From assembly GCA_017858055.1 (NCBI GenBank), contig JAFMCA010000005.1, positions 1 through 64,000 on the forward strand: a stretch of 64,000 nucleotides of DNA. The letters are read 5' to 3'. The notes beneath the pieces are model-generated. The model saw nothing but the letters and a program-made list of their open reading frames with translations, ran no database searches and had not been told where the DNA came from. The position numbers were made by a program, and so were the translations under genes. The stretch comes from Flavobacteriaceae bacterium. GTDB lineage: Bacteria > Bacteroidota > Bacteroidia > Flavobacteriales > Flavobacteriaceae. Shown one piece after another: positions 1 to 64,000 of this stretch (within the stretch, counting starts at the first letter, position 1; each line of letters opens with the position of its first letter).

Positions 1-441
1 AAAAACGTTATTTTGGCTACATCTTTTATTTAGGTTATATCTAGATAGACACTCAACCCATTCTTAGAAAAACCATTTTCAAAACCCATGCCCCTGAGAT
101 TGGGATAGGAGTGCTTGAGAAGTTTTAGGGTCTATATTCCAACAGTCTCAAGAACCACTGTCCAAAGTGTCAAATTTATTCTTAAATTATTCATTAAGAA
201 CTATCTATTTTGTCAAATAGTGTCACTTAAGTGTCACTTTGAATAAAAAATATTTCGATATAATATTGCTATTATTGGCTTTACAAAGAAAGGGACAAAT
301 ACTGGTGGAATATATGAAACTCTAAAATCACAAAATAGAATCGTTTTGTATAGACTTTATTTACAGATTGATAAATAGCCTCTTTTACTATCCACAATAG
401 AGCGGCTAAAGCAAGTTTTTTGTTTAGTTACACCCTCTCAT
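1..441. other. Intergenic stretch, no gene seen
   Basis: No convincing open reading frame is visible on either strand. The stretch holds a 7-bp inverted repeat (CTTGAGA at 114-120, TCTCAAG at 146-152, 25-base loop) without a T-tract, and a direct repeat GTGTCACTT at 220-228 and 231-239 enclosing the palindrome CACTTAAGTG (224-233). The palindrome could be a protein-binding site, but nothing nearby identifies a partner. The first 33 bases could be the end of an upstream gene on the plus strand, which cannot be shown. Confidence 0.5.
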
Positions 442-630
442 TTATTCATTCTCTATCATTTTTGCTAAAAATCGAAAGCTGAAAAACACAATTAGTACCG
501 CTGTGATAGGTATCCAAACTCCATAAGCTTCACCGATAGGAAAAGCACTCCAGTCTACCTCATTCAATTCTTCAGAAAATTCTTGTAAACCGACTTGGTT
601 TTGTACTACTTGGAATATAATATTTTTCAT
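442..630 (-). CDS. Small single-pass membrane protein, unknown function
   Basis: A 62-residue protein that I do not recognise. The N-terminal half is polar and acidic (about residues 1-30). Residues about 38-55 form one hydrophobic helix rich in Ile, Val and Phe, followed by a short charged tail ending KMIENE, so a single-pass membrane protein is likely. It lies 38 bp downstream of the 88-residue gene on the same strand and could be cotranscribed with it. No function can be given. Confidence 0.5.
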   Translation of the reverse strand: MKNIIFQVVQNQVGLQEFSEELNEVDWSAFPIGEAYGVWIPITAVLIVFFSFRFLAKMIENE

Positions 631-668
631 CTTATAAAATAAAAATTGAAGTCTTTAATTGAGGCGTT

Positions 669-935
669 TTAATTTACATACATTTCAGTTACTGTAGATT
701 CTAAAATATGCCCTGAAGCAGCTATATCCTCTCCAGTTGCAGCCATAAATTTCTGCATGTGTGCTTCACTTAAACAGTTCAGAACTACACAAACCTTTTT
801 TTCATTGTCAGGTGCGTGCCCATGATAGAGGTGAAAAATTCCAGCTGATCTTGCCATGGGTTGGTGACTGTAAAAAGATTGTTCCCATTCGGCAAACGTA
901 TTTCTAATTTCAAATTTTAAGAAAACTGTGGTCAT
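669..935 (-). CDS. DUF3764-like small protein
   Basis: An 88-residue soluble protein without a signal peptide. Its pattern (N-terminal strand, helix with EWEQSF, central HLYHGHAPDNEKKV, a strand VVLNCLS, a helix and a terminal strand) resembles the DUF3764 or dimeric alpha-beta-barrel small proteins often encoded in marine bacteria. The family has no firm biochemical role. The A-rich leader immediately upstream (minus strand, about 936-957, containing CCATAAACTAATTA) resembles those of the 1111-1851 and 4978-5484 genes. The assignment is from the sequence pattern only. Confidence 0.55.
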   Translation of the reverse strand: MTTVFLKFEIRNTFAEWEQSFYSHQPMARSAGIFHLYHGHAPDNEKKVCVVLNCLSEAHMQKFMAATGEDIAASGHILESTVTEMYVN

Positions 936-1067
936 AATAATTAGTTTATGGTTTACCTAAATATACAAAATACAATTCAATTGATTCTCTAATCTCAAAA
1001 AGGTAATCCTTAATGGTGTAACTTCAAATCAGGATCGATCTCTATTTAAATTGTTTGTAAAACACAA

Positions 1068-1089
1068 AACCCTCCGATTTAGGAGGGTT
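1068..1089 (-). terminator. Rho-independent terminator of the 1111-1851 gene
   Basis: An 8-bp perfect inverted repeat (AACCCTCC at 1068-1075, GGAGGGTT at 1082-1089) with a 6-base loop lies 21 bp beyond the stop codon of the minus-strand gene. On that strand the hairpin is followed by a T-rich run (TTTGTGTTTT). Confidence 0.8.
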
Positions 1090-1110
1090 AAGTAAGGGTT
1101 TGATTCAAAA

Positions 1111-1851
1111 CTATCTTGTACCCGTAATGAATTCCATAATTACGCGATTCGAAAATCCATTGGGTAATTGACTTAAAAGTTTTTCAAACATATCAGGTTT
1201 TACAACATCCAATACACCTTTGTTCATAAGATGTTCCAGCGCTTGCTGAGCGGTTTCATAGACATCCCAAAAAAATAATGGAGGAAAATCACTTCCTTGA
1301 GGATAGACTCTTGTGGCCATACCCCAACCAGCCATCCCAGACTTTTTCATATTACTTTTGAAACTATCCGAAATCTGATCGGCCAACTTTAATGCCTCAT
1401 TCATGTTTGATGGAGTAGCCCAATTTAATATCAAAAATTTCCCTGCTCTGTCTGAATCCATCCTTTTTTCGGTTTTGTAGAGAAAATCTCCAACAGGATA
1501 TCGTTTTACCCCATCATATAGTAATGCTGAAGGAACTCCGAACTTGCTTTCTGTTTCCCACCAACTTCCTGCATTCATCATCTGATCAACATCTTCATAT
1601 ACGTGAATCCACAAATAGCTAATTTTATCTGAAGCTCTTCCCCCATTTACTTTTTTCATCAGATACCAATCTTTTATAATCCCTTTGTCTTTGGCTTCTT
1701 GAGCAAGAGGAGTGGCGTATTTTTCCTCCAACATCTCAAATGTTTCAGCATTTTCGGGATCAATATCTACAGGCTGAAGTCTGAATACCTCTTGTGCGCT
1801 TAGTACGGAAATTGATAAAAGAAAGATTGAATAAAATAGTATATTTCTCAT
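1111..1851 (-). CDS. Exported protein of unknown function with two similar halves
   Basis: A 246-residue protein with a clear Sec signal peptide (residues 1-19, cleavage near SAQ-EV), so it is probably periplasmic. I do not recognise a named family. Two segments, about residues 52-95 and 165-210, share the pattern KxxG, Trp, a Val strand, then W..VYE, as if a roughly 110-residue alpha-beta module had been duplicated. This resembles a tandem dimeric alpha-beta barrel. The ATG follows an A-rich leader (CATAAATCAATTAAAT). The gene is monocistronic, with its own terminator 21 bp downstream. Confidence 0.7.
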   Translation of the reverse strand: MRNILFYSIFLLSISVLSAQEVFRLQPVDIDPENAETFEMLEEKYATPLAQEAKDKGIIKDWYLMKKVNGGRASDKISYLWIHVYEDVDQMMNAGSWWETESKFGVPSALLYDGVKRYPVGDFLYKTEKRMDSDRAGKFLILNWATPSNMNEALKLADQISDSFKSNMKKSGMAGWGMATRVYPQGSDFPPLFFWDVYETAQQALEHLMNKGVLDVVKPDMFEKLLSQLPNGFSNRVIMEFITGTR

Positions 1852-1975
1852 ATTTAATTGATTTATGGTTAATAATCATTCAATATAAAAAGTTTAAATC
1901 ATACTATTAATAAAATATTAATGAATTTGATATCCTACTACAATTTTAATAGCTTCGTTCTTACTTAATTTGTCA

Positions 1976-2156
1976 ATGATAATTCTAACCGACGATTACG
2001 GAAAAGACTACCAGGTGTCCAATCTAGAAGCTTTTAAAAAGCATCTTAAAAAAATATCATTCCAAGAACGGTAAGGGAGACGGAAGTCTTCACGAAGAAA
2101 ACGGATATTGGTTTGAAGTTAATGAGGCTTTTTATGCGTATGTAATGTCCCTTTAG
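1976..2156 (+). pseudogene. Small gene broken by one-base frameshift
   Basis: From ATG 1976 the frame reads 33 codons and stops at 2074. The +1 frame continues with a coherent sequence (HSKNGKGDGS then LHEENGYWFEVNEAFY) to a TAG at 2154-2156. Removing one A from the A7 run near 2047-2055 restores a single 59-codon ORF. The total length of 181 bases (3 x 60 + 1) fits exactly one inserted base. The small soluble protein is not one I can name. This may be true decay or a homopolymer sequencing error. Confidence 0.6.
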
Positions 2157-2195
2157 AAAGACAGCATTATCTTTAAATTCCCAAGAGCCGCTATT

Positions 2196-2648
2196 TTAAG
2201 CATCCGTACTTAGACCCAGGCTTTCCTCAGGAATAAGGAGCTGGACCTTCTCCCCTCCTTGAATACCTTGAATAGGAGGCATCAATACTTCCAACATGGT
2301 GTCCAATTGATGATGATCTGCTTTGGTTTTAGGATCGGGCATATAAATCAATCCGTCGTACACTTTCCCCTTAAACTCTATTTGTACTGCAAAAAAATAG
2401 AAGTTTTCTGGAGGAATATGTGGAGACCAGTCAACCTCTTTGATGTAATGGGTAGGGGTCTTGATGGTATATCGGTAGGGTGCAATATCAATATTGATTG
2501 TTCCTCTAAAATAACAACTTAAATCCAGACCCTTTGCTTTAAAATAGGGCATCTGAAGGATTAAGGTTCCTTCGGGGTATCTTGAATCTTTCCCTTTACC
2601 TGAAGCTACACCATATCCCGAAATGACAACCCCCTCAATTGAATTCAT
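2196..2648 (-). CDS. Riboflavin-kinase-like (CTP-dependent type) protein
   Basis: A 150-residue soluble protein. Its start, IEGVVISGYGVASG, and the later pattern RGTINIDI plus a C-terminal hydrophobic GGEKVQLLIPEE resemble the cradle-loop beta-barrel of archaeal CTP-dependent riboflavin kinases, which have G.V.SG.G and PGT.N. motifs. Residues 50-110 do not match so well, so the enzyme activity is uncertain. It is the last gene of a tight operon, 3 bp after the SDR gene, which itself follows a sugar transporter by 7 bp. Substrate and role may therefore relate to a small polar or sugar compound instead of flavin. No signal peptide. Confidence 0.45.
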   Translation of the reverse strand: MNSIEGVVISGYGVASGKGKDSRYPEGTLILQMPYFKAKGLDLSCYFRGTINIDIAPYRYTIKTPTHYIKEVDWSPHIPPENFYFFAVQIEFKGKVYDGLIYMPDPKTKADHHQLDTMLEVLMPPIQGIQGGEKVQLLIPEESLGLSTDA

Positions 2649-2651
2649 AGT

Positions 2652-3422
2652 TTACAAATTTGCACCTCCATCAATGGCTAGAGAAGTTCCTGTGACGAAA
2701 GAAGCCTCATCCGAAGCCAACCAACAAATTGCATCTACAACCTCTTTGGCGGTCCCTAAACGACCAATAGGATGCATCGCTATGGCTTTGTTTCTCTTCT
2801 CCGTTGTGTCAAAAGCGCGATCTGCCATGGGGGTTTCTATCACAGCTGGACAAACCGAATTAACACGAATTTGGTCTTTAGCATATTCCAATGCCGTAGC
2901 TTTAGTCATCCCCACAACCCCAAATTTTGCGGCATGATATCCGATTCCAGCTCCACCGGCTTGCAATCCTGCTAAGGAAGCTACATTAATAATTGCTCCT
3001 TTACCTCGTTTTTGCATAGCCGGAAGTTGGTGTTTCATGGAAACCCAAACTCCTTTTAGATTAATTGCAATTACCTCATCCCAAACAGCTTCTTTATAAT
3101 CCGCTGTTTTAACGTCTGGTGTTCCCTCGATACCGGCATTGTTGACCGCAATATCCAAACCTCCAAAGTGTTCAATCCCTGTTCTAATCGCATGTTCGAT
3201 TTCGGTACTCTTAGAAAAATCCGCTTGTATAAAAAAAGCATCCCCACCACGGCTCTTAATCTCAGTAACTAAAGCCTCATTAGACGCTCTGTTTCGAGAA
3301 GAAAGAATCACCTTTGCACCTTGATCTACAAATGACAAGGCTGCCTCTTTTCCTATTCCTGAACTGCTCCCGCTGATAAAAACGATTTTATCTTGGAAAC
3401 GCAGTAACTGCTTTGTATTCAT
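2652..3422 (-). CDS. SDR family NAD(P)-dependent oxidoreductase
   Basis: A 256-residue classical short-chain dehydrogenase. Visible motifs are the nucleotide-binding GSSSGIG (about residues 17-23), NNAG (about 92-95), the catalytic Ser in NVASLAG, YHAAK with catalytic Tyr and Lys, and the C-terminal SFVTGTSLAIDGGANL common to the family. It is closest in feel to glucose 1-dehydrogenase or 3-oxoacyl reductase-like members, but the substrate cannot be told. It lies between a sugar-porter MFS gene (7 bp upstream) and a riboflavin-kinase-like gene (3 bp downstream), suggesting oxidation of an imported sugar or polyol. Confidence 0.85.
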   Translation of the reverse strand: MNTKQLLRFQDKIVFISGSSSGIGKEAALSFVDQGAKVILSSRNRASNEALVTEIKSRGGDAFFIQADFSKSTEIEHAIRTGIEHFGGLDIAVNNAGIEGTPDVKTADYKEAVWDEVIAINLKGVWVSMKHQLPAMQKRGKGAIINVASLAGLQAGGAGIGYHAAKFGVVGMTKATALEYAKDQIRVNSVCPAVIETPMADRAFDTTEKRNKAIAMHPIGRLGTAKEVVDAICWLASDEASFVTGTSLAIDGGANL

Positions 3423-3429
3423 TTAATTT

Positions 3430-4761
3430 TTATTTAATTAATAATTTTTCTAATTCCTCAAGGGATTTATTTTTAGTCTCTGGCATAAACTTCCAAACAA
3501 AAATGAATTGAAAGACCATGATCAGTGCAAAAATGGCAAACGTAAATCCACCTCCTAAGGTACTCGTAACATAGGGAAATGTTGCTGCTATCAAAGCAGC
3601 AAATACCCAGTGAGTTCCACTCCCTAGGGCATTCCCATAAGAGCGGACTTGATTTGGAAATATTTCGGAAATAAACACCCATATTACAGCACCCTGACCT
3701 ACAGCATGTGATGCGATAAATACAAAAACCAAGATGGGAATTAAAAGTGAACCTGCACCAAAACCAGTATAAAATGTTAAAGAGATCAAACCTAAGGATA
3801 CGATGTATCCAAACGAACAGAGGTACATCAAAAACTTACGCCCCATTTTATCGATGAGAAAAATTCCTATAAAAGTTGCAATCAAATTTATAACGCCTAC
3901 CCCTACGGACGACAGTAAAGCTGCACTTTCCCCCATACCTGTTTCTGCAAATATCCTTGGAGAATAATAAATTACTGCATTGATTCCAGATAACTGATTG
4001 AAAAACGCAATAAAAAACGCAAGGAGTATGGGAACATTAAACTTTCCTGAAACAAATTCCTTAAAGCCTCCCTTATTGCTGTTTTCATTACTATTTGACT
4101 GTATCAGCGCGATGCTTTCTTCAACAGTATTGGGGTCAATCTCCCTTAAAACCTCCTTCGCTTCTTCAATCCTTCCCTTTTTTAAAATCAACCAACGAGG
4201 GCTTCGAGGAACAAAGAAAATTAATAGGACAAAGAGTGCTGCTGGGACACTTTCTATCCCCAACATAAACCTCCAATTTCCATCTGCTGCACCTCCGATG
4301 AAATAATTAGATAAATAGGCCACCAGAATTCCGATGACAATATTCAATTGAAAGAGAGCCGTGAGTTGTCCCCTTTTATTCGCTGGAGAAATTTCAGAAA
4401 TATACATAGGTGCGGTTACGGAAGATGCACCAACTGCCAGACCGCCGATAAATCTAAAAAACATTAAAGAGTAAACCTCAGGGGCTAAAGCTGATCCTAT
4501 TGCTGATACGAGGTACAAAATCGCTATCCAGATTAATGTTGTTTTCCTCCCTAAAGCTTCTGAAGGAAATCCCCCTAACAAGGCGCCAAGAACTGTTCCG
4601 TAAAGAGCCATGGCTACCGTCTGTCCAATCATGGTGTTACTTAAATTCCACAAGTTTTGGATTTCCTGTTCGGCTCCAGAGATGACGGCAGTATCAAAAC
4701 CAAAAACAAAACCGCCAAAAGCGACAATGACTGACCAGGTAATAATTTTAGTATAATTCAT
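3430..4761 (-). CDS. Sugar porter family MFS transporter
   Basis: A 443-residue, 12-helix transporter of the XylE/AraE/GLUT sugar porter family. Diagnostic features are GFVFGFDTAVISG in helix 1, the RxxGG and PMYISEISP segment (about residues 103-125), PRSPRWL before the central loop, QLSGINAVIYYSP in helix 7 and the C-terminal PETKNKSLEEL. These indicate sugar-proton or facilitated sugar uptake across the inner membrane; the sugar is unknown. It is the first gene of the operon with the SDR and riboflavin-kinase-like genes. Confidence 0.88.
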   Translation of the reverse strand: MNYTKIITWSVIVAFGGFVFGFDTAVISGAEQEIQNLWNLSNTMIGQTVAMALYGTVLGALLGGFPSEALGRKTTLIWIAILYLVSAIGSALAPEVYSLMFFRFIGGLAVGASSVTAPMYISEISPANKRGQLTALFQLNIVIGILVAYLSNYFIGGAADGNWRFMLGIESVPAALFVLLIFFVPRSPRWLILKKGRIEEAKEVLREIDPNTVEESIALIQSNSNENSNKGGFKEFVSGKFNVPILLAFFIAFFNQLSGINAVIYYSPRIFAETGMGESAALLSSVGVGVINLIATFIGIFLIDKMGRKFLMYLCSFGYIVSLGLISLTFYTGFGAGSLLIPILVFVFIASHAVGQGAVIWVFISEIFPNQVRSYGNALGSGTHWVFAALIAATFPYVTSTLGGGFTFAIFALIMVFQFIFVWKFMPETKNKSLEELEKLLIK

Positions 4762-4913
4762 TTAAATAAAGTTTGAAATTTAACTGCTATAATTTACAAG
4801 ATAACTATTCTCTTGAAGAATTCCTCCGTTTATTTAGATTGGGAAAGGAGTAAATACTTGTTCAAGAAATATATTTTTTGATTTGAAAAGTTGAAATCAG
4901 CACCCAATTGAAT

Positions 4914-4940
4914 AAAAAAAGGCGCATTTTGCGCCTTTTA
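4914..4940. terminator. Bidirectional rho-independent terminator
   Basis: Hairpin AAAAGGCGCA-TTT-TGCGCCTTTT (arms 4917-4926 and 4930-4939) flanked by A7 on one side. On the minus strand it is followed by a T7 run and so ends the NTF2-like gene transcript whose stop codon is at 4978. Confidence 0.85.
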
Positions 4941-4977
4941 ATTCATTGTCTTTTTAAATTTTTAAGCAGCTTGCATT

Positions 4978-5484
4978 TTATTTCATCAAGCCTGCTTTTT
5001 TCATTTCAGTTCGCTCTACTGTAGGGTCGTAAATCCAGCTTGAAACCGTTACTTTTCCATCTACCCATTTAAAAGAAGCAAAAACTGGAATGGCAACACT
5101 TTCGCCATTGCGTTTAATTTTTCCTGTCCAATTGGTGTAAAAATGACTCCAAACTTGATTGTTGTTGTTTTCGTCATAGACAGTGGTTTCTGTAAAACTC
5201 CATGATAAAGCTATGTCGGTATACAACACATTATGATGCGCCATATAGGCTTGTTTTACTTGAGCTTTTGTAAAATTTTGACCATTGATCGAAAAGACTG
5301 TTTCATCGGTATAAATTTCATCAAAAGTATCATAAGCATTCGACTCATACTCTGAAGTCATTTTGGTAATAGCCTTTGAATATTTATCTCCGGTAGTTGT
5401 ATGACCAGTTATCTCCTGACCTATCAGAAAAGTAGAAACAAGGAAGAGGAGTAAAAAAATAGATTTTTTTTTAAATTGATTTAT
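4978..5484 (-). CDS. Exported NTF2/SnoaL-like protein without a standard start codon
   Basis: The ATG at 5361 gives a 127-residue protein, but the same frame is open to 5502. Upstream it encodes a convincing signal peptide (KKKSIFLLLFLVSTFLIG, then QE), so the true protein is probably about 168 residues and exported. No ATG, GTG or TTG exists before the signal peptide; ATA at 5484, ATC at 5487 or ATT at 5460 are the only candidates. Alternatively the native ATG has been lost, or the A9 run at 5464-5472 is misread. The core (FDEIYTDETVFSINGQNF, WSHFYTNWTGKIK, FKWVDGKV) has the cone-shaped NTF2-like layout. Function unknown. The leader CATAAATCAATT matches that of the 1111-1851 gene. Confidence 0.6.
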   Translation of the reverse strand: MNQFKKKSIFLLLFLVSTFLIGQEITGHTTTGDKYSKAITKMTSEYESNAYDTFDEIYTDETVFSINGQNFTKAQVKQAYMAHHNVLYTDIALSWSFTETTVYDENNNNQVWSHFYTNWTGKIKRNGESVAIPVFASFKWVDGKVTVSSWIYDPTVERTEMKKAGLMK

Positions 5485-5629
5485 GATTAATAGAAAATGA
5501 AGTTAACAAGATTCTACCAAAAAACAAATTTTATATTTATTTGGTAACCGTGCCTAAACTTTTGGTTTTCAGTGGCATCCTTAGGATTCTTATTTTGCTT
5601 ATAACGACTTCGACTCTTTAGAATTTTAC

Positions 5630-5637
5630 TAAATTTG
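5630..5637 (+). promoter_or_regulatory. Putative -7 box TAAATTTG for the YHYH gene
   Basis: An exact match to the Bacteroidota -7 consensus TAnnTTTG, 27 bp before the ATG at 5665. I see no good -33 TTG at the usual spacing, so support is partial. Confidence 0.4.
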
Positions 5638-5664
5638 AAAAACTAAATTTTTTTAAACGAAATA

Positions 5665-7851
5665 ATGATAAAGATTCTTCAAATTTCAATGCTTCTTATA
5701 GCATTGATTTTCACTCCCTTTTTGGCAATAGCACACGGCAGTGATCACAGTCAAGAAGGGAAAAAATGGTCTCTTAAAAATAATACTCAAGTCTTAGAAG
5801 CACACTACATTTCATTCTCCGATGAACTTGTCTATCTCAAAGACTCGAAGAGTAATGCCATTTTGAAGTTTCCCATTACCGATTTTTCAATGGAAGATCA
5901 GTTATTGATTTTAAGACAAAGTGAAATGTCTGAAAAAATCAATTTGCATCATTCTAAAGTGATTCATCTCGAAGCTACTTCCACAACAAAAAAGATTAGT
6001 AAAGCAAAAGCGGCAATTGCACTAGTCGTGTTGCTCCTGATGTTTGTATCGATCGCACTCTACTTCAGTTTTTCTAAAATTCGAAAGCCAGCAATTGTAA
6101 GTTTATTTTGTTCATTTTTTGTTTTTGCAATAATAGCATGTTCGGCAGAAGAAGAGGAATTACCTGAAGAACTAGTAACGGTGACGCCCCCTGCACCTCC
6201 AGAAACGGATACAGATACTTCAACCGATACCAATACATCAACTGTTTCAGACACTACAACGGACACCAGTACGGATTCCAATACTAATGACGAGTCTTCT
6301 TCCTCTGAGGAGAGTTCAGCAATCGAATCCATTAAAAAACATTTTGAGGAATTTACTGGAGTGACTATTACAAATGATGAAGATTTTTTCTATATCAATT
6401 CATACAGCTGGCCGGAGCACAGTATGGGAGTTGGCATCACTTCTTGGCAAGAACAAGTTCCAATTCCCCAAAATTATACAGGAAGTAACAGCTGGGTTAT
6501 TCCCCTAAATCCAAAAAAGGCTCAAACGCCTTTAAGTACTGAGGATCACCTTTTAAAAGGAGCATTAGCTGTAGCTATAAATGGGGTTCCTATTTTTAAT
6601 GTCTATAATAACAGAGGTGAAAATGCTTATGAAATCGGTGAATTAGATAATTGGGGTGGTCATTTTGGTCGAGGGGATGACTATCATTATCACTTGATTC
6701 CAACACATTTAGAGGAAATCGTAGGAACGGATCAGCCGCTTGCCTATGCATTAGATGGCTATCCAGTATATGGATATACAGAAGAAACCTTGGATGAAGC
6801 CTTTGGATATGAGGACAGTAACGGCAATTACCGCTACCATGCAAATACTGCATCTCCCTATTTTATGCCCTATGTCGTAGGAGAAATTACTTTAGATCCG
6901 GATTCAACAGCCCCAGAGGATCAAATATATCCTCAACCTGTTCAGAATCCTATTCGCCCTTCAAATAACTTTAAGCCAGTGAATGGTGCAGCAGTTACTG
7001 CCTTTACTCAAACAGGAACAAATGCCTTCTCTTTCGAATATACGGTCAGTGGAAAAAAGTACTATGTCAATTACAGTTGGGATGACAATTGTAAATTTAC
7101 CTATACCTATGTGGATGAAAATGGTGGAACGACCAATTTACCCACCTATGGTGCAATTACAGACAGCTCTCAAAATATTGAAGTTTATACTAATGTTTCT
7201 TTTTGTCAAGACGTCAATTTAGGTGAAGCTACCTACACGAATAGTACTGACGATACCAATAGCTCTACAAACAACACTGATGAGGATTTAACTACCGAAA
7301 CGGGAGATACAACTACGGACTCCTCTGCTACAGGATTTTCTGCAACATCCGAAAATTCTAATTTTACTTTATCTAGTAGTGCTATTGATTCAAGTGGAGC
7401 CTTACTCGATGCCTACAAATGTGAACAAAAAGTAAATGGCGTTGAAAAGTCTATTCCGATGTCTTGGTCAAATATACCGGCGGGTACAGGAAAGATCGCT
7501 ATCTCTATTCACGGCTATCCCAATCCTTCTGAAACTAATTCGTATTTAACACTTTGGGATATTGATCCCAGTGTAACTGAAATTGCTTATGGTGGAGCAA
7601 ATGATGGGGACTGGTTCATTGGACCCAACAAAGATGGAGCAGGTTTGTCCTATACCTCCCCTTGCAGTCCCAATGGAGCTACCTCTACCTATTACATGAC
7701 CATCTATGCCCTTTCTGAAACACCCCCGAGCTTGTTAGCAAAATCAGCAAGTGAACATATTGAAATCGATTATTTAACTCTCATCGGATATTTTGATGAA
7801 GTAACTATTCTAGATAAAGTAGAACTTGAATACATTGCTACTTCTCTTTAA
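5665..7851 (+). CDS. Multidomain SHD1-like / YHYH / PEBP surface protein
   Basis: A 728-residue protein. Order seen: signal peptide 1-24; an SHD1-like beta module about 33-85 (W, then F.D..VYLKD, then FPITDFSMEDQ); a membrane helix about 116-136; a second hydrophobic segment 143-158 ending in a lipobox-like AIIAC (Cys159); a Thr/Asp/Ser-rich linker about 170-220; a YHYH domain about 240-410 with YHYH at 340-343, ALDGYPVYGY and YRYHA; a second Thr/Asp linker about 523-555; and a C-terminal PEBP (YbhB/YbcL-like) domain about 556-728 with LTLWDID and GP.KDG. YHYH proteins are generally extracytoplasmic with no known activity. The internal lipobox suggests that an SHD1-membrane protein was fused in front of a YHYH-PEBP lipoprotein. 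Monocistronic. Confidence 0.75.
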   Translation: MIKILQISMLLIALIFTPFLAIAHGSDHSQEGKKWSLKNNTQVLEAHYISFSDELVYLKDSKSNAILKFPITDFSMEDQLLILRQSEMSEKINLHHSKVIHLEATSTTKKISKAKAAIALVVLLLMFVSIALYFSFSKIRKPAIVSLFCSFFVFAIIACSAEEEELPEELVTVTPPAPPETDTDTSTDTNTSTVSDTTTDTSTDSNTNDESSSSEESSAIESIKKHFEEFTGVTITNDEDFFYINSYSWPEHSMGVGITSWQEQVPIPQNYTGSNSWVIPLNPKKAQTPLSTEDHLLKGALAVAINGVPIFNVYNNRGENAYEIGELDNWGGHFGRGDDYHYHLIPTHLEEIVGTDQPLAYALDGYPVYGYTEETLDEAFGYEDSNGNYRYHANTASPYFMPYVVGEITLDPDSTAPEDQIYPQPVQNPIRPSNNFKPVNGAAVTAFTQTGTNAFSFEYTVSGKKYYVNYSWDDNCKFTYTYVDENGGTTNLPTYGAITDSSQNIEVYTNVSFCQDVNLGEATYTNSTDDTNSSTNNTDEDLTTETGDTTTDSSATGFSATSENSNFTLSSSAIDSSGALLDAYKCEQKVNGVEKSIPMSWSNIPAGTGKIAISIHGYPNPSETNSYLTLWDIDPSVTEIAYGGANDGDWFIGPNKDGAGLSYTSPCSPNGATSTYYMTIYALSETPPSLLAKSASEHIEIDYLTLIGYFDEVTILDKVELEYIATSL

Positions 7852-7857
7852 AAACTG

Positions 7858-7900
7858 ATAGCAGCCCTTGAAAAAAATCATGGGCTGTTGTAATTTATTT
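7858..7900 (+). terminator. Probable terminator after the YHYH gene
   Basis: GCAGCCC (7861-7867) pairs with GGGCTGT (7882-7888) around an A-rich loop, followed by the T-rich TTGTAATTTATTT. It begins a few bases after the stop codon at 7851. Confidence 0.65.
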
Positions 7901-7932
7901 ATATATGACTTTTTTTTAACACAACTATTTTA

Positions 7933-9177
7933 GTGGAAGAATATTCTAGACTATTAAACGAACAAGTTTTTGCAATCAATACCGTATGGGTAGCTCTTTG
8001 TGCAGCATTAATCTTTTTTATGGAGGCGGGATTTGCACTTTTAGAAGCGGGTTTTGTAAGGACAAAAAATACGATGAGTATTATCGCCAAAGTTTTTATT
8101 GATATTACTTTTGGAGGTATCGCTTTTTTTGTCATTGGTTTCGGGGTGGCTTATGGGGCATCTAATGGTTGGTTTGCTTTTGATTTAGGAATTTCTGATG
8201 ATGATCTTGGTTTAGGTCTTACCGTTTCAAACAAACTTTTTTGGTTCATTCAGTTAGGGTTTGCGGTCGCTGCAATTTCGATCGTTTCTGGAGCGGTAGC
8301 TGAACGAATGAAATTATGGGCTTATGCTTTTTTTGTATTTATTTTCTGTGCCATCATGTATCCTATGGTTGCTAATTGGGTATGGAATCCCAACGGATGG
8401 CTTGCCCTAAGAGGCTTTAACGATTTTGCTGGCTCCGCGGCAGTACATGCTATGGGTGGTTTTTCTGCTTTAGCAGCTGCCCTTGTTTTGGGACCTCGGA
8501 TTGCTAAATACAACGAAGACGGTAGTTCCAATACTATCCCAGGTCATAATTTACCCCTAGCCGCTGTTGGAGCATTTATTTTGTGGTTCGGTTGGTTTGG
8601 ATTTAATCCAGGTTCTTCTCTTGGAGCAGTTGGGAATTGGGAATTGATCGGCGATGTGGTTGTCAATACGTTCTTGGCTTCTGCAGCAGGGGGAATTGCT
8701 ACCATGCTGTACACCTATTTTTCCTATGGAAAAATTGATATTACGATGGTCATTAATGGTATCCTTGCGGGATTGGTTTCCATTACAGCAGGCTGTAATG
8801 TGGTAAGTCCAATAGCAGCACTAATCATCGGTTTTATTGCTGGAATAGTAGTGGATCTTGCGGTTTTATTCTTTGACCGTTTAAAGGTGGACGATCCTGT
8901 AGGTGCAATTGCTGTACACGGTATCAACGGACTTTTCGGAACAGTGGCAGTTGGCTTTTTTGCACTTGACGGGGGTTTATTTTATGGTGGAGGTTCCGCA
9001 CTACTAGTCACACAAATAATTGGAGTCGTAAGCATTGCTGTTTTCTCATTTTGCTTAACTTACCTCATAATGCGTATTTTAAAAATGACTATTGGAATTC
9101 GCGTTTCAATTCATGAAGAAAAAGTGGGTATTGATGCTATCTCCTTCGGAATTAAATCCTACACCTCAAATGAATAA
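7933..9177 (+). CDS. amt: Ammonium transporter
   Basis: A 414-residue Amt/MEP/Rh family channel in the inner membrane, taking up ammonium. Signature segments are FFMEAGFALLEAGFVRTKN near the N-terminus, the twin pore histidines in HAMGGF and HGINGLFG, and GGFALAAALVLGPR-type helix 5 (here FSALAAALVLGPR). The chosen start is GTG at 7933; no ATG occurs before the first helix. A P-II gene follows 21 bp downstream, the conserved amt-glnK pair in which P-II plugs the channel when nitrogen is plentiful. Confidence 0.95.
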   Translation: MEEYSRLLNEQVFAINTVWVALCAALIFFMEAGFALLEAGFVRTKNTMSIIAKVFIDITFGGIAFFVIGFGVAYGASNGWFAFDLGISDDDLGLGLTVSNKLFWFIQLGFAVAAISIVSGAVAERMKLWAYAFFVFIFCAIMYPMVANWVWNPNGWLALRGFNDFAGSAAVHAMGGFSALAAALVLGPRIAKYNEDGSSNTIPGHNLPLAAVGAFILWFGWFGFNPGSSLGAVGNWELIGDVVVNTFLASAAGGIATMLYTYFSYGKIDITMVINGILAGLVSITAGCNVVSPIAALIIGFIAGIVVDLAVLFFDRLKVDDPVGAIAVHGINGLFGTVAVGFFALDGGLFYGGGSALLVTQIIGVVSIAVFSFCLTYLIMRILKMTIGIRVSIHEEKVGIDAISFGIKSYTSNE

Positions 9178-9198
9178 TTAGTTTAAAACTCATATAAA

Positions 9199-9537
9199 AT
9201 GAAAAAAATAGAAGCCATTATCAGAAAGTCAAAATTCAAAGAAGTTAAAGAAGCTCTTCATAACGTTGAGGTCAATTTCTTTAGCTATTGGGATGTGACT
9301 GGAATCGGGAATGAAAAAGAAGGCCATGTGTACAGAGGAATCAGTTACAGTACTTCTGAGATACAGAGAAGATATCTTTCTATCGTAGTAAATGATGAAT
9401 TTGTTCAGCCTACCATCGATGCTATTTTAAAATCTGCTGCTACTGATCGTGTTGGTGACGGTAAAATATTTATTCTTCCAGTAGATGAGGTCTATCGAAT
9501 TCGAACGGGGGAAAAAGGAGGGAAATCTCTAAATTAA
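9199..9537 (+). CDS. glnK: P-II family nitrogen regulatory protein
   Basis: A 112-residue P-II protein. It begins with the family pattern MKKIEAIIRKSKFKEVKEAL, has a T-loop GHVYRGISY with the usually modified tyrosine (Tyr50), and the C-terminal GDGKIFILPVDEVYRIRTGEKG that binds ATP/ADP. It senses 2-oxoglutarate and adenylate state and most probably gates the adjacent ammonium transporter. The pairing 21 bp after amt supports GlnK instead of GlnB. No uridylyltransferase gene is in view. Confidence 0.93.
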   Translation: MKKIEAIIRKSKFKEVKEALHNVEVNFFSYWDVTGIGNEKEGHVYRGISYSTSEIQRRYLSIVVNDEFVQPTIDAILKSAATDRVGDGKIFILPVDEVYRIRTGEKGGKSLN

Positions 9538-9616
9538 TAGCGTTCAGTTTTTTAATCTCTTTTTTATCCTTCTCGGCTTCATCAAGTTATAAATCAATTT
9601 GTTAAGTATTAATACG

Positions 9617-10066
9617 ATGGAGGACTATATTGAATTGGGCTACTGGGGCTTGTTTTTAGCAAGTTTTTTAGCGGCTACGGTTATCCCGTTGAGTTCTGAA
9701 ATCGTCCTAAGTGTTTTAATTGCCAATGGTTTTGATTTCATCTTTTGCCTATTGGTTGCTACCCTGGGAAACTGGCTGGGAGGATTGAGTAGCTATGGTC
9801 TGGGATGGCTTGCCAATTGGAAAATCTTAGAACGCTATTTCGGCATTAAACAAGAGAAAGTTTTTGCAATCAAAAAATACATCAACCCATGGGGGAGTCC
9901 ACTTGCTTTTTTATGTTGGCTTCCTTTAGTTGGTGATGTATTTGCAGTGGCACTTGGTTTTTTTAGAGTTTCTTTTCCCAAAGTAAGTTTATGGATGCTC
10001 TTGGGGAAATTGATTCGCTATACCCTGTGGGGACTTTTTACCCTTTGGGGAATTCGTTTTTTTTAA
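9617..10066 (+). CDS. YqaA-family (SNARE-associated/DedA-like) membrane protein
   Basis: A 149-residue inner-membrane protein starting MEDYIELGYWGLFLASFLAATVIP. An in-frame TTG at 9599 would add six residues and is less likely. The N-terminal re-entrant SFLAATVIPLSSE, the GNWLGGLSSYGLGW segment and the SPLAFLCWLPLVGDVFAVALGF motif are typical of YqaA, the short branch of the DedA/VTT superfamily thought to move lipids or to act in membrane homeostasis. Three to four membrane spans are visible. A methyltransferase gene follows after 25 bp. Confidence 0.82.
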   Translation: MEDYIELGYWGLFLASFLAATVIPLSSEIVLSVLIANGFDFIFCLLVATLGNWLGGLSSYGLGWLANWKILERYFGIKQEKVFAIKKYINPWGSPLAFLCWLPLVGDVFAVALGFFRVSFPKVSLWMLLGKLIRYTLWGLFTLWGIRFF

Positions 10067-10091
10067 CTTTATAACATAAAATTGAAACACC

Positions 10092-10703
10092 ATGAAACGA
10101 AACCCTATTGATGTCTTTAGTGAATGGGCAGATCTGGATAAAGATTTTGGAATGGAAGAAAACCATAGGGAATCCGTTGACAACATGCTTTCCTTAGCCC
10201 TAAAAGAACAAAAACCTTTTACTTTTATTGATGCCGGTTGTGGAAATGGGTGGGTAGTTCGTGAAGTGCAAAAAAACGTTCATTGTAACCATGCGATCGG
10301 TGTTGATGGCTCTCAAAAAATGATTGCAAAGGCAAAGAAAATTGACCCCCACTCCACGTATCTCTGCGAAAATTTAATGAATTGGACTCCTCAAACTCCT
10401 GTTGATCTTGTTCATTCGATGGAAGTTTTTTATTATGTGGACGATCCTAAAAAACTCATTCAAATAATTGCAGACACTTGGTTAAAAAATAAAGGCAGAC
10501 TCATTATCGGTTTGGACTTTTATCAGGAAAATACAGTCTCACATGATTGGTCAGAAACGTGCGGAATTTCAAACATGAAACTTTTCAGCGAAAGGGATTG
10601 GATTTCATTTTTTCTGGAGGCTGGTTTCCATTCAGTAGAAAATTGGAGGGTAGGTTCAAAAAAAGATTGGGCTGGAACGCTAGTCGTTACTGGGCTCAAA
10701 TAA
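10092..10703 (+). CDS. Class I SAM-dependent methyltransferase
   Basis: A 203-residue soluble protein with the Rossmann-like SAM site: FIDAGCGNGWV (motif I, about residues 46-56), IGVDGSQKMIAKAK (motif II), LVHSMEVFYYVDDPKKLI (motif IV/post-IV) and a C-terminal strand pair. It belongs to the Methyltransf_11/25 group. The substrate cannot be inferred; no biosynthetic cluster surrounds it. It follows the YqaA gene by 25 bp and abuts a convergent SDR gene one base beyond its stop codon. Confidence 0.82.
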   Translation: MKRNPIDVFSEWADLDKDFGMEENHRESVDNMLSLALKEQKPFTFIDAGCGNGWVVREVQKNVHCNHAIGVDGSQKMIAKAKKIDPHSTYLCENLMNWTPQTPVDLVHSMEVFYYVDDPKKLIQIIADTWLKNKGRLIIGLDFYQENTVSHDWSETCGISNMKLFSERDWISFFLEAGFHSVENWRVGSKKDWAGTLVVTGLK

Positions 10704-10704
10704 A

Positions 10705-11505
10705 CTACTTTTTATCGTATCTGCCCGGGGCTAATCGTTTGCTAAAAAGTGGAAAAAGAGAATGGGGTAAAAGCTTTAAAAGAAATACGATAAGTTTAAA
10801 CGTCTTGGTTGGAACACATACTTTTTTACCTTTTAAGGTTGCTTCTACCGCTTCTTCGGCTACCCGTCGGGCGCTTTTTTTCATAAAGCTAGGTACGCTG
10901 TCCATTTCTTCCTGAACACCACTCGCTGTGTGAAAATTCGTGACCGTATATCCTGGACAAACAGCTGTACTTGTGATTCCACGATGGTTATAATTTACAT
11001 TTAATCCCTCACTAAAACGATTCATAAATGTTTTAATTGGGCCGTATAAGGTTTGAATGGATGAAGGTGGAGCAAAAGCCGCTACCGAAGATACAATCAT
11101 GATCTGTCCTCCTCCTGAATTTAACATGTCCTTGATAAAAAGCTTAGTTAAGGCAATGACAGAGATTCCTAAGACCCGTATAAATTTTTCTTCTTCCTCC
11201 ATAGGTGTTTTATGAAAAGGGCTTGCGATAGCATACCCGGCATTATTTACCAAAAGAGAAACGGTGTATTTTTTAGAAATACAAAAATTATATATTGCTT
11301 TAGGAGAATCGGGATCCTCCAAATCGGCGGCCAATGCGGCTACCTTTACTGGAAATAAATTCATTAATTCCGTTACAGCAGTTTGTAATTTTTTGTCATT
11401 CCGAGCTGTTAGAACCAAATCATATCCTCTAGCTGCTAAACTTTTAGCGATCTCCAATCCTATACCCGAGGAGGCTCCAGTAATCAATGCCACTTTATTT
11501 TTCAA
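10705..11505 (-). CDS. SDR family oxidoreductase
   Basis: A 266-residue short-chain dehydrogenase. GASSGIG (about residues 10-16), DLVLTARN, NNAGYA, the catalytic Ser in IVSSVAA and YGPIK (Tyr and Lys) are present. The C-terminal hydrophobic stretch LIVFLLKLLPHSLFPLF resembles members that act on lipids or retinol-like substrates at the membrane. The start is TTG at 11505 because the Rossmann strand begins at once (KNKVALITG) and no ATG is available. Substrate unknown. Confidence 0.83.
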   Translation of the reverse strand: MKNKVALITGASSGIGLEIAKSLAARGYDLVLTARNDKKLQTAVTELMNLFPVKVAALAADLEDPDSPKAIYNFCISKKYTVSLLVNNAGYAIASPFHKTPMEEEEKFIRVLGISVIALTKLFIKDMLNSGGGQIMIVSSVAAFAPPSSIQTLYGPIKTFMNRFSEGLNVNYNHRGITSTAVCPGYTVTNFHTASGVQEEMDSVPSFMKKSARRVAEEAVEATLKGKKVCVPTKTFKLIVFLLKLLPHSLFPLFSKRLAPGRYDKK

Positions 11506-11635
11506 AATCTTACTTTATTTTACCCTAAAGTAGTAATTTATTTATGAGCTTAGGGGCATTAAACGTCTGTGGGATATTTTGAGGTTTTCCTACATTTTTG
11601 TTTTTTTGCATTCTTTATCCGTTATTCATGTCAAC

Positions 11636-12139
11636 ATGAAGTATTTCTATTTTGTTTTTCTCTGTTTTCTGGTATCGGGTGGAATTCATGCCCAAATACT
11701 GTATGATTCTCTTTATTTTGAGATGCCAATAAAAGAGGCCCAACTTTTTTTAAGAGAAAACTCAAAAAAACTAAAGAATATTGAATTGGGTAAAGGAACA
11801 AGTTACGCCTTCCGTAAAAGTTCATTAGTCGATCATAATAGCAAACTAGAGAGTATCAATATTTGGAGTAAAACCAATTTAACCCTCAAACAGGCCTCAG
11901 ATTATCTCGTAAAAACTCGTGCGTATTTTGAATCAAAGGACTACAAAATGGTCTATGCTCAAGAAAATTGGTCCAATCCAAGTATGGTAAAAAAAAACCT
12001 CCCCTGCATTCGATTTGTTGATCCTGATAAAACTACCGTTGTTGAAATGGATCCAAGAGGACAAGGAAGTGTCTATAATATTTTTGTAACCTATTACAAT
12101 TACAATTGGTTTTTAAAAAAGGCAAGAGGAGAAGAATAA
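11636..12139 (+). CDS. Exported protein of unknown function
   Basis: From ATG 11636 a 167-residue protein begins with a signal peptide (MKYFYFVFLCFLVSGGIHAQ); the longer frame from TTG 11579 would bury it, so the ATG is preferred. The mature part is mixed alpha-beta (about 147 residues) with PIKEAQLFLRENSKKLKNIELGKG near its start and an aromatic end YYNYNWFLKKARGEE. I recognise no family. Its stop codon directly abuts that of the convergent DUF3078 gene. Confidence 0.65.
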   Translation: MKYFYFVFLCFLVSGGIHAQILYDSLYFEMPIKEAQLFLRENSKKLKNIELGKGTSYAFRKSSLVDHNSKLESINIWSKTNLTLKQASDYLVKTRAYFESKDYKMVYAQENWSNPSMVKKNLPCIRFVDPDKTTVVEMDPRGQGSVYNIFVTYYNYNWFLKKARGEE

Positions 12140-13090
12140 CTACAAATCGATATTGATTCCCAATCCCAAGAGTTCCCTCACCTGCAACTTTCCGATCAGG
12201 TCATCATCATAAAGGAGGTGTAAAATAAAGTTTCCTGAAATTTTAGTATTGACTTTGAACCGAAGATTTGCATTCCAATCAAAATCAATATTTTGAGTTT
12301 TTTCAAGGTAATTTACATAGAAACTATATTTGTTTTCCCAAATGATATTTTCCATGATTTCTGTTTTAAAGAATCCAGAAACTAAGGCCCCAAAAAAGAA
12401 TTTTGAGGATTTATCTCGTTCCACACCAAAGTACTTCGCTCCATCAACCAAATCCTCCGTGAACTTTTTTGAAACCACGATTATTCGTGCAGAAATTGGA
12501 GATAAGTTGACCCACATGTCATTACTTTTTTTGTAATAAAATCCCAATCCAGCCTGAACAATTGCGGGGGATAAAAGACGGGATACTTTATCCCTCATTT
12601 CGATCCCTTCCTCTTTATAGTACTTAAAACCAGGAAGTAATTGAGTTTTAAAATTGAAAAAGCTAGAGTAATTCCAAAACTGATTAATCTGTTTTCCAAC
12701 CAAGGAATTAATTTCGAATCGGTCGTCTGCTTTTTTTAAGTATTTACTCCCTGAGATGGAAGTTGTCCCAATGGAAAGGAGCAAATTGGTATCCCAAACC
12801 AAACCATTCCTATCTGAATAATTAAAATTATAATCCAGTCCGTATAAAAGGGTAAGTGCACTTTCCCCTCCAGAAATCCAGTTGGAGAAATGGGCTTGAT
12901 TAAAATTAAACCGAGTATTCCCATAAAACTTCATCCGCTTTCCTCCCAATTCAGACTGGATTACAGCATCAAAAGGAAGATCTTCTTCAGGTTCAGTTTC
13001 CTGAGCATACATATAGTTGAGACTCAAAAAACTAAACAAAAAAAGTAGGGAGATTGAAGTAGCGCAACTAAGGTAATGGGGGTGTTTCAA
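12140..13090 (-). CDS. DUF3078-family outer-membrane beta-barrel protein
   Basis: A 316-residue exported protein: signal peptide to about residue 29 (MYAQ), then alternating strands with frequent aromatic ends. The segment FNFNQAHFSNWISGGESALT is the hallmark of the Bacteroidota DUF3078 family, followed by LDYNFNYSDRNGLVWDTNL and a C-terminal LLGLGINIDL that fits a barrel end. DUF3078 proteins are predicted outer-membrane proteins of unknown role. Monocistronic. Confidence 0.82.
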   Translation of the reverse strand: MKHPHYLSCATSISLLFLFSFLSLNYMYAQETEPEEDLPFDAVIQSELGGKRMKFYGNTRFNFNQAHFSNWISGGESALTLLYGLDYNFNYSDRNGLVWDTNLLLSIGTTSISGSKYLKKADDRFEINSLVGKQINQFWNYSSFFNFKTQLLPGFKYYKEEGIEMRDKVSRLLSPAIVQAGLGFYYKKSNDMWVNLSPISARIIVVSKKFTEDLVDGAKYFGVERDKSSKFFFGALVSGFFKTEIMENIIWENKYSFYVNYLEKTQNIDFDWNANLRFKVNTKISGNFILHLLYDDDLIGKLQVRELLGLGINIDL

Positions 13091-13192
13091 CTGGATTTTT
13101 TTTTGTTACATAAATTAAGAATGTACTTAATTTCAGAATAGGTTAAATTTATAAAATATTTAATAAAGAGAAACAATGCTTATTCCATTCCT

Positions 13193-13200
13193 TATCTTTA
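13193..13200 (+). promoter_or_regulatory. Possible -7 box TATCTTTA just before the serine hydrolase gene
   Basis: TATCTTTA differs from TAnnTTTG in the last base and ends only four bases before the ATG at 13205, which would give an almost leaderless transcript. Confidence 0.3.
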
Positions 13201-13204
13201 GTAA

Positions 13205-14467
13205 ATGAAGTATACCGTTTCAGAAAATAAGTTCTTTCGTCAATACATTATTGTAGTTTATTTTTTTGTGCTTTTTCATTCATTGCTCCATGCCCAGCAA
13301 AAACATTCCCTTACTTTTCAAGTAGATAGTTTAATAGAAATTGGAATTCAAAAAAAAGCTTTCCCAGGGGCACAAGTCTTAATTCTCAAAAAAGACAGCA
13401 CCCTCCTTCACAAAGCCTATGGCTTTCATACCTATGATTCCCTTCTGCCGGTGCTGACTTCCGATATCTATGATCTTGCCTCGGTAACTAAAGTCTTAGC
13501 TAGCACACTAGCTTTTATGAAGCTCTATGAGCTTTATGACCTTGATCTTGATGAGCCCGTTTCGGAATATATTCCTTTGATTAAAAAAAGTAATAAAAGC
13601 AACAGTACCTTTAGAGAGGTTTTGAGTCACAGCGCTGGTTGGATCCCCTACATTGCCCATCAAAATTTGGTAAGGAAAAAAAACGGAAAATTTAAAGCGC
13701 GAACTCTTAAGCACTCCTATTCCAACCGGTTTCCTACACAAATAAGCGACTCCCTTTTTGTATTTAAAGATTATCCAAAAAAAATTATGCGTCGTATTCG
13801 TAAAACAAAACTGGGTGCTGTGGGAGAATACAATTACTCAGGACTATGGTTTTTTCTACTTCCAGAACTGACTCAAAAATTGAGTGGTCTTTCTTTTGAG
13901 GACTTTTTAGCTAAGTACTTTTATCAACCCATGAAATTGGAACGACTGGGTTTCAATCCTTCAAAGAAGTTTTTGAAAAACGAAATCGTCCCAACAGAAA
14001 TCGATACTGTATTTAGAAAAGAATTGGTTCAAGGATATGTCCATGACGAAGCCGCATCGCTGATGGGAGGGGTTTCTGGTAATGCGGGACTTTTTGCAAA
14101 CGCAACTTCGATTGCTCCCCTACTACAAATGCTGCTGAATAAAGGGTCCTATGGGGGTCGTGAATATTTAACTCCTGAGACCATTGAATTGTTTACTCAA
14201 AAAGCGTATCCCATGAGTACGAATAGAAGAGGACTCGGCTTTGACAAACCCAACACCTCAACCAATGACGAGCCCTACCCTTCAAAACTAAGTTCACCTG
14301 AAAGCTACGGTCACAGTGGTTTTACGGGAACTTTTATTTGGGTAGACCCTGCTAAAGACTGTATTTTTATTTTTTTAAGTAATCGTGTTTATCCTTCCAG
14401 AGCCCAAGACGGAATTTATAAGTTGAATATTAGAGGACAAGTATTAGATTTTGCACTTGAAAATTAA
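13205..14467 (+). CDS. Exported serine hydrolase (class C beta-lactamase/DD-peptidase fold)
   Basis: A 420-residue protein with an N-terminal signal (about residues 12-31, ending LLHAQ). Catalytic motifs of the beta-lactamase family are SVTK (Ser93, Lys96), YNYSG in the YxN position, and HSG near the C-terminus in YGHSGFTG. Such domains hydrolyse peptidoglycan stem peptides or D-amino-acid esters; they also occur fused behind GH3 domains in Bacteroidota, but here the domain stands alone. It overlaps a VanX-like D,D-dipeptidase gene by about 17 bases, so both probably act on cell-wall peptides in the periplasm. Confidence 0.88.
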   Translation: MKYTVSENKFFRQYIIVVYFFVLFHSLLHAQQKHSLTFQVDSLIEIGIQKKAFPGAQVLILKKDSTLLHKAYGFHTYDSLLPVLTSDIYDLASVTKVLASTLAFMKLYELYDLDLDEPVSEYIPLIKKSNKSNSTFREVLSHSAGWIPYIAHQNLVRKKNGKFKARTLKHSYSNRFPTQISDSLFVFKDYPKKIMRRIRKTKLGAVGEYNYSGLWFFLLPELTQKLSGLSFEDFLAKYFYQPMKLERLGFNPSKKFLKNEIVPTEIDTVFRKELVQGYVHDEAASLMGGVSGNAGLFANATSIAPLLQMLLNKGSYGGREYLTPETIELFTQKAYPMSTNRRGLGFDKPNTSTNDEPYPSKLSSPESYGHSGFTGTFIWVDPAKDCIFIFLSNRVYPSRAQDGIYKLNIRGQVLDFALEN

Positions 14468-15137
14468 ATTTTTTATTGGTTTCTTTTTGTGTTTTCATGT
14501 TGGGGCATCACAAATTCTGCCAGAAGGTTTTACAGTTTTAACCGAAGTTATTCCAGAACTTAGTACAGAGCTACGTTATGCCTCTTCTTCTAATTTTATG
14601 GGAAGACCCGTCAAAGGTTATGTCTCTTCCAAAGCTATAGGGACGATAGCCATGGCAATTCAATTAAAAAAAGTGCAAGACCTATTGAAAACTCATGGCG
14701 TAGGCTTAAAAATCTACGATGCATACCGACCTCAAACCGCTGTCAACGACTTTATTGAATGGTCACAACTTTCCCAAGACACTTTGATGAAAAGATATTA
14801 TTACCCTCAGCTTTCTAAAAATACCCTATTTCAAAAAGGTTTTATCGCTAAAAAAAGTGGACACAGCCGAGGGAGTACGGTAGACCTGACCTTAGTCTAT
14901 ACTTCAGGAGATCATGAAGGAGAAGAACTCGATATGGGTGGAACTTGGGATTTTTTTGGAGAGCGCTCGAGTTATCTATATAGTAAACTCACACAGATGC
15001 AAAAAGAGAATCGTAAACTTTTACGTGATGCCATGATCACACAAGGATTCAAACCCTACGACAAAGAGTGGTGGCATTTTACACTTATTCAAGAACCTTT
15101 CCCCAACACCTATTTTGATTTTATTCTTACCCCTTAA
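14451..15137 (+). CDS. Exported VanX-like D-alanyl-D-alanine dipeptidase (M15)
   Basis: A 228-residue protein with a signal peptide ending GAS-QIL. The M15D zinc site is visible: SGHSRGSTVDLTL (His and Asp) and EWWHF (catalytic Glu and zinc His). The segments ELRYASSSNFMGR and YDAYRP are also standard for VanX/DdpX. It would cleave D-Ala-D-Ala released from the wall, so it is more likely recycling than resistance, since no van genes adjoin. There is no ATG; TTG at 14451 or 14457 starts it, inside the end of the serine hydrolase gene. The stop codon overlaps the convergent DASS gene. Confidence 0.87.
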   Translation: MHLKIKFFIGFFLCFHVGASQILPEGFTVLTEVIPELSTELRYASSSNFMGRPVKGYVSSKAIGTIAMAIQLKKVQDLLKTHGVGLKIYDAYRPQTAVNDFIEWSQLSQDTLMKRYYYPQLSKNTLFQKGFIAKKSGHSRGSTVDLTLVYTSGDHEGEELDMGGTWDFFGERSSYLYSKLTQMQKENRKLLRDAMITQGFKPYDKEWWHFTLIQEPFPNTYFDFILTP

Positions 15138-16597
15138 GGACGAAATGCAATGGGAAAAGAAGATAAGTCAATATTCCAAAGTAGGGGAAGTAAAAAATAT
15201 ACTAAGAGGGTAATTAATAGGATTGAAAAAAAATTCATTACGATTCCTTTTGTTACCATATCAGGTATACTCAAATAACCCGAGCCAAAAACTACTGCAT
15301 TGGGGGGTGTAGCTACTGGAAGCATAAATGCACACGATGCGGCAATCGCTGCTCCTACCATCAGCCCAAATGGGTGAACATTAACTTCCATCGCCAAGGG
15401 TCCCAAAACAGGGAGCAACATGGCCGTCGTTGCTAAATTTGAGGTGATCTCCGTTAAGAAATTAATGGCAGTCACCAGAAGTAAAAGCAATAAGATGAGA
15501 GTTAATCCCCCAAATTCCGTCATCAATGAGCCCAACCAAATCGCTAGTCCACTGACTTCAAATGCCTTTGCTAAAGCCATCCCTCCACCGAAGAGTAAAA
15601 TAATTCCCCATGGAATATTCATAGTGTCCTTCCAGTTTAAGAGAGGTTGCCCTTTCTTTTTTGAGGGTAAAACAAAGAGCACCACTCCAAAGAAAATCGC
15701 AATAATGGTGTCGTCTATTGCTGTTAAAAAAGGTTGAATCAAAAAGGAACGACTGATCCAACAAAAGGCTGCGAGTGCGAAAACAAGGGTAATCCATCGC
15801 TCCTCATAACGGACTGGTCCTAATTCCTTTTTTAAACGTTGGATTTCCTTTTTCCCTCCAGGAAATTCGGTCTGTTTAAATGTAAATGCATAACGAGTCA
15901 GGTAAATCCAGCAAAAGAATAAAAGGGTAAGGGCTATTGGAAATCCAAAACTGAACCATTCCAAAAAAGTGATTTCATAACCGTAAGTAGATTGAACGAC
16001 TCCTGCTAAAACTAAATTGGGCGGGGTACCAATAAGTGTAGAAATTCCACCTATAGAGGCACTGTAGGCAATCCCGAGCATTAGGGCTTTACCAAAAATT
16101 AAATTCTCATCTTCAAGGGTATCAGGATTGTCTTTTAGTTGTTTAATGATGGCCATCCCTATGGGTAACATCATCACCGAAGTTGCCGTATTGGATATCC
16201 ACATGGATAAAAAAGCGGTTGCAATCATAAAACCGAGGATGATTTTACGGACATCCGAACCGATAAATGCGATAATATTGATCGCAATTCTTCTGTGTAG
16301 GTTCCATTTCTCTATCCCAATGGCAATTAAAAACCCCCCTAAATAAAGAAATACATATTTGTGACCAAAGGAAGCTGTGGTAGAAGCCAAATCCATCCCA
16401 CCACTGAGAGGAAATAAAACAATGGGTAACAATGCTGTAGCCGCTATGGGAACTGCCTCCACAATCCACCAGATGGCGATCCATAAGGTTGTAGCCAACA
16501 CAGCGTGTCCTTGAACTGAAAGTCCCTCAAAAGGATGAAGGAGAATAACTATAAGGAATAAAAGTGGCCCAAGAATTAAGGCAATTCGTTTTTGCAT
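15134..16597 (-). CDS. DASS (SLC13) family sodium/dicarboxylate-type symporter
   Basis: A 487-residue inner-membrane carrier. The two SNT-type motifs are present: SNTATSVMMLPIG in the first half and TSNLATTAMLLP in the second, along with IGTPPNLVLAG and TPPNAVVFGSGYL. These are the sodium- and carboxylate-binding regions of DASS transporters. Likely substrates are C4-dicarboxylates, sulfate or related anions. It is the third gene of an operon after an exported amidohydrolase and an NTF2-like protein, so it may import the carboxylate product released by the amidohydrolase. Confidence 0.88.
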   Translation of the reverse strand: MQKRIALILGPLLFLIVILLHPFEGLSVQGHAVLATTLWIAIWWIVEAVPIAATALLPIVLFPLSGGMDLASTTASFGHKYVFLYLGGFLIAIGIEKWNLHRRIAINIIAFIGSDVRKIILGFMIATAFLSMWISNTATSVMMLPIGMAIIKQLKDNPDTLEDENLIFGKALMLGIAYSASIGGISTLIGTPPNLVLAGVVQSTYGYEITFLEWFSFGFPIALTLLFFCWIYLTRYAFTFKQTEFPGGKKEIQRLKKELGPVRYEERWITLVFALAAFCWISRSFLIQPFLTAIDDTIIAIFFGVVLFVLPSKKKGQPLLNWKDTMNIPWGIILLFGGGMALAKAFEVSGLAIWLGSLMTEFGGLTLILLLLLLVTAINFLTEITSNLATTAMLLPVLGPLAMEVNVHPFGLMVGAAIAASCAFMLPVATPPNAVVFGSGYLSIPDMVTKGIVMNFFSILLITLLVYFLLPLLWNIDLSSFPIAFRP

Positions 16598-16601
16598 AGT
16601 T

Positions 16602-17045
16602 CTAATTTACTCCTGAAGTGTGATCAGAAATGATATACCATTGCTTGTTTAGCAGAATCCAATTTAATGTAAAAAATCCTTGTAAGTCCCCTGAAGTGCG
16701 CTGAAGATAAAATTTACCCTGAAGTTGAACGACAGTTTCGCTCAATGCCAAAAGATGCAAAACATCAAACTTTAAAACACCCATTCTTTCACGATCTGAA
16801 TAGGTTCTTTTATACCGGTCTCGCGTTGCTTCCCAGCCATATATTGGTCCTGATGCTCCAGAAAAAACAAGCTGATCAGACTTCAAATAGCCTTCCATAA
16901 ATGCGTCTATGTCCCCAGCGTTCCAATCTGCTTGTTGTTGAAATAGGATGTTGACTATAGCCAATGAATCTGATTTCTTAACTGCGTATTGAGCAAATCC
17001 CAAACATGAGAAAAGAAATATTCCAATCCCTACAATAGTTTTCAT
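16602..17045 (-). CDS. Exported DUF4440/NTF2-like protein
   Basis: A 147-residue protein with a signal peptide (MKTIVGIGIFLFSCLGFAQ). The mature part has the DUF4440 layout: helix with FQQQADWNAGDIDAFMEGY, GWEATRDRYKRTY, then strands ending TLNWILLNKQWYIISDHTS. NTF2-like proteins of this type are small ligand-binding or isomerase-like folds; the role is unknown. It overlaps the amidohydrolase stop (ATGA) and ends 4 bp before the DASS transporter gene, so translation is probably coupled. Confidence 0.8.
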   Translation of the reverse strand: MKTIVGIGIFLFSCLGFAQYAVKKSDSLAIVNILFQQQADWNAGDIDAFMEGYLKSDQLVFSGASGPIYGWEATRDRYKRTYSDRERMGVLKFDVLHLLALSETVVQLQGKFYLQRTSGDLQGFFTLNWILLNKQWYIISDHTSGVN

Positions 17046-18658
17046 TCGGATATTTTTAAAGTTGGATACGTAATATTTAACTGTTCCAAATAGGTGTCAA
17101 ATTTTGTTTCGTCAAAATAGAATTTTTCTAATTCCCCTCGATATTGTTTCATGATCCCTTCATTTAAATAAGTTGGGGGAGGGTCATTTTCTGTAATCAT
17201 TGGTTTGTATTGGGTATCCTTACTTTGAACATTTTTAAAATAGTCCTTTGCTTGAAGAAGTAATAGAGGCTGCGTAAGAAAATCAATGACTGTAGCAGCG
17301 ACTACCTTTGCACCAGCCGTCCCTCCTTGATGAGCAATTGGAGTAGCCATTGCAATAGCATTTGACCAGTGATGTCCTTGAAGACCAGGAATGTTTGAAG
17401 GAAACCGAAGTGTAACCGTCGGGATTGTCCAAGAAATATCTCCAATATCATCAGACCCTCCGCTTCGTGGTTCTGGAAGGGGCTTCCCTAATTCGGAAAG
17501 TTCTGTATCAAGCCCCTCCGTATTCTTTGATTCTACTTCTTTTTGAACCGCAATAGCCAATTTTTGGTCCTCCTCTGACCATTTCGGCAAACCAACTTTC
17601 TGAATATTGGCGTACATTGTTTCCGCAATTACCTTATTGAAATGTCTTGGCCAAGCCGTCCCTATCACTTTAGAACTTACCTTGGTGTCGGTCATTAAAG
17701 CTGCCCCTTGAGCAATATTGTTGGCGTCATTATACATCTTCATAATGCCCTCATAGGAAACATCTCTGAGATAATACCAGATGGATGCTTTAGAGGGAAC
17801 TACGTTTGGTTGATCTCCAGCATCTGTAAATATAGAATGCGATCTTTTTAAAGGATGTAAATGTTCTCTTTTGTAATTCCACCCTACATTCATCAACTCG
17901 GCCGCATCCAAAGCGCTTCTTCCTCTCCACGGTGATCCTGCAGAATGGGCTGCTTCTCCCTCAAAGGTGTATTCTACAGAGATGAGTCCTGTTCCGTTGG
18001 CTTGCCCATAGGAAACAGAAAGATTACTCCCTACATGGGTGAAAATACACATGTCTATTTGATCAAAATAGCCATCGCGAACATACCACGCCTTAGAAGC
18101 TACCAACTCTTCTGCAATACCCGGCCAAACTACTAAAGTGCCGCCTAAATTATGCTCTTTCATTTGTCTTTGAAGTGCAAGGGCAGCTGTTATTATTACA
18201 GGAATCCCTGAATTATGTCCTTCCCCATGTCCAGGTGCTCCTTCTACCATGGGTTTATGATAAGCCACACCAGGATATTGGGAAGCTTTTGGTATGCAAT
18301 CAACATCACTCCCTAATGCAATAGTAGGTCCTTCGCCAAAACTCCATCGTGCCATCCAAGCGGTTGGAATTCCTGAAATACCTTTTTCTATTTCAAAGCC
18401 AGCGGCTTCTAAAATTCCAGTTAAATAGGCAGAAGATTCGTATTCTTGAAACCCCAATTCAGCAAAGCTAAACACCTTATCTATCATGACTTGAGTGTTT
18501 TTATCCCTGCTCTCAACCTCTTGTATGATTTCAGATTTTAGCTTCTGAATTTGTTTTTTTGAAAATTTTTGTTGCGCTTGTAGGTTTGTTATTTGAAATA
18601 AAAAAACAAGGAAAAAAGCTCGTAGTGCGAATTGTAAAGTATGTTGCATGGAATTCAT
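17042..18658 (-). CDS. Exported M20-family amidohydrolase (AbgB-like)
   Basis: About 538 residues from ATG 18658; the frame opens at 18697, but a signal peptide (ending TNLQAQ) fits only the inner start. The M20D features are LGSDVDCIP, the metal region PGHGEGHNSG, an Ala/Glu segment AEELVASKAWYVRDG, and a late HHW. It resembles aminobenzoyl-glutamate hydrolase subunit B. It would cleave an acyl-amino or amide bond in the periplasm; the substrate is unknown. First gene of the operon with the NTF2-like and DASS transporter genes. Confidence 0.85.
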   Translation of the reverse strand: MNSMQHTLQFALRAFFLVFLFQITNLQAQQKFSKKQIQKLKSEIIQEVESRDKNTQVMIDKVFSFAELGFQEYESSAYLTGILEAAGFEIEKGISGIPTAWMARWSFGEGPTIALGSDVDCIPKASQYPGVAYHKPMVEGAPGHGEGHNSGIPVIITAALALQRQMKEHNLGGTLVVWPGIAEELVASKAWYVRDGYFDQIDMCIFTHVGSNLSVSYGQANGTGLISVEYTFEGEAAHSAGSPWRGRSALDAAELMNVGWNYKREHLHPLKRSHSIFTDAGDQPNVVPSKASIWYYLRDVSYEGIMKMYNDANNIAQGAALMTDTKVSSKVIGTAWPRHFNKVIAETMYANIQKVGLPKWSEEDQKLAIAVQKEVESKNTEGLDTELSELGKPLPEPRSGGSDDIGDISWTIPTVTLRFPSNIPGLQGHHWSNAIAMATPIAHQGGTAGAKVVAATVIDFLTQPLLLLQAKDYFKNVQSKDTQYKPMITENDPPPTYLNEGIMKQYRGELEKFYFDETKFDTYLEQLNITYPTLKISE

Positions 18659-18682
18659 ATTTTTATCTAAAATACAAATAAT

Positions 18683-19432
18683 TTGAAGCCCTATCACTTC
18701 TTAATAAAAGCTACATTCAAACTACTTTTTTTTGTTTTGATGGTTTTTTTATCCTGTACTGAAGATCAACTTTCAGCGGATTCGGTAATCCAAAAAAGTA
18801 TTGAAGCCCATGGAGGTGAAGCTTTATGGAATCAAGTTTCAACGATCACTTACACTAAAAACACTCGCCTTTTTACTCCAACTAAAGTACTTGAAGAAGA
18901 AATCTCTCAAAAAATTTCACATGCTTTTCACCCTTTTTATACCACTTTAGAATGGGAAAATTCAGAAGGACACTTTTATGCCAACAATAGGAATGAAACT
19001 ACTGTTTTACTGAAGAATCAAACACGAATAACAGATTCTTTATTTCTTAAACAAACGAAAACAACTCTCGATGCAGCCCTTTATGTTTTTTGGCAACCCA
19101 TTAAATTGTTAGACCCCTTGGCAAGAAAAGAGTATTTGGGGAAACAACTTCTTCTGGATTCAATTGAAGTGCATAGTGTTAAAATATCCTATTCCGACGA
19201 CCCAAATGCGGATCTATGGCACTATTACTTTTCCACAAAAAACTTTAAACTTCGGGCTGTTAAAGTGGAGCATAACCATCGAAGCAGTTTGATCATTAAT
19301 GAATCCTACGAAACAAAAACAGGCTTATCTCTAAACAAGACCAGAAAAAGCTATTTTCTTGATACCTTAAATCAAATCGAATACTTGCGCGCTTCTTATG
19401 ACTACGAGATCCTCGAAGTGCTCTGGCGTTAA
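18683..19432 (+). CDS. DUF6503-like lipoprotein
   Basis: A 249-residue protein with an N-terminal hydrophobic segment and lipobox VFLSC (Cys25), so probably a lipoprotein. The mature part starts SADSVIQKSIEAHGGEALWNQVSTITYT, the pattern of a LolA/LppX-like half-barrel family (DUF6503) common in flavobacteria. The middle, LDAALYVFWQPIKLLDPLARKEYLG, is clearly similar to the 23706-24452 product. Start TTG at 18683; the only later ATG would delete the signal. It overlaps the divergent amidohydrolase leader and shares a 4-base stop overlap with convergent nagB. Confidence 0.72.
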   Translation: MKPYHFLIKATFKLLFFVLMVFLSCTEDQLSADSVIQKSIEAHGGEALWNQVSTITYTKNTRLFTPTKVLEEEISQKISHAFHPFYTTLEWENSEGHFYANNRNETTVLLKNQTRITDSLFLKQTKTTLDAALYVFWQPIKLLDPLARKEYLGKQLLLDSIEVHSVKISYSDDPNADLWHYYFSTKNFKLRAVKVEHNHRSSLIINESYETKTGLSLNKTRKSYFLDTLNQIEYLRASYDYEILEVLWR

Positions 19433-21357
19433 AAGAAATACCGCTTAAATGCCTCTATAGCGGCATATTCTGAAAGCCCCATGTCCTTGTACTTTTTGGC
19501 CGTAGAACTGTTTCTCTCTTCTGCTCGTATCCAAAATTCTCTGTGATCATTCCCTTGAAACATAACTCCATCTTTTTGAGATTGATGAAAAAATATCGCT
19601 TTTCTTTTTCTCAAAACTTGATCGGGGCTCATAGGAACTGCCATTTCAATTTCATGTATATCCCATTCGTGCCATGCTCCACGATAGAGCCAAACCCAAC
19701 AATCCTTCATAAATGATTTTGATTTGAGTTTTTCCAAAGCCGTAAAGATTAAATCCAAACAAACTCGGTGTGTCCCGTGTGGATCTGCTAAATCCCCAGC
19801 AGCATAGATTTGATGGGGTTTAATTTTCTCGATCAAAGCTATGGTAAGGTCTATATCTATTTGGGATACTGGATTTTTATCTATTTGTCCTGTTTCGTAA
19901 AAGGGTAAATTCATAAAATGAACTTGACTGTCTGGAATGCCTACATATCGGGTAGCCCCCAGGGATTCCCTTTTTCTAATACTACCTTTTAGTTCACAAA
20001 TCGCTCTAGGTGCTGGATGTTGAGGATTAATTTCTTTAAAAGCTTGATTTAATTCGTGTAACCTTTTGTTGTCCTCCGTTTGTAAAACATCTGCTGCTAC
20101 TTCTAAAAACCGCATGGCATCTTGATCAGATACCGCAATATTTCCAGAGGTTTGATAAGCAACATGGACTTCATGTCCTTGAGCTACCAATCGGTCGAAA
20201 GTGCCTCCCATAGAAATTACGTCATCATCCGGGTGAGGACTAAAAATTATCACTCTTTTCTTTTCTGGTGTTGCTCTTTCAGGTCGGTATTTATCGTCTG
20301 CATTGGGTTTTCCTCCAGGCCAACCGGTTATGGAACGCTGCAATCTGTTAAACATTTCAATATTCAAATCATATGCGGAGCCGTGTGATGCCAGCAAGTC
20401 AGACATTCCGTGCTGATTGTAGTCCTCATCAGTCAATTTTAAAATTGATTTTCCAGTAGAGTTACAGAGCCAAGCAATGGCCTTAGATCTCAAGGCTGCA
20501 TCCCAAACACATTGTCCAACTAGCCAAGGAGTTTTAATTCGAGTAAGTTCGGAAGCGGCCTCTTTATCCAAAACCAAGGTCGTGTTGTCGTGGAGTTGAA
20601 GATAGGTCGTCGGAATCATGGGGGATATCACCCCTTCAATCGCTTTTTGAATAATTTCTGATTTATTGGTCCCCCAAGCCATGAGTAGGACTCGCTTTGC
20701 AGATAAAATGGTTTGTATCCCCATAGTAATCGCCTTTCTGGGCACATTTTCAATCCCTTGAAAAGAGGGGGCTGCATCATAACGAGTTAAATGATCTAGG
20801 GTAATGGTTCGGGTTTGAGAATTTCTATGTGAACCCGGTTCATTAAAACCTATATGTCCAGTTCTTCCAATACCTAATATTTGTAGATCAATTCCACCAG
20901 CATCCTTGATTTTTTTTTCGTATTCAATGCAAAATTTTCTCACCTTATCTACCTCAACCTCACCGTTTGGGATGTGAATATTTTCGGGTTTAATATCCAC
21001 ATGATTGAATAAATGAGTGTGCATAAAGTAGTGATAGCTTTGGATATCATCTTTTGCTAAAGGGAAATATTCATCCAAATTGAATGAGATGACATTGGAA
21101 AAGCTGAGCCCCTCCTCCTGGTGCAAACGAACTAATTCACGATAAACACTAATTGGACTAGAGCCTGTGGCCAAGCCTAATACGCACATTTCCTTGTTTT
21201 TTTGTTTTTCAAGAATAAGTCGAGCAATACGATGGGCGATGAGTAAGGAACCTTCTGTAGGGCTGTCGCAAATCACATTGTGAAGTTTTTCATAACGGGT
21301 CTCCTCAAAGCTTCCCGGTGCTTTGTATTTTAAGCTTGGGTTGTTCAACAATTGCAT
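19429..21357 (-). CDS. nagB: Glucosamine-6-phosphate deaminase fused to PIG-L-like domain
   Basis: A 642-residue fusion. Residues about 1-270 are NagB: GLATGSSP (phosphate loop), FNLDEY (catalytic Asp), GRTGHIGFNEPG. It converts glucosamine-6-phosphate to fructose-6-phosphate and ammonia in the cytoplasm. After a linker, residues about 360-642 form a PIG-L/LmbE-like deacetylase domain with FSPHPDDDVISMGGT, the zinc-binding HPDDD motif, and DPHGTHRVC. This long form is widespread in Bacteroidota. No nagA or transporter is adjacent. The deacetylase half could remove the acetyl from an amino sugar, which is inference. Confidence 0.92.
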   Translation of the reverse strand: MQLLNNPSLKYKAPGSFEETRYEKLHNVICDSPTEGSLLIAHRIARLILEKQKNKEMCVLGLATGSSPISVYRELVRLHQEEGLSFSNVISFNLDEYFPLAKDDIQSYHYFMHTHLFNHVDIKPENIHIPNGEVEVDKVRKFCIEYEKKIKDAGGIDLQILGIGRTGHIGFNEPGSHRNSQTRTITLDHLTRYDAAPSFQGIENVPRKAITMGIQTILSAKRVLLMAWGTNKSEIIQKAIEGVISPMIPTTYLQLHDNTTLVLDKEAASELTRIKTPWLVGQCVWDAALRSKAIAWLCNSTGKSILKLTDEDYNQHGMSDLLASHGSAYDLNIEMFNRLQRSITGWPGGKPNADDKYRPERATPEKKRVIIFSPHPDDDVISMGGTFDRLVAQGHEVHVAYQTSGNIAVSDQDAMRFLEVAADVLQTEDNKRLHELNQAFKEINPQHPAPRAICELKGSIRKRESLGATRYVGIPDSQVHFMNLPFYETGQIDKNPVSQIDIDLTIALIEKIKPHQIYAAGDLADPHGTHRVCLDLIFTALEKLKSKSFMKDCWVWLYRGAWHEWDIHEIEMAVPMSPDQVLRKRKAIFFHQSQKDGVMFQGNDHREFWIRAEERNSSTAKKYKDMGLSEYAAIEAFKRYFF

Positions 21358-21427
21358 TTTTCAATAAGTTAGGGTGAAATACAAATTTAAGATTTCCGTT
21401 CAGTAATAGTTTTCTTTTTTGTTTTTT

Positions 21428-21455
21428 TTTGCTTCAAGCGAATTCACTAAATTTG
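21428..21455 (+). promoter_or_regulatory. Putative promoter TTTG-N16-TAAATTTG
   Basis: A TTTG (21428-21431) and an exact -7 box TAAATTTG (21448-21455) precede the ATG at 21462 by six bases. The spacing is at the short end for Bacteroidota promoters. The transcript would start at or within a few bases of the ATG. Confidence 0.5.
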
Positions 21456-21461
21456 TGAGTC

Positions 21462-21752
21462 ATGAAACTCAAAAATCATCTCGTAATTTTTTTACTTTTC
21501 CCAATCTTCGTTGGTATTATTGCTCCTTCATTGACTGTGTTTCAGGATTCTCCTATTGAAGAAACCATCAGTTTGATGAATTCTGAATGGGATAACGAAT
21601 CCGAAGAAATGGAGATTAATTACGTTTTTAACTCGATTGAGATTTCTTTTCAACCCAACAGCCCTATATCCAAAACGGATATTTGGTGGCAAAATTCGTA
21701 TCGCTTTCTTTTCTTAAAGCTTATCGGTATTCCCCCCAAGAGCCTAGCCTAG
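21462..21752 (+). CDS. Small exported protein, unknown function
   Basis: A 96-residue protein. Residues 1-27 form a signal-like hydrophobic helix (VIFLLFPIFVGIIAPS). The middle is strongly acidic (about 29-52, with DNESEEMEIN), and the end is aromatic with WWQNSYRFLFLKLIG. I recognise no family. It is preceded by its own -7 box and lies 57 bp before a SulP transporter gene, so it may form a transcription unit with it. Confidence 0.5.
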   Translation: MKLKNHLVIFLLFPIFVGIIAPSLTVFQDSPIEETISLMNSEWDNESEEMEINYVFNSIEISFQPNSPISKTDIWWQNSYRFLFLKLIGIPPKSLA

Positions 21753-21809
21753 GCACTTGTTTTTTTTTTACTACTCAATCTCCCCTTTGGGGACTAAACA
21801 CATTTACCA

Positions 21810-23648
21810 TTGAAAAATTTATTTACACATTTAAAAGGTGACCTGTTGGGCGGACTAACCGCAGGTATTGTTGCACTCCCTCTAGCCTTAGCATTTGGAG
21901 TGAGCTCTGGTTTAGGGCCTAGTGCTGGACTTTACGGAGCTATTTTCTTAAGTTTTTTCGCCGCGTTATTTGGCGGAACTCCTACTCAAATTTCAGGTCC
22001 AACAGCTCCGATGACAGCCGTCAGTATGGTAGTTATTGCCGCCATAATAAGTGTACACAACGGTTCCATTGAACAAGCCCTCCCTTATATTTTGGGTGTG
22101 TTTCTACTCAGCGGTTTATTTCAGATTGCACTGGGTTTATTCGGAGTGGGAAAATACATTAAATACATTCCTTATCCTGTTGTCTCCGGATTTATGACCG
22201 CCATAGGTGTCATCATTTTGATCACTCAAATTCTTCCCGTTTTAGGCTATGATGTAAAAGACGATCAAGCTTATATTGAAGAATTTAAACCCTTAGCAGA
22301 AGAACATATTTTAGAGAAAATACTTCTCGATGAATCAAAAGAAGGTTTACTGGTCTTAGAAGATTTTGAGGAAACCATAAAAAGAGCGAAAGAAGTGAAT
22401 GAAGTTACCATCTATGAGGAAGCCACCAATCTTGCAAAAAACAATGCTTCTGGAGTAATCGGTACAATTAAATCCATCCCTAGAGCACTTAACGGTGTGA
22501 ATTGGATTGAAGCTGTTTTGGCAATAGGAACCATTCTGATTATATATGGATTTAAAAAAATAACTACCGCCGTCCCAAGTACCCTTGTCGCACTTATTGT
22601 TGTTTCTGGAATTGCCATTGGTTTTGGAATTGATTATAAATCAATTCAACAAATTCCGGATGGATTTCCTAAAATTCAATGGTCTTTATTTTCTGAATTT
22701 AGCTTTGTTCAACTTATCCCTTATGTGCTTACAGCATTGACCTTATCACTACTAGGTGCTATAGACTCACTTCTTACCTCTGTGGTAGCTGATAACCTTA
22801 CCAAAACAAGACATCTACCTAACAAAGAACTCGTAGGACAGGGAATTGGAAATTCTATAGCTGCGATCTTTGGTGGTATCCCTGGTGCTGGAGCCACTAT
22901 AAGAACAGTTGTGAATATTCAATCTGGTGGAAAGACAAGACTCTCGGGTATGGTAGCCGCTATCGTCCTCCTTATCATACTTTTAATCCTCAGTCCGATA
23001 GCCTCTCAAATTCCAGCAGCTGTACTTGCCGGGATTTTAGTTACCGTTGGTATAGGAGTAATGGATTACAAAGGATTAAATACGATAATGAAAATTCCGA
23101 AAACAGAAGTGACGGTTATGGTAGTAGTATTACTGCTCTCTGTCTTCTGGAACTTAGTCTATGCAGTAGGGATTGGTCTGGTATTGGCCTCACTATTTTT
23201 TATGAAAAAAATGGCCGATATTTCCAAAAACGATGCGCGTTTATCAAATATCTCTGAAGAAAAACTTTGGAAAGATGAAAAGCAATTAAGTCAATCATTT
23301 AAAGAAAATGTATTCATCAAACATTTAAGTGGACCCCTCTTTTTTGGGTTTACTTCCGAGTTTGTAAACATCTCCAAACAGATTCCTAAAAATGCTAGCA
23401 TCGTTATTATCCGGATGGACAAAGTCCCCTACATTGATCAGTCAGGACTTTTTGCATTAGAAGATGTACTTTTGGATTTAAATGATAAAAAAATTGAAAT
23501 ATTGATTGTAGGCGTTCAGTCTCAACCCAAGTATCTTATGAAAACTGTGGGCATTTTTAGGGAGTTAATTCCTGAAGAAAAATCATTTGAAAATTTTGAA
23601 GATTGTAAAAACTTCGTCGTGAATAAACACGAGGAAATTGAAGTTTAA
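21810..23648 (+). CDS. SulP family anion transporter with STAS domain
   Basis: A 612-residue SLC26/SulP carrier. GDLLGGLTAGIVALPLALAFG and GLYGAIF in the first helices, GGIPGAGATIRTVVNI in helix 8 and a C-terminal STAS domain (about 500-605, with YIDQSGL) identify the family. Substrates range over sulfate, bicarbonate and other anions; this one cannot be assigned. A roughly 80-residue, mostly charged helical insertion (about 150-230) sits between membrane spans. Start TTG at 21810, since the family N-terminus begins at once and no ATG is near. Confidence 0.9.
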   Translation: MKNLFTHLKGDLLGGLTAGIVALPLALAFGVSSGLGPSAGLYGAIFLSFFAALFGGTPTQISGPTAPMTAVSMVVIAAIISVHNGSIEQALPYILGVFLLSGLFQIALGLFGVGKYIKYIPYPVVSGFMTAIGVIILITQILPVLGYDVKDDQAYIEEFKPLAEEHILEKILLDESKEGLLVLEDFEETIKRAKEVNEVTIYEEATNLAKNNASGVIGTIKSIPRALNGVNWIEAVLAIGTILIIYGFKKITTAVPSTLVALIVVSGIAIGFGIDYKSIQQIPDGFPKIQWSLFSEFSFVQLIPYVLTALTLSLLGAIDSLLTSVVADNLTKTRHLPNKELVGQGIGNSIAAIFGGIPGAGATIRTVVNIQSGGKTRLSGMVAAIVLLIILLILSPIASQIPAAVLAGILVTVGIGVMDYKGLNTIMKIPKTEVTVMVVVLLLSVFWNLVYAVGIGLVLASLFFMKKMADISKNDARLSNISEEKLWKDEKQLSQSFKENVFIKHLSGPLFFGFTSEFVNISKQIPKNASIVIIRMDKVPYIDQSGLFALEDVLLDLNDKKIEILIVGVQSQPKYLMKTVGIFRELIPEEKSFENFEDCKNFVVNKHEEIEV

Positions 23649-23705
23649 AATGATTTTTTGTCTTCCCTTACTTACTATTTGAGTGGGTTAGGATTCTTGA
23701 ATTTT

Positions 23706-24452
23706 TTATTCTGGAAAGGTGACTTTAATGTTTTTATTTTCAATCAAAGAGACTTCGATTAAAGAATCTTTTTCAAAAAGCTGAGGTAAAGAATCCAACG
23801 AAATGAACTTTTGATAAGGTTTGTAGTTTACATAATCTTGGATACCTATTCCATTGATTTCTCTTGCATTTTGTACTTTACGGAATCGGGTACCTCCACC
23901 ATCCGTTAAATAATTGTATGCTAAATAAGCTATTTTATAGTCCTCTTGGCTTATCCAATACCGGTATTCGTCCTGAAAATCTTCCCCACCCCCTTCTTGA
24001 TTAAAAGTTATTTTAATGGTCCAATAGGTTTGTCCATTTATCGTACTAGGATTTAAAAGTTCCGCCTTAACCGCTGGATCTTGTAAAGGTTTGGGAAGTT
24101 GAAAAAAATACATTACGGAATTCAACGAATTGGAATACAGATTCTGAAGACTATCTTGAAGGGAAATTAATGTATCGTTTACCTTTCTTTTTAGTGGTTC
24201 TTCCGAACTCATCCTATCAAATATCACCTGATCATTCTTTATTGTTTGTCGAGTATAGGTGAAGGAAGCTCCATTTCTTTTTAAGAAGTAATGGTATTCT
24301 CTAAAATCAAATGAAATTTCAAAACGGTCGGAATCAAAGCCATAAGCCTCAACGGATTTTGCGATTATTTCTTCTGGAGTAGGGGTCAATGGAGTTTGAC
24401 AAGAAGCAAAGAAAATGAAGGTAAAAAAAATGAGTTTGTCAAAAGATATCAT
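23706..24452 (-). CDS. DUF6503-like lipoprotein (paralogue of 18683-19432)
   Basis: From ATG 24452 a 248-residue protein begins with a lipoprotein signal (LIFFTFIFFASC). The mature part shows the same order as the 18683 product: EEIIAKSVEAYG, a strand-rich region, SVMYFFQLPKPLQDPAVKAELL, then YWISQEDYKIAYLAYNY. These features match a LolA/LppX-like fold (DUF6503). The lipid or other ligand is unknown. It is divergent from trxB with two back-to-back -7 boxes between. The longer frame from 24494 lacks a proper signal and is rejected. Confidence 0.7.
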   Translation of the reverse strand: MISFDKLIFFTFIFFASCQTPLTPTPEEIIAKSVEAYGFDSDRFEISFDFREYHYFLKRNGASFTYTRQTIKNDQVIFDRMSSEEPLKRKVNDTLISLQDSLQNLYSNSLNSVMYFFQLPKPLQDPAVKAELLNPSTINGQTYWTIKITFNQEGGGEDFQDEYRYWISQEDYKIAYLAYNYLTDGGGTRFRKVQNAREINGIGIQDYVNYKPYQKFISLDSLPQLFEKDSLIEVSLIENKNIKVTFPE

Positions 24453-24483
24453 TGATAAGTATATTGATAATTCAAATGCAAAA

Positions 24484-24491
24484 CAAAGATA
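24484..24491 (-). promoter_or_regulatory. -7 box TATCTTTG for the DUF6503-like lipoprotein gene
   Basis: Exact TAnnTTTG match on the minus strand, 31 bases before ATG 24452. It is back to back with the trxB box; no -33 element at ideal spacing was found. Confidence 0.4.
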
Positions 24492-24509
24492 CAACTAAAA
24501 GATAAGCGT

Positions 24510-24517
24510 TAAATTTG
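24510..24517 (+). promoter_or_regulatory. -7 box TAAATTTG for trxB
   Basis: Exact TAnnTTTG match on the plus strand, 19 bases before the trxB ATG at 24537. No clear -33 TTG lies at the normal distance. Confidence 0.45.
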
Positions 24518-24536
24518 GGTCAAAGAAAAAACTAAA

Positions 24537-25475
24537 ATGGAAGTACTCAAAACCTTAATTATCGGAAGCGGTCCAGCTGGATATACTGCAGCTATTTACG
24601 CTGCTAGAGCAGATTTAAAACCAGTTCTTTACACGGGAATGGAACCCGGAGGTCAGTTGACAACCACTACGGAAGTTGACAATTTTCCAGGCTATCCGGA
24701 TGGGATTGACGGTCCAACAATGATGGTTCAATTACAGAAACAAGCCGAACGATTTGGAACTGAAGTTCGGATTGATATGATCAACAAGGTAGAATTTTCA
24801 AAAACAGCTGGCGGCATTCACAAAGCCTTTACTGCTAGTGGTACCGAATTGCATGCACAAACCATTATTATAAGTACAGGTGCTACAGCCAAATATTTAG
24901 GGCTTCCAAGTGAACAACGACTTCGTGGTGGTGGGGTATCAGCCTGTGCCGTTTGCGATGGTTTTTTCTATAAAGGACAAGAGGTTGCTATCGTAGGTGG
25001 TGGAGATACCGCTGCTGAAGAGGCTACCTATCTTGCTAAAATTTGTTCCAAAGTTACTATGCTCGTTCGTAAAGATCAGTTAAGAGCCTCCAAAGCCATG
25101 CAGCATCGAGTTACAAATACTGCAAATATTGACTTGAGATTTAACACTGAAATAGAAGAAGTTTTGGGAGATCAAGTTGTTGAGGGTTTAAGGATGCGAA
25201 ACAACCTTACTCAGGCCATTGAAGAAATCCCAATTACTGGACTTTTCATTGCTATCGGTCATAAACCGAATACTGAAATTTTCAAAGGACAGTTGGATAT
25301 GGATGAGGCGGGCTATTTGATTACTAAAGGTAAAACTACGGCGACCAACCTTCCAGGTGTATTTGCTTCAGGAGATGTTCAAGACAAAGAATATCGGCAA
25401 GCTGTTACTGCTGCTGGAACAGGGTGTATGGCTGCATTGGATGCTGAACGTTATTTGCAAGCCATTGAAAATTAG
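24537..25475 (+). CDS. trxB: Thioredoxin-disulfide reductase
   Basis: A 312-residue flavoprotein reducing thioredoxin with NADPH in the cytoplasm. Seen are the FAD motif GSGPAG (about 11-16), GGQLTTT, the redox centre CAVC (about 138-141), the NADPH motif GGGDTAAEEA and the C-terminal FASGDVQDKEYRQAVTAAG. The length is standard. It is divergent from a DUF6503-like lipoprotein gene, and no thioredoxin gene adjoins. Confidence 0.95.
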   Translation: MEVLKTLIIGSGPAGYTAAIYAARADLKPVLYTGMEPGGQLTTTTEVDNFPGYPDGIDGPTMMVQLQKQAERFGTEVRIDMINKVEFSKTAGGIHKAFTASGTELHAQTIIISTGATAKYLGLPSEQRLRGGGVSACAVCDGFFYKGQEVAIVGGGDTAAEEATYLAKICSKVTMLVRKDQLRASKAMQHRVTNTANIDLRFNTEIEEVLGDQVVEGLRMRNNLTQAIEEIPITGLFIAIGHKPNTEIFKGQLDMDEAGYLITKGKTTATNLPGVFASGDVQDKEYRQAVTAAGTGCMAALDAERYLQAIEN

Positions 25476-25491
25476 TTAAAATTTATTGCGC

Positions 25492-27384
25492 TTAAAGCTG
25501 TAACGTTTCCCATTTCTCCAAAAGCAATTCCAACTGCTTTTTCTTTTCTTGATAGCTGTCAAAAAAGTTAGGCTGGGCAATGGTTTGCTCGTAATTTATT
25601 TCTAACTCAAAATCGATCGCTTTTATTTCTTTTTCAAGACGACTAATTTGTTTTTCGATTTTAATTATTTTTTGGTCGTCGGCTCGATCTTGCTTTTGCT
25701 TTTCGTAGGTATCCCCTCCATCTTTTGGGGGGTCTTTACTTTTTTCTTTGGTCACTCGTTCCAACTCTTTCATCGAGTCTATTTTTTTAGCTTCCAAATA
25801 TGCATTGAGGTCTCCTAAAAAAGGCTTGACCTCTTTATCTTTAAAAGCAATGACCTTTTCACATAACCCTTGGACGAAATCCCTGTCGTGGGATACAAGT
25901 ACCAAGGTTCCTTTAAATTTGAGTAAGGCTTCCTTAAGTACGTTTTTAGAACCAATATCCAAATGGTTTGTTGGTTCATCCATTATGAGGACATTGAAAG
26001 GTTGTAGGAGTAGTTTACAAAGAGCTAATCGATTGCGTTCTCCTCCAGAAAGAACTTTTACTTTTTTCTCTACTGCCTCCCCTGGGAAAAGAAAAGAGCC
26101 CAACAAGTCTCTGACTTTAGTTCTGTTTTCTGGAGTCGCAGAATCCTCAGCTGATTCCAAAACGGTTTGCTCTCCGTCTAAATAGGCCGATTGGTTTTGT
26201 GCGAAATAACCAAGTTGAACATTGTGCCCAAGCTTTACCGTTCCGCTGTATTGAATTTCAGAAACTATAATTTTTGCAAGTGTGGATTTCCCTTGACCGT
26301 TCTGTCCTACAAAAGCAATTTTTTCCCCACGTTCAATTTCTAAATCAACATTTGATAACACCTGTTTGTCTCCATAACTTTTCGAAACCCCTTGAACTTC
26401 CAAAATAATTTTACCTGGCTGGTGAGAAATCCCAAATTCGAATTTAATTTTCTTATTTTCTTCTGGATCAATTTCTATACGATCAATTTTGTCCAGTTTT
26501 TTAATTAATGACTGAGCCATACTCGCCTTAGACGCTTTAGCCCGAAAACGTTCAATTAATTTTTCGGTCTGCTGAATTTCCTTCTCTTGGTTTTTTTGAG
26601 CTGCTTGTTGCTGAGCGCGCAGTTCTTGTCTCAAAACCATGTATTTTGAATAGGACTTTTTAAAATCAAAAATTCGTTGCTGTACAATTTCAATTGTCCG
26701 GTTAGTAACCTGATCCAGAAACATCCGGTCGTGCGAAACCAAAACAAGCGCACCTTTAAACTTTTTTAAAAATTGTTCCAACCAAATTATGGATTCGATA
26801 TCCAAATGGTTGGTAGGCTCATCCAATAATAAAATATCATTGTCTTTAAGAAGTAGTTTTGCGAGTTCAATACGCATCCTCCATCCACCAGAAAAAGTGT
26901 CTGTAGGGGCGTCCAAATCGTCCATACTGAATCCGAGTCCAAGAAGTATTTTTTCTGTTAGAGCTTGATAATGATACCCGCCGATCATTTCATAACGCGT
27001 ACTCAAATCGTTCAACTCATCTAAAATGTCATAATACTCCTGACTTTCGTAGTCCTGAGTCTGCTCCATAATCTGATGAATGGCTTCCTGACGGGCTTCT
27101 ATTTTTTTAATTTCTTCGAAGGCTAAATAGGCCTCCTCCAGCACAGATCGTCCGTTTTCGAAATCAAGGTCCTGAGGTAAGTACCCGATCTTACAGTTTT
27201 TTTCTAAGGCAAACGTTCCCGATGTAGGAGCATTTTCCTGAGCCATTAATCTTAAAAGTGTTGATTTACCTGCTCCGTTTTTTCCAATCAATCCCACTCT
27301 ATCCCCTTTCCCTAATCGAAAAGAAATTTCATCGAAGAGGGTCTCCCCTCCAAAACTGACTGTAATCTGATGCGCGTTAAACAT
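25492..27384 (-). CDS. ABC-F family ATP-binding protein
   Basis: About 630 residues from ATG 27384 (the frame opens at 27426, inside the upstream gene). Two ABC modules: Walker A GKNGAGKST and GQNGQGKST, signatures FSGGWRMR and LSGGERNR, Walker B LLLDEPTNHLD and LIMDEPTNHLD. The linker between them and a C-terminal coiled coil (about 540-630, Lys/Glu rich) are typical of the Uup/EttA-like translation factors that act on ribosomes. There are no membrane domains. It overlaps the FAD oxidoreductase stop by 8 bases, so they are coupled. Confidence 0.93.
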   Translation of the reverse strand: MFNAHQITVSFGGETLFDEISFRLGKGDRVGLIGKNGAGKSTLLRLMAQENAPTSGTFALEKNCKIGYLPQDLDFENGRSVLEEAYLAFEEIKKIEARQEAIHQIMEQTQDYESQEYYDILDELNDLSTRYEMIGGYHYQALTEKILLGLGFSMDDLDAPTDTFSGGWRMRIELAKLLLKDNDILLLDEPTNHLDIESIIWLEQFLKKFKGALVLVSHDRMFLDQVTNRTIEIVQQRIFDFKKSYSKYMVLRQELRAQQQAAQKNQEKEIQQTEKLIERFRAKASKASMAQSLIKKLDKIDRIEIDPEENKKIKFEFGISHQPGKIILEVQGVSKSYGDKQVLSNVDLEIERGEKIAFVGQNGQGKSTLAKIIVSEIQYSGTVKLGHNVQLGYFAQNQSAYLDGEQTVLESAEDSATPENRTKVRDLLGSFLFPGEAVEKKVKVLSGGERNRLALCKLLLQPFNVLIMDEPTNHLDIGSKNVLKEALLKFKGTLVLVSHDRDFVQGLCEKVIAFKDKEVKPFLGDLNAYLEAKKIDSMKELERVTKEKSKDPPKDGGDTYEKQKQDRADDQKIIKIEKQISRLEKEIKAIDFELEINYEQTIAQPNFFDSYQEKKKQLELLLEKWETLQL

Positions 27385-28444
27385 GAATTTTATTTGGTCT
27401 GCAAAAATAGCTTTCAAATCTGTCAATTGCTACTTCCTGAGGGATTTGTTTTCCTTCATGGATACTTTCGTATAACCATTTGGACAACATAGGAGCCATA
27501 AGCACACCTCGAGTGCCTAGCCCATTAAATACATAGACATTGGAATGTTCCGGATGGGCACCAAGCAAGGGCCTTCTGTCCAGTACTGTTGGTCGAATCG
27601 CAGCATTATGCGATACAATCTCAAAAGGAATTGTAATGAATTCCCCCAAACGTTTTAACAACCATTCTTTGCCTTTTACTGTTGGCGAATGGTCTTTATC
27701 TTTCGGTGAAAAGCTAGCTCCCACCCAAAAGAGCTCTTCTTTTATGGGTGAAATAAATAACGATGCTTTCATAATTTCATTCCTAGGCAAACCGGGAGCT
27801 TTTATTTCAAGGGATTCTCCTTTAGAACCGAGTAAAGGCAAGTAATTAAACCAAGGATTTTTATTCAAAAGCGAGCCCTCACAGAAGATGATATTTTTAG
27901 CTTCTATGCCTTGATAACTTATTTTATCCTTAAAAACCTCTAGCGCTTTATAATCAAACTCCTCTGTTTTAAATGTAGCTGGATCGGACTGGTTTTGAAA
28001 ATGATTCAAAAGGCTGTTAATTCTTAATCTACCAACTGATTTTACAATCCCATATCCTGCATTTCTCTTTAAATAAGGAGCCGATGTCAAAACGGGCTTG
28101 GGAATAAGATATGAGGACAGTCCCTCTCGTTGTGCAGCAACCAACCAATCATTTTGCTCTACAGATTTGTAAAAATAGCGGTGTATTGGAAGAAGGTCAA
28201 AAATTGGAGCTTGAAGTTCATCTTCACATCTTTGATAATGCGGTATCGCATAATTCAAAAAGTCTGCTCCTTGCCATGCCATGGTATAGCGCTTAAGAAC
28301 TGTTGGATTACATATTCCAGCGGCTGTTCTGCTTGACCCAGGGCTGTTATTTGAAATGATAAGATACTTCTTGTTTTGCTGTTTCAGTTGCCACGCAAAA
28401 TGAAATCCCGCTAAACCATAGCCTACAATGATTGAATCTAACAT
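27377..28444 (-). CDS. FAD-dependent oxidoreductase (DAO family)
   Basis: A 355-residue protein with the Rossmann dinucleotide motif GYGLAG (about 8-13), a segment SRTAAGICNPTVLKRY that resembles the MnmC C-terminal oxidase and glycine-oxidase group, and the C-terminal ATP-grasp-free DAO end NGLGTRGVLMAPMLSKWL. It would oxidise an amine or tRNA-linked substrate; which one is unknown. Cotranscribed with the downstream ABC-F gene (8-base overlap). Confidence 0.82.
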   Translation of the reverse strand: MLDSIIVGYGLAGFHFAWQLKQQNKKYLIISNNSPGSSRTAAGICNPTVLKRYTMAWQGADFLNYAIPHYQRCEDELQAPIFDLLPIHRYFYKSVEQNDWLVAAQREGLSSYLIPKPVLTSAPYLKRNAGYGIVKSVGRLRINSLLNHFQNQSDPATFKTEEFDYKALEVFKDKISYQGIEAKNIIFCEGSLLNKNPWFNYLPLLGSKGESLEIKAPGLPRNEIMKASLFISPIKEELFWVGASFSPKDKDHSPTVKGKEWLLKRLGEFITIPFEIVSHNAAIRPTVLDRRPLLGAHPEHSNVYVFNGLGTRGVLMAPMLSKWLYESIHEGKQIPQEVAIDRFESYFCRPNKIHV

Positions 28445-28461
28445 GGTGTAAAATTATCCAA

Positions 28462-28495
28462 AAAAAAAACGCTATTGTTTCCAATAACGTTTTTC
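28462..28495 (-). terminator. gldN: Rho-independent terminator of the gldKLMN operon
   Basis: On the minus strand the hairpin AAACGTTATTG/CAATAGCGTTT (arms about 28482-28492 and 28467-28477, one C/A mismatch) is followed by a T9 run. It sits 20 bp beyond the gldN stop codon at 28516 and before the next gene's start at 28444. Confidence 0.85.
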
Positions 28496-28515
28496 TTCTC
28501 ATTTTTAAAAACAAC

Positions 28516-29415
28516 TTAATTGTTCCACATATCTTGCTCGAAATCTCGAATCACAGATTTTATTTTTTCAGACTCTAGAAGCTGACGTAATGCATCTTCA
28601 TAGATATAATCCTTTACTTCTCTGTCCTCATACACATTCTCTTCTTTATAAATAATCGAATTGAAACGCCTTGAGTTTAGCATGTGATCAAAAGTAATGG
28701 GTTGTGAAGAATTTTTAGTATTAAATACTTTGCTGTTCGCAAGTGCTTCCCTTGCATCTGGAAACCACACCCAAAATAGTGGCACTAACGCATCTTGCAT
28801 GGCTTGTGGACCTTGACTTAATGTTGATACATCGGGAGCTACCGGCGCTATTCCTAGCAAGCGATATTTTAGTTCTCCTAAACGTTTGTTGAAGTACCAA
28901 GTTCCTTTAATACGGTATTGCATTACCTTATCCGATTCGATTTGAAAAATATCATAATCATCATCGGTGACTTGTTCACCCGCATTTGATTTTGAAATTC
29001 CTTCTGCAGATAAATTTTTCATCTGTAGCTTTTCACCTAAGTCTTGGAAAGTTAATTTTTCATTCGGATTGAAATAGGAGGTAGAATATATTTCTGTGAT
29101 ATTTCCATTTGCAATATTGTCGTATAAAACTCGGAACAATGACTTTCGATTTTCTGATAATAAACCATTGTTTATGGTCGGATAATAATATGGAAAATTA
29201 ATACGTTCATCAAGATCAATAATTTCCCAAACCGTTTTGGACCACAAAATATCTCTGTCGTCTGTATAGCCATAGGCAATTGGAGTACTGTTCTCCGCCA
29301 TTTCCATTCCTACTTCTTGCGGAACTCTAGCATTAAGCAAATTCGCTTGAGACCAAATAGCATTGGATTGAAGAAGAATAACCAAGAGTAGTATGTAAAA
29401 TCCTTTTTTCATCAA
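28516..29415 (-). CDS. gldN: Gliding motility / type IX secretion protein GldN
   Basis: A 299-residue exported protein with a signal peptide (ending AIWSQ). The segments RDILWSKTVWEIIDLDERINFPYYYP, KRLGELKYRLLGIAPVAPD and FWVWFPDAREALANSKVFN are diagnostic of GldN/PorN. It forms a periplasmic ring with GldK under the outer membrane and is needed for type IX secretion. Last of four genes; 7 bp after gldM, with a terminator downstream. Confidence 0.95.
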   Translation of the reverse strand: MMKKGFYILLLVILLQSNAIWSQANLLNARVPQEVGMEMAENSTPIAYGYTDDRDILWSKTVWEIIDLDERINFPYYYPTINNGLLSENRKSLFRVLYDNIANGNITEIYSTSYFNPNEKLTFQDLGEKLQMKNLSAEGISKSNAGEQVTDDDYDIFQIESDKVMQYRIKGTWYFNKRLGELKYRLLGIAPVAPDVSTLSQGPQAMQDALVPLFWVWFPDAREALANSKVFNTKNSSQPITFDHMLNSRRFNSIIYKEENVYEDREVKDYIYEDALRQLLESEKIKSVIRDFEQDMWNN

Positions 29416-29422
29416 TGAGTAG

Positions 29423-31000
29423 TTAGTTAATTGTAATTGAAATTGGTGAGGTTTGTTTCAACTTATAACTCGGATTGGATGGAATTATTACTTTAATGTC
29501 AGAAATAATTACTGTTTGACCGTTTTTGATACGACTCAATGTATTTATAGCTCTGCTATCCAGTTTGTCCCCGTTGATTACCATACTCGGTTCTCCAGGA
29601 GCTCTAAATCTAAAAGATTCCACTTTTAAAGGCAAATCAAAATCAAAATCTTCTAATCGAGCTTCTACCGTTCCTCTTTCTAAACTTGATTTTGGAATTG
29701 TAAAAGAACCTGATTGTCCTCTAAAATATCCCGCGGGTTTGGGAATATCTTTAATACGGAAAGTGGATACAGAGGATACTCTGTTCCCATCGGGTAAAGT
29801 TCCTGAAACATTAATATTTACTTCTCTTCCAGCTCCAGGAAATAAATTGTATTTACTCCCCTGAACTCGGCTTAACCCTGGTGCAGAAGCCTGAACTTTA
29901 GCATCTTGAATTCCAGGAATAGAAATCGTAATTGGGTTTTGAACCCCGCGATAAACTACGTTCATCTTGTCAGCTGAAATAACTGCAGAATTTGGTTTTG
30001 AAATAACCGAATAGATCTGACTTACTTTAATCCTAGATTCCTCACCATCTTCAAGAAAGACTAAATCCCCCTCTATGGTATGATCTCCTGGTGATCCAGC
30101 ATTAACATTGAGCTTTATCCCTCCGGGGATTAATTCGTATTCAGAAGAACTTAAACTTCTTCCATCCAGTGTCAATTCAACAGAATTTGGATTTTGTGCT
30201 CCCCCTTTTCTACCGAGAATCACACTCCCATCAAAGGTTTCCCCTTGATAATAGGCTCCTTTCTCAGTAATCAACAAACTGGTGTAATTCGATGCGTTTA
30301 CTTTTGAGGACATTTTCAGTTCTTTACCCATCAAAGTTGCATAAACATCATTTTCGGTTTGACGAATATCATTTTGCATCAACGTCAATTTCGCTAGGGA
30401 GGAGATAAGTGGAAAACCTTTGAAGTTAGCATCCAACCAAGGTTCATCTACGTTATCACTGTTTTTGACATTGTAGTTCATATCCCCCGTAAAAAATCGT
30501 GCCTCTACCATGTCAATGGATTCAGGATATTGACTCCCGAATACTTGGATCACTCTCCCTTTGTAGTTGTTGATCATTTCAACAAAATTATTCTTAGCTT
30601 CCGTTGAACCTTCTTTAAACCAAATAACATCAAGGGATTCACCTTTGTCCATCTGAGCGTACTCTTTCAGTTCAGGATCTTTTTCTTTTTGTTTTTCTGT
30701 TATGGTAGATTTAATTTTTTCAATTTCATTGAAAAAATTATCGGATTCTCGTTTAATCTCATCTGCAGTTCTTTTGTGACCAATCCATTTGCCTCCTTTT
30801 TCATCTGCGTTCACCGTGATCGTTTCGAGCAATACATTATTACTCTCACTAATCCGTGCATTTGCATCTTCAATTTTGACAAACATTTGACCAAATCCAT
30901 CCAGTACTTCCTTACTTACATTCAATGCAAGCATCGTGATAAATACCAGGTACATCAGACTGATGAGTTTCTGCCTGGGTGTTTCTTTAGCTCCAGCCAT
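29423..31000 (-). CDS. gldM: Gliding motility / type IX secretion motor protein GldM
   Basis: A 525-residue protein starting AGAKETPRQKLISLMYLVFITMLALNVSKEVLDGF, one membrane helix (about residues 13-32) followed by a long periplasmic part of stacked Ig-like domains (about 40-525). This is the GldM/PorM rotor that joins the GldL proton channel to the GldK/N ring. It lies 6 bp after gldL. The length is the family norm. Confidence 0.96.
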   Translation of the reverse strand: MAGAKETPRQKLISLMYLVFITMLALNVSKEVLDGFGQMFVKIEDANARISESNNVLLETITVNADEKGGKWIGHKRTADEIKRESDNFFNEIEKIKSTITEKQKEKDPELKEYAQMDKGESLDVIWFKEGSTEAKNNFVEMINNYKGRVIQVFGSQYPESIDMVEARFFTGDMNYNVKNSDNVDEPWLDANFKGFPLISSLAKLTLMQNDIRQTENDVYATLMGKELKMSSKVNASNYTSLLITEKGAYYQGETFDGSVILGRKGGAQNPNSVELTLDGRSLSSSEYELIPGGIKLNVNAGSPGDHTIEGDLVFLEDGEESRIKVSQIYSVISKPNSAVISADKMNVVYRGVQNPITISIPGIQDAKVQASAPGLSRVQGSKYNLFPGAGREVNINVSGTLPDGNRVSSVSTFRIKDIPKPAGYFRGQSGSFTIPKSSLERGTVEARLEDFDFDLPLKVESFRFRAPGEPSMVINGDKLDSRAINTLSRIKNGQTVIISDIKVIIPSNPSYKLKQTSPISITIN

Positions 31001-31006
31001 TTTTGC

Positions 31007-31654
31007 TTATTTTTTTGTCATTGCATTCAGCATTCCGCCGTACACATTGTTTAGTGCAGCTAAGTTGGATGACAAACTTTCCATTTGTGCTCTCAGTTGA
31101 TCTGCATTTTGTTTTACTTTGTCATTAAACTCTGAGTTACCTTTAGATTTTTGAATTTCTTGTTGGTAATTTGCGTTGAGTTGTTCAAGCTGCTTGGCTG
31201 CTTTGGCTAATTCAAGAGAATAATTTTGAGAAGCTGTAATTGCTTCGGTTGCAGGCGACAAAGCTTTTGCGGAACCTTCCAAATCTTTAATGCTTTTTGC
31301 TAAAGAATTCATTAGACTGACATCCAATTTAGCTTCTTGCATGAGGGCATCAATTTTAGAAGATAGTCCTTGCTCACCTCCTCCAGAGGCTGGTTTAGCC
31401 GGAGCTCCTTTGATTTTCTTTACGTAGTCTTGATGCTCTTCTTTGATTTCTCCTGTGTTTAAAGCTGAAACTGTAAAAATTAGAGCTTCTGTACCCAAGC
31501 CGAGCCCAAGTACCAGACCTCCTGTAATTGGCCCAATTTCTAAGTGCAAAATTTTAAAAAGCGCTCCCACAATTACTACTGCTCCTCCTAATCCAAAGAG
31601 CATGTGCATAGCTACTTTACTTCTAAGACGTTTGTTTAATGCTTGATCTGTCAT
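31007..31654 (-). CDS. gldL: Gliding motility / type IX secretion motor protein GldL
   Basis: A 215-residue protein with two membrane helices (about residues 18-38 and 41-63). The pattern GALFKILHLE and GPITGG then LGTEALIF matches GldL; Glu56 in the second helix corresponds by motif to the proton-channel glutamate of GldL, and Lys34 lies in the first helix. The cytoplasmic part (about 75-215) is helical, with a coiled coil near the end. It powers the secretion motor with the proton motive force. 51 bp after gldK. Confidence 0.95.
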   Translation of the reverse strand: MTDQALNKRLRSKVAMHMLFGLGGAVVIVGALFKILHLEIGPITGGLVLGLGLGTEALIFTVSALNTGEIKEEHQDYVKKIKGAPAKPASGGGEQGLSSKIDALMQEAKLDVSLMNSLAKSIKDLEGSAKALSPATEAITASQNYSLELAKAAKQLEQLNANYQQEIQKSKGNSEFNDKVKQNADQLRAQMESLSSNLAALNNVYGGMLNAMTKK

Positions 31655-31705
31655 TTTTATATAAATTTATTTACTAATATATAATGTTTAAATTATAAAT
31701 TCTGC

Positions 31706-33082
31706 TTATTTGATCTTAACTTTTTGTGAACCTAAGTAATCTTGTACTGTTCTAAAACCAATATAGCTTCTTGAGGTGTCGGAATATTCGTAATCTCTTG
31801 AACTCACACGTAGGAAATAAGCTACATCTTTCCATGATCCTCCTCGAACAACTTTTCTCTGTTCGTTTGGAAAGGACATATTCGGATTAAGTGAAGCCAC
31901 ATATTCATAAGCACCACTGTTGTAGGAGGAATTGGTCCATTCAGCCACGTTTCCAGCCATATTATACAAATTGTAATCATTTGGCAAATAGGATTTCGCT
32001 TCTACGGTATAGACGGCTTGGTCAACGGCATAATCTCCTCGTAAGGGTTTAAAGTTGGCTAAGAAACATGCTCTATCGTTTAACAAATAGGGGGAGCCCC
32101 AAGGATAGGTCCCAGAGGGTATTCCGCCTCGTGCAGCATATTCCCACTCCCCTTCGTTGGGAAGTCTAAATCGGCTCACATTGGGTTTTCCTTGATCCCG
32201 CTGGTATCCGTTTTTGAAATTTGTTCTCCAGTTGCAAAATGCTACAGCTTGTTTCCATGAAACACCTACTACAGGATAGTCTTGATAGGCAGGATGAGAG
32301 AAATAATCGTTGTGCATGGGCTCGTTGTAGGAATACACAAAATCCTTTATCCAGACCGTGGTGTCAGGATAAATCTGTATTTCTTCCTTTTTGATAAAAG
32401 GCTTCCTGTCAATAAACTGTTTTTTGCTTCTTTTGGATTCAGCAGCAGCCCCTTCAGCATCAAACCAAGTGTATGCGTACACAAGTTTCGTGACATCGAG
32501 TTTAATTTCACCATTATACCACAATTCTGGAGGCAAATAAAGGGAGTCCATTACCTCTGCGTAATTTTGATCAATGTAATCTTCTGTATCCCATGTCAAG
32601 TCGGCATCCCAATTTAAAGCCCTACCCGCATACAAATCCTCGCTTACATCGTAATAATTTTGACGCATGTATTTTTGGAATTCATTGAGTTTAGTTGTAT
32701 CAGAATCTTGAAAAGCAAATTCACCGATTCCGTCTTTGTTGTCCTCTCCCAATTCTAATTCATCCGCTTTTCGTGCAAGCATGGCAAGCGCTATGGAGTC
32801 CTTAACCCAATACACAAATTGTCGGTACTCGCTATTGGTGATTTCTGTCTCATCCATGTAAAAGGAGGGAACAGTAACTGTTCTTGCTGGAGCATTTTGA
32901 AGCTGAGCAATATCCTCATCGGATTTCCCCATGATATATGCACCCCCTTCTACGAGCGTCATTCCGAAGGGCTTTTCCCCAAACCACTTCTTTTGTTTGA
33001 CACCAATGAGCTCGCCTCTGTTTTTACTCCCACAGGAAGCTACAAATAAGCAAAGTGTCAACAGAACTAAATGTCTTTTCAT
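31706..33082 (-). CDS. gldK: Gliding motility / type IX secretion lipoprotein GldK
   Basis: A 458-residue lipoprotein (lipobox VASC, Cys17) with a formylglycine-generating-enzyme-like fold: FGMTLVEGGAYIMG, FYMDETEITNSEYRQFVYW, YPVVGVSWKQAVAFCNWR, RLPNEGEWEYAARGG, NMAGNVAEWT and VVRGGSWKD. It forms the outer-membrane-associated ring with GldN. First gene of gldKLMN. The FGE fold is structural here and need not be catalytic. gldJ is not in the window. Confidence 0.95.
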   Translation of the reverse strand: MKRHLVLLTLCLFVASCGSKNRGELIGVKQKKWFGEKPFGMTLVEGGAYIMGKSDEDIAQLQNAPARTVTVPSFYMDETEITNSEYRQFVYWVKDSIALAMLARKADELELGEDNKDGIGEFAFQDSDTTKLNEFQKYMRQNYYDVSEDLYAGRALNWDADLTWDTEDYIDQNYAEVMDSLYLPPELWYNGEIKLDVTKLVYAYTWFDAEGAAAESKRSKKQFIDRKPFIKKEEIQIYPDTTVWIKDFVYSYNEPMHNDYFSHPAYQDYPVVGVSWKQAVAFCNWRTNFKNGYQRDQGKPNVSRFRLPNEGEWEYAARGGIPSGTYPWGSPYLLNDRACFLANFKPLRGDYAVDQAVYTVEAKSYLPNDYNLYNMAGNVAEWTNSSYNSGAYEYVASLNPNMSFPNEQRKVVRGGSWKDVAYFLRVSSRDYEYSDTSRSYIGFRTVQDYLGSQKVKIK

Positions 33083-33215
33083 TAATCTTTATAATTAGAA
33101 CCCACGCTTACATCTGTAAATTAGGACATAAAACTAGTTATTTTTTCACTATATATAAAACTTCACAGCTTTAAGTATTCTTGCATCGGATTAAAATATT
33201 TCAAATCACTATGCT

Positions 33216-34367
33216 CTAATGCATCCTTCTTACTGCATTATACCACCTTTCAGGCACATTGTCATGAGTAGCAGATTGATAATCTTTTTCCGTGCATGCT
33301 AATAACGTTGCTTTTTTTGATTTATTATTCAAATGTGAATCATTTGTTAATTCTAACCACCAACGTTGACTTTTCTCGCTTTTATAAAACACTAATGTTT
33401 GATTCGAAAGCGGTACAGTATATTTTAAAAATCCTTGATTCACAGCCACAGGGTATTCGTCAAAACGTAAAGCATACCCTTCAAGAAAGTACCATACAAT
33501 CTGCGACAACAATTGATCTGTCATGTGTGTGGAAGGAATCTCGTAAATTCCCAAAAAGCTTACTCGATCACTTATCCCAGCATAACGAGATAGTGCACAT
33601 ATGGTCCTAGAATCTATTCCGTTAGGCTCTCCTTTCAAAGGATCTGCAGTAGCTTGCCAAGAAAGGCATTTAAGATCCAACCCTACAATATCCGCATCTC
33701 TAAAAATGGGTTCTGTACTTGCAACATTATCCAAAACCTCTCCCAATCGGCAGCCATCGAAATACAACTTATTCATCAAGTCTTTTTCTTCTATTGCACA
33801 ATAATAATTCTGAAACCCTATGTTGGTATAGTTGAATAAAATATTCGGCTTGTCCATAATGATTCTACTCATATAAGACCTTCCCGAAATCAATTCATCT
33901 TCCTGAGAAAAATCAAATGAGCGATCTACAGAAACCATATTGACCAATTGCTTAAAATCTTGATATACTTGATAAAGCGGAAAAATCATATCGTGACTTC
34001 CTCCAATAAAAATGGGAACAATATTCATTTGCTTTAAATGATATCCGATTTCCTTGATGGCGTAATACGTGTCTTGAACCGTGGAGCCATTAGGTAAATC
34101 TCCTAAGTCCGCAATATTTAATGTCCAATTCCCTGGATAAAGCGCATAAAATTCTTTACGAAATGCATTGACATCATATTGGGTATTAGGAAAGAAACTG
34201 TTTCTGTAATCTTGAAGCCCGATAAGGGCTACATGAAGCCCTTTAAGCTCTGGCAAACCAGAAGAATGAGTATGTAACTGGATTTTGTTCCCCAAAACTT
34301 GTTTTGGAAGAAAGGACATCCCAAGTAGGGTTTCCTTTTCTACCGGAACTAATAACTCTAAACTCAT
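33216..34367 (-). CDS. Ureohydrolase (formimidoylglutamase/arginase)-fold protein, degenerate metal site
   Basis: A 383-residue protein of the arginase superfamily. IFIGGSHD keeps the first metal histidine (His125). The second motif, normally DAHxD, reads DRSFD (148-152), so its His is Ser150. The third, normally DxD, reads DLK (231-233), so an Asp is Lys. Two of the six manganese ligands are thus lost. Related genes next to gldK in flavobacteria are labelled formimidoylglutamase, but catalysis here is doubtful. It overlaps topA by 4 bases upstream and is followed 133 bp later by gldK. A structural or regulatory role is inference. Confidence 0.8.
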   Translation of the reverse strand: MSLELLVPVEKETLLGMSFLPKQVLGNKIQLHTHSSGLPELKGLHVALIGLQDYRNSFFPNTQYDVNAFRKEFYALYPGNWTLNIADLGDLPNGSTVQDTYYAIKEIGYHLKQMNIVPIFIGGSHDMIFPLYQVYQDFKQLVNMVSVDRSFDFSQEDELISGRSYMSRIIMDKPNILFNYTNIGFQNYYCAIEEKDLMNKLYFDGCRLGEVLDNVASTEPIFRDADIVGLDLKCLSWQATADPLKGEPNGIDSRTICALSRYAGISDRVSFLGIYEIPSTHMTDQLLSQIVWYFLEGYALRFDEYPVAVNQGFLKYTVPLSNQTLVFYKSEKSQRWWLELTNDSHLNNKSKKATLLACTEKDYQSATHDNVPERWYNAVRRMH

Positions 34368-36835
34368 CGTTTTTTTGCAGCTTTCTTTTTAGTTTTGGAT
34401 TTGCCTAGATATTTTTCTGCGTCCTCTAAAGTTAATGAAATAGCGTCTATCTCTTTACCAATTTCTACTTTTTGCTTGCCCTTAATAATATGGTGTCTTC
34501 CCCATCGCGCTTTTTCAATCCGGATTCCCGCTTCACTCCAATCGTGAATTACTTTCTCTTTTTCTTTTTGGATTTTTTCTTCAATAAGGGTAACAATATC
34601 CGATTCGCTTAAGTTATCAAAATCATATTTTTTATTGACATTAATAAACATACCGCTCCACTTTAAAAAGGGTCCAAATCTCCCTACTCCTTTGGTTACT
34701 GGCAAATCATTATACACATGTATAGGTGCGTCTGCCTTTTGCTTCTCTTGGATAAGTTCTACAGCTAAATCCAAGTCAACTTCCGTTGGAAGCATCCCCT
34801 GGGGAAGTGAAATAAACACATCGTTGTGTTTGATGTAAGGTCCAAAGCGTCCGTTATTGACTTCAATTTCATTGGATTCATAGGAGCCAAGCGTTTTTGG
34901 CATTTCAAACAATTGCATGACCTCCTCAAAAGTGATGCTCTCCAACTGCTGATTGGGTCCTAAACTCGCATAAATGGGTTTTTCATCTTCTTCAGGATCT
35001 CCAATTTGAGCCATAGGTCCAAATTTTCCTAGTCTAACTTTCACTGGTCTTCCAGATTTTGGATCGGTTCCCAAAACGCGTTCGCCAGATTCCCTTTGTG
35101 CATTTTCTTTGACGTGTTCTACATTGGAATGAAACTGCTTGTAAAATATTTTTAACATTTCGGTCCAGTCCTTACCGCCATTGGCAATATCATCAAAACT
35201 TTGCTCTACATCTGCTGTAAAATTAAAGTCCATGATGGTTTCAAAGTTTTCTACTAAAAAGTCGTTCACAATCATCCCGATATCCGTAGGAATAAGTTTT
35301 CCTTTATCTGCTCCAACCTTTTCAGTGAGCACCTCTTGACTGATGAGGTTGTTTTCTAGTGTCAATTGTTCAAAATCTCGTGATTCGCCTTCCGATGAAC
35401 CCTTTTCAACATATTTTCTGTTCTGTACTGTAGAGATCGTAGGCGCATAAGTCGAAGGTCTTCCGATTCCTAACTCCTCCATTTTTTTTACTAGAGAAGC
35501 CTCTGAATAACGATACGGTGGCCTAGAATAACGTTGAGTAGTCACCATTTTTTGAAGCATTAGCAGTTCCCCTTCTTTCACCATTGGCAGCATACCATTG
35601 ATTTCTTCATCTTGGTCATCCACACCTTCAATGTAAAGTTTTAAGAACCCGTCAAAGGTAATCACCTCCCCTTTTGCTACAAATACTTCTTTGTGGCTTG
35701 AAGCATGGATATCTATTTGAGTTCTTTCCAACTGAGCTTCACTCATTTGAGAAGCCACTGTTCTTCTCCATATCAAATCATACAGACGACTTTGATCTCG
35801 GTCTATATCAAGTTTAGTAACTGAAAAATTTGTAGGACGAATTGCTTCGTGGGCTTCTTGAGCCCCTTTATTTTTAGTCTTAAAATTTCTTGGCTTATGG
35901 TATTCTTTTCCATAGACAGATCGTATTTGATCTCCTATTTGATTCTGAGCTTCTACAGATAAATTGACGCTGTCAGTCCTCATGTAGGTGATATGTCCAG
36001 CTTCGTAGAGACGTTGTGCTAGCGTCATGGTTTTACTAACCGAAAAGAAGAGTTTTCTGGAGGCTTCCTGCTGAAGGGTGGACGTGGTAAAAGGTGCTGT
36101 TGGACTTTTAGTTGCCGGCTTTTTCTTGACTTCTTTCACCCTAAATTCAGCATTGATGTTTTTATTTAAAAAAACCTTTGAAGCTTCCAAATCAGGAAAT
36201 ACTTTCAGCAATTGTGAGGGAACTAATTTCCCTTTTGCTGTTAAAAAATTTGCTTGAGTTTTAAAACTTTGTGTGGGTTCAAAATTCCGAATTGCTCGCT
36301 CTTTTTCCACTATAAGACGAACCGCAACCGACTGAACCCTTCCGGCAGAGAGCCCACCCTTGACTTTTCTCCATAATACCGGAGACAATTCATAGCCGAC
36401 TAAACGGTCAAGGATTCTTCTTGCCTGTTGTGCATTTACGAGATTGTAGTCGATTTTGCGTGGGGTTTCAATTGCTTTTAAAATGGCATTTTTTGTGATT
36501 TCAGAAAAAACAATTCGCTTGGAATTCTGGTCATTCAGGTCTAAGGTATTTGCTAAATGCCAGGCGATAGCTTCCCCCTCGCGATCCTCATCACTTGCCA
36601 GCCAAACCGTTTTGGATTTTTTTGCCAAACTCTTTAATTCGCTGACTAATTTTTTTTTATCAGAACTTACAATGTATTTCGCTGAAAAATCTCCATCAAC
36701 ATCTACTCCTAATTCCTTAGAAGGAAGGTCTGCAATGTGCCCAAAACTGGAAGCTACTTTATAATCCTTTCCTAAAAACTTTTCAATTGTCTTTGCTTTT
36801 GCTGGTGATTCTACAATTACTAAATTTTGAGCCAT
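34364..36835 (-). CDS. topA: DNA topoisomerase I
   Basis: About 823 residues from ATG 36835 (MAQNLVIVESPAKAKTIEKF). The frame opens seven codons earlier. Toprim domain about 3-115 with DREGEAIAWHL, active-site tyrosine in TYMRTDS, and a C-terminal set of topoisomerase repeats plus a Lys-rich tail (KTKKKAAKKR). It relaxes negative supercoils. In many flavobacteria, as here, the C-terminus has repeat modules like LGPNQQLESITFEEV and FGPYIKHNDVFISLP instead of four-Cys zinc fingers. Confidence 0.95.
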   Translation of the reverse strand: MAQNLVIVESPAKAKTIEKFLGKDYKVASSFGHIADLPSKELGVDVDGDFSAKYIVSSDKKKLVSELKSLAKKSKTVWLASDEDREGEAIAWHLANTLDLNDQNSKRIVFSEITKNAILKAIETPRKIDYNLVNAQQARRILDRLVGYELSPVLWRKVKGGLSAGRVQSVAVRLIVEKERAIRNFEPTQSFKTQANFLTAKGKLVPSQLLKVFPDLEASKVFLNKNINAEFRVKEVKKKPATKSPTAPFTTSTLQQEASRKLFFSVSKTMTLAQRLYEAGHITYMRTDSVNLSVEAQNQIGDQIRSVYGKEYHKPRNFKTKNKGAQEAHEAIRPTNFSVTKLDIDRDQSRLYDLIWRRTVASQMSEAQLERTQIDIHASSHKEVFVAKGEVITFDGFLKLYIEGVDDQDEEINGMLPMVKEGELLMLQKMVTTQRYSRPPYRYSEASLVKKMEELGIGRPSTYAPTISTVQNRKYVEKGSSEGESRDFEQLTLENNLISQEVLTEKVGADKGKLIPTDIGMIVNDFLVENFETIMDFNFTADVEQSFDDIANGGKDWTEMLKIFYKQFHSNVEHVKENAQRESGERVLGTDPKSGRPVKVRLGKFGPMAQIGDPEEDEKPIYASLGPNQQLESITFEEVMQLFEMPKTLGSYESNEIEVNNGRFGPYIKHNDVFISLPQGMLPTEVDLDLAVELIQEKQKADAPIHVYNDLPVTKGVGRFGPFLKWSGMFINVNKKYDFDNLSESDIVTLIEEKIQKEKEKVIHDWSEAGIRIEKARWGRHHIIKGKQKVEIGKEIDAISLTLEDAEKYLGKSKTKKKAAKKR

Positions 36836-36853
36836 GAGGATATAATTTCCTCG

Positions 36854-36886
36854 CAAAAGTAGGTAAGTTTTTTTGGAACTTTCAAA
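36854..36886 (-). promoter_or_regulatory. topA: topA promoter, TTTG-N21-TACTTTTG
   Basis: On the minus strand a TTTG (36883-36886) and the -7 box TACTTTTG (36854-36861) are separated by 21 bases, the standard Bacteroidota spacing. The box ends 18 bases before ATG 36835, which supports that start. Confidence 0.65.
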
Positions 36887-36940
36887 TTTTAAATCCGACT
36901 TGTCCTAAATTTGCTCTTTAAATCCCTATTTTAGAAGAAC

Positions 36941-36948
36941 TAAATTTG
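36941..36948 (+). promoter_or_regulatory. -7 box TAAATTTG for the Crp/Fnr gene
   Basis: Exact TAnnTTTG match 26 bases before TTG 36975. A second copy at 36906-36913 could serve as the same element for another start. No ideal -33. Confidence 0.4.
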
Positions 36949-36974
36949 TTTGAATCCATTTTAAAAATTCGCTT

Positions 36975-37607
36975 TTGATTACAGCAGATAGCACGAAAAT
37001 ATTGAAATTTCTTTTTGAAGAGGAGTTGCTCTCTGAAATCCAAAAAGTCAGCCAATTACAAAAAGTACCCAAGGGGGAAATCATGATTGACGTGGGAGAA
37101 CAAGTCAAGTTTATTCCCATATTGCTGGAGGGTGCCATAAAAATTGTTCGAGAAGATGAATCGGGAGAAGAAGTCCTTTTATATTATGTAGAATTTGGTA
37201 ATACCTGCGCGATGACATTGAATTGCTGTTTGGAAAATAGCACTAGTGAAATACGAGCAATTTGTGAAAAAGACACTTCTATTATTATGGTTCCCGTATC
37301 TTTTATGGATAAATGGCTGGTAAACTATCGGTCTTGGAGAAATTTTATTTTTCAAAACTATCAAGACCGACTTAACGAAATGCTCAAAGCTATCGACTCC
37401 CTTACCTTTTTAAAATTAGACGAACGTCTCCGAAACTACTTGAAAGAAAAAAGCAAGGTAGCCGACGATTCAACTTTAGAAGTAACGCATTTAGATATTG
37501 CAACCGATTTAAATTCTTCAAGGGTGGTAATTTCTAGGTTGTTAAAACAAATGGAAAATGAAGGAGAAGTTTCTTTGGGAAGAAATACAATTAAAATTAA
37601 GTATTAA
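36975..37607 (+). CDS. Crp/Fnr family transcriptional regulator with cysteine-rich sensor
   Basis: A 210-residue regulator. A cyclic-nucleotide-binding-like beta domain (about 12-120) is followed by a dimer helix and a Crp-type winged helix-turn-helix (about 145-210, HLDIATDLNSSRVVISRLLKQMENEG). No N-terminal FNR iron-sulfur cysteines are present, but Cys78, Cys84, Cys85 and Cys97 cluster in the sensor barrel (NTCAMTLNCCLEN and AIC). Start TTG at 36975. Two -7-like boxes (TAAATTTG at 36906 and 36941) lie upstream. The next genes handle sulfur compounds and carry palindromes in the spacing expected of its binding sites, so a reactive-sulfur sensor is the best guess. Confidence 0.88.
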   Translation: MITADSTKILKFLFEEELLSEIQKVSQLQKVPKGEIMIDVGEQVKFIPILLEGAIKIVREDESGEEVLLYYVEFGNTCAMTLNCCLENSTSEIRAICEKDTSIIMVPVSFMDKWLVNYRSWRNFIFQNYQDRLNEMLKAIDSLTFLKLDERLRNYLKEKSKVADDSTLEVTHLDIATDLNSSRVVISRLLKQMENEGEVSLGRNTIKIKY

Positions 37608-37626
37608 ATGCCAATTTGATGGGAGG

Positions 37627-37642
37627 TGTAACAGATGTTACA
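37627..37642. promoter_or_regulatory. Crp/Fnr operator, perfect palindrome before the SulP gene
   Basis: TGTAACAGATGTTACA is a perfect 6-4-6 palindrome of the type bound by Crp/Fnr dimers. Its centre is 28.5 bp before the -7 box, about -40 from the inferred start, the position of class II activation. It lies 20 bp after the Crp/Fnr gene stop codon. A variant with the same spacing precedes the metallo-hydrolase gene. Confidence 0.7.
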
Positions 37643-37662
37643 TCCATAACAATAATCTGTTC

Positions 37663-37670
37663 TATTTTTG
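37663..37670 (+). promoter_or_regulatory. -7 box TATTTTTG of the SulP gene
   Basis: Exact TAnnTTTG match, 20 bp after the operator. It contains or adjoins the in-frame TGA at 37669-37671, so translation must begin downstream of it. Confidence 0.6.
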
Positions 37671-37683
37671 AGTAAAATTTAAG

Positions 37684-39408
37684 ATTCTGAAAAATTATTT
37701 TCCTTTTTTAAGTTGGATTTCAAGTTACCGACTAGACTCTTTCAAACCTGACTTACTTGCTGGTATTACAGTTGCTGTACTTCTGATTCCTCAAGGAATG
37801 GCTTATGCTTTAATCGCAGGTTTACCCCCTATCTATGGACTTTATGCGGCACTTACCCCACAAATCGTGTACGCTTTCCTTGGGACTTCAAGGCAACTTG
37901 CTGTAGGGCCGGTGGCAATGGATTCGCTTTTGGTGGCAGCTGGATTAAGTGCTCTAAGTATTGTGGATCCTAGTCAATACATCCAAATGGCTATACTGTT
38001 GGCTTTATTTATGGGAGTCATTCAATTTTTATTAGGGATGCTGCGAATGGGTTTTATTGTCTCCTATCTATCCAAACCTGTAATTAGCGGATTCACCTCA
38101 GCGGCTGCAATAATTATTGGGCTAAGTCAATTTAAACACCTTTTAGGAGTTTCGATCCCACAGAGCAACAAACTTCATGTGGTCATAAACTCTTTTTTGA
38201 ATACCTCCTCCCCCATTCAATTTCAAACTTTTCTAATAGGAATTGTAGGGATTCTTATGATTGTACTTATTAAAAAATGGAGTCCAAAATTTCCTTCAGC
38301 TCTTTTGGCGGTAATCGTAGGTATTGCTTGGGTTTATTTTAATCAGTTAAATGAAAAAGGGGTAGAGGTTGTAGGATTAATCCCACAAGGACTTCCCTCT
38401 TTTCAAATCGTGTCTTTTGAAATAGAAACCGTAAAACAATTATTCCCAACTGCTTTAACCCTCGCTTTGGTTGCATTTATGGAAGCGATCTCTGTAGCCA
38501 AAGCCATTGAGGAAAAGCACAAAACCTATCACATTGACCCAAATCAAGAACTTCTTGCTTTAGGAACTGCAAACGTTATTGGTTCCTTCTTTCAATCCTA
38601 TCCCACTACAGGTGGATTTTCAAGAACAGCTGTCAACGATCAGGCTGGAGCCAAAACGGGAATGGCGGCTCTGATTACTGCGACTATAGTTGGTTTAATC
38701 CTTTTGTTTTTCACCCATTGGTTTTTTTACTTACCCAAATCAATCTTAGCAGCAATTATCATTGTAGCTGTTTTCAATTTGATTGACTTTAAGTTTGCAA
38801 TACGTCTATTCAAAAACAGAAAAGATGAATTTATCGTTTTATTACTCACCTTTTTATTCACCTTGTTTATAGGTATCACAGAGGGTATACTATTTGGAGT
38901 AGTCCTATCGCTTCTTTTGCTAGTATTCAGAGCTTCAAAACCACATTACGCTTTCTTAGGCAGAATCGGAACCACAAATTATTTTAAAAACATCGATCGT
39001 TTTTCGGATGAAGTGGTCCATCGGGATGATCTTATTATTTTGCGGTTTGATGCACAATTGTTTTTTGGAAATATTGAGTATTTCAAAAAACTTGTAGAAA
39101 AGGCTATCCATGCAAAAGAAAAAACAATAAAAGGCTTTATCATCAACGCTCGTGCCATCAATTATATTGATATAACCGCCTCAGAACAACTTTACGATCT
39201 AATTGCATCATTACAGAAAAAAGGAATTCGCGTAATGATAGTTGGTGCTATTGGACCTGCAAGGGATTTAATTTTAAAAAGCAATATCATTACCATTCTT
39301 AAAAAACAAAATCTATTTATCACCTCAGGTGACGCAACCGATAATTTTGATGGATTAACAAAAAAAACCCCTTTGCAAAAAAAAATAAGTAGACAAACAA
39401 ATTCCTAA
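37684..39408 (+). CDS. SulP family transporter in the sulfur cluster, non-standard start
   Basis: A SulP/SLC26 carrier. The first ATG, 37798, falls inside helix 1. Upstream in frame, ATT 37684 then LKNYFPFLSWISSYRLDSFKPDLLAGITVAVLLIPQGM reproduces the usual N-terminus, and the frame is closed by TGA at 37669. So translation probably begins at ATT 37684 or CTG 37687, giving about 574 residues. Also seen are AGLPPIYGLYAALTPQ, TGGFSRTAVN and a STAS domain (about 470-560) with YIDITAS. Sulfate, sulfite or bicarbonate could be the substrate; the surrounding genes favour a sulfur oxyanion. Controlled by the palindrome at 37627. Confidence 0.88.
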   Translation: MLKNYFPFLSWISSYRLDSFKPDLLAGITVAVLLIPQGMAYALIAGLPPIYGLYAALTPQIVYAFLGTSRQLAVGPVAMDSLLVAAGLSALSIVDPSQYIQMAILLALFMGVIQFLLGMLRMGFIVSYLSKPVISGFTSAAAIIIGLSQFKHLLGVSIPQSNKLHVVINSFLNTSSPIQFQTFLIGIVGILMIVLIKKWSPKFPSALLAVIVGIAWVYFNQLNEKGVEVVGLIPQGLPSFQIVSFEIETVKQLFPTALTLALVAFMEAISVAKAIEEKHKTYHIDPNQELLALGTANVIGSFFQSYPTTGGFSRTAVNDQAGAKTGMAALITATIVGLILLFFTHWFFYLPKSILAAIIIVAVFNLIDFKFAIRLFKNRKDEFIVLLLTFLFTLFIGITEGILFGVVLSLLLLVFRASKPHYAFLGRIGTTNYFKNIDRFSDEVVHRDDLIILRFDAQLFFGNIEYFKKLVEKAIHAKEKTIKGFIINARAINYIDITASEQLYDLIASLQKKGIRVMIVGAIGPARDLILKSNIITILKKQNLFITSGDATDNFDGLTKKTPLQKKISRQTNS

Positions 39409-39414
39409 GGGTTC

Positions 39415-39430
39415 TGTAACATCGATTACA
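39415..39430. promoter_or_regulatory. Crp/Fnr operator variant before the metallo-hydrolase gene
   Basis: TGTAACATCGATTACA matches the 37627 site in 12 of 16 positions, with TGTAA and TTACA arms intact. Its end is 20 bp before the -7-like TAATTTTA at 39451-39458, exactly as at the first site. Confidence 0.65.
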
Positions 39431-39450
39431 TACAACTAAATCATTAATCG

Positions 39451-39458
39451 TAATTTTA
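39451..39458 (+). promoter_or_regulatory. -7-like box TAATTTTA
   Basis: Differs from TAnnTTTG in the last base. It lies 16 bases before ATG 39475 and at the conserved distance from the palindrome. Confidence 0.5.
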
Positions 39459-39474
39459 CTTAAAATTAAATACC

Positions 39475-40884
39475 ATGAAAATCGAACAAATTTATACCGG
39501 CTGCCTTTCACAAGGAGCTTATTATATTGAAAGTAACGGGGAAGCAGCAATCATTGATCCCCTCAGAGAAGTCGCTCCTTACATTGAAAAGGCCTTAAAA
39601 AATAAAGCCACTATAAAATATATTTTTGAAACTCATTTTCATGCCGATTTTGTAAGCGGTCACGTAACGTTAGCAAAAGAAACGGGGGCTACAATTGTTT
39701 ATGGACCTCAAGCAAAAACTGGATTTGAATCCCTGATTGCAAAAGATCAACAAGAATTTAAAATTGGGGACATCACGCTGACCGTTTTGCATACTCCTGG
39801 ACATACGATGGAAAGCACCACCTATCTACTTCGAGATGAAAATCGCAAAGATATTGCCATTTTTAGTGGTGATACGCTATTCTTAGGTGATGTTGGACGT
39901 CCAGATCTCGCTCAAAAAGCAGCCGATTTAACCCAAGAAGATCTTGCAGGAATACTATATGACAGTCTGCGTAAAAAAATCATGCCTCTGGCAGATGATG
40001 TTCTTGTATATCCAGCTCATGGTGCAGGTTCTGCTTGTGGTAAAAACCTAAGTAAAGAAACCGTGGGCACATTAGGGGAACAGAAGAAAACAAACTACGC
40101 CCTTCGCGCAGACATGACCAAAGAAGAATTCATTAAAGAAGTTACGGAGGGTTTACTCCCACCACCTCAATACTTTCCTTTGAATGTAAAAATGAATAAG
40201 GAGGGATATGAAGACATTCAGGATGTCTTGGAATCTGGCACACGTCCTCTTTCCGCTGAGGCTTTTGAAGTTGCAGCAAATGAGACAGGGGCAGTCATTC
40301 TCGATGTAAGACATCAAGACGAATTCGCCAAAGGACATATTCCTCAATCGATTTTTATCGGGATAGATGGTGGTTTTGCTCCCTGGGTCGGTGCCCTCGT
40401 AGGGAATGTTAAACAAGCTATATTATTAGTTACTCCAGAAGGTAGAGAAGAAGAAACTGTAACTCGTTTAGCACGTGTTGGCTTCGACAATACCCTTGGT
40501 TATCTTAAAGGCGGTGTTGAGGCTTGGAAAAAAGAAGGAAAACAATTGGATGCTGTAGAGGGGATTGAAACTACTGAATTAAAAAGTAGAATGGAAGCCA
40601 ATGAACTCGAGATTTTTGATGTGCGTAAGCCAGGTGAATTCCTTTCAGAACATATTCCAAATGCACACAATACGCCCCTAGACTTTATTAACGAACATAT
40701 GGCTGAATTTCCGTCAAAAAACCCCTTTTACGTTCATTGCGCTGGCGGATATCGCAGTATGATTGCTGCTTCGATTCTAAAAAGCAGGGGGATTCACAAT
40801 TTAATTGACATTAAGGGTGGATTTGCAAAAATCAAAGAAACTGGAATCGAAGTATCGGATTACATTTGTCCTTCAACACTATAA
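39475..40884 (+). CDS. Metallo-hydrolase with two rhodanese domains (persulfide-type)
   Basis: A 469-residue protein. A metallo-beta-lactamase domain (about 1-240) has THFHADFVSGH (His54, His56, Asp58), HTPGHT, SGDTLFLGDVGRPD and PAHGAGSACG, as in ETHE1-like persulfide dioxygenases. The first rhodanese module (about 265-350) lacks the catalytic Cys: its loop reads VTPEGREE. The second (about 370-465) has HCAGGYRS with Cys422, followed by a further Cys465 at the end. No signal peptide, so it is cytoplasmic. It probably oxidises or transfers sulfane sulfur. First gene of the unit with the YeeE/YedE pair. Confidence 0.9.
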   Translation: MKIEQIYTGCLSQGAYYIESNGEAAIIDPLREVAPYIEKALKNKATIKYIFETHFHADFVSGHVTLAKETGATIVYGPQAKTGFESLIAKDQQEFKIGDITLTVLHTPGHTMESTTYLLRDENRKDIAIFSGDTLFLGDVGRPDLAQKAADLTQEDLAGILYDSLRKKIMPLADDVLVYPAHGAGSACGKNLSKETVGTLGEQKKTNYALRADMTKEEFIKEVTEGLLPPPQYFPLNVKMNKEGYEDIQDVLESGTRPLSAEAFEVAANETGAVILDVRHQDEFAKGHIPQSIFIGIDGGFAPWVGALVGNVKQAILLVTPEGREEETVTRLARVGFDNTLGYLKGGVEAWKKEGKQLDAVEGIETTELKSRMEANELEIFDVRKPGEFLSEHIPNAHNTPLDFINEHMAEFPSKNPFYVHCAGGYRSMIAASILKSRGIHNLIDIKGGFAKIKETGIEVSDYICPSTL

Positions 40885-40896
40885 ATACTTTAAATA

Positions 40897-41454
40897 ATGG
40901 AATGGATTTTTAAACCCTGGCCTTGGTTTATCGGTGGGCCAATGATAGCACTTGTGCTCTTTTTACTCCTCTATTTTGGAAAAAACTTTGGAATGTCCTC
41001 GAACTTAAGAACACTCTGTACAATTTGTGGGGCAGGAAAATCCTCAGAATTTTTCAATTTCGATTGGAAAAAACAACAATGGAACCTGATGGTCTCTCTG
41101 GGAGCCATTCTGGGTGGTGGAATTGCATCCCAATGGTTAAGTCTGGATTCCAGTGTGCTAATTCACCCCGATACGATTGCTAAACTTCAGGAACTCAACA
41201 TAGAAAGTGCTGGAACGGCATATCTCCCTGATGAGCTTTTTAGTTTAGAAGCGCTCCTCCAACCCAAAGTGTTGTTGATCTTAGCAATTGGAGGTTTTTT
41301 AGTAGGATTTGGCGCTCGCTATGCTGGAGGATGTACTTCAGGACATGCCATTTCAGGCTTGAGCAATCTTCAATTGGTATCTCTTTACGCCGTCATTGGA
41401 TTTTTTGCTGGCGGACTATTAATGAATCACTTTTTACTTCCCTATATACTCTAA
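40897..41454 (+). CDS. YeeE/YedE family protein, N-terminal half (thiosulfate-type transporter)
   Basis: A 185-residue membrane protein with about four spans. The motif GFGARYAGGCTSGHAISG with Cys146 is the conserved transport cysteine region of YeeE/TsuA. Cys41 and Cys44 (CTICG) lie near the N-terminus. Known YeeE proteins take up thiosulfate. Here the transporter is split over two genes; the next begins 3 bp later. It is 12 bp after the metallo-hydrolase gene and shares its promoter. Confidence 0.88.
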   Translation: MEWIFKPWPWFIGGPMIALVLFLLLYFGKNFGMSSNLRTLCTICGAGKSSEFFNFDWKKQQWNLMVSLGAILGGGIASQWLSLDSSVLIHPDTIAKLQELNIESAGTAYLPDELFSLEALLQPKVLLILAIGGFLVGFGARYAGGCTSGHAISGLSNLQLVSLYAVIGFFAGGLLMNHFLLPYIL

Positions 41455-41457
41455 GCT

Positions 41458-41871
41458 ATGAGACAACTTATATTTTTATTTATCGGAATTCTTTTTGGAA
41501 TTACTATGTACAAATCTGAAGCAGCCTCATGGTTTAGAATTTATGAAATGTTTCAATTCAAATCCTTTCATATGTATGGAATTATCGGGTCTGCACTCGT
41601 CCTGGGCGTATTGATGATTCAACTCATCAAACGCAACAAAATAAAATCTGCTTTTGGTGAAACAATCTCCATTCCAGATAAAGAAAAAAGCTTTTATCGT
41701 TATGCTTACGGAGGTATCCTCTTTGGTTTAGGCTGGGCTCTGGCAGGTGCTTGTCCTGGTCCCATGTTTACTCTATTAGGCGCTGGTTTTTACTCTATTC
41801 TTGTTGTTATCTTTTTTGCTGTTTTGGGGACATGGGTTTATGGACGAATCGCTAGTAAATTGCCTCACTAG
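41458..41871 (+). CDS. YeeE/YedE family protein, C-terminal half (DUF6691 type)
   Basis: A 137-residue membrane protein with three to four spans. GLGWALAGACPGPMFTLLGAG, with Cys99, is the second conserved cysteine motif of YeeE-type transporters. It presumably pairs with the 185-residue protein to make one thiosulfate or related sulfur-anion channel. Last gene of the sulfur cluster. Confidence 0.87.
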   Translation: MRQLIFLFIGILFGITMYKSEAASWFRIYEMFQFKSFHMYGIIGSALVLGVLMIQLIKRNKIKSAFGETISIPDKEKSFYRYAYGGILFGLGWALAGACPGPMFTLLGAGFYSILVVIFFAVLGTWVYGRIASKLPH

Positions 41872-41958
41872 TTTTCAATCCCTCTTTCAATTTCGGATTA
41901 TTACGAAATCCTAAAAATATTCGGGACTGACAAAATGGCAATATCAGTTGGATTTTTG

Positions 41959-41966
41959 TAATTTTG
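41959..41966 (+). promoter_or_regulatory. miaB: -7 box TAATTTTG for miaB
   Basis: Exact TAnnTTTG match, 32 bases before ATG 41999. No TTG at the best -33 distance. Confidence 0.45.
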
Positions 41967-41998
41967 CATTGCATTAGACATAAAAACGACCAACACGA

Positions 41999-43474
41999 AT
42001 GCCTTTAGGAGATACAATACAAAAACTGGAAAATAACCCTTTAGAACACAACGGGACCCTCTTGGAAAAAAGGAATGGTCCTTCCAAATTAGCTGTGAAA
42101 TTGGCTTATATAGAAAGCTACGGCTGTCAAATGAATTTTGCAGACAGCGAAGTTGTCGCTTCGATATTAAATGGAGAGGGTTATGAGATAACCGATAATC
42201 TTAAAGAAGCTTCGTTAGTTTTAGTCAATACCTGTTCCATTAGAGAAAAAGCTGAACAAACTGTCCGCAAACGTCTGGAGTATTTCAATTCCATAAAAAA
42301 AGAAAAAACCGACATGACGGTAGGGGTTTTGGGCTGTATGGCAGAACGTTTAAAACATCAATTTTTAGAGGAAGAGAAAATTGTAGACCTAGTTGTTGGT
42401 CCAGACGCCTACAAAGATATTCCTAATCTCTTGCAAGAAGTTGCCCAAGATAGGGAAGCAGTTAATGTACTTTTATCGAAAGAAGAAACCTATGGGGATA
42501 TCGCTCCCGTGCGACTAAACTCCAATGGAGTCTCTGCCTTTGTTTCCATTACTAGAGGCTGTGATAATATGTGTACTTTTTGTGTAGTACCCTTTACCAG
42601 AGGACGCGAAAGAAGTAGAGATCCGAAAAGCATTCTGGAGGAAATCAATGATTTGGCAAGTAAAGGATATAAAGAAATCACTCTATTAGGGCAAAATGTA
42701 GATAGCTACTTGTGGTATGGAGGTGGACTTAAAAAAGACTTTATCAAAGCAACCTCACTTCAGCAAAAAACTGCTCTTCGATTCGAAAACCTATTGGAAT
42801 TGGTTGCCAAATCCCATCCCAAAATTCGGATACGTTTTTCTACTTCTAACCCTCAAGACATGTCCGTAGAAGTTTTAAAAGTCATGAAGCAATACGACAA
42901 TATCTGTAAGTACATTCACCTCCCAGTACAATCAGGTAGTAATGCAATTTTAAAAAAGATGAACCGACAACATAGTCGTGAGGAATACATGAAATTAATT
43001 GATACCATTCGGGAATTACTCCCCAATTGTGGTATCTCTCATGACATGATTGCTGGATTTCCGACAGAAACAGAACAAGACCATCACGACACTTTAAACT
43101 TAATGGATTACGTCAAATACGATTTTGGATTTATGTTTGCCTATTCCGAACGTCCAGGTACACTCGCGGCCAGAAAAATAGAAGACGATGTGCCCGAACC
43201 CATTAAAAAAAGAAGGCTCAGCGAAATCATAGAAAAACAACAAGAACACAGTCGCTTCAGAACAGAGCAGTATCTTGGTCAGACGGTTTGTGTCTTGGTT
43301 GAAAAAGAATCTAAACGATCCACTACCCATTGGAGTGGACGTACAACACAGAACACCGTTGCTGTTTTCCCAAAAGGAAGCTATCAAATTGGTGATTTTG
43401 TAGAAGTAAAAATAACAGATTGTACTTCAGCAACTCTCCTGGGTGAGGCGGTTGGAATTTCAGAAAGCGTATAA
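41999..43474 (+). CDS. miaB: tRNA-2-methylthio-N6-dimethylallyladenosine synthase MiaB
   Basis: A 491-residue radical-SAM methylthiotransferase modifying A37 of tRNAs. The UPF0004 domain begins at about residue 33 (IESYGCQMNFADSE) and carries Cys residues for one cluster (also NTCSIREKA and GCMAERL). The radical SAM motif is CDNMCTFC (about 190-197) followed by VVPFTRGRERSR, and a TRAM domain ends the protein. No SD site. The sigma-54 activator gene starts directly downstream. Confidence 0.95.
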   Translation: MPLGDTIQKLENNPLEHNGTLLEKRNGPSKLAVKLAYIESYGCQMNFADSEVVASILNGEGYEITDNLKEASLVLVNTCSIREKAEQTVRKRLEYFNSIKKEKTDMTVGVLGCMAERLKHQFLEEEKIVDLVVGPDAYKDIPNLLQEVAQDREAVNVLLSKEETYGDIAPVRLNSNGVSAFVSITRGCDNMCTFCVVPFTRGRERSRDPKSILEEINDLASKGYKEITLLGQNVDSYLWYGGGLKKDFIKATSLQQKTALRFENLLELVAKSHPKIRIRFSTSNPQDMSVEVLKVMKQYDNICKYIHLPVQSGSNAILKKMNRQHSREEYMKLIDTIRELLPNCGISHDMIAGFPTETEQDHHDTLNLMDYVKYDFGFMFAYSERPGTLAARKIEDDVPEPIKKRRLSEIIEKQQEHSRFRTEQYLGQTVCVLVEKESKRSTTHWSGRTTQNTVAVFPKGSYQIGDFVEVKITDCTSATLLGEAVGISESV

Positions 43475-43475
43475 T

Positions 43476-44753
43476 ATGGATTCGTTACAAAGTGTAAAAC
43501 AACGTTTTGGAATTATCGGAAACAATCCAGCTTTAAACAGGGCGCTCGAAAAAGCACTACGCGTTTCTAGTACGGATATTTCCGTCTTAGTTATTGGTGA
43601 AAGTGGTGTGGGAAAAGAAAATATTCCCAAAATAATTCATCAATATTCCCATAGAAAACACTCCAAATACATTGCAGTAAACTGTGGTGCTATTCCAGAA
43701 GGAACCATAGACAGTGAGCTTTTTGGTCATGAAAAAGGAGCTTTTACCGGGGCAACACAAACCCGAGCAGGTTATTTTGAAGTTGCGGACGGAGGAACTA
43801 TTTTCTTAGATGAGGTGGGAGAACTTCCGCTTCCAACCCAAGTCCGTTTACTTCGGGTACTTGAAACAGGAGAATTCATTAAAGTTGGATCCTCTAATGT
43901 CCAAAAAACCAATGCTCGAATAGTAGCAGCCACCAATCTGAATATGTTGGAAGCTATAGAAAAAGAAAAATTTAGAGAAGACTTGTATTACCGACTAAGT
44001 ACAGTAGAAATATCCCTTCCTCCACTGAGAAATCGGAAGGAAGATATTGTTCTTTTATTCAGAAAATTCGCCTCTGATTTTGCTCAAAAATACCACATGC
44101 CTCCACTTCAACTCGACGAGGAAGCACAAGCCCTTTTAACGGAATACCGTTGGAGTGGAAATATCCGACAGCTCAGGAATGTTGCAGAACAGTTATCTGT
44201 ATTGGAACAGGAGCGAAATATCACAGGAGGTCTTTTAAGGGGTTATCTTCCTGATCGCGGAAAACAGTTGCCCGCCTTAATCGGCAAAAAAGAAAAAGAA
44301 AGTGATTTTTCATCAGAAAGAGAGATCTTATATAAAGTCCTCTTCGACATGAAAAATGATTTAAATGACTTAAAAAAGCTGACTTTAGAGTTAATGAATA
44401 ATGGAACTTCTGAAAAAATTCAGAAAAAAAATCAAGGTCTAATTGAAAAGATTTATGGAAAAGAAACTGAAGAATCTGAGGAAACCAACCTCAATTCAGT
44501 TGACATTGCTACATTTGAATCTAAAATTCCCGAAATTTCAAAGGTGAATGCTGTCGATAAATACGACTATGCTGAAACCATTGAAGAGGAAGAACCACTA
44601 TCGCTTCAGGCAAAAGAACTCGAAATGATAAAGCAAGCCTTGTTACGATGTAATGGAAAGCGAAAGTTAGCTGCAAAAGAATTGGGAATTTCAGAACGAA
44701 CACTGTACAGGAAAATAAAACAATATGACCTTCAGGAAATTGAAACAAAATAG
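43476..44753 (+). CDS. Sigma-54-dependent transcriptional activator without receiver domain
   Basis: From ATG 43476 a 425-residue protein, one base after the miaB stop. The AAA+ domain has GESGVGKE (41-48), the GAFTGA loop (88-93) that contacts sigma-54, and GTIFLDEVGE. A C-terminal Fis-type helix-turn-helix (about 385-420, KRKLAAKELGISERTLYRKI) binds enhancers. Only about 10 residues precede the domain, so no sensor domain is present and control must come from elsewhere. A variable linker of about 120 residues (about 260-380) separates the domains. It may activate the sigma-54-like promoter before groES, which is inference. Confidence 0.93.
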   Translation: MDSLQSVKQRFGIIGNNPALNRALEKALRVSSTDISVLVIGESGVGKENIPKIIHQYSHRKHSKYIAVNCGAIPEGTIDSELFGHEKGAFTGATQTRAGYFEVADGGTIFLDEVGELPLPTQVRLLRVLETGEFIKVGSSNVQKTNARIVAATNLNMLEAIEKEKFREDLYYRLSTVEISLPPLRNRKEDIVLLFRKFASDFAQKYHMPPLQLDEEAQALLTEYRWSGNIRQLRNVAEQLSVLEQERNITGGLLRGYLPDRGKQLPALIGKKEKESDFSSEREILYKVLFDMKNDLNDLKKLTLELMNNGTSEKIQKKNQGLIEKIYGKETEESEETNLNSVDIATFESKIPEISKVNAVDKYDYAETIEEEEPLSLQAKELEMIKQALLRCNGKRKLAAKELGISERTLYRKIKQYDLQEIETK

Positions 44754-45264
44754 TTTTTATCGCATACTCTGTTTAATTGCCCTGATTACTTTTCAGGCCT
44801 GTGGAATATACTCATTTACGGGTGCTTCCATCCCACCAGGTGTGACAACCTTTCAAGTTAATTTTTTTGAAAACATTGCAGGGAACAGACCCGGATCTAC
44901 CGTTGAACCCGGTTTAGATAATGAATTTACTAATGCACTTCAAGACCTTATAATGAATCAAACCAATTTGGACTTGGTCACAGCAGACGGACAACTGATT
45001 TACGAGGGCGAAATTACCGAATATAGCGTTACTCCAATGTCGGCAACAGCCCAAATTACGGCAGCACAAAACCGACTTAAAATGTCGGTTGCCTTTCGAT
45101 TCATCAACACAAAAATTGAGGAAGACGATTTTTCCAAAACCTATTCCTTCTTTTACGATTTTCCTGCAGAGCTTCAAGTATACGATATCAAGGATGCTGC
45201 ACACAAGGAAATCTTCGACCGAATAACACAAGATATCTTTAATGATACCCTAGCCAAATGGTAA
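44725..45264 (+). CDS. lptE: LptE-family outer-membrane LPS-assembly lipoprotein
   Basis: A 179-residue lipoprotein (lipobox TFQAC, Cys26). The mature start GIYSFTGASIPPGVTTFQVNFFENIAGNRP and the later EGEITEYSVTPMSATAQITAAQNRLKMSVAFRF fit Bacteroidota LptE, the plug of LptD in LPS insertion. It overlaps the sigma-54 activator by 29 bases and is followed with a 7-base overlap by the TPR-like gene; lptD is not in the window. Confidence 0.88.
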   Translation: MTFRKLKQNSFYRILCLIALITFQACGIYSFTGASIPPGVTTFQVNFFENIAGNRPGSTVEPGLDNEFTNALQDLIMNQTNLDLVTADGQLIYEGEITEYSVTPMSATAQITAAQNRLKMSVAFRFINTKIEEDDFSKTYSFFYDFPAELQVYDIKDAAHKEIFDRITQDIFNDTLAKW

Positions 45265-45989
45265 TAGAAAATGCATCTTCTTTGTTTTCTTTTTTAGAGA
45301 CCTATAATCCTGCGGATAGATCTCAACTGGAAACATTGGAAGAGATGGTTAAAAAACATCCCCATTTTCACTTAATAAAACCCTATTTTCTAAAGTCTAT
45401 TGAAGAACTTCATCCCGAACAATACGATCAGATTTTATCTCAAACTGCAATATCAACCTATGACCGCCAGCTCTTATATGAATTCCTTGAAGAAAGAAAA
45501 ACAAACTTAAATGAAGTAATTGAAAAGAGAGAAGAAAGTGAGAAAGTTACTCTAAATGAGGAAAAGCCATTAGAAAAAAAGAACGTCAAAAAAACAACTT
45601 CACCGGTAAAAGTTGCTCCAAAAACCGAAGACCCTCATCCAAATGAACTTCCTTTTGCTGAATGGGCGAGTTACTTGAGAGCAAATCGAATTCCAAAAGA
45701 ATCTAGTAAAATTGAAGATAAGTTTAAACTCTTTGATAGTTTTTTAGAGAAGAAAAGAACTTTAAAACCTTCCAAAGAAAAAGAAACGAAAGACGATTTA
45801 AGTGCTAAAAGCTTAGCTTCAACAGACGAGTTAATGACGGAAACCCTGGCTAAAGTGTTTGTAAAACAAAAGAAATTTGAGAATGCTTTGCAGGCATATC
45901 AAATTTTGAGTTTGAAATATCCGGAAAAAAATAGTTTCTTTGCAGACCAAATTAAAGAAATAAAACGCTTACAAAAACTGAAAGAATAA
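45258..45989 (+). CDS. TPR-like protein of unknown function
   Basis: A 243-residue soluble protein. The N-terminal segment (about 1-90) is helical with ETYNPADRSQLETLEEMVKKHPHFH; the middle (about 85-130) is charged and Lys/Glu rich, likely disordered; the C-terminus ETLAKVFVKQKKFENALQAYQILSLKYPEKN is a single TPR-like hairpin pair. It lies between lptE and secG in an operon and is common at this place in flavobacteria, but the role is unknown. Confidence 0.72.
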   Translation: MVIENASSLFSFLETYNPADRSQLETLEEMVKKHPHFHLIKPYFLKSIEELHPEQYDQILSQTAISTYDRQLLYEFLEERKTNLNEVIEKREESEKVTLNEEKPLEKKNVKKTTSPVKVAPKTEDPHPNELPFAEWASYLRANRIPKESSKIEDKFKLFDSFLEKKRTLKPSKEKETKDDLSAKSLASTDELMTETLAKVFVKQKKFENALQAYQILSLKYPEKNSFFADQIKEIKRLQKLKE

Positions 45990-45993
45990 ACGC

Positions 45994-46368
45994 ATGAGTA
46001 CATTTTCAATCTTTATCGCCCTTATCATCGTAGTGTGTTTTCTACTTGTTTTAGTTGTCATGGTTCAAAATCCTAAAGGCGGAGGACTTTCCTCGTCATT
46101 TGGTGGTGGATCACAACAAGTAGGAGGGGTTCAAAAAACTTCTGACTTTTTAGACCGAAGTACATGGATTCTTGCCAGTTTATTGTTGGTGTTGATTTTA
46201 ATTTCTAATGTTACACTCAGCTCAGGAAGTGCAGAACAAGATTCAAGACTACTTCAAGAAGGTGCAGTAGAACAAACCATTCCTGAGACTATTCCAGAAA
46301 CTCAAGAAGTCATTCCTAGTGAAATTCCTGAACTTCCTGTAGAGCCAACATCGGAGAATAATCAATAG
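45994..46368 (+). CDS. secG: Preprotein translocase subunit SecG
   Basis: A 124-residue protein with two membrane helices (about 4-24 and 55-76) joined by a conserved glycine- and serine-rich loop, QNPKGGGLSSSFGGG, followed by FLDRSTWILA. This is the SecG layout. The C-terminal 40 residues are acidic and Pro/Glu-rich. SecG assists SecYEG in protein export. It follows the TPR-like gene by 4 bp. Confidence 0.92.
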   Translation: MSTFSIFIALIIVVCFLLVLVVMVQNPKGGGLSSSFGGGSQQVGGVQKTSDFLDRSTWILASLLLVLILISNVTLSSGSAEQDSRLLQEGAVEQTIPETIPETQEVIPSEIPELPVEPTSENNQ

Positions 46369-46393
46369 ATTCTCGATTTAGTTCCTAGATATA

Positions 46394-46428
46394 CTGACAG
46401 GCTGACATTGAAAAGTCCAACTTGTCAG
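46394..46428. promoter_or_regulatory. groES: CTGACA/TGTCAG repeats before groES
   Basis: Direct repeats CTGACA at 46394-46399 and 46402-46407 and an inverted copy TGTCAG at 46423-46428. The second and third form a dyad with 15 bases between. It is a possible activator or repressor site for groESL; no CIRCE element was seen. Confidence 0.45.
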
Positions 46429-46440
46429 ATGTATGTGCTG

Positions 46441-46456
46441 TGGCATGATTTCTGAA
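46441..46456 (+). promoter_or_regulatory. groES: Sigma-54-like promoter element before groES
   Basis: TGGCAT-GATTT-CTGAA resembles the sigma-54 -24/-12 consensus TGGCAC-N5-TTGCA. The GG at -24 is intact, while the -12 GC reads GA. The expected start lies about 20 bases before ATG 46487. No good TAnnTTTG box is seen in this 118-bp gap. Confidence 0.4.
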
Positions 46457-46486
46457 AATACTAACCAAAATTAAAACTAATTAATC

Positions 46487-46765
46487 ATGAGTAAAATAAG
46501 CATCAAGCCTCTAGCAGACCGAGTTCTTGTCGAACCAGCCGCTGCTGAGACCAAAACTTCGTCAGGAATTTTCATTCCAGATACTGCAAAAGAAAAGCCT
46601 CAAAAAGGTACTGTTGTAGCTGTAGGCAGTGGAACAAAAGACAATCCCATTACTGTTTCTGTTGGAGACCAAGTTTTATATGGCAAATACGCTGGTACGG
46701 AATTGCAACATGAAGGAAAGGAGTATCTCATCATGAGAGAAAGTGACCTCTTTGCAATCATTTAA
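46487..46765 (+). CDS. groES: Co-chaperonin GroES
   Basis: A 92-residue cap of the GroEL chamber. [32 protein letters not shown] and the end [15 protein letters not shown] are the family pattern, with the mobile loop around residues 18-33. Length standard. The upstream gap carries CTGACA repeats and a sigma-54-like element. groEL follows after 21 bp. Confidence 0.97.
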
Positions 46766-46786
46766 ATCATTTAAAAAAAATTAACC

Positions 46787-48415
46787 ATGGCAAAAAAAAT
46801 AGAATTTGATATAGAAGCAAGAGATGGCATCAAGCGTGGTGTTGACGCTCTTGCAAATGCAGTTAAAGTAACCTTAGGCCCTAAGGGAAGAAATGTTATT
46901 ATTGGGAAAGCTTTCGGCGCACCTCAAGTAACTAAGGATGGTGTAACCGTAGCGAAAGAAATTGAGCTTTCTGACCCCCTTGAAAATATGGGTGCTCAGA
47001 TGGTAAAAGAAGTTGCCTCCAAGACAAATGATTTGGCTGGAGATGGAACAACTACCGCTACAATCTTAGCTCAAGCAATTGTTAAAGAAGGTTTGAAAAA
47101 CGTTGCTGCTGGTGCAAATCCTCTCGATCTAAAAAGAGGAATTGACAAGGCCGTTGAAGCTATCGTTGCTTCTCTTGCAGAGCAAGCTGTTGCCGTTGGT
47201 GATTCTTCGGAAAAAATTAACCAAGTAGCGAGCATCTCCGCAAACAACGACAGTACTATCGGAGCATTAATCACAGAAGCTTTTGAAAAAGTTGGGAAAG
47301 AAGGTGTAATCACAGTTGAAGAAGCGAAAGGTACTGACACCTATGTGGATGTAGTTGAAGGGATGCAATTTGATCGTGGATATCTATCTCCTTACTTTGT
47401 GACGGACTCTGAAAAAATGGAAGCCAATCTTGAGAGTCCATACATTCTTCTTTACGACAAAAAAATATCGACAATGAAGGATTTACTTCCTGTACTTGAG
47501 CCAGTTGCTCAGACAGGTAAGCCCCTTTTAATCATAGCCGAAGACGTAGACGGTGAAGCTTTAGCTACATTGGTGGTTAATAAACTTCGCGGTGCATTAA
47601 AAATTGCAGCGGTTAAAGCTCCTGGTTTTGGTGACCGAAGAAAAGCAATGCTAGAAGATATTGCTATTCTCACAGGGGGTACAGTAATCTCAGAAGAAAG
47701 AGGCTTTACACTTGAAAACACAACGATTGAAATGTTGGGTACTGCTGAGAAAGTTACTATTGACAAAGACAACACTACTGTTGTAAATGGAAGCGGTTCA
47801 GCGGATGAAATCCAAGCGAGAGTTAATCAAATTAAAGCTCAGATTGAGTCAACTACTTCTGATTACGATAAGGAAAAACTTCAAGAACGTCTTGCGAAGC
47901 TCTCTGGAGGAGTCGCTGTGCTTTATGTAGGAGCTCCTTCTGAAGTAGAGATGAAAGAGAAAAAAGACCGTGTGGATGATGCGCTTCATGCAACAAGAGC
48001 TGCAGTTGAAGAAGGTATTGTTGCTGGTGGTGGTGTCGCTTTATTAAATGCTAAACTAGCCTTAACCAAAATTAAAGCCGAAAATTCTGATGAAGCTACA
48101 GGTATTCAGATAATATCTAAAGCTGTAGAAGCTCCTCTTCGTACGATTGTTGAAAATTCTGGTGGTGAAGGCTCTGTAGTTGTTTCTAAAGTAACTGAAG
48201 GAAAGAATAATTATGGATACAACGCCAAAGAAGGAACCTATGTAGACATGCTTAAAGAAGGGATCATTGACCCCAAAAAAGTTACTCGAGTTGCATTAGA
48301 AAATGCTGCTTCTGTAGCGGGTATGATTTTGACTACAGAATGTGCTTTAATTGATATTAAAGAAGAAGCACCTTCTGGACCTCCAATGGGAGGTGGAATG
48401 CCAGGAATGATGTAA
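46787..48415 (+). CDS. groEL: Chaperonin GroEL
   Basis: A 542-residue cytoplasmic chaperonin. The ATP site [11 protein letters not shown], the conserved TLGPKGRNV and the flexible Gly-Met C-terminal tail (GGGMPGMM) are intact. It forms a 14-mer with GroES. A terminator lies 23 bp after the stop. Confidence 0.98.
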
Positions 48416-48437
48416 ATCATCTTTCTAATTGAAATAG

Positions 48438-48468
48438 AAAAGGCTGCTCATTGGGTAGCCTTTTTTTA
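48438..48468 (+). terminator. groEL: Rho-independent terminator after groEL
   Basis: AAAAGGCTGC pairs with GTAGCCTTTT (about 48438-48447 and 48455-48464), followed by a T7 run. Confidence 0.8.
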
Positions 48469-48514
48469 TTTTGAGTAATAACCCTATATTTAGAGGAACC
48501 TAAATCTTATAACC

Positions 48515-48895
48515 ATGATAAAAAAAGTACTTGTATCCGGTATCATTGGCACTGTCGTTTATTATCTTTTGGGATGGCTTGTCTATGGATTTTTATTCCC
48601 AGAAAGAACCAATGGAGAGGAATCGATGTTATTTATCTTTCTAGGGTGTCTATTTTACGCCTTTATTTTTGCCTACATTTTTTGTAAACTGGTCCCCAAA
48701 ACAAACTTTAAAAGTGGATTTATTTCAGGATTAATTCTTGGAGGATTATTAGCCCTTTCTATGTATTTCTTTTATAACCTGTCTGGAGAATTTAACATTG
48801 TTTCAATTCTAGAAGAATTGATCATTGGTAGTATGATGACCGCCTTTATGAATGGAGCAATTACGTATGTAATCAGTAAAACAAATGATGCTTAA
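48515..48895 (+). CDS. Small four-span membrane protein, unknown function
   Basis: A 126-residue hydrophobic protein with four predicted helices (about 5-25, 38-58, 68-88 and 98-120), glycine-rich, starting KKVLVSGIIGTVVYYLLGWLVYG. The layout resembles small DUF1761-type membrane proteins but I cannot assign it. It stands alone between the groEL terminator and a bidirectional terminator. Confidence 0.65.
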   Translation: MIKKVLVSGIIGTVVYYLLGWLVYGFLFPERTNGEESMLFIFLGCLFYAFIFAYIFCKLVPKTNFKSGFISGLILGGLLALSMYFFYNLSGEFNIVSILEELIIGSMMTAFMNGAITYVISKTNDA

Positions 48896-48933
48896 AAGTA
48901 CAAGTCGGTCTAAAAAACCGTCTTGTACTTTTT
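48894..48933. terminator. Bidirectional terminator between convergent genes
   Basis: Long hairpin AAAAGTACAAG-T-CGGT / ACCG-T-CTTGTACTTTTT (arms 48894-48909 and 48917-48933) with A-runs and T-runs on both sides. It ends the membrane-protein gene and the HMA/TonB operon on the other strand. Confidence 0.88.
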
Positions 48934-49276
48934 ACATAGTATCCCTTTCGTACAAACAGCACATCGGGAGACTATTATAGACCGACTCAGGTGCTTTTTC
49001 TAAAGAAGTATCGTGCCCTGTGGTGGCTATGGCTTTATGAAGGCTTTCTAAGGAGACTTTGTTTGGATTGTAAATCACCGAAAGGATATTGCTTGGAATA
49101 TCCCAAGTGGCCATTTTTACACCCTTTTCAGAAAGTGATGCTTTTTCAATACGCGCTTTACACATTTCACAATTGCCCTTGACTTCAAAGGATGCTTTCG
49201 CACTTTTATTTGATTTTTCTTGTGCTAAAATCCCTAAGGGTAAGCAAAATAGAAGAAGTACTATGAGTTTTTTCAT
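48932..49276 (-). CDS. Exported heavy-metal-associated (HMA) protein
   Basis: From ATG 49276 a 114-residue protein with a signal peptide (ending GILAQ). The HMA motif is GNCEMCKARIEKA (Cys36, Cys39), and the C-terminus has a second pair CC (106-107) before LYERDTM. HMA domains bind copper, zinc or similar ions. The longer start at 49324 would hide the signal. It is the last gene after the TonB receptor, 22 bp downstream, so it may be the periplasmic carrier for the imported metal. Confidence 0.82.
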   Translation of the reverse strand: MKKLIVLLLFCLPLGILAQEKSNKSAKASFEVKGNCEMCKARIEKASLSEKGVKMATWDIPSNILSVIYNPNKVSLESLHKAIATTGHDTSLEKAPESVYNSLPMCCLYERDTM

Positions 49277-49298
49277 TTTCTTTAGTTTGAATATAAAA

Positions 49299-51527
49299 TT
49301 ATAAATTCCATCGAAAACCAGCATAGATCATGCGCCCAAATATAGGTGCATAGACCTGTGCACTGTCGAAATCTGCACCAAAAGGATTTTCTACACCAAT
49401 TATTGGATTTGCTTGGGTATAGTTTCCAATATTTTCAAGACCAGCATAAATTTCAAAATTTGAAATAACTGCACGAGTTAACTGACTGTTCCAAAGTCCA
49501 TAGGAGGGAGAATACGAACCGCGAGCATCTCTAGAAGTTTCGACCAATCTTTGCTGACCAACAGCGTGATAGGTTAAATCCCATCGCCATTGAGCATCAT
49601 TCGCTTTTCTTGCTGTTTCCCATGCCACATTGCCGAAATATCTGTTTTGCGCTTGTAGGGGTCGCTGTAAAAATCCAGAAGTATAGGTTGTTTTTACGTC
49701 GTAATTTTTATAGGCAAATCGAAAGCTTAGTGCCTCTGAAGGGGCATAATCTAATGCGATTTGAAAACTATTCGCTCGGCTTTTACCATCCAAATTATAG
49801 AAAGAAATTTGATGCTGCTTCTCCCAATCCACAACTACTTGATCAACAAAATTAGTAATGTAATAATCCACCGTTAAATCTCCACTTCCACCCAATAAAT
49901 TGAATATTTGACGAACACTCAGCCCATAGTTCCATGCTTTTTCAGGATTAAGCCCATAAATAGAGCCTCCATTTTTTGCAATTGAGATTACCCGATTTGT
50001 ACCAAAAAGGGTCTGATTTTCCGCAAAAATATTCGCTGCCTTTCTCCCACTTCCAACCGAAGCACGGAGGATCGTTTTGGGATCAGGCAGATACCTCAAA
50101 TGTACTCTTGGCGTAAGGAACGTTCCCAGATTGTTATGAAAATCGGCTCGAATCCCTCCAACTAAACTAAAGTTTTCCAAATTGTCATAACTGTATTCAA
50201 AAAAGCTTCCAAAGGAACGATCTGTTCTTAAAAAATCAAATTGATCTACAAGTTCATTGTATTGATCATAGGCAATATTCAAACCCGCTTTAAATTTGTT
50301 TTTAGTATTTCCAATTATGGAATTAAATAATACGTTGGCATAAAAACTTTCGTGGTCAATTTCATAATTCCGAATCCCGTAATAGGAATCTTGAACATGT
50401 TTACTGTACGCCGATTGAAAGCCAAAACTTTGATAAGGGAGTTCAGGAAAAACATAGCCTACTTTAACTGATCCATCAATTCGTCGGGTACTTATTTCAC
50501 TACCCCAAAGCAATTGCGAATTTCTATCTTGATCTGGATTATATCCTACTCCACCAATTTGTTTATCGTCCTGCATAAAACGCAAACTCCCGAAGCCAAC
50601 CCAACCTTTTTCAAAATCGGTATACTGCCATCGATTAAGAACGTTGATTTGTTTTGCCAAAGGAACATCCAAAAATGAATCGTTGTTTTGATCCATAGTT
50701 TGTGTCCGTTGGTTTCCATGTAGAAATAACCCTGAACTCCATCTGTTGTTAAACTTGTGATTTCCTTGTATATTGAGTTCATTCCTCCCATTTGCAGAGG
50801 TAAAGAGATTGGCAAAAAATGGAACATCCGAAAATGGTTTTTTAATTTCTGTATTGATTTGTCCAGCGATACTTTCAAAGCCATTGATAACACTTCCAGC
50901 CCCTTTGGTAATTTGGATACTTTCTATCCAAGTTCCAGGTGTAAAGGTAAGTCCATAGGCTTGGGAGGCCCCTCGTACCATAGGAATGTTTTCTTCTGTA
51001 ATTAACAAATAAGGGCTCGTTAGTCCCAACATTTTAATCTGCTTGGTTCCCGTTAAGGCATCCGAAAAATTTACATCTATCGAAGGATTTGTCTCGAAAC
51101 TTTCAGACAAATTGCAACAGGCTGCTTTGAGCAATTCTGCACTATTGACATTTACAATATTTTGGGCTTCTAAATATGATTTTTGAATGGCTTTTCTTCT
51201 TTGAGAGATCGTTACCTCATCAAGTGAATTCGAATCTGAAGCCATTAAAAAGTGGGTTATACTTTTTTGGTTTTTGATTGTCAGCGTATCTGTTTTAAAA
51301 CCAAGATAACTTATAATTAATTCTGTAGTGTCCTTAGAGAGTGCTAAACTAAAATTTCCCTTTTCGTTGGTGGTTGTTCCGATTGTAGTTCCCAACCAGT
51401 ATAGACTTGCTCCTTCTAAAGGGATGTTTTGAGTGCCTTCTTTTGTGAAGAGACTTCCTTGAAGTAACTCCTGAGCACTGCTCACCATAAAGGTGAAAGA
51501 AAGTATTGTAATTAATATTGTTTTCAT
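49299..51527 (-). CDS. TonB-dependent outer-membrane receptor, probable metal importer
   Basis: A 742-residue receptor with a signal peptide (MKTILITILSFTFMVSSAQ), an N-terminal carboxypeptidase-regulatory-like beta domain (about 20-100, with GTTIGTTTNEKGNFSL), a plug (about 110-230, with a Cys-Cys pair in LLKAACCNLSESFETNPS) and a 22-strand barrel ending IYAGFRWNL. The CC in the plug is shared with receptors encoded beside HMA genes. Ligand unknown; copper or another soft metal is an inference from the neighbours. Confidence 0.88.
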   Translation of the reverse strand: MKTILITILSFTFMVSSAQELLQGSLFTKEGTQNIPLEGASLYWLGTTIGTTTNEKGNFSLALSKDTTELIISYLGFKTDTLTIKNQKSITHFLMASDSNSLDEVTISQRRKAIQKSYLEAQNIVNVNSAELLKAACCNLSESFETNPSIDVNFSDALTGTKQIKMLGLTSPYLLITEENIPMVRGASQAYGLTFTPGTWIESIQITKGAGSVINGFESIAGQINTEIKKPFSDVPFFANLFTSANGRNELNIQGNHKFNNRWSSGLFLHGNQRTQTMDQNNDSFLDVPLAKQINVLNRWQYTDFEKGWVGFGSLRFMQDDKQIGGVGYNPDQDRNSQLLWGSEISTRRIDGSVKVGYVFPELPYQSFGFQSAYSKHVQDSYYGIRNYEIDHESFYANVLFNSIIGNTKNKFKAGLNIAYDQYNELVDQFDFLRTDRSFGSFFEYSYDNLENFSLVGGIRADFHNNLGTFLTPRVHLRYLPDPKTILRASVGSGRKAANIFAENQTLFGTNRVISIAKNGGSIYGLNPEKAWNYGLSVRQIFNLLGGSGDLTVDYYITNFVDQVVVDWEKQHQISFYNLDGKSRANSFQIALDYAPSEALSFRFAYKNYDVKTTYTSGFLQRPLQAQNRYFGNVAWETARKANDAQWRWDLTYHAVGQQRLVETSRDARGSYSPSYGLWNSQLTRAVISNFEIYAGLENIGNYTQANPIIGVENPFGADFDSAQVYAPIFGRMIYAGFRWNL

Positions 51528-51579
51528 GTGTTGTTGTTTTGGGTTTGTAATTCATTCTAGATTGGTATCTAAAAAATCA

Positions 51580-51999
51580 CTAGGCATAAACAACAAGCGC
51601 ATGAAGAAAAATATAAAATTTAATTTTTTGGGGTGGGGGTGGATTCCATTGTGAAGAATTTTTTTCTCTATTAAAAAACTTCTGATGAACACTCGGAATT
51701 TTCTCATCATAGGGAAAATTTCCTAAAAAAATTGAAGGAACGAAACCTGTTTCCTGCTGTTGAGGTTCCTGATTTTGAAAAAGTAAGACTTGATCTTCGC
51801 AGCAAGAAAATTTTGAAAACTTAGTGTGTTCCGATTTCTTCTCCTTGTGATTGACTTCCATTCCACAAGTAAGAGGATCATTTGCAAAAGAAATTACCGA
51901 AATCTCCGCTCCACAATAATGAACGTTTAAAGCAAAACCTATTCGCGTACTCAGTAAGAAGAATGCGAGGGCAAAACTGAAAAATCGTTTAAAATTCAT
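51580..51999 (-). CDS. HYC_CC_PP family protein
   Basis: From ATG 51999 a 139-residue protein with a signal-like N-terminal helix (FKRFFSFALAFFLLSTRIGFA). The three name-giving motifs appear in order: HYCGAEI (about 27-33), SCCEDQ (about 64-69) and NPPPPQK near the C-terminus. The family is restricted to Bacteroidota and typically lies next to HMA and TonB metal genes; its biochemical role is unknown. A classical -7 box TATCTTTG ends four bases before the ATG. Confidence 0.85.
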   Translation of the reverse strand: MNFKRFFSFALAFFLLSTRIGFALNVHYCGAEISVISFANDPLTCGMEVNHKEKKSEHTKFSKFSCCEDQVLLFQNQEPQQQETGFVPSIFLGNFPYDEKIPSVHQKFFNREKNSSQWNPPPPQKIKFYIFLHALVVYA

Positions 52000-52003
52000 G
52001 CTG

Positions 52004-52011
52004 CAAAGATA
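52004..52011 (-). promoter_or_regulatory. -7 box TATCTTTG before the HYC_CC_PP gene
   Basis: Exact TAnnTTTG match ending four bases before ATG 51999 on the minus strand. A TTG (minus strand, plus 52036-52038) lies 24 bases further upstream. The transcript would be nearly leaderless. Confidence 0.6.
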
Positions 52012-52017
52012 CACATT

Positions 52018-52722
52018 TTACAAAATATACTCCATCAATAACATCAAGGACATGATGATCATAATTCCATTCTCAAGCAAGGTTGCTTCTGTCATCGGCA
52101 AATTGAGTGCAGTTCCCAAGCAAGCACATTGAATTTCAGATTTATTTATAAGAGACTTAAGTACTCCATAGGTGGTTAAAGATAAAATTAGGAGGGTAAT
52201 TCCTAAAATTAGAGGTAATTGCCATGAAAACATAAAGGCTACACCCAGAACAGACTCAATGAAAGGATAACTTTTTGCGTACAATTGACTTCTTTTTGCA
52301 AGGGGGTCATAGCGTGCAAAAGAATCAGGAAACCCTTTGTAGTCTAAAAACTTAAAAAAACTGAATACGATAAAAAAGAGCCCCATAAAATAATGCATTG
52401 TTTTCTCAGTAGTTGCAGAAGTGATGTAGGATAAAAATAGAGTGCCCAATATTATATAACCGAAAATTAAAAAAAGAGGATACAAAGCTTTTAATTTAGA
52501 TTCAGAGGAAATAGAACTAATGTTCTCAGTTACCGTATATTTTGATCCCAAAAGAGTGCTGATATCTTTCAATGGAATGGTCTGATCAGTTACAATAGAT
52601 GCCTCCCCTGTTTCTAAAGAAACTTGAATTTCAGAACTATTGGATAGCGTTTGTAGTTTTTCAAGGATCCCTTTTCGGCAATTTTGACAGGTCATTCCCT
52701 CTATGTAAAACTGCTGTTTCAT
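52018..52722 (-). CDS. HMA domain fused to a MauE/DoxX-like membrane protein
   Basis: From ATG 52722 a 234-residue protein: an HMA domain about 1-70 with EGMTCQNC (Cys12, Cys15), then four to five membrane helices ending in QCACLGTALNLPMTEATLLEN, the Cys-x-Cys pattern of MauE-like redox or metal-linked membrane proteins. The N-terminal HMA should be cytoplasmic. It heads the minus-strand set with the HYC_CC_PP, TonB receptor and HMA genes. It may move the metal across the inner membrane or support it; this is inference. The longer start (52806) is rejected. Confidence 0.8.
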   Translation of the reverse strand: MKQQFYIEGMTCQNCRKGILEKLQTLSNSSEIQVSLETGEASIVTDQTIPLKDISTLLGSKYTVTENISSISSESKLKALYPLFLIFGYIILGTLFLSYITSATTEKTMHYFMGLFFIVFSFFKFLDYKGFPDSFARYDPLAKRSQLYAKSYPFIESVLGVAFMFSWQLPLILGITLLILSLTTYGVLKSLINKSEIQCACLGTALNLPMTEATLLENGIMIIMSLMLLMEYIL

Positions 52723-52848
52723 CTTTTTATTTACAAAGTTGACTATTAATAATCGATTTATAAGTAAGGGCTCTGTTAAAAGTGAGTTAAAGACAGTTGA
52801 AGACATGAAAACTAAAAATAAAATTCTCTAATTCAGCGATTTAATACT

Positions 52849-52856
52849 TACTTTTG
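52849..52856 (+). promoter_or_regulatory. -7 box TACTTTTG before the GAF gene
   Basis: Exact TAnnTTTG match ending six bases before ATG 52863; no -33 TTG in the usual window. It would give an almost leaderless transcript. Confidence 0.45.
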
Positions 52857-52862
52857 TAAGCT

Positions 52863-53348
52863 ATGATTAGTACTAAGCATTCATCGGTTTTTGACAAAAT
52901 CTCAACTCTCCTTCTCAAGGAGAAGTTGGCACTTGTTGATTGTTTGAATTTGGTTTGCGAAAGTTTGAAAACAGAAATGGAGGCCTACGATTGGGTTGGG
53001 TTTTATTTTTCAGATTTTGAAAGTAAAACACTTCATTTAAAGGCTTTTAGCGGAGCTCCAACGGAACACACCTGCATCCCTTTTGGAAAAGGGATTTGTG
53101 GGCAAGTAGCACTCTCCAATCAAAATTTCGTAGTTCCAGACGTAAGTCAACAAGAGAATTATATCGCCTGCAGTATGGATGTACGTTCTGAACTAGTCGT
53201 TCCCCTTTTTTTAAATCAAAAAAACATTGGACAAATCGATATTGATTCCAAAACACCAAATCCCTTTTCTTCAGAGGATGAACAATTACTTGAAAGAGTA
53301 TGTCATCTCATTTCAAAGACCTACGGAGCATCACTACTAAAATTATAA
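52863..53348 (+). CDS. GAF-domain free methionine-(R)-sulfoxide reductase-like protein
   Basis: A 161-residue cytoplasmic GAF protein. YDWVGFYF, IPFGKGICGQVA and VVPDVSQQENYIACSMDVRSELVVP, with the pattern of cysteines (HTC, GKGIC, IAC), match the fRMsr family that reduces free methionine-R-sulfoxide using Cys chemistry. The length is standard for the stand-alone enzyme. It is 7 bp before purH on the same strand. Confidence 0.87.
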   Translation: MISTKHSSVFDKISTLLLKEKLALVDCLNLVCESLKTEMEAYDWVGFYFSDFESKTLHLKAFSGAPTEHTCIPFGKGICGQVALSNQNFVVPDVSQQENYIACSMDVRSELVVPLFLNQKNIGQIDIDSKTPNPFSSEDEQLLERVCHLISKTYGASLLKL

Positions 53349-53355
53349 CGTTACT

Positions 53356-54879
53356 ATGAGTCAAAGAAAAATTAAAACTGCACTAATTTCTGTTTTTGAT
53401 AAAACCGGTTTACAACCTTTGATAGAAACTCTTGTCGAACATGGCGTCTCCTTATATTCCACAGGAGGAACAGAAACCTTTATCCGAGAATTAGGACACG
53501 AAGTTAATGCAGTGGAAGAACTCACTGGATATCCCTCCATCTTGGGTGGGCGTGTAAAAACCTTACACCCCAAAGTATTTGGTGGGATTTTAAATCGAGG
53601 TCATAATGAAAATGATCAAGAGGAATTAGAACAATACGAAATCCCAGGAATGGATTTAGTCATCGTCGATTTGTATCCTTTTGAAAAAACAGTCGCTGGA
53701 AATGCAAGTGAAAGTGAAATCATTGAAAAAATTGATATTGGTGGTATCGCCCTGATTCGTGCTGCTGCCAAAAATTTTAATGACGTTTTTTGTATTTCTA
53801 ACAAATCAGATTACAGCACATTTATCGATATTTTTAACAGTAGTGACGGTTCCCCTGACTTAGCGATAAGAAAAGAATTTGCAGTAAAAGCATTTCACAC
53901 CTCTTCCCATTACGACACAGCAATTTTCAATCATTTCGACAGCAAAAAAGATCGTTTAAAACTAAGTATAGGTGAATCTAAAGAACTTCGATACGGTGAA
54001 AATCCTCATCAAAAAGGACGCTTTTTTGGTCCCTTAGAGGAATTGCTTGAACAAGTAAACGGAAAAGCTATTTCATACAACAACCTCTTGGATATTGACG
54101 CTGCCGTAAATTTAATGCTGGAATTTTACGATGGTCCTCCTGCCTTTGGTATTTTAAAACATAACAATGCCTGTGGTTTTGCCGTACGTGATACCTTGGC
54201 ATCGGCCTATAAAGATGCCTTAGCAGCAGATCCTGTATCTGCATTTGGAGGGGTCTTGATCTGCAACCATACCTTGGATTTAGAAACCGCGGAAGCCATT
54301 CACAGTCTGTTCTGTGAAGTTGTGATTGCGCCAGATTATCAAGTTGAAGCACTCAATCTTTTAAAAGAAAGAAAAAATCGTATTCTTTTAATTCAAAAGA
54401 ATACACCCATGTCGAATCAAAGTGTGCGAACCTGTTTAAATGGATTTCTTGTACAAGATAAAGACACCAAAACAGATCAGGAAGAAGATTTAACTACCGT
54501 TACTAAGATTGCTCCAACAAGAGCTGAAATAGACGATTTAATTTTTGCTTCCAAAATAGGTAAGCATACCAAATCGAATACCATCATTTTAGCAAAAAAC
54601 CAACAATTGCTTGCTTCTGGCACAGGTCAAACTTCTAGAGTAGATGCCCTTCATCAAGCAATTAACAAAGCAAAAAGTTTTGGTTTTAATCTAAACGCTT
54701 CCGTCATGGCAAGTGATGCCTTTTTCCCTTTCCCTGATTGTGTAGAAATTGCTGATAAAGAAGGTATCAAAGCCGTAATTCAACCCGGTGGTTCAATAAA
54801 AGATAATGACTCAATTGCCTATTGTGATACTCATAAAATGACAATGGTTTTTACTGGAATACGTCACTTTAAACATTAA
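53356..54879 (+). CDS. purH: Bifunctional AICAR formyltransferase/IMP cyclohydrolase PurH
   Basis: A 507-residue enzyme of the last two steps of IMP synthesis. N-terminal cyclohydrolase domain about 1-150 (ALISVFDKTG, YSTGGTETF, GGRVKTLHPKVFGGIL) and C-terminal transformylase (LRYGENPHQKGRFFG, LKHNNACGFA, DAFFPFPD, IQPGGSIKD). Complete. Follows the GAF gene; precedes mreB by 29 bp. Confidence 0.97.
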   Translation: MSQRKIKTALISVFDKTGLQPLIETLVEHGVSLYSTGGTETFIRELGHEVNAVEELTGYPSILGGRVKTLHPKVFGGILNRGHNENDQEELEQYEIPGMDLVIVDLYPFEKTVAGNASESEIIEKIDIGGIALIRAAAKNFNDVFCISNKSDYSTFIDIFNSSDGSPDLAIRKEFAVKAFHTSSHYDTAIFNHFDSKKDRLKLSIGESKELRYGENPHQKGRFFGPLEELLEQVNGKAISYNNLLDIDAAVNLMLEFYDGPPAFGILKHNNACGFAVRDTLASAYKDALAADPVSAFGGVLICNHTLDLETAEAIHSLFCEVVIAPDYQVEALNLLKERKNRILLIQKNTPMSNQSVRTCLNGFLVQDKDTKTDQEEDLTTVTKIAPTRAEIDDLIFASKIGKHTKSNTIILAKNQQLLASGTGQTSRVDALHQAINKAKSFGFNLNASVMASDAFFPFPDCVEIADKEGIKAVIQPGGSIKDNDSIAYCDTHKMTMVFTGIRHFKH

Positions 54880-54908
54880 TTCATAATTTTAACTAATAAA
54901 TCGAACAA

Positions 54909-55928
54909 ATGGGATTTTTTACTGACGAAATCGCTATTGACTTGGGAACTGCAAATACATTGATCATTCACAATGACAAGGTAGTTGTTAACAGTCCTTC
55001 TATTGTTGCCATTGATCGTACTACCAATAAGGTAATAGCGATCGGACAAGAAGCTAGTATGATGCAGGGGAAGACCCATGAAAATATTCGAACAGTTCGA
55101 CCGTTAAAAGATGGTGTAATTGCCGATTTTAACGCCTCTGAACAGATGATCAATCGGTTAATCAAAAGTATCCCCTCATTAAACAGGCGCTTCTTTTCTC
55201 CCTCCCTTCGAATGGTAATTTGTATTCCCTCTGGTATTACCGAGGTGGAAATGCGTGCCGTAAGAGAGTCTGCCGAAAGAGTTAACGGTAAAGAAGTTTA
55301 TCTGATCCATGAGCCCATGGCCGCCGCAATAGGAATCGGTATTGATATCATGCAACCCAAAGGAAACATGATCGTAGACATAGGGGGTGGTACTACAGAA
55401 ATTGCAATTATCGCTCTATCAGGAATAGTTTGCGATAAATCCATCAAAATTGCGGGTGATGTATTTACAAATGACATCATCAACTATATGCGAAGCAAAC
55501 ACAATTTGTATGTAGGAGAACGCACTGCTGAAAAAATAAAAATTCTCGTGGGGAGTGTTATGGAAGACCTAGAAAATCCGCCAGAAGAAATGTCTGTTCA
55601 AGGTAGAGATCTGCTTTCAGGAAAACCAAAACAAGTGATAATTAATCATACTGAAATCGCGAAAGCACTCGATAAATCTGTATTGCGTATTGAAGACGCC
55701 ATTATGGAAGCACTTTCTCAAACTCCACCAGAATTAGCTGCGGACATCTATAATACTGGAATTTATCTTGCAGGTGGAGGCGCCCTTTTAAGAGGACTAG
55801 ACAAGAGGCTTTCTCAGAAAACAGATCTTCCAATCTATGTTGCAGAGGATCCGCTTCAAGCCGTTGTGAGAGGAACAGGAATTGCACTTAAGAATATCGA
55901 GCGATATAGAACCGTTTTGATAAAATAA
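54909..55928 (+). CDS. mreB: Rod shape-determining protein MreB
   Basis: A 339-residue actin-like cytoskeletal ATPase: DLGTANTLI (phosphate 1), DIGGGTTEIAII (phosphate 2), LAGGGALLRGLDK (adenosine). It polymerises beneath the membrane and directs side-wall peptidoglycan synthesis. First gene of the mreB-mreC-mreD-mrdA-rodA set, 6 bp before mreC. Confidence 0.97.
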   Translation: MGFFTDEIAIDLGTANTLIIHNDKVVVNSPSIVAIDRTTNKVIAIGQEASMMQGKTHENIRTVRPLKDGVIADFNASEQMINRLIKSIPSLNRRFFSPSLRMVICIPSGITEVEMRAVRESAERVNGKEVYLIHEPMAAAIGIGIDIMQPKGNMIVDIGGGTTEIAIIALSGIVCDKSIKIAGDVFTNDIINYMRSKHNLYVGERTAEKIKILVGSVMEDLENPPEEMSVQGRDLLSGKPKQVIINHTEIAKALDKSVLRIEDAIMEALSQTPPELAADIYNTGIYLAGGGALLRGLDKRLSQKTDLPIYVAEDPLQAVVRGTGIALKNIERYRTVLIK

Positions 55929-55934
55929 TTTGCT

Positions 55935-56756
55935 ATGCAGCGAATTCTGAATGCGCTACTCCAGTTTAGAAATCCAATCCTTTATTTCTTTTTACTTACA
56001 ATTTCTCTATCGATTACGAATAACAGGAGCGCATTTCATGAATATACATTAGAAAAGTATGGTTTCTATTTTTCGTCTAAACTCTATGCTTTTCAGTACT
56101 CCATTAGCAATTATTTTAATCTTGGGACTGTAAACCGCCAACTTCTTGAAGAAAACGAAAAACTGAAAGCTGTAGAGCTTGAAATCAATAAATTACCCCT
56201 GTACCCAGGAGCACTCATAAAACCTCAACGATTCCCCTATAAATTAAAAAAGGCCACCGTTTTAAAAAATAGTTTTCAGAATCAAAGAAATTTTATACTT
56301 ATTAATCAGGGTTCGAGCCATGGGATTCGGCCCGAAATGGGTGTAATTTCTAACAATGGTATTGTTGGTATTGTCCATTCTGTATCAAAAAATTACGCAA
56401 ATGTAATTTCCATACTTCATCAAGATCTCAAAATTAATGTCCGAACCACCAAAAGTCCAGCCTTTGGCTCTCTAGTTTGGAAAGGCGGATCTCCCCTTGA
56501 ATTTAAAATTGAAGACATCGTTACGAATGCCAATATACATGTGGGAGATACGATAATTACTGGAGGTATGTCCTTTTATTTTCCCCTTGGTATCCCAATT
56601 GGTCATATTACTCATCTGGAGAAAAATGAAGAAAATGGATATTTTTCAATTGACGCCCAACTGTTTAATGATCCCTCACAGGTCTATTATGTCTATGTCC
56701 TAGAAAATCAAGATTTTGAGGAACTTGAATCACTTCAAAAGAATATTGTCCAATGA
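55935..56756 (+). CDS. mreC: Rod shape-determining protein MreC
   Basis: A 273-residue bitopic protein: N-terminal membrane helix (about 13-30), a short coiled coil (about 60-85, with RQLLEENEKLKAVELEI), then a beta-rich periplasmic domain with NQGSSHGIRPEMGVISNNGIVG. It links MreB to the wall synthases. It overlaps mreD by 4 bases. Confidence 0.95.
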   Translation: MQRILNALLQFRNPILYFFLLTISLSITNNRSAFHEYTLEKYGFYFSSKLYAFQYSISNYFNLGTVNRQLLEENEKLKAVELEINKLPLYPGALIKPQRFPYKLKKATVLKNSFQNQRNFILINQGSSHGIRPEMGVISNNGIVGIVHSVSKNYANVISILHQDLKINVRTTKSPAFGSLVWKGGSPLEFKIEDIVTNANIHVGDTIITGGMSFYFPLGIPIGHITHLEKNEENGYFSIDAQLFNDPSQVYYVYVLENQDFEELESLQKNIVQ

Positions 56757-57256
56757 ATATCTTTTCCATATCCGCCATAATAACCTTTATATCGTTGGTC
56801 TTAGCTCAAACATTGCTCTTTAACCACTTCTATATTTTTGGATTTGTTAACCCGATTGTTTACTTACTTTTCTTTGTTTATTACCGATTTGAAAGTAACC
56901 AGACACTGCTTATTGGATTGGCTTTTTTACTTGGCTTTTTTGTGGACTTCATTTCCCAATCTGGGGGTGCACACACCATAGCTTCCTTAACTGTAGGATT
57001 TCTGAGGCCTATCCTAATAAGATACGCTTTTGGAGCTACAATGGATTCACCTCAAAGTTATTTCACCGATTCTAGAAGGATTAATAAACTTATTTTTCTA
57101 GTTCTGATGGTATTGCTGCATCACACTTTCTATTTTACTTTAGTTTATTTTAGTTGGGATGCATTCTACCTAATTCTTCGGAACACCTTTATCACTTCTA
57201 TTTTTTCCTTAATTTTAATAGGTATCATATTAAGTTTTTACCCAAACAAAAAATGA
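56753..57256 (+). CDS. mreD: Rod shape-determining protein MreD
   Basis: A 167-residue membrane protein with five to six helices, starting FSISAIITFISLVLAQTLLFNHFYIFGFVNPIVYLLF, the MreD pattern; LGFFVDFISQSGGAHTIA is also typical. It overlaps mreC and mrdA by 4 bases each, indicating coupled translation. Confidence 0.92.
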   Translation: MNIFSISAIITFISLVLAQTLLFNHFYIFGFVNPIVYLLFFVYYRFESNQTLLIGLAFLLGFFVDFISQSGGAHTIASLTVGFLRPILIRYAFGATMDSPQSYFTDSRRINKLIFLVLMVLLHHTFYFTLVYFSWDAFYLILRNTFITSIFSLILIGIILSFYPNKK

Positions 57257-59115
57257 TTAAGAAGTTCGTCTTGTTAAGTTTTACGTTAGGGAGTGCTTTG
57301 TTGTTTATCGTAAAGTTGATTTCACTACAAATTATCAATCAAGATTACAACGAAATTTCTCTTAACAATGCTGTAGAAAAAAGACCCGTTTATCCTACTC
57401 GAGGCTTGATTTTCGACAGAAACGGAACCCTTATGGTGGCAAATCAACCCGTATATGATTTAATGGTTGTTCCCGACAATTTAAAACCATTTGACACCTT
57501 AGAATTAATTTCATTTTTGGATATTTCGAAGGATGAGCTGGACCAACGATTAACAAAAGCAAAACGTTTTTCCTCAAAAATTCCTTCCGTAGTTTCCAGA
57601 CAAATCAGCAAAGAAAAGCAAGCTCTTTTCCAGGAAAAAATATGGAAATACAATGGGTTCTATTTTCAGAAAAAAACAATTCGTGATTATATACTCCCCA
57701 TTGCATCAAATGTGATAGGCTACACCAGCGAAATTAACCCCGCTGAATTAAAAAACAAGTCAGAATACAGTCTTGGTGAGATGATCGGTAGGCAGGGGAT
57801 AGAAAAAACTTACGAACGAAATTTAAAAGGAGAAAAAGGAGTTCAGTTTTATCAAAAAGATCGGTTCAATCGTATTATTGGCTCCTATAAAGAGGGATTC
57901 TATGACGAAAATCCACAAGCAGCGGACAATCTTACTTTAACTCTTGATGCCCAACTCCAACTTTACGGAGAGTCGTTAATGAAAAATAAACGGGGGGGCA
58001 TTGTCGCGATTGAACCTTCCTCTGGAGAGGTGCTTGCATTAGTTACTGCACCGAGTTATGATCCCAATTTATTGTTGGGTGGCTCTCGCTCAGATAGCTT
58101 TCGGGTATTGGTCAACGATACGATTGCCAAACCTCTTTTTGATCGTGGATTACAGGCAGAATATGCTCCAGGCTCACCATTTAAAACTCTTAATGCCCTT
58201 ATCGCACTTCAAGAAGGAGTGATTACCCCTAAGACTCAGTTTACATGTAATCAAGGGCACTATTATGCCCGAGGTTCATTTATGAAATGTCATTGTCCAA
58301 TAGGAACATCGAATGATTTAATTCAAGGCATATACAATTCATGTAATAGTTATTTTGCGAAGACTTATGTACAAATCATTAACAAGGATTCTACAGCTTC
58401 AATTGGCTTGGATCGATGGAGAACACACCTTGAAAAATTTGGTTTAGGAAATTATTTGGGCTATGATCTTCCCATTGGAAAAAAAGGATTCATCCCCAGT
58501 AGTTCCTATTACGACCGATGGTATGAAAAAGGAAGTTGGGGACCTACAACGGTAATCTCTAACGCTATTGGTCAAGGAGAAGTGCTTGCAACACCCATAC
58601 AAATGGCGAATTTTACAGCAGCCATTGCCAACAGAGGATTTTATATCAAACCTCATTTTGTAAAACCAGCCTCACTTCAAGTTAACGATTCCCTCTACCC
58701 AAAAAATCAAACACTTATCAATACTGAACATTTTGAAACTGTAATTGAAGGGATGTATCAGGTCGTTGAAAAAGGGACTGCACGAATTGCTCGAATACCA
58801 GGAATAGATGTCTGTGGAAAAACGGGTACAGCTGAAAACTTTATTCGACTGAACGGAGAAAAAACACAACTGACAGACCACTCCATCTTTATTGCCTTTG
58901 CACCTAAAGAAAATCCTAAAATCGTACTTGCGGTATTTGTAGAAAATGGATATTGGGGTGGGCGCTGGGCTGCTCCTATTGCAAGCTTGATGATCGAAAA
59001 ATATTTAAATGGAACGATAAAAAGAAGTTGGCTTGAGGATCGAATGCTCAATGGAAGTTTGATGAGCGAATACATGAAACCCTTGTCAGGAAAACCATTC
59101 AACATCAATGAATAA
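57253..59115 (+). CDS. mrdA: Penicillin-binding protein 2 (elongasome transpeptidase)
   Basis: From ATG 57253 (ATGA overlap with mreD) a 620-residue class B PBP. Membrane helix about 5-24, pedestal with RGLIFDRNG, and a transpeptidase domain with the three active-site motifs SPFK, SCN (in YNSCNSYF) and KTG (in CGKTGTAEN). It crosslinks side-wall peptidoglycan with RodA. The rodA start overlaps the last bases. Confidence 0.96.
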   Translation: MIKKFVLLSFTLGSALLFIVKLISLQIINQDYNEISLNNAVEKRPVYPTRGLIFDRNGTLMVANQPVYDLMVVPDNLKPFDTLELISFLDISKDELDQRLTKAKRFSSKIPSVVSRQISKEKQALFQEKIWKYNGFYFQKKTIRDYILPIASNVIGYTSEINPAELKNKSEYSLGEMIGRQGIEKTYERNLKGEKGVQFYQKDRFNRIIGSYKEGFYDENPQAADNLTLTLDAQLQLYGESLMKNKRGGIVAIEPSSGEVLALVTAPSYDPNLLLGGSRSDSFRVLVNDTIAKPLFDRGLQAEYAPGSPFKTLNALIALQEGVITPKTQFTCNQGHYYARGSFMKCHCPIGTSNDLIQGIYNSCNSYFAKTYVQIINKDSTASIGLDRWRTHLEKFGLGNYLGYDLPIGKKGFIPSSSYYDRWYEKGSWGPTTVISNAIGQGEVLATPIQMANFTAAIANRGFYIKPHFVKPASLQVNDSLYPKNQTLINTEHFETVIEGMYQVVEKGTARIARIPGIDVCGKTGTAENFIRLNGEKTQLTDHSIFIAFAPKENPKIVLAVFVENGYWGGRWAAPIASLMIEKYLNGTIKRSWLEDRMLNGSLMSEYMKPLSGKPFNINE

Positions 59116-60355
59116 TAGTATTTTATCCCGTTTGGATTGGTTGAGTATTTTTCTCTATTTTTTATTAGTTGGCTTTGGAATACTAAACATTTACTCCTCA
59201 ATTCAATCAGACAATGCACTATCCCTTTGGGATATTTCAAACGTTGCGGGAAAACAACTTTTCATATTCTTGGGGTGTTGCATTACTCTTCCCCTTATTC
59301 TGTATATCAAATCAAATCTATTCGAACACCTGTCCTATATTTTTTATGGAATTTCTATTCTAAGTCTAATGGGCCTATTTGTTTTTGGACAAACTATTTC
59401 AGGTGCAACTTCTTGGTACAGCATTGGAGGTTTTAGTTTACAGCCCTCTGAATTTGCAAAGCTGACCACTGCCTTAGTACTTGCTCATTTTTTAAGTGCA
59501 ATTCAAACTGATCTTCGAAGACTAAAAGACCAATTCAAAATTGTTGCTTTTATTGGGTTACCCATGTTGCTGATCCTACTCCAACCCGATGCTGGATCTG
59601 CATTGGTGTTCTTGGGGCTCTTTTTTGTTTTTATCCGTGAAGGCATGAATCTTCGCTGGTTGTATTTGGGCATTCTATTGGTTTTGATTTTTATATTCAC
59701 CTTACTTTTCAAACCCATAGCAGTAAGTATTGGAGGACTACTGTTAATTTCGATAGCCTATTTTACAATTCGAAAATCGTTTAACAAAAAAAGCCCTTTC
59801 CTTATTACACTTGGAATTTGTGTCTTGTTCTCTTTTTCAGTTGATTTTATTTTCAATTCCCTATTTGAACAACGCCATCGGGATCGGTTTAATATTATTC
59901 TTGGATTGGAGGCTGATACCCAAGGAATAGGATACAACATCAATCAATCTAAAATTGCGATTGGTTCGGGTGGATTTTCTGGAAAAGGATTTTTAAACGG
60001 TACTCAAACCAAAGGAAACTTTGTCCCCGAACAACATACCGATTATATATTCAGTACCATAGGAGAGGAATGGGGATTTTTAGGAAGTTCTACCCTTATT
60101 ATCTTGTTCACAGTCCTGATTTTTAGGATAATTTACAGAGCAGAAAAACATACGAATACATATCGTCGCATCTATTCTTACGCTTTTGCAAGTATGCTTT
60201 TTATACATTTTTTTGTCAATATCGGGATGACCTTAGGTTTGGTTCCCACTGTAGGGATTCCTTTGCCTTTTATAAGCTATGGTGGATCCCATCTCATGGC
60301 ATTTAGCTTTATGCTTTTCCTTTATTTAAACTTTGATTCTCAACGCTTGTCCTAA
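59108..60355 (+). CDS. rodA: Rod shape-determining glycosyltransferase RodA
   Basis: A 415-residue SEDS polymerase with about ten membrane helices. GATSWYSIGGFSLQPSEFAKL and LLQPDAGSALVFLG, then the C-terminal GLVPTVGIPLPFISYGGSHLMAF, are SEDS hallmarks. It polymerises lipid II for PBP2. It overlaps mrdA by 8 bases and shares a stop overlap (CTAA) with the convergent permease gene. Confidence 0.96.
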   Translation: MNNSILSRLDWLSIFLYFLLVGFGILNIYSSIQSDNALSLWDISNVAGKQLFIFLGCCITLPLILYIKSNLFEHLSYIFYGISILSLMGLFVFGQTISGATSWYSIGGFSLQPSEFAKLTTALVLAHFLSAIQTDLRRLKDQFKIVAFIGLPMLLILLQPDAGSALVFLGLFFVFIREGMNLRWLYLGILLVLIFIFTLLFKPIAVSIGGLLLISIAYFTIRKSFNKKSPFLITLGICVLFSFSVDFIFNSLFEQRHRDRFNIILGLEADTQGIGYNINQSKIAIGSGGFSGKGFLNGTQTKGNFVPEQHTDYIFSTIGEEWGFLGSSTLIILFTVLIFRIIYRAEKHTNTYRRIYSYAFASMLFIHFFVNIGMTLGLVPTVGIPLPFISYGGSHLMAFSFMLFLYLNFDSQRLS

Positions 60356-61434
60356 GAGGTATTCCTAACATCCAAAATATCTCTTAAACTGTTCCCAAGC
60401 ATCATAAAGGCCAAAACCAAACTCATGATAGCTAATCCAGGTAATAAAGCAAGGTAGGGTTTGCCCAAAAGTAAATATCGAAAATGATCTTTGACCATAC
60501 CTCCCCAACTAGGCATTGGGGGTTGTGCACCAATACCCAAAAAGCTTAACCCACTTTCCATTAATATAGCACTCGCAAAATTGGCTGCTGAAATCACAAT
60601 TAAAGGAGCTACTACGACAGGTAATATGTGACCAACTAAAATGGTGTATTTTGAAAACCCTAATGTAAAACTAGCTTGAATATAGAGCTGCTCTTTAATC
60701 GAAATAACCTGACCTCTGACAAGACGGGCTACTTCTACCCACATGGTTAAACCCACTGCTACAAAAACTTGCCAATACCCTCTGCCAAGAGCTAAAGTAA
60801 TCGCAATCACCATTAATAAAGTAGGGATAGACCATACTACATTGATTAACCATAAAATAAGGCGATCTACCCAACCCCCAAAAAATCCTGATAAAGCACC
60901 CATAAATACTCCTAGGGTTAAAGAAATAAAAACCGCAACAAAACCGATAGAAATTGAAATCCGAGATCCCACTAAAAGTCGGCTTAATAAATCGCGACCG
61001 TATTTATCCGTTCCTAATAAAAATCGTTTGGAATAGAGGTAATGGGTTTGTATAGCTTCCTTTGAATCGAAGCCAGGGTATTGACCAAAAGTAATTTTAT
61101 CAAAATAATCTGTAAGATTTCCATACCTTTTGTATTCAAATCCATCAGCTAACCAATTCAATTCACTTAATGGAATTTCTTCATCCGCATTTATTTGTCC
61201 AGTGAAAATACTTGTTTTTATCTTTTGATCCTCTCCAGGAATAAGAAGCATTCTACAGGAAAATCCAGGAGGTTTCGAATGTATTGATAAATGCATTTGA
61301 TTTGCATATTGAGTTTTATCTAGAGATAAAGTATACGCAAATAGTGCACACAGTGTGACCAATAGAATAAATGAGAGGCTTCCGATCGCCCAAGGGTCGC
61401 TTTTAAAGCGGTGTAGGAAGCGTTTACTCTCCAA
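60352..61434 (-). CDS. OppC/DppC-type ABC transporter permease
   Basis: A 360-residue permease: first helix about 18-38, a large insert of about 105 residues before the second helix (rich in GQ and Y, with LLGTDKYGRDLLSRLL closing it, the family start of the permease core), then five helices with EVARLVRGQVISIKEQLYIQAS and GLSFLGIGAQPPMPSWGG. It is an inner-membrane half of a dipeptide/oligopeptide importer. The partner permease, ATPase and binding protein are not in the window, though part may lie elsewhere in the genome. Confidence 0.9.
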   Translation of the reverse strand: MESKRFLHRFKSDPWAIGSLSFILLVTLCALFAYTLSLDKTQYANQMHLSIHSKPPGFSCRMLLIPGEDQKIKTSIFTGQINADEEIPLSELNWLADGFEYKRYGNLTDYFDKITFGQYPGFDSKEAIQTHYLYSKRFLLGTDKYGRDLLSRLLVGSRISISIGFVAVFISLTLGVFMGALSGFFGGWVDRLILWLINVVWSIPTLLMVIAITLALGRGYWQVFVAVGLTMWVEVARLVRGQVISIKEQLYIQASFTLGFSKYTILVGHILPVVVAPLIVISAANFASAILMESGLSFLGIGAQPPMPSWGGMVKDHFRYLLLGKPYLALLPGLAIMSLVLAFMMLGNSLRDILDVRNTS

Positions 61435-61446
61435 ATTTTCTCTTAT

Positions 61447-63579
61447 TTATTCTTTGACCTGAGCTATAGGCTGCACGGTTCCTATCTGATTCGATAGGTC
61501 TTTTAGAATTTCGACAGCTTCTGAGATATAAATGTCTTTTTTGAGTGATTTCGCCCAACGGTTTCTTTTTTCGATTAGATCGTTGTTCAGATCCGAATCA
61601 GAAGCTGCTTCCGGAAGCCATTCAAAGTCAAATTCAGATTCGTATTCTAAGAGTTTCTTGAAACGATCCGTGTATTCTTTATCGGATTCTTTTTTTGCTT
61701 TGTACGAATCGTAATCTAGAAAATAAATCGGTGAATCATCTTGTTGCTTTTTTATCCATGCTGCTTGCTCTTCAATAAGAGCTACATAGGGATTTTCGGA
61801 AAGGCGTTGTTTGCTTCGTTCTATTGAATATTCGTAATTCGTAAACTTTGGATACGGTTTAAAATTTGCTGGGGTAATTCGATCCCAAGAAAGTGGATTG
61901 TCTTGATCCTTTTCACCCATATCTATAAGTGCATATCGATCTGGAAAAACAATATCACTCTTTACCCCTTCTAATTGGGTTGATAATCCATTAATTCTAT
62001 AGAATTTATCTGTAGTAACTTTAAGTGCTCCTAAATCCCCATAGGTGCTTCCCGTGATCATTTTATTAAGATCAAAAACATTTTGAACCGTACCTTTTCC
62101 AAAAGTTTGTTTACTTCCCAAGATCACGGCACGATTGTAATCTTGTAAAGCTGCCGCTATTATTTCTGAGGCAGAGGCTGAAAATTCATTTACTAAAATT
62201 ACCAGAGGCCCATCCCAAATGACACTTGGATCAGTATCTTTCAATACTTCTTTTCTTCCCCCAGTACTTTTTACTTGTACTACAGGTCCTTCTTCTATAA
62301 AGTAACCCGTCATATCCACAACGGTCTTAAGTGAACCCCCTCCGTTATTTCTTAAATCGATAATAATGCCTTTGACATTTTTACTCTTGAGCTGCTCCAG
62401 TTCTTTTTTAACATCTGTCGCTGCATTGCGTTGGTTGTAATCTTCAAAATTGATATAAAATTTTGGAAGCTCTATAAGTCCAAAGGTTCCCATTTCGTCT
62501 TTGATTAGTGAAGAACGAGCGTAGGTTTCCTCTAACTCCACAACATCTCGAGTTACGGCAACAACTTCTACAGTTCCATCAACTCTTTTTATGGTTAGAT
62601 AAACTTTAGTTCCCTTGGGTCCCTTAATCAACTTTACTGCGTCGTCTAAAACCATACCTGTAATATCTACGGGCTCCTCTCCTTCTTGAGCTACTTTGAG
62701 TATGGCATCCCCAATTTCGAGAAGTTCGTCTCTCCAGACAGGTCCTCCTGAGATAACCTCTACAATTTTTACCTGTTGATTTCTCTTACTTAAACGAGCA
62801 CCTATACCCTCAAATTTTCCAGACATGCTGGTATCGAAACGGTCTTTATCACTTGGTGCAAGATAGAAAGTATGGGGGTCAAATTGAATTACAATAGAAT
62901 TGATATAAATAGAAAACCAATCCTTCCTTTTGAGTTCATTATAATTTTCAAAGAAGTACCCCATGTTTTCTTTAATGTCTTCCCGAACACTTAGCTCAAT
63001 TTCTTTATCAGAACTTCGGACAAAGGAGGAATCTTTTTCAGCTTGCTTTTGCTCATCTTCCTTTTTAATGGTATAACTTTCAAGTGCGTTTAACTTAAAT
63101 CGCTGTCTCCATATTTTCTTTAATTCATTCAAGTTTGTGGCATAAGGAGCATGTTCAAAATCTAAATTAATTTCTTCATGTTTCGAAAAATCAAAGGGGG
63201 TATCTAGAATTTCTTTATAGAAAAGCTCTACTTGTCCCATTCGCTCAACAATTTTTGAATAGGTTAGATCAAAAAAGCTAAGGTCTGTTTTTTTAATTTC
63301 ATCATCTATTTCAAGCTTGAACGATTCAAACGCATTAATGTCTGACTGAAGAAAAAAACGATGTTGACCATCTAAATTTTCTAGATAATCTTCATAAACG
63401 TTTTCAGAGAAAGCATCATTTATTTCTTTAGGATCAAAGTGACCCCGTTCCAATACATAAGAAATAATTTCAATCAAAAGTTTATCTTTATTAGGGTCTT
63501 CCTCTTTTAGATTAAAACCAAAAAAAAGTCCGCTAACAAGAATTGTAGATAGGAGCCAAATAAAAGATCGCATAGACAT
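61447..63579 (-). CDS. prc: Carboxy-terminal (tail-specific) processing protease
   Basis: A 710-residue periplasmic serine protease with a signal-like N-terminus (MRSFIWLLSTILVSGLFFGF). A helical N-terminal region (about 30-230) precedes the PDZ domain (about 240-340, with GIGARLSKRNQQVKIVEVISGGP). The S41 catalytic domain has NEFSASASEIIAAAL (catalytic Ser) and GSKQTFGKGTVQ (catalytic Lys), and the DUF3340-like C-terminal part is present (about 560-710). It degrades tagged or misfolded envelope proteins. A 12-bp gap separates it from the permease gene downstream. Confidence 0.94.
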   Translation of the reverse strand: MSMRSFIWLLSTILVSGLFFGFNLKEEDPNKDKLLIEIISYVLERGHFDPKEINDAFSENVYEDYLENLDGQHRFFLQSDINAFESFKLEIDDEIKKTDLSFFDLTYSKIVERMGQVELFYKEILDTPFDFSKHEEINLDFEHAPYATNLNELKKIWRQRFKLNALESYTIKKEDEQKQAEKDSSFVRSSDKEIELSVREDIKENMGYFFENYNELKRKDWFSIYINSIVIQFDPHTFYLAPSDKDRFDTSMSGKFEGIGARLSKRNQQVKIVEVISGGPVWRDELLEIGDAILKVAQEGEEPVDITGMVLDDAVKLIKGPKGTKVYLTIKRVDGTVEVVAVTRDVVELEETYARSSLIKDEMGTFGLIELPKFYINFEDYNQRNAATDVKKELEQLKSKNVKGIIIDLRNNGGGSLKTVVDMTGYFIEEGPVVQVKSTGGRKEVLKDTDPSVIWDGPLVILVNEFSASASEIIAAALQDYNRAVILGSKQTFGKGTVQNVFDLNKMITGSTYGDLGALKVTTDKFYRINGLSTQLEGVKSDIVFPDRYALIDMGEKDQDNPLSWDRITPANFKPYPKFTNYEYSIERSKQRLSENPYVALIEEQAAWIKKQQDDSPIYFLDYDSYKAKKESDKEYTDRFKKLLEYESEFDFEWLPEAASDSDLNNDLIEKRNRWAKSLKKDIYISEAVEILKDLSNQIGTVQPIAQVKE

Positions 63580-63733
63580 CTTATTTAATTTTTAATTTCA
63601 TAGCGTCTAAATATACGGATATTTAAAATCAGTTATGTTAATATTGTTCTAAAAACCAAGGGATTTTAAAAACAAATTTCTTCTGAATTTGGTTTAAAAC
63701 ATGGATTTGAATTTCAATGTAGCGTTAAATAAA

Positions 63734-63763
63734 TTTTGGAGCTGAAAAGATTCCTTACCTTAG
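63734..63763 (+). promoter_or_regulatory. surE: surE promoter, TTTTG-N17-TACCTTAG
   Basis: TTTTG (63734-63738) and TACCTTAG (63756-63763) are separated by 17 bases. The -7 box differs from TAnnTTTG in one position. It ends 12 bases before ATG 63776. Confidence 0.5.
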
Positions 63764-63775
63764 CAGTACAAGATT

Positions 63776-64000
63776 ATGAAGAAAAAAAGACCGCTAATTT
63801 TAGTAACAAACGATGACGGTATAACTGCACCTGGAATTCGAACTTTGATCGATATCATGAACGAAATAGGAGAAGTTGTTGTTGTCGCTCCAGACAGTCC
63901 TCAATCTGCTATGGGACATGCCATCACGATCAATTCTACTTTACATTGTGAAAAAATTAAGGTTACTGATGGTCCGCAAATTGAATACAGTTGCTCTGGA
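63776..64000 (+). CDS. surE: 5'/3'-nucleotidase SurE, 5' part
   Basis: The first 75 codons from ATG 63776 read [20 protein letters not shown] and [19 protein letters not shown]. The metal-binding DD (in TNDDG), Ser and Asn positions of SurE are intact. The gene continues past the window edge, so length and the C-terminus are unknown. SurE removes phosphate from nucleoside monophosphates and is tied to stationary-phase survival. Confidence 0.95.

Follow-up and report, generated by a model that had tools for sequence, protein, structure and literature searches.

The Crp/Fnr-type regulator encoded at positions 36975 to 37607 in this Flavobacteriaceae bacterium very probably binds the palindrome TGTAAC-N4-GTTACA at a fixed promoter distance, switching on genes for sulfide and persulfide handling. 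The window, meaning the whole 64,000-nucleotide stretch that was analyzed, contains two of the sites at which it would act. We consider it probable, from all of the evidence together, that the protein is a Crp/Fnr class II activator that controls two sulfur transcription units and a small RNA (sRNA) in response to a reactive-sulfur signal received via Cys78, Cys84, and Cys85.

The regulator gene lies on the plus strand, and its 210-aa product matches Pfam cNMP_binding and HTH_Crp_2 above the cut-offs. It is followed on the same strand by a gene for a SulP-family anion permease with a STAS domain (37687 to 39408; TIGR00815 at 488 bits versus a cut-off of 380, with Pfam support). The next gene (39475 to 40884) encodes a putative persulfide-dioxygenase-like protein with an MBL fold and rhodanese domains, a function predicted from Pfam Lactamase_B and two Rhodanese stretches; its NCBIfam matches to Blh/GloB were weak and below the cut-off. 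Two halves of a YeeE/YedE-type sulfur transport protein then follow on the plus strand, half 1 at 40897 to 41454 (PF04143) and half 2 at 41458 to 41871 (Pfam DUF6691/PF04143). The SulP gene apparently starts with CTG at 37687, and a call restricted to ATG moves its start to 37798. At the conserved start (window positions 37684 to 37689), many members of the genus have no ATG, GTG, or TTG, and the codon there is CTG; TTG is found in loci L164 and L166 to L168 and ATG in L053. The conserved CTG codon suggests a CTG start with a very short leader.

The sequence-only reading had claimed palindromes at 37627 to 37642 and at 39415 to 39430, and both are present. Operator 1, TGTAACAGATGTTACA, is a perfect palindrome with a predicted center at -40.5, and operator 2, TGTAACATCGATTACA, has one mismatch to the full palindrome; neither is assigned to a strand. 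No other full match to TGTAACN5TTACA exists in the window, in agreement with the sequence-only reading, which had noticed no further site of this form. The -7 box of the SulP promoter, TATTTTTG (37663 to 37670, plus strand), has a predicted transcription start at about 37675, and that of the MBL-rhodanese promoter is TAATTTTA (39451 to 39458, plus strand). Since the boxes start at 37663 and 39451, both palindrome-box spacers are exactly 20 bases, as had been proposed, and both boxes have the form TAnnTTT(G/A). When two mismatches were allowed, the frequency of the motif in the window was not above chance, so the signal comes from the exact matches and from where they stand.

A scan of the bacterium's own genome (2.0 Mb), one of the checks proposed with the original claim, gave six sites with at most one mismatch to TGTAACN4GTTACA. 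Three of them carry a box at +20: the window sites at 37627 and 39415 and a site at contig 59:23747. The other three, each with one mismatch (two on contig 25 and one on contig 48), were rejected as operators, being boxless and within open reading frames. For the combined pattern of palindrome, 20 bp, and TAnnTTTG, the three positioned sites were among the four best matches in the genome. A further site at contig 27:49417 (locus L314), TGTAACCTAAATTACC, has two mismatches and is followed at +20 by TATTTTTG, upstream of a membrane protein gene. It is a weak candidate only, because the three-mismatch search returned seven matches versus five in the control.

The proposed check in related genomes gave the same picture, since orthologous clusters keep both the palindrome and its spacing. 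In 60 regulator orthologue loci drawn from the genus, family, and order of this bacterium (45 to 84% identity), palindromes recur directly 3' of the regulator gene and also upstream of SulP, MBL-rhodanese, and YeeE genes. A TAnnTTT box stands at +20 or +21 from 61 of the 71 sites found there with at most one mismatch, and the wider family shows spacings of 20 or 21. By comparison, 52 shuffled decoy palindromes of the same letters gave a mean of 1.9 sites in these loci and 0.04 sites with a box. A second, partly overlapping set comprised 80 loci surrounding the MBL-rhodanese gene, many of them from named species. In this set, a positioned site was present in 42 of the 55 loci that hold the regulator versus 10 of the 25 without a regulator within the stretch examined. 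No nearby site was detected in the remaining 13 of those 55 loci or in some orthologue loci (e.g., L072, L078, and L094). Distant members of the phylum (f37, L336, and L338 to L340) have a palindrome behind the regulator but no box at +20 or +21.

Some genomes of the genus do not have the regulator and still show the gene order TopA-SulP-MBL-MiaB. The pre-SulP palindrome (at most one mismatch, box in register) was found in 18 of 18 genomes with the regulator and in 1 of 15 without it (Fisher P = 1.8e-8, kinship ignored). No call was possible for G005 and G030, and gene absence from incomplete metagenome-assembled genomes may mimic loss. On a tree of SulP plus MBL, the regulator label changes 5 times, or about 4 times when G005 is omitted, suggesting that the regulator was lost independently about four times in the genus. 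The palindrome goes with the regulator in nearly all independent pairs, which are too few for significance in a sign test. Genomes without the regulator usually retain the SulP -7 box, and one exception, G001 (L167), also retains TGTGACAAAAGTTACA in register. The counterpart of operator 2 (at most three mismatches, box in register) is present in 11 of 18 regulator-positive genomes, a weaker pattern than that of operator 1. In genomes without it, SulP and MBL are often separated by no more than about 25 to 31 nt, so the two genes probably form a single unit in those genomes. YeeE1 and YeeE2 were lost together with the regulator in all 15 checkable genomes (regulator-less loci, L158 to L173), whereas SulP and MBL-rhodanese stay. 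This joint disappearance links the regulator to the import or disposal of sulfur.

The AlphaFold2 model of the regulator (pLDDT 89) has Crp, NtcA, and FNR as its nearest structures (fold search E value of about 1e-13), and PF00027 and PF13545 both score above their cut-offs, as in the Crp/Fnr superfamily. The palindromes, in the frame TGTNA-N6-TNACA and at a fixed promoter position, represent an operator of the type expected for this superfamily. The protein is the only match to PF13545 (Crp-type HTH) found in its own genome, which is 96% complete. It belongs to none of the familiar equivalogs: it scored 40.4 bits against the cAMP-CRP model PRK11753 (cut-off, 266) and 31.5 bits against the NtcA model TIGR03697 (cut-off, 244.95), and it has no cysteine before residue 78, so that the N-terminal [4Fe-4S] cysteine cluster of FNR is absent. 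The CRP pocket segment is poorly conserved, and CAMTLxCC (CX5CC) stands in its place. The only cysteines are Cys78, Cys84, Cys85, and Cys97. Cys78 was present in 61 of 61 orthologues and Cys84 and Cys85 in 56 of 61 each, five orthologues being without one or both of the latter; Cys97 occurs in the genus. In the model, Cys78, Cys84, and Cys85 are within or beside a short helix (residues 82 to 85) in the region aligned to the CRP phosphate-binding cassette.

The recognition helix reads SRVVISR, and orthologues with SRVV(I/V)SR helices are accompanied by TGTAAC half-sites. SREV(I)(S/T)R helices with adjoining TGTGAC palindromes were found in a few cases, namely, three second paralogues found within the genus and a single relative at class level. 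The recognition-helix residue thus appears to match the fourth half-site base, in agreement with the known contrast between CRP and NtcA in helix and half-site. The second paralogues, at L262, L264, and L266, are 32 to 36% identical to the regulator, with SREVISR or SREVITR helices and TGTGAC palindromes, and each has a copy of the sRNA described below directly 3'.

A study of Flavobacterium psychrophilum maps TAnnTTTG to -12 to -5 (PMC9723704). With the box placed accordingly, the predicted center of the window palindromes is -40.5 and their last base is at -33; at promoters with a 21-bp spacer, the published box position gives a predicted center of -41.5. The sequence-only reading had put the center near -40, which is close to the predicted value, and a position of -40.5 or -41.5 fits class II activation. 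Direct activation at these sites is highly probable on this evidence, and it is supported by the conservation of site and spacing, the loss of the site with the regulator, the single Crp HTH, the match between helix and base, and the class II position. The earlier suggestion that the regulator probably activates both window units is thereby strengthened, and the candidate regulon extends beyond them. In the mechanism that we propose, the 36975-37607 product, presumably as a homodimer, would bind TGTAAC-N4-GTTACA centered at -40.5 (-41.5 at 21-bp promoters) and act as a class II activator that recruits RNA polymerase, the last operator base lying at about -33. The regulon in this genome would consist of the SulP unit, the MBL-rhodanese-YeeE/YedE unit, and the sRNA, and in relatives it would cover genes for sulfide and persulfide oxidation and export.

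If the box occupies -12 to -5, the operator ends at about -33, and a protein bound there could act as a repressor that overlaps the -33 region and is released by the signal. We regard this as improbable, since a distance of 20 or 21 bp in 61 of 71 sites is a mark of class II activation and a repressor would be expected to work at other positions too. The sites lie downstream of the Crp gene rather than before it and hence give no autoregulatory tie, which leaves some room for a different DNA-binding protein as the reader of the palindromes, with the Crp gene as a bystander. That reading is more improbable still: the genome yielded a single Crp HTH, the palindrome disappears along with the regulator, and the helix residue covaries with the half-site base. 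As for coincidence, the motif at two mismatches is indeed no commoner in the window than expected; yet the decoys, the conservation among orthologues, and the replication in the second locus set refute it, leaving it a negligible probability and bearing out the initial judgment that the fixed spacing is hardly due to chance.

Regulon content was surveyed with the 61 first-downstream proteins after positioned sites across Flavobacteriaceae. Rhodanese (19), MBL (14), TauE (10), SulP (8), and Sulf_transp (6) proteins were recovered, together with one or a few examples each of a type III-like SQR, a SorA-like sulfite dehydrogenase, NrfD/Fer4, AhpC (peroxiredoxin), and thioredoxin; cytochrome bd I (2) and cytochrome c also follow positioned sites. 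Persulfide-dioxygenase-like and YeeE/YedE genes are among those preceded by such sites. Most loci were picked by their regulator, so cluster genes are overrepresented and off-cluster genes are more telling. In Acinetobacter, a yeeE-yedE-pdo2 operon is controlled by the persulfide sensor BigR (PMC7315123). The gene set found here resembles this operon and the SQR-PDO-TauE systems under BigR/FisR control (PMC7315123), which makes persulfide our preferred reading of the signal, although we lean only slightly toward it. The signal would most likely be a reactive sulfur species, such as sulfide-derived persulfide, read by Cys78, Cys84, and Cys85 in the former ligand pocket.

The same regulator and operators could instead serve a response to oxygen or redox state, NO, or a metal, the CX5CC motif undergoing thiol oxidation or carrying an Fe-S cluster, with the sulfur genes as only part of a redox response. 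The cytochrome bd, cytochrome c, peroxiredoxin, and thioredoxin genes behind positioned sites favor such a signal. Cytochrome bd, a sulfide-resistant oxidase, is compatible with a sulfide response too. PgRsp of Porphyromonas, also a Crp/Fnr protein, has been described as a heme-binding redox sensor (PMC12040651). Against this stand a regulon devoted mostly to persulfide and sulfite handling and the absence of the FNR N-terminal cysteine cluster from a protein whose only cysteines are at 78, 84, 85, and 97. A redox, NO, or metal signal is therefore rather unlikely, though far from negligible.

The regulator apparently also switches on a small RNA in this bacterium, a prediction drawn from the third positioned site. 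This site, TGTAACTTTTGTCACA, lies on contig 59, outside the window, with TAAATTTG at +20. It is followed by a stem-loop, the exposed segment GGTTTATGGTTA, and a terminator hairpin, features on which a putative sRNA of about 75 nt was called at 23791 to 23864. Site and sRNA together span contig 59:23747-23864 (L180:4748-4865), with homologues in L174, L175, L176, L203 to L210, L262, L264, and L266. A sulfatase gene about 200 nt 3' of the site was dropped as a target because the sRNA terminator comes before it. Rfam contained no family for the sRNA and returned one spurious match, to mir-393 (E value, 0.15). Related copies are present in 34 of 38 genus genomes versus 3 of 119 others in the family, and the sRNA is multicopy. 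The core copy has no palindrome. Five regulator-positive genomes (this one, G003, G024, G031, and G033) have copies that follow a palindrome of the TGTAAC type and a box, and no such copy was seen in a genus genome without the regulator. Other copies, in G003, G022, and G027, lie behind the SREVISR/SREVITR paralogue with TGTGAC palindromes; the box is at +20 in G022 and not at 20 or 21 in G003 and G027. Changes on both sides were seen in six of the 16 predicted base pairs, each of the six within the terminator stem.

The complement of the exposed segment, TAACCATAAA(C/T)CAATT, occurs a few bases upstream of ATG. This pre-ATG motif was found at about 131 places in 38 genomes, roughly ten of them sRNA genes, versus none for the reversed pattern. 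In the bacterium's own genome, the predicted target motif lies upstream of about ten genes, most of whose products look secreted and have no Pfam family. One predicted pairing site in the window, TAACCATAAATCAATT (1856 to 1871, minus strand), lies in a 5' untranslated region (5'UTR), 4 nt before the ATG of the minus-strand gene at 1114 to 1851. A near-identical 5'UTR, TATTAACCATAAATCAATTAAAATG (window positions 1850 to 1890, minus strand; L212 to L217; many genus genomes), heads apparently unrelated genes. It is complementary to the sRNA, and most of the proteins encoded behind it look secreted and match no Pfam family. Predicted sRNA-target duplex energies were well below the shuffled-target mean and nearly always beyond the best of 200 shuffles. 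Several sRNA-bearing genomes have no target by the strict pattern, and G029 has targets with no sRNA detected, so the sRNA-target link is a prediction. Tentatively, a Bacteroidota Crp/Fnr lineage may have converted its nucleotide pocket to the sensing of reactive sulfur species through cysteines, with one operator geometry commanding both persulfide-disposal genes and, in one marine genus, a copy of the multicopy sRNA, whose exposed seed is complementary to about ten 5'UTRs, mostly of secreted proteins. Because other sRNA copies lie behind the TGTGAC-type Crp/Fnr paralogue, paralogous sensors may feed a shared RNA output.

The proposed system shares parts with several known ones. Like Escherichia coli CRP, it has the Crp fold, the 16-bp operator frame TGTNA-N6-TNACA, and a predicted position near -41.5, but its half-site is TGTAAC, where that of CRP is TGTGA. 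Cyanobacterial NtcA, which binds sites of the TGTA-N8-TACA type, is among its best PDB relatives and shares that operator type and the SRV recognition helix; the regulon differs, however, and the regulator falls below the NtcA cut-off. BigR and FisR control genes of the kinds predicted here, for persulfide dioxygenase, YeeE/YedE, SQR, and TauE (PMC7315123). Unlike the present regulator, they are of the ArsR-type repressor or sigma54 activator kind rather than Crp/Fnr proteins, and the thiol chemistry of our regulator is a candidate feature. SqrR and CstR are further persulfide sensors. FopS and GibS of Bacteroides thetaiotaomicron are also multicopy sRNAs, of about 65 to 75 nt, that pair at the start regions of several mRNAs (PMC11697453), a pairing that is predicted here. 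They belong to a distant branch of the Bacteroidota and share an R1 seed and SusC targets; the likeness drawn here is one of architecture and start-codon pairing. Unlike them, the contig 59 copy lies behind a Crp/Fnr operator. Rfp18 of F. psychrophilum is a genus-conserved sRNA with several mRNAs of secreted proteins as predicted targets, and no Crp/Fnr control of it was seen in that report (PMC9723704). Some flavobacterial Crp/Fnr homologues have been placed in a MalR-like group, and no sulfur role for them was seen in that paper (PMC8510549).

We found no publication on the motif, on a Crp/Fnr sulfur regulator, or on flavobacterial counterparts in a literature mostly excluding subscription journals, and a Crp/Fnr-type sulfur activator of marine flavobacteria is apparently new. 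Flavobacteria are major marine degraders, and sulfide and persulfide sensing and its regulation in Bacteroidota are undescribed as far as we found. Tests in cultured species are now within reach, as the operator, the promoter geometry, the regulon, and the candidate sensing residues have been defined closely enough, and the regulator and positioned sites co-occur in Flagellimonas, Maribacter, Aquimarina, Croceivirga, and Flavobacterium lacus. The linked sRNA is a concrete lead to the control of a small RNA by a transcription factor in this clade.
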